From Flavobacteriales bacterium (GTDB taxonomy: Bacteria > Bacteroidota > Bacteroidia > Flavobacteriales > BACL11), in the NCBI GenBank assembly GCA_002711125.1, contig PAHN01000004.1, forward strand, positions 258,017-301,952: a stretch of DNA of 43,936 nt. The letters are read 5' to 3'. Position numbers and translations under genes: made by a program. This document shows positions 1 to 43,936 of this stretch, one piece after another. Position 1 is the first letter of the stretch; each line of letters starts with the position of its first letter. A model generated the notes under the pieces. The model was not told the DNA's origin. It made no database searches and was given only the letters and a program-made list of their open reading frames with translations.

Positions 1-147
1 GATTCTACAACTGCTACTTCTAATATGCTATATGTAAATGACTCGCAAAATGATCCTAGCACAATTTATAAATATAATATTTCTTTATCAAGCTATGTAG
101 ATACAATAGCTGTTGAGGGTTCAGTTTTAGATATAAATTATTATTAA
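1..147 (+). CDS. C-terminal end of an unidentified protein (partial)
   Basis: Reading frame 1 is open from the window edge to a TAA at 145-147 and gives the last 48 residues of a protein, ending VLDINYY. The tail is rich in Ser, Thr, Asn, Asp and Tyr and has no membrane segment, which suits an exported protein, but no family can be recognised from it. It ends 13 bases before the stop of the convergent M42-type peptidase gene. The start and most of the gene lie outside the window. Confidence 0.55.
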   Translation, partial: DSTTATSNMLYVNDSQNDPSTIYKYNISLSSYVDTIAVEGSVLDINYY

Positions 148-160
148 TTATATTTTTCTA

Positions 161-1069
161 TTATAATTCTTTAAGTAGTAAATTGTATATTTTAATCATA
201 GATTCAATATCCTTCTTATGTACTTTTTCGTCAGGGGAGTGAACATTATCTTCTGCAGCACCTATAAAACACCAATCCCATGGATAATCACTTTTTTGTA
301 ATCCATTTCCATCGCTTCCTCCAGCATCTTCGACTTCAAGTTGAAATGGTATTTTATTTGCTTTAATAATATTAATGATTTTATTTACAAATGATTTTCT
401 GGGTATTCCACTATCTCTTAATGATATTACACATCCCTTACCATGTTTAACACCTTCAGTTATCCATGTTATATCTGATATTAATGCTTTAGAAACATTA
501 TATTTTTCTTGAATAAATTTCCCTAAATATCCCACGGACCCTCCTCCGTGCTCTTCCCAAGTTGAAAATACTAGTATGCCGTTTTCAATATTTTTGGCGA
601 TCTCTAAGGTATTATATATTCCAAGTCGATTATCAATATAAGCTGATTGAATAAAATCATCATTTTCTCTAAAGTCAATTTTATATGTTAAACTAGTACC
701 TCTATCAATTATTCTGTCAAATTCAATGTATATTTTTTTATCTTTTTTGAATATTTTTCCTTCTATATCTCCTTTAGAATCTTTTCCAATTAGTGTTATA
801 CCTTCATTTGTCTTCGGTCCACCAATTTTAATTATTTCATTATTATACTTTACTGTAAACCCTATTGAATCCATATGAGCAAAAACTGCTACATTGGGTT
901 TTCCAAAAACTAAAATTAAATTGTCTTGGAATCCTTTTCCAAAGTAAAGTGTTGGTTTTGTTTTCCAATTTGATTGATTGTTTTTAATATAGTCAATAAG
1001 AAAATTCCTTAATACTTCCTCTTCTCCAGAAGGAGCGTGAATTTTACAAAGTTTTTTTAATAGTTCCAT
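161..1069 (-). CDS. M42-family (glutamyl aminopeptidase-like) metallopeptidase
   Basis: Predicted cytoplasmic aminopeptidase with two co-catalytic metal ions, removing N-terminal residues from peptides. The family's ligand set can be followed in order: H65 in AHMDSIG, bridging D146 in YIDNRLG, the catalytic Glu pair E172-E173 in WEEHGGG, D199 in SDIT, and H277 in VHSPD. At 302 residues it is shorter than the 340-360 usual for M42, mainly in the region around residues 85-140 that forms the PDZ-like lid. It has no signal peptide. Its start lies inside the end of the YigZ gene (26-base overlap), so it is the last gene of the ribD-DMT-yigZ-peptidase run and probably translationally coupled. An M20-type peptidase is the alternative; the EE pair and the His at the end favour M42. 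Confidence 0.82.
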   Translation of the reverse strand: MELLKKLCKIHAPSGEEEVLRNFLIDYIKNNQSNWKTKPTLYFGKGFQDNLILVFGKPNVAVFAHMDSIGFTVKYNNEIIKIGGPKTNEGITLIGKDSKGDIEGKIFKKDKKIYIEFDRIIDRGTSLTYKIDFRENDDFIQSAYIDNRLGIYNTLEIAKNIENGILVFSTWEEHGGGSVGYLGKFIQEKYNVSKALISDITWITEGVKHGKGCVISLRDSGIPRKSFVNKIINIIKANKIPFQLEVEDAGGSDGNGLQKSDYPWDWCFIGAAEDNVHSPDEKVHKKDIESMIKIYNLLLKEL

Positions 1070-1679
1070 GCTCTAATTTATTAATAATTAATCCATGATT
1101 TTTTTCAAAAATGTCAATAGTATGTTTACTATCTTTCTTAGATACTGCAAATATAATTATACATTCTTGTTTAAGATTACTTTTAACAATTTCTATATTA
1201 TATTTTTTTATAATTCGCATTACATCATTTATATCTGTGTATTTAAAATTAATCTGATAATATTCTTGAAGATATTTAGTTACTACTCCTGATTTATTAA
1301 TAACTTCATTTGCTGCTGATTTATATGCTTTTATTAATCCACTTACGCCAAGTTTAACGCCCCCAAAATATCTAACAACAACAATTAAAACATTTGTTAA
1401 ATCCTTTGATATTATTTGCCTTAGTATTGGTTTTCCTGCTGTTGAGGAAGGTTCACCATCATCGTTAACTATTTGTATGGATTTATCATTTTTTAAAATA
1501 TATGCAAAACAGAAATGTCGTGCTTTATGTTCTTTTTTTCTTAAATCAGCTATTTTTTCTTTTACATCATCTTTTGAATAAATATTAAAGCTATAGCTAA
1601 TAAATTTACTTCCTTTTATTTTAAGAGATGCAGTTGATGGTCTTTTAATTTCTTTAAAAATATGATTCTCTTGTTTCAT
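1044..1679 (-). CDS. YigZ/IMPACT family protein
   Basis: The N-terminal half (about residues 15-125) matches the IMPACT/UPF0029 domain: DDGEPSSTAGKPIL near residues 73-86 followed by VVRYFGGVKLG near 101-111, the signature of the family. The C-terminal part fits the small ferredoxin-like YigZ domain. In eukaryotes IMPACT modulates translation control through GCN1; the bacterial role is not settled, so only the family is assigned. The length (211) is normal. Its ATG follows the TAG of the DMT permease with no spacer, and its end overlaps the peptidase gene, so all four genes probably share one transcript from the ribD promoter. Confidence 0.88.
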   Translation of the reverse strand: MKQENHIFKEIKRPSTASLKIKGSKFISYSFNIYSKDDVKEKIADLRKKEHKARHFCFAYILKNDKSIQIVNDDGEPSSTAGKPILRQIISKDLTNVLIVVVRYFGGVKLGVSGLIKAYKSAANEVINKSGVVTKYLQEYYQINFKYTDINDVMRIIKKYNIEIVKSNLKQECIIIFAVSKKDSKHTIDIFEKNHGLIINKLEHGTIKKTL

Positions 1680-2522
1680 CTAAAAAGATAATAATAGAAA
1701 AATAGATACACACGCAAGAACAATTCCAAACCAATTTTCCTTATTTAAATTTTCTTTGTAGACTAAATAACTTATGATTGTTGATATTAAAACAACACCG
1801 ATATTTAAAACAGGAAATACAACAGCTCCACCTAAGGATTCTAATGATAAAAGAACGAAATAAATACTAAAATAGTTAGGGATACCAAGTAATACTCCTC
1901 CAATTATATTTTTAAAGCTTATTTTGTTTCTATTAAAAATAATTATAACAAAGCCTGTAAAGAATGCAATAAAAAAGATGAGGATTATAAATAAATTGAA
2001 GTCATTAATTGATTCTAAGTGCTTTTCTCTAATATAATCTAGAAAAGAGTCGAGAATCCCTGCGCCAAAAAAAAGAAATACAGCTATTTTTAAGGATTTT
2101 TGAGTTTTTTGTTTTTTTTTAAATGTTAAAAAAATAGCAATGAGTGCCAAAAGAATACCAATATAGTTATATATAGATAAATTGATATTTCTTTGAAATA
2201 ATAGAGCCGCTATCACTGGAATAACTAATGACATTTTTGAAGCAATGGATGCAATAGAAATCCCAAGTTGTTGAGTTGTTTTTGCCATTATATTAAACAT
2301 TACTACAAAAAATATACCGAGCGCTATAGTTGGATATATCCACGAGGTATTAACAATATCAGTTAAACAAATTGGATTACCATATAATAATATTGCAATT
2401 ATGCTGGCAGTAAGATAATTGAAGGTAATTGCTTGGTGCGTATTAATATTTCTTTTTTCAAATTCTTTAAAAAAAATAAATAATGAAACAGTAAATAAAA
2501 TAGTTAAAGTTAGAGAAATCAT
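1680..2522 (-). CDS. DMT/EamA-family membrane transporter
   Basis: A 280-residue, almost entirely hydrophobic protein with about ten predicted membrane segments, beginning with a helix at residues 1-18. Short basic loops such as KKKQKTQK near residue 135 separate two halves of similar layout, the typical inverted repeat of the drug/metabolite transporter superfamily. The substrate cannot be read from the sequence. The start codon overlaps the ribD stop by four bases (ATGA), which indicates coupling to riboflavin gene expression. Export or uptake of a flavin-related metabolite is therefore possible but is only an inference from position. Confidence 0.78.
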   Translation of the reverse strand: MISLTLTILFTVSLFIFFKEFEKRNINTHQAITFNYLTASIIAILLYGNPICLTDIVNTSWIYPTIALGIFFVVMFNIMAKTTQQLGISIASIASKMSLVIPVIAALLFQRNINLSIYNYIGILLALIAIFLTFKKKQKTQKSLKIAVFLFFGAGILDSFLDYIREKHLESINDFNLFIILIFFIAFFTGFVIIIFNRNKISFKNIIGGVLLGIPNYFSIYFVLLSLESLGGAVVFPVLNIGVVLISTIISYLVYKENLNKENWFGIVLACVSIFLLLSF

Positions 2523-3547
2523 TTGTTATGTATTATTTCAAGAGTATCATCACCTATTTGTTTTTTTACTCCTTTTAGATTAACCAATATTGGCGATTTA
2601 AGTCCTTCTTTCAGCATTTTTTTAGTGGTGAAAATCCGAGCTTCATCCCATTGATTTATATCAATGAAAGATTTAAGGATTTTTTGTCCTCCCTCAATAA
2701 TTACAGATTGTATTCCGATTTTATATAAATATAATAAAATATTATCAATTAAGTTTTCGAATGATATTTTAAAAAACTTAGTTGTATTTATTTCTTTGTT
2801 CATTATTTGATTAAAAACAATTGTCGAAGCATCATTGTTAAAAATCTTCATGTCTTTTGAAATTTGTAATTTTTTATCTATAGTAATACGAATTGGATTT
2901 TTTCCTTTACATTCTCTTACAGTTAGTTGCGGATCATCCTTTATTACTGTGTTTTTCCCTACAAGAATAGCTTGTTCTTCTGATCTCCACCTATGTACTA
3001 ACTTCTTAGATTCTTTTGAAGTCATCCAAAAACTACCTGTTTGATTTTTTGGAGCCATTAGTCCATCTTTACTTTTTGCCCATTTTAAAATAATATAAGG
3101 TCTTTTTTTCTCGTGAAAAGTAAAAAATCTTCTATTTAGGTAACGAGATTTCTTTTCCAAGATGCCTGTTGAAACATTAATACCGGCATCTTTGAGCTTT
3201 TGTATTCCGCTACCTGAAACTTTAGAGTTACTATCAACACATCCTATTACCACATTTGGAATTTTATGTTTAATGATTATATTAGAACAGGGTGGTGTTT
3301 TACCAAAATGTGAACAGGGTTCTAAATTTACATACAAGGTTGATTTTAAAAGTAATTCTTTATTTTCAACACTTTCAATAGCATTTACTTCAGCATGTTT
3401 TTTACCATATTTTTTATGATATCCTTGACCTATTATTTTATTGTCACATACAATGACACAACCAACCATTGGATTAGGAGCATTATATGGGAATGCTTTA
3501 CTGGCCAAATTCAAACATATCTGCATGAAAAAGTCATGATTTTGCAT
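2519..3547 (-). CDS. ribD: Bifunctional riboflavin deaminase/reductase RibD
   Basis: Carries out the second and third steps of riboflavin synthesis: deamination of the pyrimidine intermediate from GTP, then NADPH-dependent reduction of its ribosyl side chain. The N-terminal deaminase domain has the zinc site H51-A-E and C78/C87 in EPCSH...TPPC. The C-terminal reductase domain (from about residue 147) contains RPYIILKWAKSKDG and the VGKNTVIKDDPQL stretch. I place the start at 3547 (342 residues): the open frame runs 50 codons further upstream, but that extension has no family resemblance, crosses into prmC on the other strand, and a -7 box lies just before the chosen ATG. It is the first gene of a four-gene minus-strand operon. 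The next pathway enzyme, ribH, is about 29 kb away. Confidence 0.93.
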   Translation of the reverse strand: MQNHDFFMQICLNLASKAFPYNAPNPMVGCVIVCDNKIIGQGYHKKYGKKHAEVNAIESVENKELLLKSTLYVNLEPCSHFGKTPPCSNIIIKHKIPNVVIGCVDSNSKVSGSGIQKLKDAGINVSTGILEKKSRYLNRRFFTFHEKKRPYIILKWAKSKDGLMAPKNQTGSFWMTSKESKKLVHRWRSEEQAILVGKNTVIKDDPQLTVRECKGKNPIRITIDKKLQISKDMKIFNNDASTIVFNQIMNKEINTTKFFKISFENLIDNILLYLYKIGIQSVIIEGGQKILKSFIDINQWDEARIFTTKKMLKEGLKSPILVNLKGVKKQIGDDTLEIIHNK

Positions 3548-3551
3548 ACAC

Positions 3552-3559
3552 CAAAAATA
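3552..3559 (-). promoter_or_regulatory. -7 promoter box of ribD operon
   Basis: On the minus strand TATTTTTG matches the Bacteroidota consensus TAnnTTTG and ends four bases before the ribD ATG. Transcription would start at or inside the start codon, giving a leaderless message. It also supports the shorter ribD start. Confidence 0.55.
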
Positions 3560-3569
3560 GTAAAATGAA

Positions 3570-3577
3570 TACATTTG
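3570..3577 (+). promoter_or_regulatory. -7 promoter box of prmC operon
   Basis: TACATTTG fits TAnnTTTG and is followed by only TAGT before the prmC ATG at 3582. It faces the ribD box ten bases away, so two divergent promoters share a 34-base gap. Confidence 0.55.
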
Positions 3578-3581
3578 TAGT

Positions 3582-4427
3582 ATGCAAATTTTATACAATA
3601 TTATTGATTTTTTTAAAAGAGAAATATCACATATATATGACTTAAAAGAATGTGAATCTTTAGCATATATAGTAATTGATAAAATCTTTGGATACAATAA
3701 GTCAGATTTTATTTTACGCTCTAATGAAACAATTAATGAAAGTCAAAGGAAAATAATAATTAATATTGTCAAAAATTTAAAAAAAAATGTTCCAATTCAA
3801 TATATTTTAGAAGAAGCGTATTTTTTTGATTTAAATTTTTTTGTAAATAGTTCAGTTTTAATACCGCGCCCTGAAACAGAAGAGCTTGTAAGTTGGATTA
3901 TTAATGAATCCAAACAAAAAAATAGTTTTTTAGACATAGGTACAGGATCTGGATGTTTGATTATTACACTAAATAAGTTATTAAAAGGTAGCTTTTCTGC
4001 AATTGATGTTTGTAGTAATGCTTTGGACATTGCAAAAATTAATAACAAGAAACATAATACCGAAGTTAGTTTCTATCAAATGGATATTTTGAAGAAAGAA
4101 AATATATTTAAAGATAAATTTGATGTAATTTTAAGTAATCCTCCTTACGTGACAAATAGTGAAAAAAAATTTATTAAAAAAAATGTAATAGATCATGAAC
4201 CTCATATAGCCCTCTTTGTTTCAGATAGAGATCCATTAATTTTTTATCGTAGTATAATTAAAAGATCAAAAGATTTATTATCTAATGAAGGTTGTTTGTA
4301 TTTTGAGATAAATGAGAGGTTCGGTTTAGATATTATACAATTATTAAATAATGAAGGTTTTGTTAATATCAAGTTAAAAAAAGATATAAACGGAAAGGAT
4401 AGAATGATAAAAGCAGTTTTTAAATAA
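3582..4427 (+). CDS. prmC: Peptide chain release factor N5-glutamine methyltransferase PrmC
   Basis: Transfers a methyl group from S-adenosylmethionine to the glutamine of the GGQ motif of release factors, tuning translation termination. Residues 1-75 form the helical release-factor-binding domain, ending in PIQYI. Next come IPRPETE (94-100), the SAM-binding loop FLDIGTGSG (116-124) and the catalytic NPPY at 186-189. The length, 281, is normal. One detail differs: the loop after PIQYI reads LEEAYFF where many homologues have a glycine. It is divergent from ribD and leads the prmC-NTF2-ligA-DUF6913-dapA run, with 20 bases to the next gene. Confidence 0.92.
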   Translation: MQILYNIIDFFKREISHIYDLKECESLAYIVIDKIFGYNKSDFILRSNETINESQRKIIINIVKNLKKNVPIQYILEEAYFFDLNFFVNSSVLIPRPETEELVSWIINESKQKNSFLDIGTGSGCLIITLNKLLKGSFSAIDVCSNALDIAKINNKKHNTEVSFYQMDILKKENIFKDKFDVILSNPPYVTNSEKKFIKKNVIDHEPHIALFVSDRDPLIFYRSIIKRSKDLLSNEGCLYFEINERFGLDIIQLLNNEGFVNIKLKKDINGKDRMIKAVFK

Positions 4428-4447
4428 TTATTTTTGAAAAAAAAGTT

Positions 4448-6896
<2,449 letters not shown>

Positions 6897-6897
<1 letters not shown>

Positions 6898-7439
6898 TGC
6901 AATTTATTGAAGATTTTAAACAAAAAGTTGGTAAATGGGTATTTCTAAGAGAACTCAAGAATAATAAACGTTTAAAGAGTGTGTGTAATCTTAGTAATGC
7001 GAAATCTATTGGGATATTGTATGATGCCACTAATGAAAGTCAAATTAATGAAATCAAGCCTTTTATTGATTATTTTTTTAAATTAAAAAAAGAAATAAAA
7101 GCACTTGGATTTGTCAATGATAAACAATTTTCTTTTTGTCATTCACCAAAATTGCAATATGATTTTTTTAATATAAAAGACCTAAATTGGTATTATAAAC
7201 CACAAAATTATATTATTGATAATTTTATTCAAAAAGAATATGACATTCTAATTAACCTTTGTGATAGCAGTGTTATTCCGATTAAATATTTAGTTGCTAG
7301 TTCTATAGCTCGATTTAAAATTGGAATTTTTGAAGAAAACTATCAAATATACGATTTTATGATTTCATTAAATGATGATAAAAGTGTTGTTAAATTAATG
7401 AGTGAAATTAAGCATTATATTGAAATGATAAATAAATAA
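6897..7439 (+). CDS. DUF6913-type conserved Bacteroidota protein
   Basis: A 180-residue, basic, soluble protein with no signal peptide. The identification rests on its position between ligA and dapA, where Bacteroidota genomes commonly have a DUF6913 gene, and on segments that fit that family: NAKSIGILYDATNE (about 34-47), FFKLKKEIKALGF (about 65-77), and NLCDSSVIPIKYLVASS (about 120-136) followed by RFKIGIF. No catalytic motif was recognised and the function is unknown. It is one base overlapped with ligA and two bases before dapA. Confidence 0.75.
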
Positions 7440-7441
7440 AT

Positions 7442-8308
7442 ATGAAAGAAATTTTTGGAACAGGAGTTGCTTTGGTTACACCTTTTAATACTGACTTTTC
7501 AATTGATTTTAATTCTTTAGAGAAATTAATAAATTATGTTATTGATGGAGGCGTAGATTATTTAGTCATTTTAGGTACTACTGGAGAAAGTGTTACTTTA
7601 TCTAAAGAAGAAAAGTCACAAGTTATAAATTTTTGTAAAAAAATAAATAATGATAGGCTACCATTAATATTGGGTATTGGAGGAAGTTCTACTAAGCAAG
7701 TAATTTACGATATTAAAAATGCTAATTTAGATGGGATCCATGCTATATTATCAGTTTCTCCTGCATATAATAAACCAACACAAGAAGGTATTTATCAGCA
7801 CTATAAGTATATTGCTGATTCTACTGATTTGCCAATAGTTTTATATAACGTTCCTGGAAGAACTTCAAGCAATATTGAAGCTAAAACTACTTTAAAATTA
7901 GCTCACAATGTTAATAACATTGTAGCTATCAAGGAAGCTTCGGGTAATCTTGATCAAATTCTTCAGATAATAAAGAAAAAGCCTAAAGATTTTTCAGTTA
8001 TTTCAGGGGATGATGCTTTAACATTGCCTATGATAAATATGGGAGCTTCAGGAGTTATTTCAGTTATTGGTCAATCTTTTCCTAAAGAATTTTCTCAAAT
8101 GGTTGATTTAGCATTAAATAATGAACAGTTTAAGGCCAACAAAATACACTTAGATTTATATGATTTCTATTACCCTTTGTATGATGAAGGGAATCCTGTA
8201 GGTATTAAAGCTTGCTTAGAATTACAAGGAATATGTAAATCTATTGTAAGACTTCCTTTGGTTAAAGCAAGTGATAATATTTTTAACCATCTGAAAAATA
8301 TGCTATAA
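7442..8308 (+). CDS. dapA: 4-hydroxy-tetrahydrodipicolinate synthase DapA
   Basis: Condenses pyruvate with aspartate semialdehyde, the first committed step to diaminopimelate and lysine, supplying peptidoglycan cross-links. The TIM-barrel motifs are all present: GTTGES at 45-50, Y135 in VLYNVPGRT, and Schiff-base lysine K164 in VAIKEASGN. The C-terminal part carries the GNPVGIKA segment. The length, 288, is normal and the start is two bases after DUF6913. A hairpin terminator follows at 8347-8380, so dapA closes the prmC operon. Confidence 0.96.
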   Translation: MKEIFGTGVALVTPFNTDFSIDFNSLEKLINYVIDGGVDYLVILGTTGESVTLSKEEKSQVINFCKKINNDRLPLILGIGGSSTKQVIYDIKNANLDGIHAILSVSPAYNKPTQEGIYQHYKYIADSTDLPIVLYNVPGRTSSNIEAKTTLKLAHNVNNIVAIKEASGNLDQILQIIKKKPKDFSVISGDDALTLPMINMGASGVISVIGQSFPKEFSQMVDLALNNEQFKANKIHLDLYDFYYPLYDEGNPVGIKACLELQGICKSIVRLPLVKASDNIFNHLKNML

Positions 8309-8346
8309 TTTCTAAGCCTTGATCATTATTAATCTAAAATTTTTGC

Positions 8347-8380
8347 ATAACATTTTATTTTAAATGTTATATTTTTTATT
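8347..8380 (+). terminator. Rho-independent terminator after dapA
   Basis: A perfect 9-base stem, ATAACATTT (8347-8355) with AAATGTTAT (8362-8370), six-base loop, followed by ATTTTTTATT. The stem is A+T-rich and so of modest strength. Its T-run leads directly into the -7 box of the next gene. Confidence 0.5.
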
Positions 8381-8387
8381 AATTTTG
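8380..8387 (+). promoter_or_regulatory. -7 promoter box of glutathione peroxidase gene
   Basis: TAATTTTG matches TAnnTTTG, 13 bases before the ATG at 8401. It begins on the last T of the dapA terminator, so termination and initiation signals share sequence. Confidence 0.5.
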
Positions 8388-8400
8388 TTGAAAAATAAAT

Positions 8401-8934
8401 ATGAAAAAATTATTAGTTTATCTCCTAAGTTTTTTTGCTACAACATCAACATTTGCTCAGGAGTCCATTTATAATATAAAAATTAATGATATAAACGGAT
8501 TACCGATTGATTTAAATTTATTTAAAGGAAAATATATAATGTTTGTTAATGTGGCTTCAAATTGTGGCTTTACATCACAGTATAAAGCCTTAGAAAGTCT
8601 TTATCAAAAATATAATGATGACTTAGTTATAATCGGATTACCATGTAACCAATTTGGTGGTCAAGAGCCTGGTAATTCAAAGGAAATACAAGAATTTTGT
8701 ACGAAAAATTATGGTGTTTCATTTTATTTATCCGAAAAATTAAATGTCAAAGGAGTTGATAAACATCATATATATAAATGGTTAACAGATAAAAATTTAA
8801 ATGGCATTACTAGTTCTTCTGTAAAATGGAATTTTCAGAAATATTTAGTTGACAGAAAGGGATCTTTAATTACATATTTCTATTCTACAACTGATCCAAT
8901 GAGCACGAAAATTACTTCTATTTTAACGCAATAA
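8401..8934 (+). CDS. Exported glutathione peroxidase-family thiol peroxidase
   Basis: Reduces hydrogen peroxide or lipid hydroperoxides. Residues 1-19 form a signal peptide ending TFAQ, so it acts outside the cytoplasm. The core has the peroxidatic residue as ordinary cysteine C55 in VASNCGFTSQ, the conserved Gln in NQFGGQEPG, and the Trp-Asn pair in VKWNFQKYLVDR, completing the catalytic tetrad of the family. In bacteria such enzymes usually use thioredoxin-like reductants rather than glutathione. It has its own promoter and sits between the dapA operon and the bamD operon. Confidence 0.92.
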   Translation: MKKLLVYLLSFFATTSTFAQESIYNIKINDINGLPIDLNLFKGKYIMFVNVASNCGFTSQYKALESLYQKYNDDLVIIGLPCNQFGGQEPGNSKEIQEFCTKNYGVSFYLSEKLNVKGVDKHHIYKWLTDKNLNGITSSSVKWNFQKYLVDRKGSLITYFYSTTDPMSTKITSILTQ

Positions 8935-8995
8935 TTTATATTATGTCGAGTTTACTAGATATAAAAAAAATTTAGGATTATAGAATTTTACCTTA

Positions 8996-9003
8996 TATCT
9001 TTG
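8996..9003 (+). promoter_or_regulatory. -7 promoter box of bamD operon
   Basis: TATCTTTG is a full match to TAnnTTTG, 21 bases before the ATG at 9025, with a T-rich TTTAGG about 20 bases upstream in the position expected for the -33 element. Confidence 0.6.
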
Positions 9004-9024
9004 CATAGTATAATTTTATTTTAG

Positions 9025-9816
9025 ATGACAAGATTTATTTTTATTTTTATTTTTATTGTTTTTTCTACTTCATGTGGGAAATATCAAAAAATACTTAAAA
9101 GTACTGATTATGAATATAAATATAATCAGGCAGTATTGTATTATGAAAATGACGATTATAATCGTGCTATGCCTTTATTTAAGGAACTTTCAACAATTTT
9201 TAAAGGTACGTCTAAAATTCAAGAAGTTGATTATTATTATGCATACTGTAATTATGCAATTGGTGATAATTTAATTGCTGCTTATTTATTTAGAAATTAT
9301 ACAATAAATTTCCCTAATAATAAATACACTGAGGAATGTGCTTACATGTCTGCTTATTGTTTTTATGAAGAGGCACCTATATATTCCCTAGATGCTACAA
9401 ATACTTATATTGCTATAAATGAACTTCAGAATTTTATTGATATTTTTCCTGAAAGTTATCGAATTGAAGAATGTAATAAATTAATTGATGAACTCAGGTC
9501 TAGATTATCATTGAAAGCATTTGAAAATGCTAAACAGTACTTCATAACTTCAAATTATAAAGCAGCAATTATTGCTTTAGATAATGTTTTAATTGATTTT
9601 CCTTCATTTAATAATAGAGAAGAAGTTTATTATTTAATTATCAAATCTAGTTATTTATTAGCAATAAATAGTATTAGTACTAAAGTCCAAGAAAGATTAA
9701 AGGAAACAATAGATTCTTATTTATATTTTAAAGATAATTATCCAAATAGTAAATATTTAATAGATTTAGAAAGTACATATAAACAAGCAATAACAATGTT
9801 AGACCAAATAAAATAA
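9025..9816 (+). CDS. bamD: Outer membrane assembly lipoprotein BamD
   Basis: Component of the BAM complex that folds beta-barrel proteins into the outer membrane. The signal peptide ends in a lipobox with C17 (FSTSC), so the protein is anchored in a membrane on the periplasmic side. The rest consists of tetratricopeptide-like helix pairs starting YKYNQAVLYYENDDYNRAMPLF, including the typical FPNNKYTEECAYMSAYCFY segment. The length of 263 is normal. It heads the bamD-rpoZ-coaBC-DUF4835-recN order that is common in this phylum; rpoZ starts six bases after its stop. Confidence 0.92.
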   Translation: MTRFIFIFIFIVFSTSCGKYQKILKSTDYEYKYNQAVLYYENDDYNRAMPLFKELSTIFKGTSKIQEVDYYYAYCNYAIGDNLIAAYLFRNYTINFPNNKYTEECAYMSAYCFYEEAPIYSLDATNTYIAINELQNFIDIFPESYRIEECNKLIDELRSRLSLKAFENAKQYFITSNYKAAIIALDNVLIDFPSFNNREEVYYLIIKSSYLLAINSISTKVQERLKETIDSYLYFKDNYPNSKYLIDLESTYKQAITMLDQIK

Positions 9817-9822
9817 AAGACA

Positions 9823-10158
9823 ATGAAATTTAAAAAAACAGGCGCAGAAAAAACGACTATTACAAGAGATTTAAATAAACTTCTTGATAAAACAGATAAT
9901 ATTTTTAAAGCTGTATCAATAATGGCTAAGCGATCAGCTCAAGTTAATGTTGATATGAAAGAAGAACTTATGGAAAAGCTTGAAGAATTTGCTATTTCCC
10001 AAGATCAATTAGATGAGGTTTTTGAAAATAAAGAACAAATTGCTGTTTCTAAGTTTTATGAAGGGTTACCCAAACCATGGTCAATCGCTATGAAGGAGCT
10101 TCTTAATGATGAATTATTCATAAAAAAGCAAGAAGATTCTAGTGATTTAGATGCTTAA
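9823..10158 (+). CDS. rpoZ: RNA polymerase omega subunit (Bacteroidota type)
   Basis: Small subunit that wraps the beta-prime C-terminus and assists RNA polymerase assembly. The 111-residue protein has the core AVSIMAKRSAQVN (about residues 35-47) followed by KEELMEKLEEF, matching the Rpb6/omega form seen in this phylum rather than the shorter proteobacterial RpoZ. The acidic tail ends SSDLDA. Its position between bamD and coaBC supports the call. Its end overlaps the coaBC start by eight bases. Confidence 0.85.
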   Translation: MKFKKTGAEKTTITRDLNKLLDKTDNIFKAVSIMAKRSAQVNVDMKEELMEKLEEFAISQDQLDEVFENKEQIAVSKFYEGLPKPWSIAMKELLNDELFIKKQEDSSDLDA

Positions 10159-11347
10159 GGATAAGAAAATTATTATTGGAGTAACTGGCAGTATTGCAGC
10201 TTATAAATCTGCAGAATTAGTTCGTTTATTTAAGAAGTCAGGCGCTCAAGTTAGAGTAATACAGACAGAATCATCATTAGATTTTGTTTCTCCATTAACT
10301 TTATCAACCTTATCGGGAACACGAGTTCTTTCATCAATGATAGATGTCGAATCTGGTGAATGGAATAATCATGTAGATTTGGCAATATGGGCAGATTTTT
10401 TAGTAATTGCTCCATTAACTGCAAACACTATGGCAAAGATGGTTAAAGGGGAATGTGATAATTTGCTTTTAGCGATATATTTATCTGCTAAGTGTCCAGT
10501 ATATTTTGCACCTGCAATGGACCTAGATATGTATAAGCATCAGTCGACAATAAATAATATTTCTAAATTACGAGAGTTTGGAAATAGATTGATTCCTTCA
10601 AAGTTTGGTGAATTAGCAAGTGGCCTTGTTGGTGAAGGAAGAATGGCAGAGCCTTCTGAAATAATTGATCAAATAATATCAGATTTATCAAAGGATTTAC
10701 CTTTGTCAAGTAAACGAGTTTTAATTACTGCTGGACCTACTTATGAAGCAATTGACCCAGTTCGTTTTATTGGTAATAGATCTTCAGGTAAAATGGGAGT
10801 TGCATTGGCAATAGAATGTGCTAATCATGGAGCTAATGTTGAACTTATTCTTGGACCTTCTTCTTTAAGTGTTAATCATTCAAATATAAAAGTTAATCGC
10901 GTTGAAAATACTAATGAAATGTATCATTTATGTTTAGAAAAATTTGATGATGTTGATATTGCTTTTTTTGCCGCTGCAGTTTCTGATTATAAGCCAAAAC
11001 ATTTTGTTAGTGAGAAGATAAAAAAACAAAAAGATAGCATTTCTATTGAGTTTGTTAAAAATATAGATATTTTATATGAAATGAGTTTAAAAAAGAAGGA
11101 ACATCAAATTATGGTTGGATTTGCTTTAGAAACTTTTAATGAAATAGAAAATGCTAAAGAAAAGTTAAAAAATAAAAATCTCGACTTAATTGTTTTAAAT
11201 TCACTTAATGATAATGGTGCTGGATTTGATTATGCCACTAATAAAGTATCAATTATTGATAAACAAAATAATATATTTAAATTTGATTTAAAAGATAAGA
11301 CTATGGTTGCTAATGATATTGTTAATAAATTAATTGAAATTATATAA
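10151..11347 (+). CDS. coaBC: Bifunctional phosphopantothenoylcysteine decarboxylase/synthetase CoaBC
   Basis: Joins phosphopantothenate to cysteine and decarboxylates the product, two steps of coenzyme A synthesis. The N-terminal flavodoxin-like CoaC half starts GVTGSIAAYKSAELVR, holds the catalytic His in NNHVDLA (about residue 75) and the flavin-binding PAMDLDMY. The CoaB half starts near ITAGPTYEAIDPVRFIGNRS (about residue 192) and includes FFAAAVSDYKP. The length of 398 is normal. Its stop and the next ATG share one base. Confidence 0.96.
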   Translation: MLKDKKIIIGVTGSIAAYKSAELVRLFKKSGAQVRVIQTESSLDFVSPLTLSTLSGTRVLSSMIDVESGEWNNHVDLAIWADFLVIAPLTANTMAKMVKGECDNLLLAIYLSAKCPVYFAPAMDLDMYKHQSTINNISKLREFGNRLIPSKFGELASGLVGEGRMAEPSEIIDQIISDLSKDLPLSSKRVLITAGPTYEAIDPVRFIGNRSSGKMGVALAIECANHGANVELILGPSSLSVNHSNIKVNRVENTNEMYHLCLEKFDDVDIAFFAAAVSDYKPKHFVSEKIKKQKDSISIEFVKNIDILYEMSLKKKEHQIMVGFALETFNEIENAKEKLKNKNLDLIVLNSLNDNGAGFDYATNKVSIIDKQNNIFKFDLKDKTMVANDIVNKLIEII

Positions 11348-12252
11348 TGAAATATCTTTTATTGTTATTTAGTATTACTTCTTATTTATCTGAAGTTTTT
11401 TCTCAAGAATTATTATGTAATGTGCGTGTTAATTCATCACAAATTCAAACAAGTGACAGAAAGATATTTCAAACAATGCAGACAGAAATATATGAGTTTA
11501 TTAATAATAGAGTTTGGACCACTTCAAATTTTCAAAATGAGGAGCGTATTGAGTGTACTTTTGTTATTAATGTAAGTAAAAAGATTTCTAGCGATGAATT
11601 CGAAGCTAGCTTACAAATTCAAAGTACAAGACCAGTTTACGGAACATCTTTTAAAACACCTTTATTTAACTATTTAGACAACAATTTTAGATTTAAATAT
11701 TTAGAATATCAGTCTCTTGAATTCTCTGAATTAACCCATATGTCTAATTTAACTTCAGTATTAGCTTTTTATGTTAATATAATTTTGGGACTTGATTTTG
11801 CATCATTCTCTGAGTATGGTGGGAATGAGTATTTCAGTATTGCTCAAAGAATAGTAAATAATGCTCAAAATACTCCTGAGCCTGGATGGAAAGCTTTTGA
11901 AAGTGATAAAAATCGATATTGGTTAGTTAATGATTTACTTGACCAAAGATATGAAGACTTTCATACAAGTTTTTATAGATATCACAGGTTAGGATTAGAT
12001 TTGTTGGGAGAAGAACCTGATGATGCTAGATTTGAAATTACTGAATCTATTGAAGGTCTTAAAAGTATTTACAGAAATAATTCATCAGCATTTATTTTAA
12101 AAATTTTCTTTGATGCAAAAACTGATGAAATAGTAAATATTTACTCTGAAGCGTTTCCTAATGAAAAAGCAAGAATTGTTAAAACATTATTAGAAATAGA
12201 TCCTTCTAATTCTACTAAATATCAATTGATAACACAGGAAAAAGAAAGATGA
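11347..12252 (+). CDS. DUF4835 family exported protein
   Basis: A 301-residue protein with a signal peptide (residues 1-19, ending EVFSQ) followed by ELLCNVRVNSSQIQTSD, the typical start of DUF4835 proteins. Further conserved-looking stretches are RPVYGTSF (about 95-102), the FNYLDNNFRF region and the YRYHRLGLDLL segment. Relatives encoded next to coaBC and recN include the PorD-type proteins discussed with type IX secretion in this phylum, but a direct role here is not shown. Its end overlaps recN by four bases (ATGA). Confidence 0.88.
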   Translation: MKYLLLLFSITSYLSEVFSQELLCNVRVNSSQIQTSDRKIFQTMQTEIYEFINNRVWTTSNFQNEERIECTFVINVSKKISSDEFEASLQIQSTRPVYGTSFKTPLFNYLDNNFRFKYLEYQSLEFSELTHMSNLTSVLAFYVNIILGLDFASFSEYGGNEYFSIAQRIVNNAQNTPEPGWKAFESDKNRYWLVNDLLDQRYEDFHTSFYRYHRLGLDLLGEEPDDARFEITESIEGLKSIYRNNSSAFILKIFFDAKTDEIVNIYSEAFPNEKARIVKTLLEIDPSNSTKYQLITQEKER

Positions 12253-13883
12253 TAAAGTCTCTTAAAATTAAAAATTATGCATTAATTAATGATGTAAAAA
12301 TTAATTTCAAAGAGGGATTTACGGTCTTAGGTGGAGAGACTGGTGCAGGAAAATCTATTATTCTTGATGCATTATCAGTATTATTAGGAAAACGTATAGA
12401 CAGATTTGCCATAAGATCTAATAAGAAAACTATTATTGAGGGGATTTTTAAACTTGATAACTCTTTTGTTAATTTTTTTAATCAGCACAATATAGATTAT
12501 GAAGAGACTACCATTATTACAAGAGAAGTGAATTCAAATGGGAAAAGTAGGGCATTTATTAATGATACTCCTGTTCTATTAAATATTCTTAATGATTTAG
12601 GTACTCAAATAGTCGAGATACATACGCAGAATCAATCTATATTATTACAAGATCAGGTTTCCCAATTTACTTTAATTGATTTGTTTTGTAATACTAATGA
12701 GATATTATCTAATTATCAGTTACAATATATTAAATATAAGGATTTACATACTGAATTAATCAAAATTAAAGCTTCAGGAAGTCTTTCTGAAAATGAGCTT
12801 GATTTTTTGAATTTTCAAATTAATGAACTAAGTCTTGCCAATTTGCAAGTAGGAGAGAAAGAAGAATTAGAAACAAAAATTGATTTTTTGGAAAATATAC
12901 AAGGAATTTCAGAAGTCATAAAAAATGGTGAATCCACATTAAATGATGAATATGGAGTTATCTCTAGACTTTCTCTTTTAGAAAAAAGAATGTTAGATTA
13001 TGATACATTTAATGATCTCTCAAAACGAATTAATAGTGTTTTAATTGAATTAAACGATTTAAATGATCATTTATCTTCAAAAAGTGTCAACTTAAATTGT
13101 GACCCTTCACAATTACACAACTTTAATTCTAGATTAGATGAATTAAATGCTTTATTGAATAAATATAGAAAAAATAATGAAAGTGATTTAATTAATTACT
13201 TAAATGAGTTGCAAAGAAAAATAAATCTTTCTAAGTCTTATAATAACTTATTAAAGGATGTAGGTTCTAAAATTGAAGTTCAATTAAATATTCTTTCAAA
13301 TCTTTCTACTGAATTAAATAAAATACGTTGCGCAGCTTTACCTTCTTTTGAGAAGGAGGTTGAAACCAATCTTAATAATTTAGGTATGCCACATGCAAGA
13401 TTTAAAGTTGAATTAATTGAATGTAATGATTTTCATTATTATGGAAAAACTGAAGTTAAATTTCTTTTTTCAGCAAATAAAGGTGCTTCTTTATTAGAAG
13501 TTGCGAAAGTGGCTTCTGGTGGCGAGTTATCTAGATTAATGTTAGTTATGAAATATATATCTGCAAAATCAATTGGTCTAAATACTTTGTTTTTTGATGA
13601 AATTGATATTGGTGTAAGTGGTGAAATTGCTTCTTTAATGGGTAATATGATGTCAGAAATCAGCAATTCTTCTCAAGTTATTGCAATTTCACATTTACCT
13701 CAGGTAGCTTCTAAAGCAAATCAACATCTAAAAGTAGTTAAACATATTGTAAATAATCGAACGGTTTCAGATGTTAAAAATTTAAATAATGAAGAGAGAA
13801 TTATGGAAATAGCTAAACTTTTAAGTGGAAAAGAAGTTAGTAGTGAAGCTTATGAAAATGCAAAAGTACTTTTAAATCAATAA
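12249..13883 (+). CDS. recN: DNA repair protein RecN
   Basis: SMC-like ATPase acting early in double-strand break repair. The N-terminal P-loop is GETGAGKS at 29-36. Long coiled-coil arms occupy roughly residues 150-370 and are rich in Asn, Leu, Lys and Glu. The C-terminal ATPase half has the ABC signature ASGGELSRLMLVMK and the Walker B stretch TLFFDEIDIGVSG, followed by ISHLPQVASKA. The length, 544, is close to the family norm. It is the last gene of the bamD run; a separate promoter precedes fabI. Confidence 0.96.
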   Translation: MIKSLKIKNYALINDVKINFKEGFTVLGGETGAGKSIILDALSVLLGKRIDRFAIRSNKKTIIEGIFKLDNSFVNFFNQHNIDYEETTIITREVNSNGKSRAFINDTPVLLNILNDLGTQIVEIHTQNQSILLQDQVSQFTLIDLFCNTNEILSNYQLQYIKYKDLHTELIKIKASGSLSENELDFLNFQINELSLANLQVGEKEELETKIDFLENIQGISEVIKNGESTLNDEYGVISRLSLLEKRMLDYDTFNDLSKRINSVLIELNDLNDHLSSKSVNLNCDPSQLHNFNSRLDELNALLNKYRKNNESDLINYLNELQRKINLSKSYNNLLKDVGSKIEVQLNILSNLSTELNKIRCAALPSFEKEVETNLNNLGMPHARFKVELIECNDFHYYGKTEVKFLFSANKGASLLEVAKVASGGELSRLMLVMKYISAKSIGLNTLFFDEIDIGVSGEIASLMGNMMSEISNSSQVIAISHLPQVASKANQHLKVVKHIVNNRTVSDVKNLNNEERIMEIAKLLSGKEVSSEAYENAKVLLNQ

Positions 13884-13886
13884 TTT

Positions 13887-13894
13887 TATATTTG
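13887..13894 (+). promoter_or_regulatory. -7 promoter box of fabI
   Basis: TATATTTG, a full TAnnTTTG match, starts four bases after the recN stop and lies 16 bases before the fabI ATG. Confidence 0.6.
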
Positions 13895-13910
13895 TAATAA
13901 ACTTATAATC

Positions 13911-14741
13911 ATGGAAAATAATATTTTAAAAGGTAAAAAGGGAATTGTTTTTGGAGCTTTGGATAAAAAATCTATAGCTTGGAAAGTAGCTGTGAATGCA
14001 TACAAGGAGGGTGCTGAAATTGTTTTAACCAATGCGCCTATTGCTCTTAGAATGGGAACAATCAATGATTTAGCAAAACAAACTAATTCTATAGTAATAC
14101 CTGCTGATGCAACAAGTATGGAAGACCTTAACAATCTGTATAATAAATCAATGGATTATTTTGGGTCAAAATTTGATTTTATTTTACATTCAATAGGAAT
14201 GTCTGTGAATGTTAGAAAGGGTAAACAATACTATGATATGAATTACGATTGGACACAAAAAGGTATGGATGTTTCAGCAATGTCTTTTCATAAGACAATT
14301 AAAGCAGCTTTTGATATTGATGCATTAAATGAATATGCATCAATTATTGCGCTTTCTTATGTTGCTGCACAGCGAGTATTTCATTCATATAACGATATGG
14401 CTGACAATAAGGCATTATTAGAGTCTATAGCTAGAAGTTTTGGATATCATTATGGTTTAAAGAAAAATGTAAGAGTCAATACTGTTTCTCAATCTCCTAC
14501 AATAACAACAGCAGGAAGTGGTGTTGATGGTTTTGATGGTTTCTATAAGTTTGCTGATGATCTTTCTCCCTTAGGAAATGCTTCAGCAGAAGATTGCGCT
14601 AAATATTGTGTTACATTGTTTTCTGATTATACTAAAATGGTTACTATGCAAAACTTATTTCATGATGGAGGATTTTCATCTATGGGGATGAGTCAGCAGG
14701 TAATGGATAATTATATGAAATCTGTTAAGGGTAATAAATAA
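13911..14741 (+). CDS. fabI: Enoyl-[acyl-carrier-protein] reductase FabI
   Basis: Performs the final NAD(P)H-dependent reduction in each round of fatty acid elongation. This SDR-fold enzyme has the FabI-type cofactor loop GALDKKSIAW (16-25), the substrate-side ILHSIGM, and the catalytic pair in the spacing YNDMADNK (Tyr-x6-Lys). The NTVSQSPTITTAGSG stretch and the long insertion are as in Bacteroidota FabI, as is the length of 276. It has its own promoter and is followed by the sulfotransferase-like gene after 50 bases. Confidence 0.95.
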   Translation: MENNILKGKKGIVFGALDKKSIAWKVAVNAYKEGAEIVLTNAPIALRMGTINDLAKQTNSIVIPADATSMEDLNNLYNKSMDYFGSKFDFILHSIGMSVNVRKGKQYYDMNYDWTQKGMDVSAMSFHKTIKAAFDIDALNEYASIIALSYVAAQRVFHSYNDMADNKALLESIARSFGYHYGLKKNVRVNTVSQSPTITTAGSGVDGFDGFYKFADDLSPLGNASAEDCAKYCVTLFSDYTKMVTMQNLFHDGGFSSMGMSQQVMDNYMKSVKGNK

Positions 14742-14791
14742 TAATGTATTTATTAGACTTTTTATTAAAAATTATTTGATTATCATTAATT

Positions 14792-15505
14792 ATGAATAAA
14801 AAGATATGTTTGTGGTCTTGTCCAAGAAACGTTTCTACAGCATTAATGTATTCTTTTAGAGAAAGACCAGACATGGAAGTATTTGATGAACCCCTGTATG
14901 CTCATTATTTAAATTCGACTAATTTAAATCATCCTGGTAAAAAAGAAATTTTATCTTCTCTAGAAATAGATTGGAAAAAAGTTGTTTATAACGTTATACT
15001 TAAGAATCGTAAAAAAAACTCTTTTTTTAAACTAATGACTCATTTTTTAGTAGATGTTGATAAGAGTTTTTTAAAAGATGTACAAAATATTATATTCATA
15101 AGGGACCCTAAAGAGATTATATATTCTTATTCGAAAGTTATAAAAAATCCAAACATTTCTGATATTGGAGTTAAAATGCAATATGACTTATACCTGTATT
15201 TAAAGAGCATAAATATTAATGCTATTATACTAGACTCGAAAAAGTTATTAATTAATCCAAAAAAAACTTTAATTAAGTTATGTGATTTATTAAATATTCC
15301 TTTTTACGATACTATGTTAAAGTGGGAGAGAGGTAGTAAAGAAGAAGATGGGGTTTGGGCTAAATACTGGTATACAAATGTACATAATACTACGTGTTTC
15401 CTTCCATATAAGAAAAGATTAGATATTCAGTTTAACTCTAGTCAGAAAAACTTATATAATAAATGTAAATCTTATTATAATTTATTAACAAAATTATCAA
15501 TTTAG
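14792..15505 (+). CDS. Sulfotransferase-like P-loop protein
   Basis: Probably binds PAPS or a related nucleotide to transfer sulfate to an unknown acceptor. The 5'-phosphosulfate loop is WSCPRNVSTALMYSF (8-22), followed by DEPLYAHYL; the 3'-phosphate motif is IIFIRDPKEIIYSYSK (100-115). Those two motifs in order define the sulfotransferase fold. At 237 residues it is compact, with a basic C-terminal part and no signal peptide. It is two bases before a class IV aminotransferase gene, so the two are almost certainly cotranslated. I recall plant proteins that combine a similar P-loop domain with a class IV aminotransferase domain, which would support a shared function; this memory needs checking. 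The substrate is unknown. Confidence 0.72.
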   Translation: MNKKICLWSCPRNVSTALMYSFRERPDMEVFDEPLYAHYLNSTNLNHPGKKEILSSLEIDWKKVVYNVILKNRKKNSFFKLMTHFLVDVDKSFLKDVQNIIFIRDPKEIIYSYSKVIKNPNISDIGVKMQYDLYLYLKSININAIILDSKKLLINPKKTLIKLCDLLNIPFYDTMLKWERGSKEEDGVWAKYWYTNVHNTTCFLPYKKRLDIQFNSSQKNLYNKCKSYYNLLTKLSI

Positions 15506-15507
15506 AT

Positions 15508-16404
15508 ATGATACAAAAATTTGATGAAAGAAATAGAAATATTAAAGTATGGATAGATGGATTATTATTTGATAGAAGTCAGGCAAAAGTATCTGTTTTT
15601 GATAGTTCCGTTCAAGGAGGTGATGCTGTGTGGGAAGGATTAAGAGTTTATGCTGGAAAGATATTTTGCTTTAATGAACATATAAATAGGTTAATAGAAT
15701 CTGCTAAAAGTCTGGATTTCAAGATGATACCTTCAGTAAAGTATATAAAAGAAGCAGTCTTTAATACATTAAAAGCAAATGGTATGAAGGATGACACACA
15801 CATAAGATTAACATTAACAAGAGGTGTGAAAATTACTTCAGGTATGAATCCTCAGTTGAATCAATCAGGATGTACGTTAATTGTTTTGGCAGAATGGAAG
15901 TCTCCAATATTTTATGGAAGAGAATTAAAGCTTATTACATCTAGCATAAGAAGAAATTCACCATTATGCTTAGATTCAAAAATTCATCATGCTAATCTTC
16001 TTAATAATATTTTAGCAAAAATAGAAGCAAATAATGCAGATGTTGATGATGCACTAATGTTAGATTTAGATGGTTTTATAGCTGAAACAAATTCGTGTAA
16101 TATATTTATGATAAAGAACAATACTGTTTTTACATCATATCCTAAGGCTTGCCTTCCTGGAATAACGAGAGGGGTAGTTATACATTTGTGTGAATTAAAT
16201 AAAATTGCAATTAAAGAAAGAGATATTTCATTAACAGAAATATATAATGCTGATGAAGTATTTACCACTGGTACAATGGGAGAGTTAACTAGGGTAGTAG
16301 AGATTGATAAAAGAAAGTTAACTAATAAAGGTAGCTTATTTAATAAAATACAAATTTTATTTAAAGAGATGACAAAAAAACAAGGCGAAAAATTACTTTT
16401 TTAA
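15508..16404 (+). CDS. Class IV PLP-dependent aminotransferase (BCAT/D-amino acid transaminase family)
   Basis: Fold-type IV aminotransferase acting on branched-chain or D-amino acids, or an aminodeoxychorismate-like substrate. Visible motifs: FDSSVQGGDAVWEGLRVY (31-48), the lysine region SKIHHANLLNNILAKIEAN (157-175), FIAETNSCNIF with E193, and the phosphate-binding CLPGITRG. K158 is the likely Schiff-base lysine, but it lies five residues before the conserved Asn instead of the usual three or four (see findings). The length of 298 is normal. It forms a pair with the sulfotransferase-like gene and its 3' end overlaps the convergent clpC by 12 bases. I would not assign ilvE without a tree. 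Confidence 0.82.
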   Translation: MIQKFDERNRNIKVWIDGLLFDRSQAKVSVFDSSVQGGDAVWEGLRVYAGKIFCFNEHINRLIESAKSLDFKMIPSVKYIKEAVFNTLKANGMKDDTHIRLTLTRGVKITSGMNPQLNQSGCTLIVLAEWKSPIFYGRELKLITSSIRRNSPLCLDSKIHHANLLNNILAKIEANNADVDDALMLDLDGFIAETNSCNIFMIKNNTVFTSYPKACLPGITRGVVIHLCELNKIAIKERDISLTEIYNADEVFTTGTMGELTRVVEIDKRKLTNKGSLFNKIQILFKEMTKKQGEKLLF

Positions 16405-18930
16405 TTTCTTTTTTGTTTCTTTTTTTGGCTTAGAAATTTTCATAATTAACTTAACTTTATCTTTACTTAAATTTACATTAATTAAATCACCTTCTTTAAC
16501 TTGAGCATTAATAATTTCTTCAGAAAGAGGGTCTTCAAAATATTTTTGAATAGCACGTTTTAACGGTCTAGCTCCAAACTTAGAGTCAAAACCTTTTTCA
16601 GCAATAAAATCTTTAGCACTTTTAGATATTTTTACTTTATAACCTAAATCTTCAATACGATTTAATAAATTATTTATTTCTATATCTATGATTTTATTTA
16701 TATCATCTTTAGTAAGATTGTTAAAAATTATAATATCATCGATTCTATTTAAGAATTCAGGAGAAAATGCTCTTTTTAATGCTTTTTGTATTACACTTTT
16801 ATTATGATTTTCACTATTTTGCTTTTTTGATGAAGTGTTAAAGCCTATACCTTGGCCAAAATCTTTTAGTTCTCGTGCACCAATATTTGAGGTCATTATT
16901 ATTATAGTATTTTTAAAGCTTATGTTTCTACCGAGACTGTCAGTCATTTGTCCGTCATCTAGAGCTTGTAATAAAAGGTTGAAAACATCAGGATGTGCTT
17001 TTTCAATCTCATCAAGTAGAATTACAGAATAAGGTTTTCTTCTAACTTGTTCTGTTAACTGTCCACCTTCTTCATAACCAACATATCCAGGAGGAGATCC
17101 GACAAGCCTACTTACTGCAAATTTCTCCATATACTCACTCATATCGATTCTAATTAAAGCTTCTTGTGAGTCGAAAATTTCTTCTGATAATGCTTTAGTT
17201 AATTGTGTTTTTCCAACACCAGTAGGTCCTAGAAAAATAAATGATCCAATAGGTTTACCAGGCTCTTTAAGTCCGACTCTATTACGTCTAATTGATCTTA
17301 CTACTTTTTCGACAGCATCATCTTGCCCAATAATACGTTTTCTAATATTTTTATCCATTACAGAAAGTCTTTTTCTTTCTTGTGATGCAACTCTATTTAC
17401 TGGAATTCCAGTCATGATTGATATAACATCGGCAACATTCTCTTCAGTAACAATTTCTTTATGTTGCTTTAAATCCTTTTCCCATATATCTTGGGCATGT
17501 TTTAACTGTGCTTGAATCTTTTTTTCATTATCTCTCAATTCTGCAGCAGTTTCAAACTTTTGTTGACTTATGGCTAATTTTTTATCATCAGTTATAGAGG
17601 ATAGTTTTTCTTCTAAGTTTGTTATATGCTTAGGTACTTCTATATTTGTTATATGCACTCTAGACCCGGCTTCATCTAGCGCATCAATAGCTTTGTCTGG
17701 TAAGAATCTATCATTCATATATCTATCTGTTAAAATTACGCATGATTTAATAGCATCATCTGTATATTTAACATTATGATGTTCTTCGTATTTAATTTTG
17801 ATATTATTTAAGATTTCAATAGTTTCTTCAATTGAAGTAGGGTTTACAATAACTTTTTGAAACCTACGTTCTAGTGCGCCATCTTTTTCAATATGTTGTC
17901 GATATTCATCAAGTGTTGTTGCACCTATACATTGTACCTCTCCTCTTGCTAGAGCAGGCTTAAACATATTTGAGGCATCTAATGAGCCTGTTGCTCCACC
18001 TGCACCAACTAATGTGTGAATTTCGTCAATAAATAAAATAATTTCGGGATTTGCTTCTAATTCTGTTATAATACTCTTCATTCTTTCTTCAAACTGCCCT
18101 CTATATTTTGTACCAGCAACAAGAGCAGCTAAGTCTAACATAATTACTTTTTTATTAAATAATACTCTAGAAACCTTTTTTTGAACTATTCTTAATGCAA
18201 GACCTTCAGCAATTGCAGATTTTCCAACACCTGGTTCTCCAACTAGAATAGGATTGTTTTTCTTTCTTCGGCTCAAAATTTGAGATACTCTTTCAATTTC
18301 TTTAATTCTTCCAACTATTGGGTCTAGCTTTTCTTCAATAGCATATTGAGTTAAATCTCTACCAAAATTATCTAATACTGGAGTAGAGTTTTTAGATTCT
18401 TTTTTTGTTTTTTCTGATTTGCTTGGTCCAAATATATCATCATCTTCATCTTCTTCTTCATTTGACTCATCTAAACTCGCAGAAAATTTTTCTGATATTT
18501 GATTTTCATATTCGTTTATCACCATTTCATAATTTATGTGTAATTCTTCAAATGATATCGTAACAATATTATTTGGATCTAAAAGAATAGCTAATAAAAC
18601 ATGAATTGTCTTAATTTCATTGTCATTAAGAGTTTTTTGCTCCATTAGTGCTTTTTTGAGTATTCTTTCTGTTTCTTTTTTAAATCTTATAGTTTCTTTA
18701 TTAATATTTATTGGATTTTCATTAAAGGGTATTTTATTTTCAATACTTTTTTTTAGAATAATACAGTCTACACCTATTGCTTCAATAGTTTTTATAGCTG
18801 TTCCCTTTCCTTCCCTCAGTATGCCTAAAAAAAGATGTTCGACACCTACATTTTCGTTTCCAAGTCTAAGAACTTCTTCTCTAACAAAATTAAATACTTC
18901 TTTCATTCTATTTGAAAATTCTGTTTTCAT
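16393..18930 (-). CDS. clpC: ATP-dependent Clp protease ATPase subunit ClpC
   Basis: Hsp100 unfoldase that feeds substrates into ClpP. The N-terminal double Clp-N repeat (about 1-145) is followed by an acidic linker with EEEDEDDD. The first AAA module has Walker A GEPGVGKS (231-238) and [12 protein letters not shown]; a UVR-like coiled segment lies near 450-480; the second AAA module has GPTGVGKT (568-575) and [15 protein letters not shown]. The ClpP-docking loop reads IGF at 695-697, showing it is a protease partner and not a ClpB-type disaggregase. The length is 845 with a basic tail. It is divergent from gyrA across a 178-base gap. Confidence 0.95.
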
Positions 18931-18972
18931 TTATATTGTATTTTTTTTGTGCAAGATAAATACTAAAATTAT

Positions 18973-18985
18973 TATATATCTAAAT
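18973..18985 (+). repeat. 13-base direct repeat, copy 1 (clpC-gyrA gap)
   Basis: TATATATCTAAAT occurs here and again at 19024-19036, 51 bases apart start to start. It could be a pair of protein binding sites or chance in A+T-rich DNA. Confidence 0.35.
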
Positions 18986-19023
18986 TTTTTAACTGAAATT
19001 TTTAAACAAAAATTGTTTATAAC

Positions 19024-19036
19024 TATATATCTAAAT
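19024..19036 (+). repeat. 13-base direct repeat, copy 2 (clpC-gyrA gap)
   Basis: Identical to 18973-18985. It lies about 70 bases before the gyrA start, between the two candidate promoters. Confidence 0.35.
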
Positions 19037-19108
19037 CTTAATCAATTTTACTATAGAATACGAAAATTTATTTAATTTGTTACTTATTATAAAAAATATA
19101 AAAAAATT

Positions 19109-21649
19109 ATGGTCTTAGGAGAAAGAATTATACCAATCAATATAGAAGAGGAGATGAAAACAAAGTATATTGATTATTCAATGTCTGTTATTGTTTCTAG
19201 AGCACTTCCAGATGTGAGAGATGGTTTAAAGCCTGTTCATAGAAGAGTTTTGTTTGGAATGCATGAACTAGGAGTTAAATCAAATTCTTCTTATAAAAAG
19301 TCTGCTAGAATCGTTGGAGAGGTTTTAGGTAAGTTTCACCCACATGGTGACACTTCAGTATATGATGCTATGGTTCGTATGGCTCAGGATTGGAGTTTAA
19401 GATACATGCTAGTTGATGGTCAAGGGAATTTTGGTTCTGTAGATGGTGATAATCCTGCAGCAATGCGTTATACGGAAGCAAAAATGAGAAAAGCTGCTGA
19501 AGATATGTTACTAGACATTGATAAGGAAACTATTGATTGGAATTTAAATTTTGATGACACTCTTAAAGAGCCTTCTGTTTTACCTGCTAGACTTCCTGCA
19601 TTACTTTTAAATGGAACAACTGGAATAGCTGTTGGTATGGCTACAAATATGCCTCCTCATAATTTGACAGAAGTTGTTGATGGAATTTTAGAATACATCG
19701 ATAAAAGAGGAAATGTTGAAGTTAATGATTTAATGGAATATATAAAAGCCCCTGATTTTCCAACCGGTGGTACTATTTATGGATACGATGGTGTAAGGTC
19801 TGCATTTGAAACAGGGCGAGGTAGAATTGTTATTAGGGGTAAGGTGAGATTTGAAGAAACAAGTAGTAGGGATCAAATAATTGTTGAAGAAATTCCATAT
19901 ATGGTTAATAAATCAAATATGATTTCTCAAACTGCAGACCTAATCAACTCAAAAAAAATTGATGGCATTGCTGATATAAGAGATGAGTCTGATAGAAATG
20001 GTATGCGAATTGTTTATGATTTAAAAAGAGATGCAATACCAAATATTGTATTAAACAAATTGTTTAAGTATAGTTCTTTACAGTCTTCATTTTCAGTTAA
20101 TAACATTGCATTGGTAAATGGAAAGCCAGCATTACTAAATTTAAAGCAATTAATTGGTTGTTTTGTTGATCATAGGCATGAAGTTTTAGTTAGAAAAACT
20201 AAATATGAACTAGCAGCTGCTGAAGCAAGAGCTCATATTTTAGAAGGTTTAATTATTGCTCTTGATAATTTAGATGCCGTTATTGATTTAATTCGTTCTT
20301 CTAGAACACCTGAAGATGCAAGAAACGGATTGATAAATAATTTTAAACTTTCTGAGTTACAAGCTAGAGCAATTTTAGACTTAAGATTACAGAAGCTTAC
20401 AGGTTTAGAAATGGATAAAATTAAGACTGAACATGAGGAAATTATGGCTAAAATTGATCATTTTAAAAAGATTCTTTCTGATGAAGACATGAGATATGAT
20501 ATTTTATCTGAAGATTTAAAAGAGTTGAAAGATAAATATGGTGATGAAAGAAGATCAAATATTGAATTTTCTTCTTCTGAAGTAAGTATTGAAGATATGA
20601 TACCAAATGAGGAGGTACTTATTACTATTTCTCACTTAGGATATGTTAAACGAACCTCCTTAAGTGAATATAGAGCTCAAAACAGAGGTGGAGTTGGTAG
20701 TAGAGGAGCTACTACAAGAGATGAGGATTTTGTAGAGGAAATGATAATGGCAAGAAATCATGATTACATGTTATTCTTTACTGAACAAGGAAGATGCTTT
20801 TGGTTAAAGGTTTATGAAATACCTGAAGGAAGTAAAACATCAAAAGGAAGAGCAATTCAAAATTTGATTAATATTCCTAAAGATGATAAGGTCATGGCTT
20901 ATATTAATACAAAAGATTTAAAGGATGAAGAATATATTAATTCTCATTATATTGTTATGTGTACTAAAAAAGGTGTGATTAAAAAAACATCTTTAGAGAA
21001 ATATTCTAGACCTCGAACAAATGGAATTAATGCAATAACTATTAGAGAAGGAGATCAGCTTTTAGAGGCTAAAATGACTACTGGTAATTCTCAAATAATG
21101 ATGGCTGTAAAATCAGGGAAGTCTATAAGGTTTGAAGAAGAAAAAGTTAGAGCTATGGGAAGAACAGCAGCTGGTGTTAGGGGAATTAGATTAGCTCATA
21201 ATAAAGATGAAGTTGTTGGTATGATATGTATTGATAATTTTGACTCTTCTGTTTTAGTAGTTTCAGAAAATGGTTACGGAAAACGTTCAGATGTAGATGA
21301 TTACAGAATAACTAATAGGGGTGGAAAGGGAGTTAAGACAATTAATATTACTGAAAAAACTGGAGAATTAATTGCCTTAAAAAATGTTACTGACGCTGAT
21401 GACCTTATGGTTATTAATAAGTCTGGAATCACAATTAGAATAGGGGTTGATACGTTAAGAGTAATGGGTAGAGCAACTCAAGGCGTAAAAATAATAAGAT
21501 TAAAGGATGAAGATAGGATAGCTTCAGTTGCTAAAGTCTCCAAATTTGAAGAAGAAGAACTAGTTGAGAATTCTGAAAATACAGCTAATGAACAAGGTAT
21601 ATCTAATGAATTTAGCGAAGATAATAATGAATTAAATGAAAATAAATAA
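19109..21649 (+). CDS. gyrA: DNA gyrase subunit A
   Basis: Breakage-reunion subunit of gyrase, which introduces negative supercoils. The winged-helix region contains RALPDVRDGLKPVHRR (31-46), the quinolone-determining stretch HPHGDTSVYDAM (78-89) and the active-site tyrosine Y121 in AMRYTEAKM. A coiled-coil region follows, with six beta-pinwheel blades in the C-terminal half. The GyrA box is represented by NRGGKG, which distinguishes GyrA from ParC. The quinolone position equivalent to E. coli Ser83 is Thr82 and that of Asp87 is Asp86, probably the natural state. The protein ends in a 35-residue acidic, Asn-rich tail. A secreted TPR gene follows after nine bases. Confidence 0.95.
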   Translation: MVLGERIIPINIEEEMKTKYIDYSMSVIVSRALPDVRDGLKPVHRRVLFGMHELGVKSNSSYKKSARIVGEVLGKFHPHGDTSVYDAMVRMAQDWSLRYMLVDGQGNFGSVDGDNPAAMRYTEAKMRKAAEDMLLDIDKETIDWNLNFDDTLKEPSVLPARLPALLLNGTTGIAVGMATNMPPHNLTEVVDGILEYIDKRGNVEVNDLMEYIKAPDFPTGGTIYGYDGVRSAFETGRGRIVIRGKVRFEETSSRDQIIVEEIPYMVNKSNMISQTADLINSKKIDGIADIRDESDRNGMRIVYDLKRDAIPNIVLNKLFKYSSLQSSFSVNNIALVNGKPALLNLKQLIGCFVDHRHEVLVRKTKYELAAAEARAHILEGLIIALDNLDAVIDLIRSSRTPEDARNGLINNFKLSELQARAILDLRLQKLTGLEMDKIKTEHEEIMAKIDHFKKILSDEDMRYDILSEDLKELKDKYGDERRSNIEFSSSEVSIEDMIPNEEVLITISHLGYVKRTSLSEYRAQNRGGVGSRGATTRDEDFVEEMIMARNHDYMLFFTEQGRCFWLKVYEIPEGSKTSKGRAIQNLINIPKDDKVMAYINTKDLKDEEYINSHYIVMCTKKGVIKKTSLEKYSRPRTNGINAITIREGDQLLEAKMTTGNSQIMMAVKSGKSIRFEEEKVRAMGRTAAGVRGIRLAHNKDEVVGMICIDNFDSSVLVVSENGYGKRSDVDDYRITNRGGKGVKTINITEKTGELIALKNVTDADDLMVINKSGITIRIGVDTLRVMGRATQGVKIIRLKDEDRIASVAKVSKFEEEELVENSENTANEQGISNEFSEDNNELNENK

Positions 21650-21658
21650 TAACGCAAA

Positions 21659-22837
21659 ATGAAAAGACTAATATTAATATCAATAATGACATTAACCTCT
21701 GTTATGGTTTTTGGACAAAAACATAATATTGTTAATGCATCAATTGCTTTAAAGAACTCTAATTTATTAGAAGCTAAACAATATATTGATGAAGCCTATA
21801 ATAATGAAAAAACTTCTAATGAAGCAAAAATGTGGAATTATAGATCTAAGATTTATTTAAAAATTTCTCAAGCGCAATATACTGATACAGGAATTAGTAT
21901 AGATGGTGACGCAATTTTTAAAGCTTCAGAAGCACATATTAAATGTTTACAAACTAATAAAAGAGGAAAAATAATTGTTAGAAAATGGACTTCTGAAGAA
22001 GATGTGAGAAACGGGTTAATGCAATGCGCCTTGTTGTTGTTTAATATGGGAGGAGCTGCTTATGATGCACAGGAATACAATCTTGCCTTAACATATTATA
22101 ATGAAATATTAAATATTCTACCATATGATAATGATGGTATATTGAATATTAAAAAAGAAAATGTTATTTATAATTCTGTTTTTGTTGCAAGAGCATTAAA
22201 TGATGCTAAAATGTCAGAAAGCTTACTTCAACAGCTTATAGATTTGGATTTTAATGAACCTAATATTTATGTTTTTATGAGTGAAAGCTTGATGGATCAA
22301 GGAAATACAGATAGCGCATTAGAATATTTAAGTATTGGAAGAGCTGAATATCCTTCTAATGAATTCCTTCTAAATACTGAAATTAATCTATATATTAAAT
22401 TAAATAAATTATCAGATTTAATTGTAAAGTTTACTGAAGCTATTAAACTAGACCCCGAAAATTTTATGTTGTATTTTAACAGAGGTACTATTTATGATCA
22501 AGAAGGGGATACTGAAAATGCTGAAAAAGATTATTTGATGGCAATTGAGTTAAACCCTTCATCTTTTGGTGCAAATTATAATTTAGGAGCAATGTATTTT
22601 AATGCTGCTGCTGAAACAATTAATAAAGCAAATGCAACATCAAATAATAATACACATACAAAATTAAAAAAGCAAGCAGAATTACTTTTTGCTAAGGCAC
22701 TTCCATATATGGAAGTGGCTCATCAAATAGATGCTAACGATGAAAACACAATGATTTCTTTAAAACAGTTGTATTATAGAAATGGTGATTACGCTAAATC
22801 AGAAGAAATAAAGAAAAAATTAGAAGGTTTAAAATAG
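21659..22837 (+). CDS. Exported tetratricopeptide repeat protein
   Basis: A 392-residue protein with a signal peptide (residues 1-20, ending VFGQ). At least five TPR-like helix pairs follow. The clearest are around FNMGGAAYDAQEYNLALTYY (about 129-148) and KLDPENFMLYFNRGTIYDQE (about 263-282), then EKDYLMAIELNPSSFGANYN. It probably acts as a protein-binding scaffold in the periplasm; no enzyme motif is visible. It lies nine bases after gyrA and seven before the metzincin gene, so all three may be read together, although no functional tie to gyrase is evident. Confidence 0.85.
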   Translation: MKRLILISIMTLTSVMVFGQKHNIVNASIALKNSNLLEAKQYIDEAYNNEKTSNEAKMWNYRSKIYLKISQAQYTDTGISIDGDAIFKASEAHIKCLQTNKRGKIIVRKWTSEEDVRNGLMQCALLLFNMGGAAYDAQEYNLALTYYNEILNILPYDNDGILNIKKENVIYNSVFVARALNDAKMSESLLQQLIDLDFNEPNIYVFMSESLMDQGNTDSALEYLSIGRAEYPSNEFLLNTEINLYIKLNKLSDLIVKFTEAIKLDPENFMLYFNRGTIYDQEGDTENAEKDYLMAIELNPSSFGANYNLGAMYFNAAAETINKANATSNNNTHTKLKKQAELLFAKALPYMEVAHQIDANDENTMISLKQLYYRNGDYAKSEEIKKKLEGLK

Positions 22838-22844
22838 AAAGAAA

Positions 22845-25367
22845 ATGAAAAAAATTAATTTGTTTTTTATATGTTGTTTTATATCTTCATTTGTACTTGG
22901 GCAAGGTATATTTGGTGAAATCAATGATAACAAAAAGAAAGTTAAAAAGGAAGAAATAGTAACAGTAGATGAGATAATTAAAAAGACTAAAGGATGTAAT
23001 GTTTATGATGGTTTATTTACAATATATCAGGATAAAGATAATGGTAAGTCATACATTGAGATAGATACATCACATATAGGTAACGAGTTTATTCATTTCA
23101 GTTATATAGAAAATGGAGTTATGGATGCTTGGGCTTTTCAAGGAAGCTACAGAGGATCTAAAATTATTGAAATAAATAAGTTTTATGATAAAATTGAGTT
23201 TACGGTTAAAAATACTAAATATTATTTTGATGAATCTAATCCATTGTCAAAGGGTGCAAATACAAATATAAATACTCCTATAGTTGTTTCAGAAAAAATT
23301 ATAGCTACTGGGCCAAATAAAACAAGATTTTTAATTAGTGCTGATAATATTTTTTTAACAGAATCTTTACAGCAAATTAAGGCGTCTTATCCACCAACCT
23401 ACAGAGGTTTTAGACTTGGTAATTTGAGTAAAAAAACTAGATATAATAAGATAAGAAGTTATCCTGAAAACACCGATGTTGTTGTAAATTACTTTTTTGA
23501 GACTAGATATCCATCAAATAGAGGAAGTGATGCTGTAACAGACGCTAGAAATGTTTCTATAATGGTTCAGCACAGTCTTATTAAAATGCCTGATGATAAC
23601 TATAATCCTAGAATCGATGATACTAGAGTGGGTTATTTTACTACTCGATCTAATGATATGACCAGCCTAGAAAGACTTAATTATAGAGATTTTATTAATA
23701 GATGGAGATTAGAAAAAAAGAATCCTGATCAAGCTCTATCTGATCCTGTTAAGCCAATTGTTTGGTGGATTGAAAATACAACACCTTATGAGTTTAGAGA
23801 TATTATAAAAGAAGGAGTAGAGATGTGGAATATTGCTTTTGAAAAGGCTGGATTTACTAATGCTGTTCAGGTTAAGATTCAACCAGATACTGCAGATTGG
23901 GACGCAGGAGATATTAGATATAATGTCTTGAGATGGAACTCTTCTCCTAATCCTCCTTTTAGTGGTTATGGACCATCATTTGTTAATCCAAGCACTGGCG
24001 AGATTTTAGGTTCTGATATTATGCTTGAGTGGGTTTATATTACAGGAAGGGTTTCAGAAAATTTACTTTATAATGAAAATGAATCAAATAATCACGATCA
24101 TCATATGTGTAGTGCAGCAAAGTATCAACAAATTGAAAATGCTCTAGGTTTTAATTATATTAAATCAATGGATTTATCTGAAGAGATGAAACGTGATTTT
24201 TTAAATCAAGCATTGAAAAGACTTGTTTTACATGAAGTAGGTCATACACTTGGTTTAAGTCATAATTTTAAAGGAAGTACCATGCTATCTACAGCTGAAC
24301 TCAATAATAAAGATATTGTTAATGCTCGGGGAGTATGTAATTCTGTTATGGAGTATCCTGCAACAAATATTGCTAAAGACCCTGATAATCAAGGTTTATT
24401 TTTTGACATACAACCTGGTCCATATGATGTATGGGTAATTGAATATGGTTATTCAGAATTTAATGATTCTATAAATGAAATAGAATCCCTTGAAAAGATT
24501 TTAAATAGATCTACTGAAAAAGATTTAGCTTTTGCTAATGATGCGTTTGATATGAGGTCTCCTGGTAAGGGAACAGATCCTAATGCAATGATTTACGATT
24601 TATCAAGTGATCAGCTTACATTTTCAGAGAACAGAATAGAAATGGTAACTAATATATTACAAAACTTAAAAGATAAATACACTAAAGACAATGATACCTA
24701 TGAAGAACTTTATAGAGCTTATAGAACTCTAGTATATTCTTATTTTCAATCATTAGAAGTTATTTCAAGACAAATAGGGGGGGTAAAAGTAGATTTATCA
24801 CATACAGATCAAAATTCATCATCAAAACCATTTGAAAGTGTTGACAAAGAAACACAAATGACAGCTATGCAAATGATATCAGATTACGGTTTTAGTAATA
24901 AGGTTCTACTTCAAGAGGATTTATTTCCTTATTTACAAAAGCAAAGAAGAGGATGGAATATTTCTGATGACCCAACAATTCATCAAAGAATTTTAATTTA
25001 TCAAAATAGGTTATTAAATCATCTTTTACACCCAAATGTGCTTCTTAGAATGACAAATTCAAGTTTATACGGAAATGAATATAAATTACCTGATTATATG
25101 ATAGATTTAAGAAAATCAATATTTCAAAGTGATATGTATGGAGATGTTAGTACTGTAAGACAAAACTTACAAATAACATATGTTAATAGATTACTATCAA
25201 TATTAGGTCCTAAATCAAGATATGATAATATTTCAAAGACTACTGCTCATTATAATCTTAATTGGTTAAAAAACAACATTAATATAAATACGGGAGATTT
25301 AGCATCAAGACAACATAAAGGATATATCTTACATATAATTAACGATGAGTTAAATAATGCTAAATAG
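22845..25367 (+). CDS. Large exported zinc metalloprotease (metzincin type)
   Basis: An 840-residue exported protease. The signal peptide covers residues 1-19 (ending VLGQ). The central catalytic domain has zinc-binding HEVGHTLGLSH with H463, E464, H467 and H473, and a Met-turn SVMEYP with M502 about 30 residues later, both hallmarks of metzincins. The N-terminal domain carries FIHFSYIENG and WAFQGSYRGS; the C-terminal 300 residues have RRGWNISDDP and resemble the DUF5117/DUF5118-type proteases of this phylum. No type IX sorting domain is seen at the C-terminus, so a periplasmic or outer-membrane location is likely. Its stop overlaps a truncated caspase-like gene by 11 bases. Confidence 0.9.
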   Translation: MKKINLFFICCFISSFVLGQGIFGEINDNKKKVKKEEIVTVDEIIKKTKGCNVYDGLFTIYQDKDNGKSYIEIDTSHIGNEFIHFSYIENGVMDAWAFQGSYRGSKIIEINKFYDKIEFTVKNTKYYFDESNPLSKGANTNINTPIVVSEKIIATGPNKTRFLISADNIFLTESLQQIKASYPPTYRGFRLGNLSKKTRYNKIRSYPENTDVVVNYFFETRYPSNRGSDAVTDARNVSIMVQHSLIKMPDDNYNPRIDDTRVGYFTTRSNDMTSLERLNYRDFINRWRLEKKNPDQALSDPVKPIVWWIENTTPYEFRDIIKEGVEMWNIAFEKAGFTNAVQVKIQPDTADWDAGDIRYNVLRWNSSPNPPFSGYGPSFVNPSTGEILGSDIMLEWVYITGRVSENLLYNENESNNHDHHMCSAAKYQQIENALGFNYIKSMDLSEEMKRDFLNQALKRLVLHEVGHTLGLSHNFKGSTMLSTAELNNKDIVNARGVCNSVMEYPATNIAKDPDNQGLFFDIQPGPYDVWVIEYGYSEFNDSINEIESLEKILNRSTEKDLAFANDAFDMRSPGKGTDPNAMIYDLSSDQLTFSENRIEMVTNILQNLKDKYTKDNDTYEELYRAYRTLVYSYFQSLEVISRQIGGVKVDLSHTDQNSSSKPFESVDKETQMTAMQMISDYGFSNKVLLQEDLFPYLQKQRRGWNISDDPTIHQRILIYQNRLLNHLLHPNVLLRMTNSSLYGNEYKLPDYMIDLRKSIFQSDMYGDVSTVRQNLQITYVNRLLSILGPKSRYDNISKTTAHYNLNWLKNNININTGDLASRQHKGYILHIINDELNNAK

Positions 25368-25482
25368 GTTTATATTTCTATTATTAATATTTCCTTTATT
25401 TATTTTTTGTGAAGAAAAAAGACTAGCTCTTGTAATTGGAAATGCAAATTATGATGAAGGGAAATTAAAAAAGATATTCTGA
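25357..25482 (+). pseudogene. Truncated 5' end of a caspase-like (peptidase C14) gene
   Basis: ATG at 25357 opens a 41-codon frame that reads a signal peptide (hydrophobic residues 5-17, then CEEKR) followed by RLALVIGNANYDEGKLKK and a TGA. The LALVIGNANY strand is the characteristic first beta-strand of bacterial caspase-family (C14) domains, where about 200 further residues with the His-Cys dyad should follow. Here the frame stops at once. The start overlaps the metzincin stop by 11 bases, as in an intact operon gene. I read this as a gene remnant left by a deletion whose other end is the EEP-family tail described next. Confidence 0.65.
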
Positions 25483-25534
25483 TCATTTACCCGTTTATTG
25501 TAAATTTCAATTATTTAATTGTGTAAGAGATTAG
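25469..25534 (+). pseudogene. 3' remnant of an endonuclease/exonuclease/phosphatase-family gene
   Basis: In the +1 frame relative to the caspase remnant, 21 codons read KRYSDHLPVYCKF and on to NCVRD before a TAG. SDHxPV close to the C-terminus is a signature of the EEP (DNase I-like) family, where the His is catalytic. The frame is closed by a TAA just upstream at 25466-25468, so no intact gene is present. Its abutment to the caspase start suggests one deletion removed the rest of both genes. Confidence 0.5.
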
Positions 25535-25609
25535 TGATAATTAATATTCTTATGCAATGAATAATAATTTATTTTAAATGTTTTTTATTTGTAATAAAAA
25601 TTACTTTTT

Positions 25610-26038
25610 ATGAAAAAAATTATTTTAATATTTATTCTTATACCCATAATAGGTTTTTCTCAAAATTCTAATAAATATAAAGAATTTAACGCAGGTGTTT
25701 ATGTAAATAATCTTGAGTTAGAGGGATGGTCTGGAATTGATTTTGATTTTATTTTTCCTGGGGCATCTTTTTTATGGGGAAAGACAAACTATTATAGTAA
25801 TAATTTATTCTTTGATTATCAAATAGGGGTGGCATTTCCATCTTTGATTACTGGTAAGGCCGGACTTGGAATTGGAAGTCAAGATAGTCCAGTTACTTTT
25901 AGTACAGGAATTCGACCATGGCCGTTAACATATTATGTTCAATTAGATTTTAATAATAGGTTTATAATTTCTATTGAACCATTTATAAGCTCGGGCATTG
26001 ATGGTACTGGAATAGCTACAATAGGTTTTAGATTTTAA
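25610..26038 (+). CDS. Small exported beta-barrel-like protein of unknown function
   Basis: A 142-residue protein with a signal peptide (residues 1-17, ending GFSQ). The mature part alternates hydrophobic and polar residues in short strands rich in Gly and aromatics, such as AGVYVNNLELEGW and YVQLDFNNRFIISIEP, and ends IATIGFRF with a terminal Phe. That is typical of small outer-membrane barrels in this phylum. No family was recognised. It stands alone downstream of the caspase/EEP scar; a short inverted repeat GTAAT-aaaa-ATTAC lies at 25591-25604, just before the start. Confidence 0.65.
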   Translation: MKKIILIFILIPIIGFSQNSNKYKEFNAGVYVNNLELEGWSGIDFDFIFPGASFLWGKTNYYSNNLFFDYQIGVAFPSLITGKAGLGIGSQDSPVTFSTGIRPWPLTYYVQLDFNNRFIISIEPFISSGIDGTGIATIGFRF

Positions 26039-26117
26039 AAAGTTAATATTAATTTAATTAATAGGGTATATATTAAATTTAACTATTTAACATAATATTA
26101 ATTATAAGACAAAAGTA

Positions 26118-26654
26118 TTATTTTTCGTTCTCTAGTGGTCTTCCTGTTTCTACATAGTTCTTAAAGTTATCTAAATATACTCTACTTTGGTTTCTTAGAG
26201 CAGATTCCATAAAAAAACTTACAAATTTCATATAACCATTAAATTCAAACTCTTGAATATTAATTAATCTAATTTTATTATTTGATAATTCTTCTAATCT
26301 ATGCGTTACAATATTATAAACTCCGTCAGCTTTATATGATATTTTAATTTCATTTGGCAAATTGTTATGTATAATAGTTTCTTTAAGTAAAATATCATTT
26401 CCTTCAGAATTAATTTTTATTTCAGCTACTGCGCCTTTTCTTCCTAAATCTCCTTTTTTTAAGCTATATTTTTCAACTCCAGGCATGTAATTATCTATTT
26501 TTGAAGGATTGTTCAATATCATTGCAATAGAATCTATATTACCATTAATAACTATTTCCTCTTCAAATTTAATGTTGTCTGCAAATAGAAATACATATAC
26601 AGTTAAAGTTATTGGAAAGCTTAAAATTATTAGAATTAATGTTTTCTTTTTCAT
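26118..26654 (-). CDS. Membrane-anchored SRPBCC (polyketide cyclase-like) protein
   Basis: A 178-residue protein with one N-terminal membrane segment (residues 4-25), then a domain with SRPBCC-like layout: IVINGNIDSIAMILNNPSKIDNYMPGVEKY (about 34-63), alternating strands, and a long C-terminal helix SFFMESALRNQSRVYLDNFKNYVE that would close the hydrophobic cavity. Such domains bind lipids or other hydrophobic ligands. No ligand can be named. It follows a 61-codon secreted peptide gene on the same strand, 59 bases apart. Confidence 0.72.
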   Translation of the reverse strand: MKKKTLILIILSFPITLTVYVFLFADNIKFEEEIVINGNIDSIAMILNNPSKIDNYMPGVEKYSLKKGDLGRKGAVAEIKINSEGNDILLKETIIHNNLPNEIKISYKADGVYNIVTHRLEELSNNKIRLINIQEFEFNGYMKFVSFFMESALRNQSRVYLDNFKNYVETGRPLENEK

Positions 26655-26658
26655 TTAA

Positions 26659-26721
26659 CTATTTCTTACAGTTTTTATCATAAATATCACAATCACCTTC
26701 ATCACATGCTTCTTTATAACT
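26659..26721 (-). pseudogene. Out-of-frame Cys/Asp-rich tail after the small secreted peptide gene
   Basis: Just beyond the 61-codon gene, a different frame is open for 20 codons and reads YKEACDEGDCDIYDKNCKK before a TAG that lies four bases from the next ATG. Three evenly spaced cysteines among acidic residues look like coding sequence, but the frame has no start codon and is closed upstream by TAG. A one-base shift near 26717-26722 would join it to the preceding gene. Either a frameshift mutation, programmed frameshifting, a base-call error or chance. Confidence 0.35.
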
Positions 26722-26899
26722 CTAAAGAAAAAGATGAGGGTAATTCATCGGCGGTAAATCCTAAGCTTACTAATTCTTCTACTCCATTATCATTTTGAGC
26801 CATTGCTGCTCTTTCTGATTTGGATAATGGTGTTATATATTGAGCAAAAGTTGGTGTGAAGAAAATTAGAGTTATTAGAATAGATAATAGATTTTTCAT
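26714..26899 (-). CDS. Small secreted peptide, 61 residues
   Basis: The protein starts with a convincing signal peptide (residues 1-19, ending PTFAQ), leaving a mature peptide of about 42 residues: YITPLSKSERAAMAQNDNG, then EELVSLGFTADELPSSF. No family was recognised. The stop interrupts what may be a longer protein, because a Cys-rich reading frame continues one base out of phase (see 26659-26721). No perfect -7 box precedes it; two TTGTATAA copies occur at about 26918-26933 on the minus strand. Confidence 0.6.
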   Translation of the reverse strand: MKNLLSILITLIFFTPTFAQYITPLSKSERAAMAQNDNGVEELVSLGFTADELPSSFSLEL

Positions 26900-26964
26900 T
26901 TTATTTTATTGATTTTTATACAATTATACAATTTTTTTATAATTATTTATATTATATTTTTTTT

Positions 26965-27001
26965 TAAAAAAAAAGAGGCTTTTTTTAAAAAAACCTCTTT
27001 T
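26965..27001 (-). terminator. Rho-independent terminator after the cyclophilin-FKBP gene
   Basis: On the minus strand AAAAGAGG pairs with CCTCTTTT, with a further seven A-T pairs inside and one bulged base, followed by a run of nine T. It lies 24 bases after the stop of the prolyl isomerase gene. Confidence 0.75.
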
Positions 27002-27024
27002 AACAAAAAATGTATTTTTAAATT

Positions 27025-28092
27025 TTAATGATTATGTCCATCATGATTATTGCTAGCACCATCTTTTATTTCTAAAAGTTCCACATCAAATATAAGTGTT
27101 TCATTAGGTCCTATTCCAGCTTGAGGAACACCTCTTTCTCCGTAAGCAAGGTTTCCAGGTATTATAAATGTCCACTTATCACCTACTACCATTAATTGTA
27201 CTCCTTCAGTCCATCCAGGTATAACTCTATTTAGAGGAAAAGTTACAGGTTGACCTCTTTCAACCGAGCTATCAAAAACAGTTCCATCAAGAAGTTTTCC
27301 GGTGTAGTGTACCGTTACGTTACTTGCAGCTGTAGGGTGTTCTTTTCCAGTTCCTTTAGTAATAATTTTATAAGCTAGTCCAGAAGGTGTTTTCGTAGCA
27401 TTTTGGATAAGCTCTTCAAGTTTAGCAGCCTCCTTTTCTTTTTCTAATAGCTTTTGTGCATGTAGTTCTTCCATTAATTTTTGATTTGAATTTTGTATTT
27501 CTTTAATTATTTTGTCAATATCTTTATCTGTTTTGATAATTTTAATACTATTCATAACATCATTTTGTTCAATTGCATTGACGATATCTTGTCCTTCAAC
27601 TACTTTGCCAAACACTGAATGTTTATTGTCTAGCCATGGCGTTTCTTTGTGTGTAATAAAGAATTGAGATCCGTTGGTATTCGGGCCAGAATTTGCCATA
27701 GAAAGTATGCCAGGTCCATCGTGCTTTAATTCTGGATGAAATTCATCTTCAAATTTATATCCAGGGTCACCCATTCCATCACCATTTGGGCATCCTGTTT
27801 GAATCATAAAATCTGCGATTACTCTATGAAACCTTAGTCCATCGTAATACGGTTCTCCAGGAACACGGTGGTCATTATCAATATTACCCTCTGCTAATCC
27901 TACAAAGTTAGCTACAGTTTTCGGGGCCTTTTCATTTTCTAATTTAATTAAAATATCTCCCTTAGTTGTATTTATTAGTGCATACATAATGTCTTCTATA
28001 TTTTGGTTATTATTTTGTTTTTGTTTATTAAACTGTGAACATGCTGTTAAAGACATAATACACAAGATTATTAAAAATGTAATTTTTTTCAT
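27025..28092 (-). CDS. Dual-domain peptidyl-prolyl isomerase lipoprotein (cyclophilin + FKBP)
   Basis: Accelerates cis-trans isomerisation at proline during folding of envelope proteins. A lipobox (LTAC, C18) anchors it in a membrane. Residues about 37-195 form a cyclophilin domain with LRFHRVIADFMIQTGCP, GSQFFIT and PWLDNKH, the last holding the cyclosporin-contact Trp. A charged helix (about 197-232) links to an FKBP domain with VTVHYTGKLLDGTVFDSS and FIIPGNLAYGERG. The tail NNHDGHNH is histidine-rich. It lies one base after nrnA and is followed by a strong terminator. Confidence 0.93.
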   Translation of the reverse strand: MKKITFLIILCIMSLTACSQFNKQKQNNNQNIEDIMYALINTTKGDILIKLENEKAPKTVANFVGLAEGNIDNDHRVPGEPYYDGLRFHRVIADFMIQTGCPNGDGMGDPGYKFEDEFHPELKHDGPGILSMANSGPNTNGSQFFITHKETPWLDNKHSVFGKVVEGQDIVNAIEQNDVMNSIKIIKTDKDIDKIIKEIQNSNQKLMEELHAQKLLEKEKEAAKLEELIQNATKTPSGLAYKIITKGTGKEHPTAASNVTVHYTGKLLDGTVFDSSVERGQPVTFPLNRVIPGWTEGVQLMVVGDKWTFIIPGNLAYGERGVPQAGIGPNETLIFDVELLEIKDGASNNHDGHNH

Positions 28093-28093
28093 A

Positions 28094-29095
28094 TTATTTT
28101 AAGTTTTTTATTATTTTTTCTACTTTTTTAATTGTTTCATTTACAGATAATTGAGACACTCCACCTGAAGCATTAATATGACCTCCTCCATTAAAATATT
28201 TTTTTGCAATTTCATTAACTTTAAAACTTCCTTTTGATCTTAAAGAAAGCTTTGTTATACCATCTTTTTCCACAATAAAAACCGCAAATATAATTCCTTT
28301 TATTGCAAGAGCATAATTTATTATGCCTTCTGTATCCCCCTTTTTAAAATTGAATCTTTCTAGTTCTTGGTGATTTAACGAAATTATTGCGCTATTATTT
28401 TCTTCATATATTAGTAATTTTTCATTTAAGCAGTATCCTAATAGTCTCATTCTGTCTATTGATGAGTTATCATATATTAAATCATGAATTTTTGAATGCT
28501 CTACTCCTCTTTCTATTAAATCAGAAATAATTTTATGTGTATTTGATGTTGTTGAACTATACTTGAAGCTACCCGTATCTGTTAATATACCAGTGTATAA
28601 ACATTCAGCTGTTGGCTTATCAATTAAGTGCTGTAAATTCAAATTTTGAATAATATTGTATAATAGTTCAGCTGTTGAACTAGATTTAGTATCACTAATA
28701 ATTACATCTGCTATTGTATAATCAGGGTCTTGATGGTGATCTATTAAAATTTTTGTAGCAGAGGAATTAGAAATACAATCTTTATATTCTGCAATTCTAT
28801 CAAGATTATTTAGATCCATAAGAAATATTAAATCTGCATTCAAAGTAATTTTTTGTGCCTTTTCTTCAAATTCTTCATATACGATAACATCTTTATTTGC
28901 TGGAAGCCAATGTAAAAAATATGCATAATCATTTGGTGTTATTATTTGTACGTTATGCTCTAGTTTTTTTAGTAAATGAAATAAGGCAAGAGAAGAGCCC
29001 ATAGCATCGCCATCGGGTCCTCTATGAGTTGTGATAATCACATTTTTTTTTGGACCAGAAATAATTGTCTTAAGTTGATTGTATTCTACTTGCAT
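28094..29095 (-). CDS. nrnA: DHH-family phosphoesterase, NrnA-like
   Basis: Probably degrades very short RNA (nanoRNA) and/or dephosphorylates pAp. The DHH domain has HRGPDGDAMGSSLAL (24-38), DLNN in the second metal motif, and LIDHHQDPD (about 137-145), the name-giving DHH. The C-terminal DHHA1 domain ends with FNGGGHINASGG. The length of 333 is typical of the NrnA group, and no membrane or signal segment is present. It is the first gene of a two-gene operon with the prolyl isomerase. Metal ligands alone do not separate NrnA from related PAP phosphatases. Confidence 0.85.
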   Translation of the reverse strand: MQVEYNQLKTIISGPKKNVIITTHRGPDGDAMGSSLALFHLLKKLEHNVQIITPNDYAYFLHWLPANKDVIVYEEFEEKAQKITLNADLIFLMDLNNLDRIAEYKDCISNSSATKILIDHHQDPDYTIADVIISDTKSSSTAELLYNIIQNLNLQHLIDKPTAECLYTGILTDTGSFKYSSTTSNTHKIISDLIERGVEHSKIHDLIYDNSSIDRMRLLGYCLNEKLLIYEENNSAIISLNHQELERFNFKKGDTEGIINYALAIKGIIFAVFIVEKDGITKLSLRSKGSFKVNEIAKKYFNGGGHINASGGVSQLSVNETIKKVEKIIKNLK

Positions 29096-29102
29096 TGGAT
29101 TG

Positions 29103-29110
29103 CAAAATTA
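29103..29110 (-). promoter_or_regulatory. -7 promoter box of nrnA operon
   Basis: TAATTTTG on the minus strand fits TAnnTTTG and ends seven bases before the ATG, implying a leader of at most a few bases. Confidence 0.55.
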
Positions 29111-29145
29111 GTATAAATTAACAGATTAAAAATGTAATTTATTTA

Positions 29146-29153
29146 TAGTTTTG
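29146..29153 (+). promoter_or_regulatory. -7 promoter box of ndk
   Basis: TAGTTTTG fits TAnnTTTG, 24 bases before the ATG at 29178. The normal spacing supports that upstream ATG as the true start. Confidence 0.55.
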
Positions 29154-29177
29154 TAAAAAATTAAAAATCTTAATAAA

Positions 29178-29675
29178 ATGGCAATTAAAAAAGTTGAAGG
29201 CGAAATGCTTGATCATGAAAATAAAATGATGGAAAAATTTAGAAAGGAACGCGAAAAGAAAGGTAAAATAACTTTTACAATGATAAAGCCTGAAGCAGTT
29301 GCAGCAAATAATGTTGGAGGTATTTTAAAAATGATTGAAGATGCTGGTTTTAGAATTTTAGCAATGAAGAAAGTACTTCTAAGTAAAGAAAGAGCTTCAT
29401 CTTTTTATGAAGTTCACAAAGAAAGACCGTTTTATGGAGAATTAGTTGATTATATGAGTGGTGGACCTATTATAGCAGCTATATTAGAGAAAGATAATGC
29501 TGTTGCTGATTTTAGAAATTTGATAGGTGCCACAAATCCTGCGGAAGCAGCTGAAGGTACAATTAGAAAAATATATGCAACATCTATGGGTGAAAATGCA
29601 GTTCACGGATCAGATTCAGATGAAAACGCAATTATTGAATCTGATTTTCATTTTTCTTCTGAAGAAAGATTTTAG
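29178..29675 (+). CDS. ndk: Nucleoside diphosphate kinase with N-terminal extension
   Basis: Exchanges the gamma phosphate between nucleoside triphosphates and diphosphates. The core starts at [10 protein letters not shown] (31-40) and holds the active-site region with phosphohistidine H143 in NAVHGSDS, plus RPFYGELV and NLIGATNP. The protein is 165 residues; bacterial Ndk is usually about 140. The extra 27 residues are highly charged ([18 protein letters not shown]...). A start at the double Met near residue 17 (29226) would still leave an extension. It is convergent with DUF721, with one base between the stops. Confidence 0.93.
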
Positions 29676-29676
29676 T

Positions 29677-29967
29677 TTATTTAAGAAAAATATCTTTTAT
29701 AACTTTTTTACCAGCTATTGAATTAACTTTTTCTATTATTTTACTTTTATTGTAAGATAATTCATTTCTGACAACAGATGATTTGAGTTTCACGTATAAT
29801 ACATCATTTTTGATGTACTCATTTACGATATATTTTGTTAAGTTTTTTCCTATTGTATCATGCCAATAATCTAAAATATCTAGTTTGTCTAATTTATCTT
29901 TAATATTAGATTTAGCAGTTAATTTTTTAATTATTTCTCCAATCTTTTGATTGTTTTTACCTCTCAT
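29677..29967 (-). CDS. DUF721 family protein (DciA-like)
   Basis: A 96-residue basic protein of the DUF721 family: LDILDYWHDTIGKNL (about 27-41) followed by DVLYVKLKSSVVRNELSYNK, the WxxxVG-type core and the strand-helix that define it. DciA relatives load the replicative helicase in bacteria lacking DnaC, so a role in replication is plausible here but not shown. It overlaps the recF stop by four bases (ATGA), and the recF-DUF721 pairing supports a DNA-related job. Confidence 0.82.
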   Translation of the reverse strand: MRGKNNQKIGEIIKKLTAKSNIKDKLDKLDILDYWHDTIGKNLTKYIVNEYIKNDVLYVKLKSSVVRNELSYNKSKIIEKVNSIAGKKVIKDIFLK

Positions 29968-31067
29968 TTTCTTTGAATATTGTCTACATTAAAGATTTTA
30001 TAAGAAATCTCAGCCATATCAAGAATTTCTTTACTTCTTCTTTCATTAGTATCTGTAATAAACACCTGACCAAACATATCTTTATTAACAAGGTTTATTA
30101 TTTTAAAAATTCTATCATTATCTAATTTATCAAATATATCATCAAGAAGAAGAATAGGTTTGAAATTTACTTTTTGCTTTATAAAATCGAATTGAGCTAG
30201 CTTTAACGATATTAAGAAAGATTTTTGTTGACCCTGTGAACCTGTTTTTTTTATTAAGTGATTATTCATTTTAAATAGAATATCATCTTTATGTATACCA
30301 AATTGTGTTTTCTTACTTAATTTATCTTTGTTTATATTATTATAAATTAATTCACTAAATGAAGAGTTAGAAAGTTGCGAATTATACTCTAATGAAACAT
30401 CTTCTGTATTATTTGAAATTTCATGGTAATATTTTTTAAATACAGGAACAAATTGTGACATAAATCTTTTTCTTTCCGTAAATAAAATACTTCCATTTTT
30501 GATGAGTTGTTTTTCGTATAACTCTAGAGTTATATTATCATACATACCACTTTCTGCATATTTTTTAAGTAAAAAATTTCTTTGTTTTAAAGCCTTATTG
30601 TATTTAATTAGAAGTTGCAAGTAATCTTTATTGTACATAGCTATAGTACTATCTAAATACTTCCTTCTAACATCACTGTTTTCTAAAATTAAGTTGGTGT
30701 CAGTTGGAGAAATTATAATAATTGGAAATGCTCCGATATGTTCAGAAAACTTTAAATATTTCTTGTTATTTAACTTGATCACCTTTTTTTTACCGATATG
30801 ATAATTACATTCTATTTCATATAAATTATTGTTTTTTTCAAAACACCCTTTTATATTAAAAAATTGAGAGTTAAATTTTACATTCTCACCATCAATAAAA
30901 TTAAAATAGCTTTTTGTTAGTGATAAATAATGTATTGCATCTAAGATATTTGTTTTTCCTATACCATTATTTCCAACAAAACATATAACAGGATTATTGA
31001 AATCTAAATTAGTTTCCTCGTGATTTTTAAACTGAAAAAGGTGTAGTTTTTTTAAAAACAATTGCAA
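29964..31067 (-). CDS. recF: DNA replication and repair protein RecF
   Basis: ATPase that helps load RecA at gapped DNA. Walker A is GNNGIGKTN (about 33-41); ILLLDDIFDKLD is the Walker B, preceded by GSQGQQKSFLISLKLAQ as the ABC signature region. The length is about 367. There is no ATG near the proper N-terminus: the frame offers TTG at 31067 or TTG at 31061. The latter gives MFLKKLHLFQFKN, the more family-like beginning, so a start at 31061 may be correct. A -7 box at 31091-31098 supports a start in this region. It is coupled to DUF721. Confidence 0.92.
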   Translation of the reverse strand: MQLFLKKLHLFQFKNHEETNLDFNNPVICFVGNNGIGKTNILDAIHYLSLTKSYFNFIDGENVKFNSQFFNIKGCFEKNNNLYEIECNYHIGKKKVIKLNNKKYLKFSEHIGAFPIIIISPTDTNLILENSDVRRKYLDSTIAMYNKDYLQLLIKYNKALKQRNFLLKKYAESGMYDNITLELYEKQLIKNGSILFTERKRFMSQFVPVFKKYYHEISNNTEDVSLEYNSQLSNSSFSELIYNNINKDKLSKKTQFGIHKDDILFKMNNHLIKKTGSQGQQKSFLISLKLAQFDFIKQKVNFKPILLLDDIFDKLDNDRIFKIINLVNKDMFGQVFITDTNERRSKEILDMAEISYKIFNVDNIQRK

Positions 31068-31090
31068 TTTTTTTTTTTGATATTTTAAAA

Positions 31091-31098
31091 CAAAAGTA
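31091..31098 (-). promoter_or_regulatory. -7 promoter box of recF
   Basis: TACTTTTG on the minus strand fits TAnnTTTG, 23-29 bases before the two candidate TTG starts. Confidence 0.5.
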
Positions 31099-31125
31099 AT
31101 TAATAAATAGATAATGTAAAAAACT

Positions 31126-31133
31126 TATATTTG
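31126..31133 (+). promoter_or_regulatory. -7 promoter box of the TPR-BI-1-ribH group
   Basis: TATATTTG, a full consensus match, 21 bases before the ATG at 31155. A TTG inside it could be misread as a start codon. Confidence 0.6.
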
Positions 31134-31154
31134 CGAATTAAAATATTTAATATA

Positions 31155-31865
31155 ATGGCAAAAAAAGTTAAAAAGGATAATAGCAACAATGAAGAGATAT
31201 TAATTGATGCTAAAGATAGATTTGATAGAATCAAAAGTTTTTTTAACGAAAATAAAAAAGTAACTACTGCTATAGGTAGTTTGCTTTTGATTGTGATTTT
31301 ATTTTTTAGCGCAAGGCAATTATGGTTTATTCCATCTAATGAAAAGTCAGTAAAAAGTGATATGTTAACTGCTGAAACATATTTTCCACTTGACTCATTT
31401 AATTTAGCAGTTAATGGAGATGGTCAGTATAAAGGATTTGCTTCAATTGTTAGTGAGTATGAAAAATCTTTTCCTTTTTATATTCATTCAAAATCCGCAG
31501 AATTAGCGAAATATTATGCTGGAATTTCATACCTTAACATGGGTGAATACCAAAATGCAATTAAATATTTATCTGACTTCGAATCTGAGGATATTATTTT
31601 TTCATCTTTAGCTAAAGGTTGTATTGGGGACGCTTATTGGGAATTAGGTGATATTGAAAATGCTATTACTTATTACAAACAAGCTATAGAAAATTCTAAT
31701 AATAATTTTACTGCTCCAAGATTTTTGAAAAAGCTTGCACGTCTTTACGAATTAAATAATAATATAAAGGAGGCTAATAAGATTTATAATAAAATTAAAC
31801 TAGATTTTAAAGATTCATATGAAGCAAATGATATAGACCTTTATATTTCTAGAACATCATATTAA
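31155..31865 (+). CDS. Membrane-anchored tetratricopeptide repeat protein
   Basis: A 236-residue protein beginning MAKKVKKDN. A basic cytoplasmic N-terminus is followed by one membrane segment at about residues 38-57 (ending FFSARQLWFIP) and an external domain with TPR pairs such as YAGISYLNMGEYQNAIKYL and GDAYWELGDIENAITYYKQA. That layout resembles YfgM-type periplasmic TPR proteins. I chose the ATG at 31155 because the in-frame TTG eight codons upstream lies inside the -7 box and could not be transcribed. The gene is divergent from recF. Confidence 0.87.
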   Translation: MAKKVKKDNSNNEEILIDAKDRFDRIKSFFNENKKVTTAIGSLLLIVILFFSARQLWFIPSNEKSVKSDMLTAETYFPLDSFNLAVNGDGQYKGFASIVSEYEKSFPFYIHSKSAELAKYYAGISYLNMGEYQNAIKYLSDFESEDIIFSSLAKGCIGDAYWELGDIENAITYYKQAIENSNNNFTAPRFLKKLARLYELNNNIKEANKIYNKIKLDFKDSYEANDIDLYISRTSY

Positions 31866-31894
31866 TATAATTTTAAAAATTAAAAAATAAAAAA

Positions 31895-32623
31895 ATGATA
31901 AGATCAGGAAACCCAGCTTTAAGAAAAAAAACCTTTGAAAATTTAACAAATACAAATTCAAGTTCAGTAATGACTCTTGAAGGAACTGTAAATAAGACTG
32001 CTATTAGTTTAGGTATTTTAATGCTTGCCGCGTATTTTACTTACACTTCAAAAGACACAAGTTATATAACAATTGGCTTTATTGGAGGATTTGTTTTGGC
32101 TCTTATCACTATATTTAAAAAACAATGGGCCCCTTACACTGTTCCTGTCTATGCTTTTTTAGAAGGTTTAGCTCTTGGTGGTATCTCTGCAGTTTTTGAG
32201 AGTATGTTTCCAGAAGCGGGTATAGTACAACAAGCTATATTCCTTACTTTTGGTATTTTTGTAGCGTTATTATATGCTTATAAAACAAAATTAATTAAAG
32301 CTACTGAAAACTTTAAATTAGGTGTATTTGCAGCAACAGGTGGAATTGCTTTAGTTTATCTAATTAGTTTCATAATGAGTTTTTTTGGTGGTTCAATCCC
32401 AATGATTCATGATAATGGAACTATGGGAATTTTATTTTCTCTTTTTGTAGTAGTAGTAGCATCTTTAAATTTAGTTATGGATTTTGACTTTATTGAAGAA
32501 GGAGCTGAACAGGGTGCTCCAAAGTATATGGAATGGTATGGAGCATTTGGATTATTAGTAACACTAATATGGCTTTATATGGAAATACTTAGACTTCTTG
32601 CTAAGCTTAACTCTAGAGATTAA
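31895..32623 (+). CDS. Bax inhibitor-1/YccA-family membrane protein
   Basis: A 242-residue protein with about seven hydrophobic segments after an N-terminal soluble stretch of some 45 residues (RSGNPALRKKTFENL). The loops AYKTKLIKATENFKLGVFAATGG and LVMDFDFIEEGAEQGAPKYMEWYGAFGLLVTLIWLY hold the paired acidic residues typical of the BI-1 family. Members act as pH-sensitive calcium leak channels or FtsH partners in other organisms; the role here is unknown. It sits 29 bases after the TPR gene and directly before ribH, with no spacer. Confidence 0.88.
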   Translation: MIRSGNPALRKKTFENLTNTNSSSVMTLEGTVNKTAISLGILMLAAYFTYTSKDTSYITIGFIGGFVLALITIFKKQWAPYTVPVYAFLEGLALGGISAVFESMFPEAGIVQQAIFLTFGIFVALLYAYKTKLIKATENFKLGVFAATGGIALVYLISFIMSFFGGSIPMIHDNGTMGILFSLFVVVVASLNLVMDFDFIEEGAEQGAPKYMEWYGAFGLLVTLIWLYMEILRLLAKLNSRD

Positions 32624-33103
32624 TTGACAACGAAGAAAACAAATCTTTCAGAATATAATAATACCGATATACCTAATGTAAATGGTTTATCTTTTAGTAT
32701 TGTGGTTTCTCAATGGAACTTAAATATAACTGAAAACTTATTTCAGGGCGCTATAAAGACTCTAATTGATTGTGGAGTAAAAAAGGGTGATATTAATAGA
32801 ATAGATGTTCCTGGAAGCTTTGAATTAGTTTATGGAGCAAAAATTGCTGCAAGATCAAAACCAAGTGCAATAATTTGTATAGGAAGTATTATAAAAGGTG
32901 AGACAAAACATTTCGATTTTATTTCTCAATCTGTTTCAAATGGAATTATGGACTTAAATATAAAGCTAGATATACCAGTTGTTTTTGGAGTATTAACAGA
33001 TAATAATATGCAACAAGCTACAAATCGTTCCGGTGGTAAATATGGAAATAAAGGAGTTGAAGCTGCTATTACTGCTATAAAGATGGCTCACTTAAATATA
33101 TAA
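32624..33103 (+). CDS. ribH: 6,7-dimethyl-8-ribityllumazine synthase
   Basis: Condenses the RibD-derived pyrimidine with dihydroxybutanone phosphate to give lumazine, the penultimate step of riboflavin synthesis. Motifs: VSQWNLNITENL (28-39), VPGSFELV (62-69), catalytic H96 in GETKHFDFIS, and FGVLTDNNMQQA. The length of 159 is normal for the icosahedral type. The start codon is TTG, placed directly after the TAA of the BI-1 gene; no ATG occurs before residue 109, so TTG is required. It is separated from ribD in this window. Confidence 0.94.
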   Translation: MTTKKTNLSEYNNTDIPNVNGLSFSIVVSQWNLNITENLFQGAIKTLIDCGVKKGDINRIDVPGSFELVYGAKIAARSKPSAIICIGSIIKGETKHFDFISQSVSNGIMDLNIKLDIPVVFGVLTDNNMQQATNRSGGKYGNKGVEAAITAIKMAHLNI

Positions 33104-33143
33104 TTTTATAGTATTTTTTTTATAATTAAAAATTAAAAATTTA

Positions 33144-33151
33144 TAAGTTTG
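33144..33151 (+). promoter_or_regulatory. -7 promoter box of tRNA-Arg
   Basis: TAAGTTTG fits TAnnTTTG, 11 bases before the mature tRNA 5' end. Confidence 0.6.
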
Positions 33152-33162
33152 CACGCCTTAAT

Positions 33163-33236
33163 GGTCGAGTAGCTCAGTTGGATAGAGCATCTGCCTTCTA
33201 AGCAGACGGTCACAGGTTCGAATCCTGTCTCGATCA
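33163..33236 (+). tRNA. tRNA-Arg (anticodon TCT)
   Basis: The full cloverleaf can be folded: acceptor GGTCGAG with CTCGATC (one G-U pair), D-arm with GCTC/GAGC, anticodon stem TCTGC/GCAGA with loop CTTCTAA (anticodon TCT), and T-arm ACAGG-TTCGAAT-CCTGT. Discriminator A at 33236; CCA is not encoded. It reads AGA codons, abundant in these A+T-rich genes. Confidence 0.96.
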
Positions 33237-33240
33237 CTTG

Positions 33241-33279
33241 AAATAACCCGCTTTAAATAGTGGGTTATTTTATTTTTTA
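33241..33279 (+). terminator. Rho-independent terminator after tRNA-Arg
   Basis: Perfect 9-base stem AAATAACCC (33241-33249) with GGGTTATTT (33262-33270), 12-base loop, then TATTTTTTA. It is four bases after the tRNA and eight before the convergent lipoprotein gene. Confidence 0.75.
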
Positions 33280-33286
33280 ATATTTG

Positions 33287-33487
33287 TTATTCTTCAGCAC
33301 AACAAGGAGCAGTACATCCCTCGTGGTGACCATTTTGTTTGTTTTTATTCTTTTTATCTTTAAAATAACTATTTTTTTTACTATAGTTAAATCCGTTATT
33401 ATTTTCTTTCGATGTTGTGCTATTATCTCCAGAGCTACAGCTTAAAAAGAAACTGCAAATAATTAGTGTAATAAATGTTTTCTTCAT
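33287..33487 (-). CDS. Tiny Cys/His-rich lipoprotein
   Basis: A 66-residue protein with a lipoprotein signal peptide (lipobox FLSC, C17), a linker rich in Ser, Asn and Lys, and a C-terminal cluster HHEGCTAPCCAEE with two His and three Cys. That cluster could bind a soft metal such as copper or zinc, or form disulfides; this is inference. The family was not recognised. The gene starts four bases after the ABC permease gene, so it is the last member of the exporter operon and shares its regulation. Confidence 0.72.
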   Translation of the reverse strand: MKKTFITLIICSFFLSCSSGDNSTTSKENNNGFNYSKKNSYFKDKKNKNKQNGHHEGCTAPCCAEE

Positions 33488-33491
33488 TTTC

Positions 33492-34805
33492 TTAATCTGT
33501 TTTTAGTTGTTGTATATATTTTAAATATGTTTGTTTATTAGATGTTTTATTATGCCAAATTTCTGAAAGCATTAATTCATTTCTTTTACTAATAGATTCT
33601 TGAATTTGAAATCGGTAATCCTTGTATGAATAGTAATCCGTTTCTGTATAAAAATTCCAAAGATTTTGAACGTACGAAATTGGATTGTATATATAACTCG
33701 ATTTTATTAGTTCATTTTTAAATTCATTTTGCTTTTCAATTTCGTTTGATGCATGTATATTCATTTGATTTATAATAGCGCTAATACTTCTTCTTATAGT
33801 TTGTTGCTTTTTGTCTTGATTTTCAAAATTATTTAAATTATCTAAATTAGGGTATAGTTCAAGAAGTAAATGATGTAACTCATCATCATCTAGCTTAAAT
33901 ACTTCATATTTTTCTTTTCTATTAGTGTCGAGAAAATCTGTCATAAAATTAGCTGGATATTTATAATTGGCATATTGATGTACAGATCCTGGAATTATAA
34001 CACAAAAAATCATCCAAATACTTATCATTTTAAATGATGTAGAACTTGATTTTTTGCTTTTTAAATTTATAAAATAAAATATTAAAGAAAAGATAGAGAT
34101 ATAAATATTAGAAAGTAGAATTAATTTTAAAATTTGATTTATATTATCTACGCCTCCATTTATAAATCCAACAATTATGATTAAAATATTAACTGAAATT
34201 AAAATTAAAATTAAATAAAATAATAATCTAGATATAATCCATTTATTTAAGTTAAGACTTTGTATAGAAACTAATTTGTGAAAATTTAAATCTTTCTCTA
34301 GACTATTGATATTGTATGTAAAAATTATATATAAAATTGGTAATAAAAAAATTATTAAAAATGAAAAGTCGATACTACCATTTATTAAGCGTTCATAATT
34401 TGATATTTCTTCAGCCATATCTGTATCATAAGTAGAACTCCATCTTTTTGTTTCCTTATAGAAACTAAACTGTTCAGATTGACCTATACCAAGAGGATAT
34501 AATTGTGAGGAATGCTTAACAACATATGTAGGATTATACAATATAGCCCAAAAAGGATCATTTATATCTACTCGAGAATTATCGCTAGGTCCACTTTGAT
34601 TACTATCATACCAATCAATAACTTTTGCTATTTCTTTTTCCTGTTTTTTATATATTTCATTAATAGTTTTTTGTTGTTTCTCTTGTATGCTATATCCATT
34701 TATTAATGAGTATATACATAAAAGCATAAAAGTGATGTAAGAATAAAATTTTGCCTTACTTCTATAAAAATGCTTAAATTCATATATAAAAATACTATTA
34801 TTCAT
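33492..34805 (-). CDS. ABC-2 type transporter permease subunit (DUF3526-like)
   Basis: A 437-residue membrane protein. It has one membrane helix at about 17-38, a large external domain (about 40-150) with WAILYNPTYVVKHSSQLYPL, and then four or five helices in the middle (from FSFLIIFLLPILYIIFTY onward). A second external loop begins VHQYANYKYPANFMTDFLDTNR, and a C-terminal amphipathic region follows. The two large loops and helix order fit the DUF3526 class of ABC-2 permeases. It overlaps the preceding permease gene by eight bases and probably pairs with it. The substrate is unknown. Confidence 0.78.
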   Translation of the reverse strand: MNNSIFIYEFKHFYRSKAKFYSYITFMLLCIYSLINGYSIQEKQQKTINEIYKKQEKEIAKVIDWYDSNQSGPSDNSRVDINDPFWAILYNPTYVVKHSSQLYPLGIGQSEQFSFYKETKRWSSTYDTDMAEEISNYERLINGSIDFSFLIIFLLPILYIIFTYNINSLEKDLNFHKLVSIQSLNLNKWIISRLLFYLILILISVNILIIIVGFINGGVDNINQILKLILLSNIYISIFSLIFYFINLKSKKSSSTSFKMISIWMIFCVIIPGSVHQYANYKYPANFMTDFLDTNRKEKYEVFKLDDDELHHLLLELYPNLDNLNNFENQDKKQQTIRRSISAIINQMNIHASNEIEKQNEFKNELIKSSYIYNPISYVQNLWNFYTETDYYSYKDYRFQIQESISKRNELMLSEIWHNKTSNKQTYLKYIQQLKTD

Positions 34806-36207
34806 TAATTAAATATTTTTTTGTTTTATTATGAATTATTAATAATAAAATAATAGTCCATAAAATAAGAAATAATATATCTGTAAAATATTTGAAAATA
34901 TTTTTTTGTATTGATAACTCTATATAATTAAAGTCGTTAATAGATTTGAAAAAATCACTACTTGATAAATTACCACCATCTATTTTAAAATCTCCGTATG
35001 TATATTCATGATTTAATGCCTTAATAAATCCTCTTCTGTATATCTCAGCTTTATTTAAGAAGTCTAAATGATGTATTAAATCTGTACCTGAGGCAGCCAT
35101 ACTTAAACTTTGTAGTGAAGCAAATGGATTTATAATACCGCTTAATTGATAATGTTTTTTTTGCTCTATTAAATTAGAGTATAATTTTCCATAATGTTTA
35201 TCCCAAACTTTATTACCATATTCTTCGTCAGCTTGTAATAATATACCGTAAAAATTTATTGGTAATTGAGATAAGCTATCAACATTATATTCTTCTAATA
35301 CTTTAGCTTCTAAATCTTTTATTCTTTTGTCTTCTGGGTTATGCCCATCAATTCCTTTTGCTCTATCTTCATCCATGCTATTTTGTAATGAAAATCTTGA
35401 TGGCTGCGTTGTTAAATTTTCAGTAAATGAACCAATTGTTTTTGGAAGAAAAATAGTCCATAAAAACCAACAAATTAATGTTAATGATAAAGCTGATGTA
35501 TTATTTTTAAAAATTAGTGAAACTAATACTGTAAATGATATAATTATAAGATAATATAAAAGATATGCTATTAAGAAAATAGATAATCTAAAAATTTGCT
35601 CCCATCCTATTTGATTGTAATTAAATAATAATTGAAATAATATAGATATTATGAATAGCAAAGCAGCAAAGCTCAGTAATGTCATAATCTTTGCGAATAT
35701 TATTTTACTAAAGCTATTTCCTTGAACAATTAGTAATTTTAATCTTCCTGATGTAATTTCTGACGTATATATATTAAATGAGAAGAAAATTAATAATAAG
35801 GGTATTATAAATTGAAATAAAAGAGATATTTTAAACTTACCAAATTGTGACACAAATATTGATTGAGACGCTTCAGAAAATGCTACATCATTTTGTTTAT
35901 GTCCTTCGAGCCTCAGAACAATTCCAGTGACTGCATTTACCCCCTCATCTAAATTACTTAAAATTGAATTTGGTTTAAATGCATATGTTCCAAAATGAGC
36001 TGCACTATGTGCATTATACGGACCCATCTCCTCCCATTGTTTTCTCATATGCTCTTGTGCAGATTTTTGATTTTGGATTTGCTGATTATTTTGAATAATT
36101 CCAAAATAGGTAGTCACAATTAGCAATGAAATAAAAAATACTGAAAAAAATAAAAATAATTTATTTCTAAGAAAGGCTTTCCACTCGTTTTTAAAAATTG
36201 TAAACAT
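34798..36207 (-). CDS. ABC-2 type transporter permease subunit
   Basis: A 469-residue permease with the same layout as its neighbour: helix near 16-38, external domain containing MGPYNAHSAAHFGTYAFKPNS (about 61-81), then five helices from about 151 to 260 starting ISLLFQFIIPLLLIFFSF, a long soluble loop (about 270-430) and a final helix before KTKKYLINE. SAAHFG/YAFKP segments are familiar from DUF3526 transporters of this phylum. It begins three bases after the ATPase gene. Together the two permeases would form a heterodimer over one type of ATPase subunit. Confidence 0.8.
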   Translation of the reverse strand: MFTIFKNEWKAFLRNKLFLFFSVFFISLLIVTTYFGIIQNNQQIQNQKSAQEHMRKQWEEMGPYNAHSAAHFGTYAFKPNSILSNLDEGVNAVTGIVLRLEGHKQNDVAFSEASQSIFVSQFGKFKISLLFQFIIPLLLIFFSFNIYTSEITSGRLKLLIVQGNSFSKIIFAKIMTLLSFAALLFIISILFQLLFNYNQIGWEQIFRLSIFLIAYLLYYLIIISFTVLVSLIFKNNTSALSLTLICWFLWTIFLPKTIGSFTENLTTQPSRFSLQNSMDEDRAKGIDGHNPEDKRIKDLEAKVLEEYNVDSLSQLPINFYGILLQADEEYGNKVWDKHYGKLYSNLIEQKKHYQLSGIINPFASLQSLSMAASGTDLIHHLDFLNKAEIYRRGFIKALNHEYTYGDFKIDGGNLSSSDFFKSINDFNYIELSIQKNIFKYFTDILFLILWTIILLLIIHNKTKKYLINE

Positions 36208-36210
36208 TAT

Positions 36211-36906
36211 CTAATTTTTCATAAAATCAAGATATAATTTTTCAAGTTGCTTGGATGTCACGTCTTTTGAATACATTTCTTTAACTAATACACCAGATTT
36301 TAAAATCCCTATTTTATCACAAGTTTCTCGAACACGAAAGATATCGTGAGATGCCATTAAAATAGTAGAACCTTGATCTTTAAGTTTCTTTAGAATTAAT
36401 GATAACTCGTTACTAGAATACGGATCTAAACCACTAGCAGGTTCATCTAAAAGATATATTTTGGCATTTTTTGCATAAGCTATTGCAATACCAACTTTTT
36501 GTCTCATTCCTTTTGAATAATCAGATATTAACTTTTGTGTAGAATCCTTTTCAAGCCCACAGTTTACTAAAGTATCTTCAAGCTGCTTTTTAGAAAAATT
36601 TAAATTAGCAATTTTTGAGAAATAATCTAAATTCTCTATTCCGCTTAGGTATGGGTATAAATTGACATTTTCAGGTATATATCCAATTCTATCTTTCTCT
36701 ATTTTTGATTCATCATTAGAATCTATCATTTTTATTTCACCATTATCTGCTTTTGTAAATCCTAATAATAAATTAATTGTTGTTGATTTTCCAGCTCCAT
36801 TTGCACCTAATAGTCCATAAATTTCACCACTATTAATTTTTAGATTAAGGTTGTTTAATGCTATTTTATTATTAAAACTTTTGGTTATGTTTTTTAAATG
36901 AATCAC
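36211..36906 (-). CDS. ABC transporter ATP-binding protein
   Basis: The ATPase of the exporter. Walker A GANGAGKS (34-41), signature YSKGMRQK in place of LSGGQ (about 129-136), Walker B IYLLDEPASGLDP, and switch His in ASHD. The length of 231 is that of short ABC-2 ATPases of the GldA/NosF/CcmA type. The start codon is GTG at 36906, fixed by a -7 box 15 bases upstream. It is first in the operon with two permeases and a small Cys/His lipoprotein. Confidence 0.9.
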   Translation of the reverse strand: MIHLKNITKSFNNKIALNNLNLKINSGEIYGLLGANGAGKSTTINLLLGFTKADNGEIKMIDSNDESKIEKDRIGYIPENVNLYPYLSGIENLDYFSKIANLNFSKKQLEDTLVNCGLEKDSTQKLISDYSKGMRQKVGIAIAYAKNAKIYLLDEPASGLDPYSSNELSLILKKLKDQGSTILMASHDIFRVRETCDKIGILKSGVLVKEMYSKDVTSKQLEKLYLDFMKN

Positions 36907-36921
36907 TGTATTATTTTTTTA

Positions 36922-36929
36922 CAAATATA
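36922..36929 (-). promoter_or_regulatory. -7 promoter box of the ABC exporter operon
   Basis: TATATTTG on the minus strand is a full TAnnTTTG match, 15 bases before the GTG start. An inverted repeat lies immediately upstream, over the -33 region. Confidence 0.6.
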
Positions 36930-36936
36930 AGAATCA

Positions 36937-36955
36937 AACGCAGCATTGTTGCGTT
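36937..36955. repeat. Inverted repeat in the ABC operon promoter (possible operator)
   Basis: AACGCA (36937-36942) and TGCGTT (36950-36955) are perfect 6-base arms around a 7-base spacer, unusually G+C-rich for this DNA. It lies 8-26 bases upstream of the -7 box, where the -33 element should be, so a protein bound here would affect initiation. Confidence 0.4.
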
Positions 36956-36983
36956 ATTTTTAAATAATCAATTAATTTTTTCT

Positions 36984-37025
36984 AATCAAAAAAGACCACA
37001 TAATTTACAATAAAATTTTTTGATT
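36984..37025. repeat. 10-base inverted repeat, AATCAAAAAA/TTTTTTGATT
   Basis: Arms at 36984-36993 and 37016-37025 with a 22-base loop, between the SDR gene end and the ABC operon promoter. On the minus strand it could act as a weak terminator for the SDR gene, but the stem is almost pure A-T. Confidence 0.3.
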
Positions 37026-37053
37026 GAGAGAATTATTAATAATCAAAATAATA

Positions 37054-37704
37054 TCAAAAATTAACTAACTCTTTACTAGTAAATATTTGTAATCTTGTGT
37101 CTTTATCTTTAAAAGAATTTTTTACTATAATCTGGGCAAGATATTTTACATGTATGGGCTTTAATGATTTAAGTAATCCAAACTTATTGAGAAAATTTAA
37201 AAATTTTATTGTACGCCTTTCTACTTTTCTAGCCAATTCAGGTTGTCTAATTAAAGAAGGTGGTTGATAAATCTGAATTTTTTGAAAATTTAAATTTTTT
37301 ACTTTTTCTTCAAGTAATCCTTTAATTCCTGGATAGAAAAAAAAAGAGTTTTCATTTGCTCCAATTGATGATATCAATGAGTAATTTTTAACACCATTTG
37401 TTGCAGCAATTTTTGCAAATTCATATTGATAGGTGTAATCAACTATATATTGTTTTCTTTTGCTACCTGCCTCTGCCCTTGTAGTTCCTAGACATGAATA
37501 CAAAATATCACCAAATATTAAGCTCTTATATTTTATTAAATTATCAAAGTCAATTAATTGAATATTAATTTTACTATTATTAATTTGAATTTCTTTTCTA
37601 ACAAATAAAGTAATTTTAGAAAAATTTGAATTTTTAATTAATAAATTGACAATTTCTTTACCTGTAGCTCCTGTCCCACCAATAACTAAAGCATGTTTAT
37701 TCAT
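37054..37704 (-). CDS. Atypical SDR/NAD(P)H-binding protein (TIP30-like)
   Basis: A 216-residue Rossmann-fold protein with the nucleotide loop GGTGATGKE near residues 9-17. SCLGTTRAEAGSKRKQYIVDYTYQ (about 90-113) followed by YSLISSIGAN and PGIKGLLEEKVKNL is the arrangement of the HTATIP2/TIP30-like atypical SDR group, in which the usual YxxxK is replaced by a Tyr/Pro-Gly-x-K region. Cofactor reduction is likely; the substrate is unknown. It starts 11 bases after the Rieske oxygenase gene, so the two probably act together or at least share a message. Confidence 0.8.
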   Translation of the reverse strand: MNKHALVIGGTGATGKEIVNLLIKNSNFSKITLFVRKEIQINNSKINIQLIDFDNLIKYKSLIFGDILYSCLGTTRAEAGSKRKQYIVDYTYQYEFAKIAATNGVKNYSLISSIGANENSFFFYPGIKGLLEEKVKNLNFQKIQIYQPPSLIRQPELARKVERRTIKFLNFLNKFGLLKSLKPIHVKYLAQIIVKNSFKDKDTRLQIFTSKELVNF

Positions 37705-37715
37705 ATTGTAACTTA

Positions 37716-38795
37716 TTACTTAAAATTCATAGCATTACTGATTAAAGTATGAAAATGATGCACTCCTTTTTCCATAGTTGGAGAAAATCTTCCATGCTTA
37801 TAAAACCTTGATCCAGTACCAATTTGCACTCTCTCTACTATCTCTTCATCTTCTAATTCTACCTTATCTAACTCTGCACCAGCACCAATATTAAGTTTTG
37901 ATTCATCCCAAACATAAGACTTGAACGTAACTTCAGTTTTATTAATCGAAATTGGATTTACTAAATTTAGTGACAATCCCCAAGGGTAAAAATTAAACAT
38001 CATATTTGGAAAAACCCAAAAGTAATATGCTGCAATTTTTTTTCCATAATCAATTGATTCTTTGGGTAAATTAAAGCAAATGTCATTATCACTTGCAATT
38101 CCGATTTGTAAATTACTGTATTCAAATATTTCAACATCATAGTTATTAAAATCTAATACTGAATTTAATCCTTCATGTACAAAAGGTATGTGGAATCCTT
38201 CTAGATAATTATCACAATATAAAGCCCAATTTGCATTTACAATATATTTTTTAGAAAGATCCTCTCTGAACTTAAACTTTTCAATAGGCATCCACCCTAT
38301 TCTTTTATCCATGTCCTTTATTAAATGGTCAAATTTAATTTTTGGATTAAGTGATGTGAATAAAAATTGCCTCCACCGTTTTACAGGTATTTGTTTTAAG
38401 TCATCCTCTTTAGATGGAAAATTCATCATCCCTTCACATTTTGGCATAAATTTAAAATTACCATTAAGGTCAAATTGTTTTCCATGATAATTACATGTTA
38501 TATTTTTTTTAATTAAACATGGTTTATCAATTAAAATATTGCCTCTATGTGTACAAACGTTAGAAAAACATTTAATTTCCTTATTTTTTATAAGCAAAAG
38601 AGGTTCTGGTAATAATTTATTGAGATACATAAATGGATATACATTTTGTTTTTCATTTAAATTTCTTGTGTCAGTTACTATAAGCCAATTATTTGCAAAT
38701 ATATTATCTACAGATTGCATGAAACTAGAATGAGAATTATAAAATTCACCTTCAAGAGTATTTGCAAGATTTATGTTGGAATTAATTTTTCGCAT
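37716..38795 (-). CDS. Rieske non-heme iron oxygenase, alpha subunit
   Basis: The Rieske [2Fe-2S] site is C81-T-H83 and C101-x2-H104 within NVCTHRGN and TCNYHGKQF. The catalytic domain supplies the mononuclear iron ligands H202 and H207 in [16 protein letters not shown] and an acidic residue at D316/E317 in the late [12 protein letters not shown] motif, followed by [15 protein letters not shown]. The length of 359 fits the homo-oligomeric oxygenases that act on aromatic or quaternary-amine substrates. No ferredoxin or reductase gene is nearby, so electrons must come from elsewhere or via the SDR partner. The substrate is unresolved. The ATG is five bases after its -7 box. Confidence 0.87.
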
Positions 38796-38800
38796 ATCTG

Positions 38801-38808
38801 CAAAAATA
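38801..38808 (-). promoter_or_regulatory. -7 promoter box of the Rieske-SDR operon
   Basis: TATTTTTG on the minus strand, five bases before the ATG, implying a leaderless message. It lies within the T-run of the tRNA-Ser terminator. Confidence 0.55.
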
Positions 38809-38835
38809 AAAAATCCTAACTTAAAGTTAGGATTT
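38805..38835 (-). terminator. Rho-independent terminator after tRNA-Ser
   Basis: Perfect 10-base stem, on the minus strand AAATCCTAAC with GTTAGGATTT (plus-strand 38811-38820 and 38826-38835), five-base loop, then TTTTTTATTTTT. It starts four bases after the tRNA 3' end. Confidence 0.8.
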
Positions 38836-38839
38836 TATG

Positions 38840-38924
38840 CGGAGAGAGAGGGATTCGAACCCCCGGTACATTGCTGCACAATGGTTTTCAAGACCACCGC
38901 ATTCGACCACTCTGCCATCTCTCC
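38840..38924 (-). tRNA. tRNA-Ser (anticodon TGA)
   Basis: About 85 bases with the long variable arm of class II tRNAs. Acceptor GGAGAGA pairs with TCTCTCC, anticodon stem-loop GGTCTTGAAAACC gives TGA, and the T-arm is GGGGG-TTCGAAT-CCCTC-like. Discriminator G at 38840; CCA is not encoded. It reads UCA codons. Confidence 0.95.
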
Positions 38925-38933
38925 TTGGGTTTG

Positions 38934-38941
38934 CAAAAATA
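38934..38941 (-). promoter_or_regulatory. -7 promoter box of tRNA-Ser
   Basis: TATTTTTG on the minus strand, nine bases before the mature 5' end, with TTTTG about 19 bases further upstream at the -33 position. Confidence 0.55.
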
Positions 38942-39025
38942 GAAATTACTATCTAAACACAAAATATTTCTTAATCAAAAAAAAGTAAATTGATATTAAG
39001 ATTTTTTAAATTAGCAGAATAATTT

Positions 39026-40450
39026 ATGTATAGATTAATTTCAATATTGCTTCTTTACTGTAGTTGTTTAACAGCACAACAAATTCAGTACTACCCCACT
39101 GCAAATACATTTTGGGACGATGAAATGGTTTCTCCATACATTGAATTAAGTGTTGCCTTTGATGTAAATACATTGAAATTAATCGAAAAATCAAATTTTT
39201 TTTATGGTGAAATTGATATAAAAACAGAAATAAGTGCTTTCGATTCCATATATTATACTGATCATTACATTTGTGTCAGTCCTACGTTTAGTAAAGCTCA
39301 ATACAATAATTTATTCTTTTTTGATACGCAAAAAATTTTTTTACCAAATGGTAGTTACGACATAACAATATCTATATTTGATAAAAACGCTAATTATGAT
39401 ACTATAAATTATTTAAAAAGTATAAAAGTAGATTACCAATTTTTAGATCAAATTTATTTATCTGATATTAAGTTAATATCATTATCTGATTCTTTGGTAG
39501 AAACAAATACAATAGATGATCATAATATTTTATTAACTCCATTTGTTTCAAATTATTTTCCTCAAAATATTAATGATTTGTCATTCTATTTTGAAGTTTA
39601 TAATACTGGTAATTTTATAAGTAATAAATATCTTTTAAGAACTTACATTGAATCATTTTCTTCAAAAAAATCTTTATTTAATTATGATAAAGTAAGAAGG
39701 CAAATGATAGAAAACGAGTTGCTTCCAAGTTTTGTTTTTTCATTTGATATTGATGAGTTACCAACTGGTAATTATAATTTAGTTTGTGAATTAATAGATG
39801 AAAAAAATAATTTGATTGATTTTAAAAAGACATTTTTTCAAAGAAGTAATTCTATTACTTCTTATTCAAATGATGATATAGATGTTGTATCAATTTCAGG
39901 TACATTTGTAGAAAACATCACTGAAAAAGAAGTATTATCACTTTATATAGATTATTTGTACCCTATTTGCTCCCCTAATGAAAATATATTCGCTCAAAAT
40001 CAACTTAGAGAAGGTAATATTAAGTTAATGCAAAAGTTTTTTTTAAATTTTTGGAAGAGTAGAAATTCTATTAATCCTGAAGATGCATGGTCTAATTATC
40101 ATCAAAAAGTAAAAAGTGTAAATAATGATTTTACTAACTTTAAAATACCTGGTTATCTTACAGATAGAGGAAGGGTTTATTTACAATATGGCCCTCCAAA
40201 TACAATTCATTCTGTTGAAAATGCATCTTCTTCATATCCTTATGAAATATGGCATTATTATAAATTAAAAAATCAAAGTGACAGAAAATTTGTTTTTGTT
40301 AATACTGATTTTGCTACAAATGAATATAGATTAGAATTTTCTAATGTTTTTGGAGAAGTTTCAAATTCAGAATGGTATGATAAAATAGAGCAAAGTAATT
40401 CACCTACATTTGGAGATGATTTTAATAATAATTACATTAATCCAAGATAG
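39026..40450 (+). CDS. GWxTD-domain exported protein
   Basis: A 474-residue protein with an N-terminal signal peptide (about residues 1-17; LLLYCSC could also be a lipobox). The first 270 residues look like beta-rich domains with no clear family. The C-terminal region (about 300-410) carries NFWKSRNSINPEDAWSNYHQ and then GYLTDRGRVYLQYGPP at 376-391, corresponding to the GWxTD motif with Tyr replacing Trp. GWxTD proteins are frequent in this phylum and of unknown function. It stands 12 bases before the acyltransferase gene, suggesting cotranscription. Confidence 0.82.
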   Translation: MYRLISILLLYCSCLTAQQIQYYPTANTFWDDEMVSPYIELSVAFDVNTLKLIEKSNFFYGEIDIKTEISAFDSIYYTDHYICVSPTFSKAQYNNLFFFDTQKIFLPNGSYDITISIFDKNANYDTINYLKSIKVDYQFLDQIYLSDIKLISLSDSLVETNTIDDHNILLTPFVSNYFPQNINDLSFYFEVYNTGNFISNKYLLRTYIESFSSKKSLFNYDKVRRQMIENELLPSFVFSFDIDELPTGNYNLVCELIDEKNNLIDFKKTFFQRSNSITSYSNDDIDVVSISGTFVENITEKEVLSLYIDYLYPICSPNENIFAQNQLREGNIKLMQKFFLNFWKSRNSINPEDAWSNYHQKVKSVNNDFTNFKIPGYLTDRGRVYLQYGPPNTIHSVENASSSYPYEIWHYYKLKNQSDRKFVFVNTDFATNEYRLEFSNVFGEVSNSEWYDKIEQSNSPTFGDDFNNNYINPR

Positions 40451-40461
40451 AATTTTAATCT

Positions 40462-41319
40462 ATGATTACTAAAATACTGTATTATTCTTTGATAATTCCT
40501 ATATCACTTCTACCCTTTTCAATAATCTATATATTATCAGATATATTTTATATCATTATCTATTATTTACTTGGATATAGAAAAAATATTGTTTTAAAAA
40601 ATCTTCAAAATGCCTTTCCACATAAAAGTAAAGATGAAATCAAAAAGATTATGAAAAGTTTTTATAGACATTTTTCTGATTTGATTCTTGAAATTATAAA
40701 GGGATTTACAATTTCTAGTAGTCAGTTGTCCAAAAGATTAATCATTGAAAATTCTGAAGTTCTTGATGAGTATGCTAAAAAAAATCAAAGTATCATACTA
40801 ATGGGAGGGCATTATAATAATTGGGAAATGTGTGCTCAAGCATTTGCACTTTGTTTAAACCATAAATGTTACGGTATTTATAAACCACTTAAAAATATTT
40901 TTTTAAATAATAAAATATATACTTCTAGAACTAGATTTGGTCTTAATTTAGCATCAATGAAAAAGACAAAAAGTCTTTTTAGTAATTTAGATATAACAAA
41001 AGCTTTTTTGTTTGCCTCTGACCAAACTCCTTCTAAAAGTAAGAAATCTTATTGGTTAAATTTTTTAAATCAAGATACAGTTGTATTTACAGGTGCTGAG
41101 AGATATGCAAGAGAATATAATTTACCTGTATTTTATGTTGGAGTAAGTAAACTAAAAAGAGGTTTTTATAAAGTTAAATTTAATTTAATTACACAAAAGC
41201 CAAATGATCTTGAATTTGGAAAGGTGACAGATTTATACATGACTAATTTAGAAAAAGATATAATAATTTGCCCTGAATATTGGTTATGGACACATAAAAG
41301 ATGGAAACACACAAAATGA
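40462..41319 (+). CDS. LpxL/HtrB-type lipid acyltransferase
   Basis: Adds a secondary acyl chain to lipid A or a related lipid at the inner membrane. Two N-terminal hydrophobic segments (about 5-37) precede the family start LGYRKNIVLKNLQNAFP. The catalytic H-x4-D/E motif is H117-YNNW-E122 in MGGHYNNWEM, and FASDQTPS and FLNQDTVVFTGAERYARE follow as substrate-site motifs. The length of 285 is normal. Its stop overlaps the glycosyltransferase ATG (ATGA). Confidence 0.9.
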   Translation: MITKILYYSLIIPISLLPFSIIYILSDIFYIIIYYLLGYRKNIVLKNLQNAFPHKSKDEIKKIMKSFYRHFSDLILEIIKGFTISSSQLSKRLIIENSEVLDEYAKKNQSIILMGGHYNNWEMCAQAFALCLNHKCYGIYKPLKNIFLNNKIYTSRTRFGLNLASMKKTKSLFSNLDITKAFLFASDQTPSKSKKSYWLNFLNQDTVVFTGAERYAREYNLPVFYVGVSKLKRGFYKVKFNLITQKPNDLEFGKVTDLYMTNLEKDIIICPEYWLWTHKRWKHTK

Positions 41320-42317
41320 AGATTGCAATTGTTATATTAAATTGGAATGGGAAAGAACTTTTAGAACGTTTTTTACCTAAATTAATTAAATTTAGTAATA
41401 AGTCAAAAATTTTTGTTGTAGATAATAATTCTACAGATAATTCTATAGATTTTTTAACTACTCATTATTCTAATATTGATATTATTACAAATAAATCTAA
41501 TTTAGGTTATGCTCAAGGGTACAATGTAGCATTACAAAAAATAATGGCTGATTATTATGTTTTAATTAATTCTGACATTGAAGTAACCAAAGATTGGTTA
41601 AAGCCGCTAATTAATATTATGGAAAGTAATAAGTTAATTGCTGCTTGTCAGCCTAAAATCCTTAGTTATAATAACTCAAAATATTTTGAATATGCAGGTG
41701 CTGCAGGAGGTTTTATAGATATGTTTGGATATCCATTTTGTAGAGGAAGAATTTTTAATCATTTAGAAATGGATACTTCACAATATGAAGATAGTATCGA
41801 GATTTTTTGGGCTACAGGAGCTTGTCTTTTTGTCAGATCTTCTAGCTTTTGGGAAGTTGGAGGTTTTGATAATGATTTTTTTGCTCATCAAGAAGAAATT
41901 GATCTTTGCTGGAGATTGAAAAATAAATCATACAAAATAATGGTAGAACCTAAATCTAAAGTTTTACATGTTGGAGGAGCCACATTAGAGAAAAGCTCTC
42001 CGAAAAAAACATATTTAAATTTTAGAAACAATTTATATATGCTATTTAAGAATCTTAAGCTTATTCAACTTTTATGTATAATACCTATAAGATTAATTTT
42101 GGATGGAATAGCTGCATTTACCTTTCTTTTTAAAAGAAATGGTTTATTACATTTTTTATCGATTATTAAAGCACACCTTAAATTTTACCTAAATATTAAT
42201 AAATTAATCAAAAAAAGAATACATATTACACAAAAGACATATCACTCTGGAAAAATTAATAACTCCATTTTATTTCTAAATAAAATTAAAAAGAAAAATA
42301 AATTTTCTGATTTATGA
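41316..42317 (+). CDS. Family 2 glycosyltransferase
   Basis: Transfers a sugar from a nucleotide donor, probably to an envelope polysaccharide or glycolipid. The GT-A fold starts VILNWNGKELLERFL (7-21), then FVVDNNSTDNS (about 33-43), NLGYAQGYN, and the metal site INSDIEV with D87. WATGACLFVRSSSFWEVGGFDNDFFAHQEEIDLCWR is the acceptor-side region. The C-terminal part contains a membrane-associated hydrophobic segment and a basic tail. I start it at 41316 (333 residues), where the ATG overlaps the previous stop; an ATG five codons upstream gives METHK and is less likely. It resembles rhamnosyltransferase-type GT2 enzymes. Confidence 0.9.
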   Translation: MKIAIVILNWNGKELLERFLPKLIKFSNKSKIFVVDNNSTDNSIDFLTTHYSNIDIITNKSNLGYAQGYNVALQKIMADYYVLINSDIEVTKDWLKPLINIMESNKLIAACQPKILSYNNSKYFEYAGAAGGFIDMFGYPFCRGRIFNHLEMDTSQYEDSIEIFWATGACLFVRSSSFWEVGGFDNDFFAHQEEIDLCWRLKNKSYKIMVEPKSKVLHVGGATLEKSSPKKTYLNFRNNLYMLFKNLKLIQLLCIIPIRLILDGIAAFTFLFKRNGLLHFLSIIKAHLKFYLNINKLIKKRIHITQKTYHSGKINNSILFLNKIKKKNKFSDL

Positions 42318-42331
42318 AACAATAAAATATT

Positions 42332-42388
42332 ATGAGAAACATACTACTTATATTACTTTGCTTATCTATATATGATAGCGCTTACTAG
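42332..42388 (+). pseudogene. Possible signal-peptide-only gene remnant
   Basis: An ATG 14 bases after the glycosyltransferase stop opens an 18-codon frame reading MRNILLILLCLSIYDSAY, a signal-peptide-like sequence that then hits TAG. Nothing recognisable follows before the convergent aroQ gene. It may be the stub of a deleted exported protein, or chance. Confidence 0.3.
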
Positions 42389-42423
42389 ATAATATATAAA
42401 TATAATTAGTGACTTCTTCCCTT

Positions 42424-42837
42424 TTATACAAATGTTGATAATGCTGCTTTATATGAATCTAGTCCAAGTCCACATATTAATGCTTCACAATTAGGAGTGA
42501 GTAATGACTTATGTCGAAAATCTTCTCTGCTATAAATATTACTTATATGAATTTCAATAACAGGTGTACTAATAGCAGCAATAGCATCTGAAATAGAAAC
42601 AGATGTATGTGTATATCCACCCGCATTTAATAATATTTTATCATATGAGAAGCCTATTTCGTGTAGCTTATTTATAATTTCTCCTTCTATATTACTTTGA
42701 AAATAATCCAATTCTAATGATTTAAATTTATTTTTCAGATTTTCAAAATATGTGTCAAAAGAAATTTTACCGTAAATTGATGTTTCTCTTTTGCCTAATA
42801 AATTTAAATTTGGACCGTTTATTATTATAACTTTCAT
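42424..42837 (-). CDS. aroQ: Type II 3-dehydroquinate dehydratase
   Basis: Third step of the shikimate pathway: dehydrates 3-dehydroquinate. The type II signature is complete: NGPNLNLLGKRE (7-18) with catalytic Y22 on the flexible loop, NAGGYTHTSVSI (71-82), and EIHISNIYSREDFRHKS with H97. At 137 residues it is slightly shorter than the 145-150 typical of dodecameric enzymes. It stands alone, divergent from xerD with a 21-base gap. Confidence 0.95.
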   Translation of the reverse strand: MKVIIINGPNLNLLGKRETSIYGKISFDTYFENLKNKFKSLELDYFQSNIEGEIINKLHEIGFSYDKILLNAGGYTHTSVSISDAIAAISTPVIEIHISNIYSREDFRHKSLLTPNCEALICGLGLDSYKAALSTFV

Positions 42838-42845
42838 AATTACTG

Positions 42846-42853
42846 CAAAAATA
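42846..42853 (-). promoter_or_regulatory. -7 promoter box of aroQ
   Basis: TATTTTTG on the minus strand, eight bases before the ATG, leaving room for a leader of only a few bases. It lies almost entirely in the short gap to xerD. Confidence 0.5.
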
Positions 42854-42858
42854 TATAA

Positions 42859-43752
42859 ATGAGTTGGAAAAGTTCAATTGATGAATTCAAATATTATTTA
42901 AAAGTAGAACGTTCTTTATCAGAAAATTCTATTATGGCTTATATTAGAGACGTTAACAAATTAAGATTATTTTCTGAAAATAAAAATATTAGTGAAATAA
43001 AAGTGAAAAAAGATGATATTGTTGAGTTCATAAATCAAATAAAGCAAGATGGTATTTCTGCAAGAAGTCAAGCTAGAGTAATTTCTTCCTTAAAATCTTT
43101 TTATAAGTATTTAGCTATTGAAGATCTTATCGATATAAATCCTGTTGAACTTATCGAAAGTCCTAAGATTGGTCTTAAGCTTCCCGACACTCTATCATTA
43201 ATTGAAATAGATAAACTTATTTCTGCTATTGACTTATCATCAAAACAAGGTGAACGTAATAGAGCAATATTAGAAATGTTATATAGTTGTGGTTTAAGAG
43301 TCAGTGAATTAGTTAATCTAAAGCTTTCAAATGTGAACTTTAAGAATTCTTATCTCAAAGTTATAGGAAAGGGTCATAAAGAACGTCTTGCCCCTATTGG
43401 TTCTAAGGCATTAAAATACTTAAACCTATATGTAAACGAAGTTAGGAATCATCAAACTATTGTGAATGGAAATGAAGATTTTGTTTTTATTAATAATAGA
43501 GGTGCTAGATTATCTAGAGTAATGATTTATTTAATTATTCAAAACTTAAAACAAAAAATTGGGTTAAATAAAAAAATTGGTCCTCATACATTTAGGCATA
43601 GTTTTGCCACACATTTAATAGAGGGTGGAGCTAATTTAAGGGCTGTACAAGAAATGCTAGGGCATGAAAGTATAACAACTACAGAAATTTACACACATTT
43701 AGATAACGATTACTTAAGAAGTAATATTATTGAATTTCATCCAAGAAATTAA
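42859..43752 (+). CDS. xerD: Site-specific tyrosine recombinase XerD
   Basis: Resolves chromosome dimers at dif together with XerC. The N-terminal SAM-like DNA-binding domain covers about residues 1-90. The catalytic domain has the full tyrosine-recombinase set: R147 in CGLRVSE, K171 in GKGHKER, H243 and R246 in HTFRHSFATH, H269 in LGHES, and nucleophile Y278 in TTTEIYTHLD. The length of 297 is exactly that of the housekeeping Xer proteins, and no phage or integron context is present, so it is not an element integrase. XerC cannot be excluded. Its TAA overlaps the next ATG by one base. Confidence 0.93.
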   Translation: MSWKSSIDEFKYYLKVERSLSENSIMAYIRDVNKLRLFSENKNISEIKVKKDDIVEFINQIKQDGISARSQARVISSLKSFYKYLAIEDLIDINPVELIESPKIGLKLPDTLSLIEIDKLISAIDLSSKQGERNRAILEMLYSCGLRVSELVNLKLSNVNFKNSYLKVIGKGHKERLAPIGSKALKYLNLYVNEVRNHQTIVNGNEDFVFINNRGARLSRVMIYLIIQNLKQKIGLNKKIGPHTFRHSFATHLIEGGANLRAVQEMLGHESITTTEIYTHLDNDYLRSNIIEFHPRN

Positions 43753-43936
43753 TGAGCATTGAAAATAATATAATTAAAATGTATTATTTGAAGGCAATTC
43801 AATGGTTTATGGTTGCTATGCCGATTATTGTTCTTTTTTTTCAGGATCATGATTTATCATTAACTCAAGTCATGATATTACAAGCTATTTATTCTTTAGT
43901 AATAGTTTTATTTGAAATACCATCTGGATTTATGGC
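43752..43936 (+). CDS. MFS-type transporter (N-terminal part, cut by window end)
   Basis: The frame opens with an ATG overlapping the xerD stop by one base and stays open to the window edge (61 codons). It reads two hydrophobic segments, the first around IQWFMVAMPIIVLFF and the second around VMILQAIYSLVIVLFEIPSG. FEIPSGFMA at the end of the second helix is the usual beginning of the MFS motif A loop. The substrate and full length are unknown. Confidence 0.7.
   Translation, partial: MSIENNIIKMYYLKAIQWFMVAMPIIVLFFQDHDLSLTQVMILQAIYSLVIVLFEIPSGFM

Follow-up and report, generated by a model that had tools for sequence, protein, structure and literature searches.

Positions 25357-25534 of the window analysed here (a stretch of 43,936 nucleotides from a Flavobacteriales contig) hold two gene ends in different reading frames. 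The original prediction described it as a deletion scar that joins the start of a caspase-like gene to the end of an EEP-nuclease gene, with everything between these ends of two separate genes removed. On the basis of sequence comparisons, we consider it probable that the 178 bases are what an internal deletion left of one gene for an exported two-domain caspase-EEP protein, with 38 codons from its start and 21 from its end.

Two gene ends between a protease gene and a likely dif site

The features of the region are listed in Table 1. The open reading frame 25357-25482 encodes 41 amino acids (MLNRFIFLLLIFPLFIFCEEKRLALVIGNANYDEGKLKKIF), with a start codon that overlaps the stop of the protease gene and is located inside AATGCTAAATAG, the 3' end of that gene, and with a stop codon (25480-25482) just past the junction. 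In the three-frame translation, the second frame (25469-25534) reads KRYSDHLPVYCKFQLFNCVRD, followed by a stop codon. In protein alignments, caspase homology ends at GKLK and EEP homology begins at Y-SDHLP. A +1 offset separates the two frames and precludes synthesis of an enzyme; the feature is a pseudogene remnant, and the scar itself is ordinary gene decay. The first β-strand of the C14 domain (consensus LALVIGNxxY) follows the start as LALVIGNANY, and the catalytic His and Cys residues are deleted. At the other end, the C-terminal SDHLP motif stands in the right context for PF19580, and the full EEP domain and its other active-site motifs are absent from the window.

Table 1. Features of the window between the protease gene and the dif-type site.
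Feature	Position	Strand	Remarks
DUF5117/DUF4953 met-zincin protease gene	22845..25367	+	Left neighbour of dif in many family genomes
N-terminal remnant, ~38 codons	25357..25470	+	Signal peptide and first β-strand of an exported C14 caspase domain
Deletion junction	25465..25477	+	A-rich; exact breakpoint ambiguous; +1 frame change
C-terminal remnant, 21 codons and stop	25469..25534	+	PF19580-type EEP nuclease; closest to the C-terminus of the G081 caspase-EEP fusion
142-aa exported protein	25610..26038	+	Between protease and dif, together with the remnant; seen only in this genus
dif-type chromosome dimer resolution site, ATTTAACATAATATTAATTATAAGACAA	26085..26112	.	Two 11-bp arms, 6-bp centre, 28 bp

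Neither fragment was detected alone by Pfam, as expected for lengths of 38 and 21 residues. Such short, sub-threshold fragments in an AT-rich region could in principle be chance strings in intergenic DNA or the product of a mis-assembly, but this is very improbable given the matches obtained. In a DNA search of 52 family genomes, the N-terminal remnant was 77% identical over 83 bp (E 1.7e-11) to the beginning of an intact frame for an exported caspase in G021, and at the protein level it was 65% identical over 37 aa to a caspase of G024. When 10 Mb of DNA simulated from the window by a Markov model was read in six frames, SDHLPV[YF] did not occur; a looser SDHLPVY-type motif was found in the whole 358.7-kb contig only at the C-terminal remnant. 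Moreover, each fragment corresponds to one end of a single real protein (see below). The G021 and G024 caspases thus support the predicted frame with a signal peptide and LALVIGNANY directly after the metzincin gene, and the reading of the 21 overlapping codons with SDHLPVY as an EEP end was likewise confirmed. Homologues with C14 and EEP similarity, which were sought for both fragments, were obtained in the form of exported caspases and of fused and stand-alone EEP proteins.

One fused gene or two neighbours

The caspase loci gathered from the order included a single open reading frame of 604 residues (P0001; G081, C6:19594-21405) that matched caspase and EEP queries alike. Its genome belongs to the same order but to a different family, and the locus is close to a contig end. 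P0001 starts with a signal peptide (judged by eye), followed by a C14 domain (PF00656) at residues 27-252 (E 1.3e-29) and an Exo_endo_phos_3 domain (PF19580) at residues 281-596 (E 3.9e-84). The caspase motifs (His in YYAGHA from residue 95, Cys in LDACR from residue 156) and the EEP motifs (EVEN, GDFND and SDHLP) are present. Six of the 16 residues of its linker, SKSRIVSSRDRSGIKR, are basic (Lys/Arg-rich), and the protein ends in FSDHLPVYSEFQFFDCFD. No further fusion was found in 395 genomes of the class or in 12 genomes of the G081 family. Viral, phage and plasmid collections yielded none either, with no match covering 80% of P0001, and a literature search that included the text of PMC3501461 and PMC8195603 returned no account of a caspase-EEP fusion. 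The exported fusion is therefore rare, with one intact case found, and apparently undescribed.

The two remnants are arranged, in order and strand alike, as in the G081 fusion. When the window tail (SDHLPVYCKFQLFNC) was aligned to the fusion C-terminus (SDHLPVYSEFQFFDC), a BLOSUM62 score of 70 was obtained (window, YSDHLPVYCKFQLFNC; fusion, FSDHLPVYSEFQFFDC), as compared with 32-58 for the tails of 28 stand-alone EEP proteins (within the family and order these scored 49-58, L250 scored 47, and 18 further ones from the class scored 32-49). Because of this difference, the remnant was read as the two ends of one fusion gene. The ancestral gene would then have encoded, in this order, a signal peptide, a C14 domain, a short basic linker and a PF19580 EEP nuclease domain. 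A single internal deletion of ~1.6 kb (~544 codons), a size that assumes a lost gene as long as its G081 relative, would have left little of either domain and changed the frame, so that only a dead 41-residue peptide remains. That the lost gene was a fusion and that one event made the scar are both what we infer as the likeliest reading. Several points count against it: only one intact fusion is available, the tail comprises only 21 residues, and no intact copy was found at the site; in addition, the window N-terminus is closer to other exported caspases (scores of 104-118, mostly caspase-TPR type) than to the fusion (63).

The last point would suit two neighbouring genes on the same strand, with an exported caspase(-TPR) gene upstream of a stand-alone EEP gene and one deletion that began at codon 38 of the former and spared only the final 21 codons of the latter. 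The window N-terminus is indeed most like the stand-alone exported caspases of the family, and stand-alone PF19580 proteins are common in the class, with 236 of 395 genomes matching the fusion query at E values up to 1e-12 (the matches listed cover its EEP half) and one such protein, ending in WYKGFSDHLPVYFIFKVE, encoded on C7 of the same genome. However, no stand-alone EEP compared matches the tail as well as the fusion does, and none of the intact caspase loci examined, apart from the G081 fusion, has a homologous EEP gene alongside, so that we regard this arrangement as rather unlikely. The original prediction accordingly stands in so far as a deletion scar joins a caspase start to an EEP-nuclease end, whereas its assumption of two separate genes with a deletion between them is probably wrong. 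None of the relatives examined carries a caspase gene with an EEP gene after it, and in G081 both domains lie in one frame and one polypeptide.

Intact exported caspases similar to that of G021 are encoded in G024, G061 (two) and G081. C14 genes occur in only five of the 52 family genomes, and the window's own genome has no C14 match besides the remnant. None of the intact caspase genes of G021, G024, G061 and G081 was seen to adjoin a met-zincin gene or dif. Two further observations were made on these protein families. In G042, a caspase lies within a 1323-aa open frame (L101, C9). An exodeoxyribonuclease III-like EEP gene of the sister species G001 (L137, C56:2427-3073) appears split into two frames and is intact in the window's own genome (G000); the split could be a sequencing error.

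The gap beside the likely dif site and its history

The remnant is located ~0.55 kb from a 28-bp sequence that shares 20 of 28 positions with the reverse complement of E. coli dif (sequence from PMC3025954), the best match in the window. Of the 52 family genomes, 29 carry it, each in a single copy, and it has at least 120 exact matches in the genome contig collection, nearly all of them, among the matches listed, in Bacteroidota. The cumulative GC skew of the contig climbs to this site and then remains on a broad plateau to ~315 kb (284-315 kb of C1). Judged from these sequence features, 26085-26112 is likely the dif site of the chromosome. In the family, the recurrent gene order is TPR protein, (met-zincin), dif, with variable genes across dif.

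In 15 family genomes, the protease stop and dif are separated by 21-86 bases with nothing between. The exceptions are three genomes, namely the two of this genus (717 and 558 bases) and G017 (610 bases). Given the short gap elsewhere in the family, we interpret the remnant and the 142-aa gene as a segment that this genus acquired next to dif, such that the lost gene and the small exported-protein gene would have come to lie together between the met-zincin gene and dif. The 142-aa protein has no Pfam or NCBIfam match. The region upstream of its gene (25561-25617) is 86% identical over 57 bp to G000:C4:163247-163303, which lies upstream of another exported-protein gene of the same genome; the likeness perhaps reflects a shared promoter. 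In the G017 gap (L047, C18), a different 181-aa exported protein with the motif CGDGCPEWEKC is encoded. The window's own genome encodes an exported protein with a similar motif, CGDECNEWERC (L366, G000:C4:162700-164700). As the G017 protein is unrelated, the gap beside dif has received genes at least twice. Among ~120 dif loci elsewhere, no caspase gene was found, and there were two homologous EEP matches, within chance by a rough estimate.

Close relatives had been expected to show the intact locus, but no intact copy was found at this site among the 52 family genomes: the remainder of the family has the short gap or, in G017, the unrelated gene, and the only congener compared, G001 (protease 93% identical), has no clear remnant. 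There, nearly identical flanks join as GGTTTATAATTAGTGATA, and ~155-170 bases, the entire remnant among them, are absent, with ambiguous exact ends. G001 either lost the gene completely or never had it, and with two species only, the change cannot be polarised. The gene may have been acquired by the dif-side segment of the window lineage alone, once this had separated from G001, with decay following; the sister state would then be ancestral. This history is compatible with one gene and with two alike. The clean junction in G001 and the arrival of an unrelated gene in the G017 gap speak for it, but the two species give no polarity and the segment bears no sign of a Xer-dependent element; overall, we find it conceivable and lean slightly against it. 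Xer-dependent import of the segment was considered separately. A search of the inserts of the window, G001 and G017 for a second dif-like site gave nothing above shuffle level, and we therefore propose no Xer mechanism.

A candidate exported caspase-nuclease and related systems

Orthocaspases cleave after positively charged residues (PMC6426788). In the intact fusion, the caspase domain may thus cut its own Lys/Arg-rich linker, so that the nuclease would be freed or activated outside the cytoplasm. Self-cleavage of this kind is a reasonable candidate model, suggested by the linker and the hallmark motifs. It is a more tentative suggestion that some Flavobacteriales-type bacteria possess an exported single-chain caspase-nuclease with a self-processed linker, of which the window would hold a dead gene, acquired next to dif and subsequently lost.

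In animals, caspase-activated nucleases are exemplified by CAD/ICAD, in which a caspase controls a DNase; the proteins are separate and intracellular, and the nuclease has an unrelated fold. In bacterial antiphage systems, such nucleases have been known since 2025. The use of the scar is that it adds a second line of evidence for a rare protein design, in which a bacterial caspase is joined to an EEP nuclease within a single exported chain. The single-chain version would also provide a simple protein for testing whether a nuclease is switched on by bacterial caspase cleavage and for what extracytoplasmic purpose.

Exported PF00656 metacaspases and orthocaspases often carry TPR repeats, and the window likewise passes from a signal peptide at once into (E)KRLALVIGNANYDKG. 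Intact members of this exported C14 type are present in G021, G024, G061 and G081, whereas the window keeps only ~38 codons; the G081 fusion has PF19580 where the G024 caspase, for example, has TPR repeats. With the exported PF19580 EEPs of Bacteroidota, the window shares the C-terminal [FY]SDHLPVY, and in the fusion all three EEP motifs of this group are intact. The PF19580 members compared stand alone and end sooner or differently after SDHLPVY, whereas the fusion and the window share FQ[FL]F[DN]C. By analogy, the Canu (CanABC) antiphage system may be regarded as the nearest described logic, as it pairs a caspase-family protease with a nuclease that it activates by cleavage (PMC12799240). 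Canu, however, is intracellular and combines, in separate genes, an Ig-like-bearing caspase with an MBL-fold pro-nuclease beside it, whereas P0001 is one exported chain whose nuclease half is a PF19580 EEP domain.
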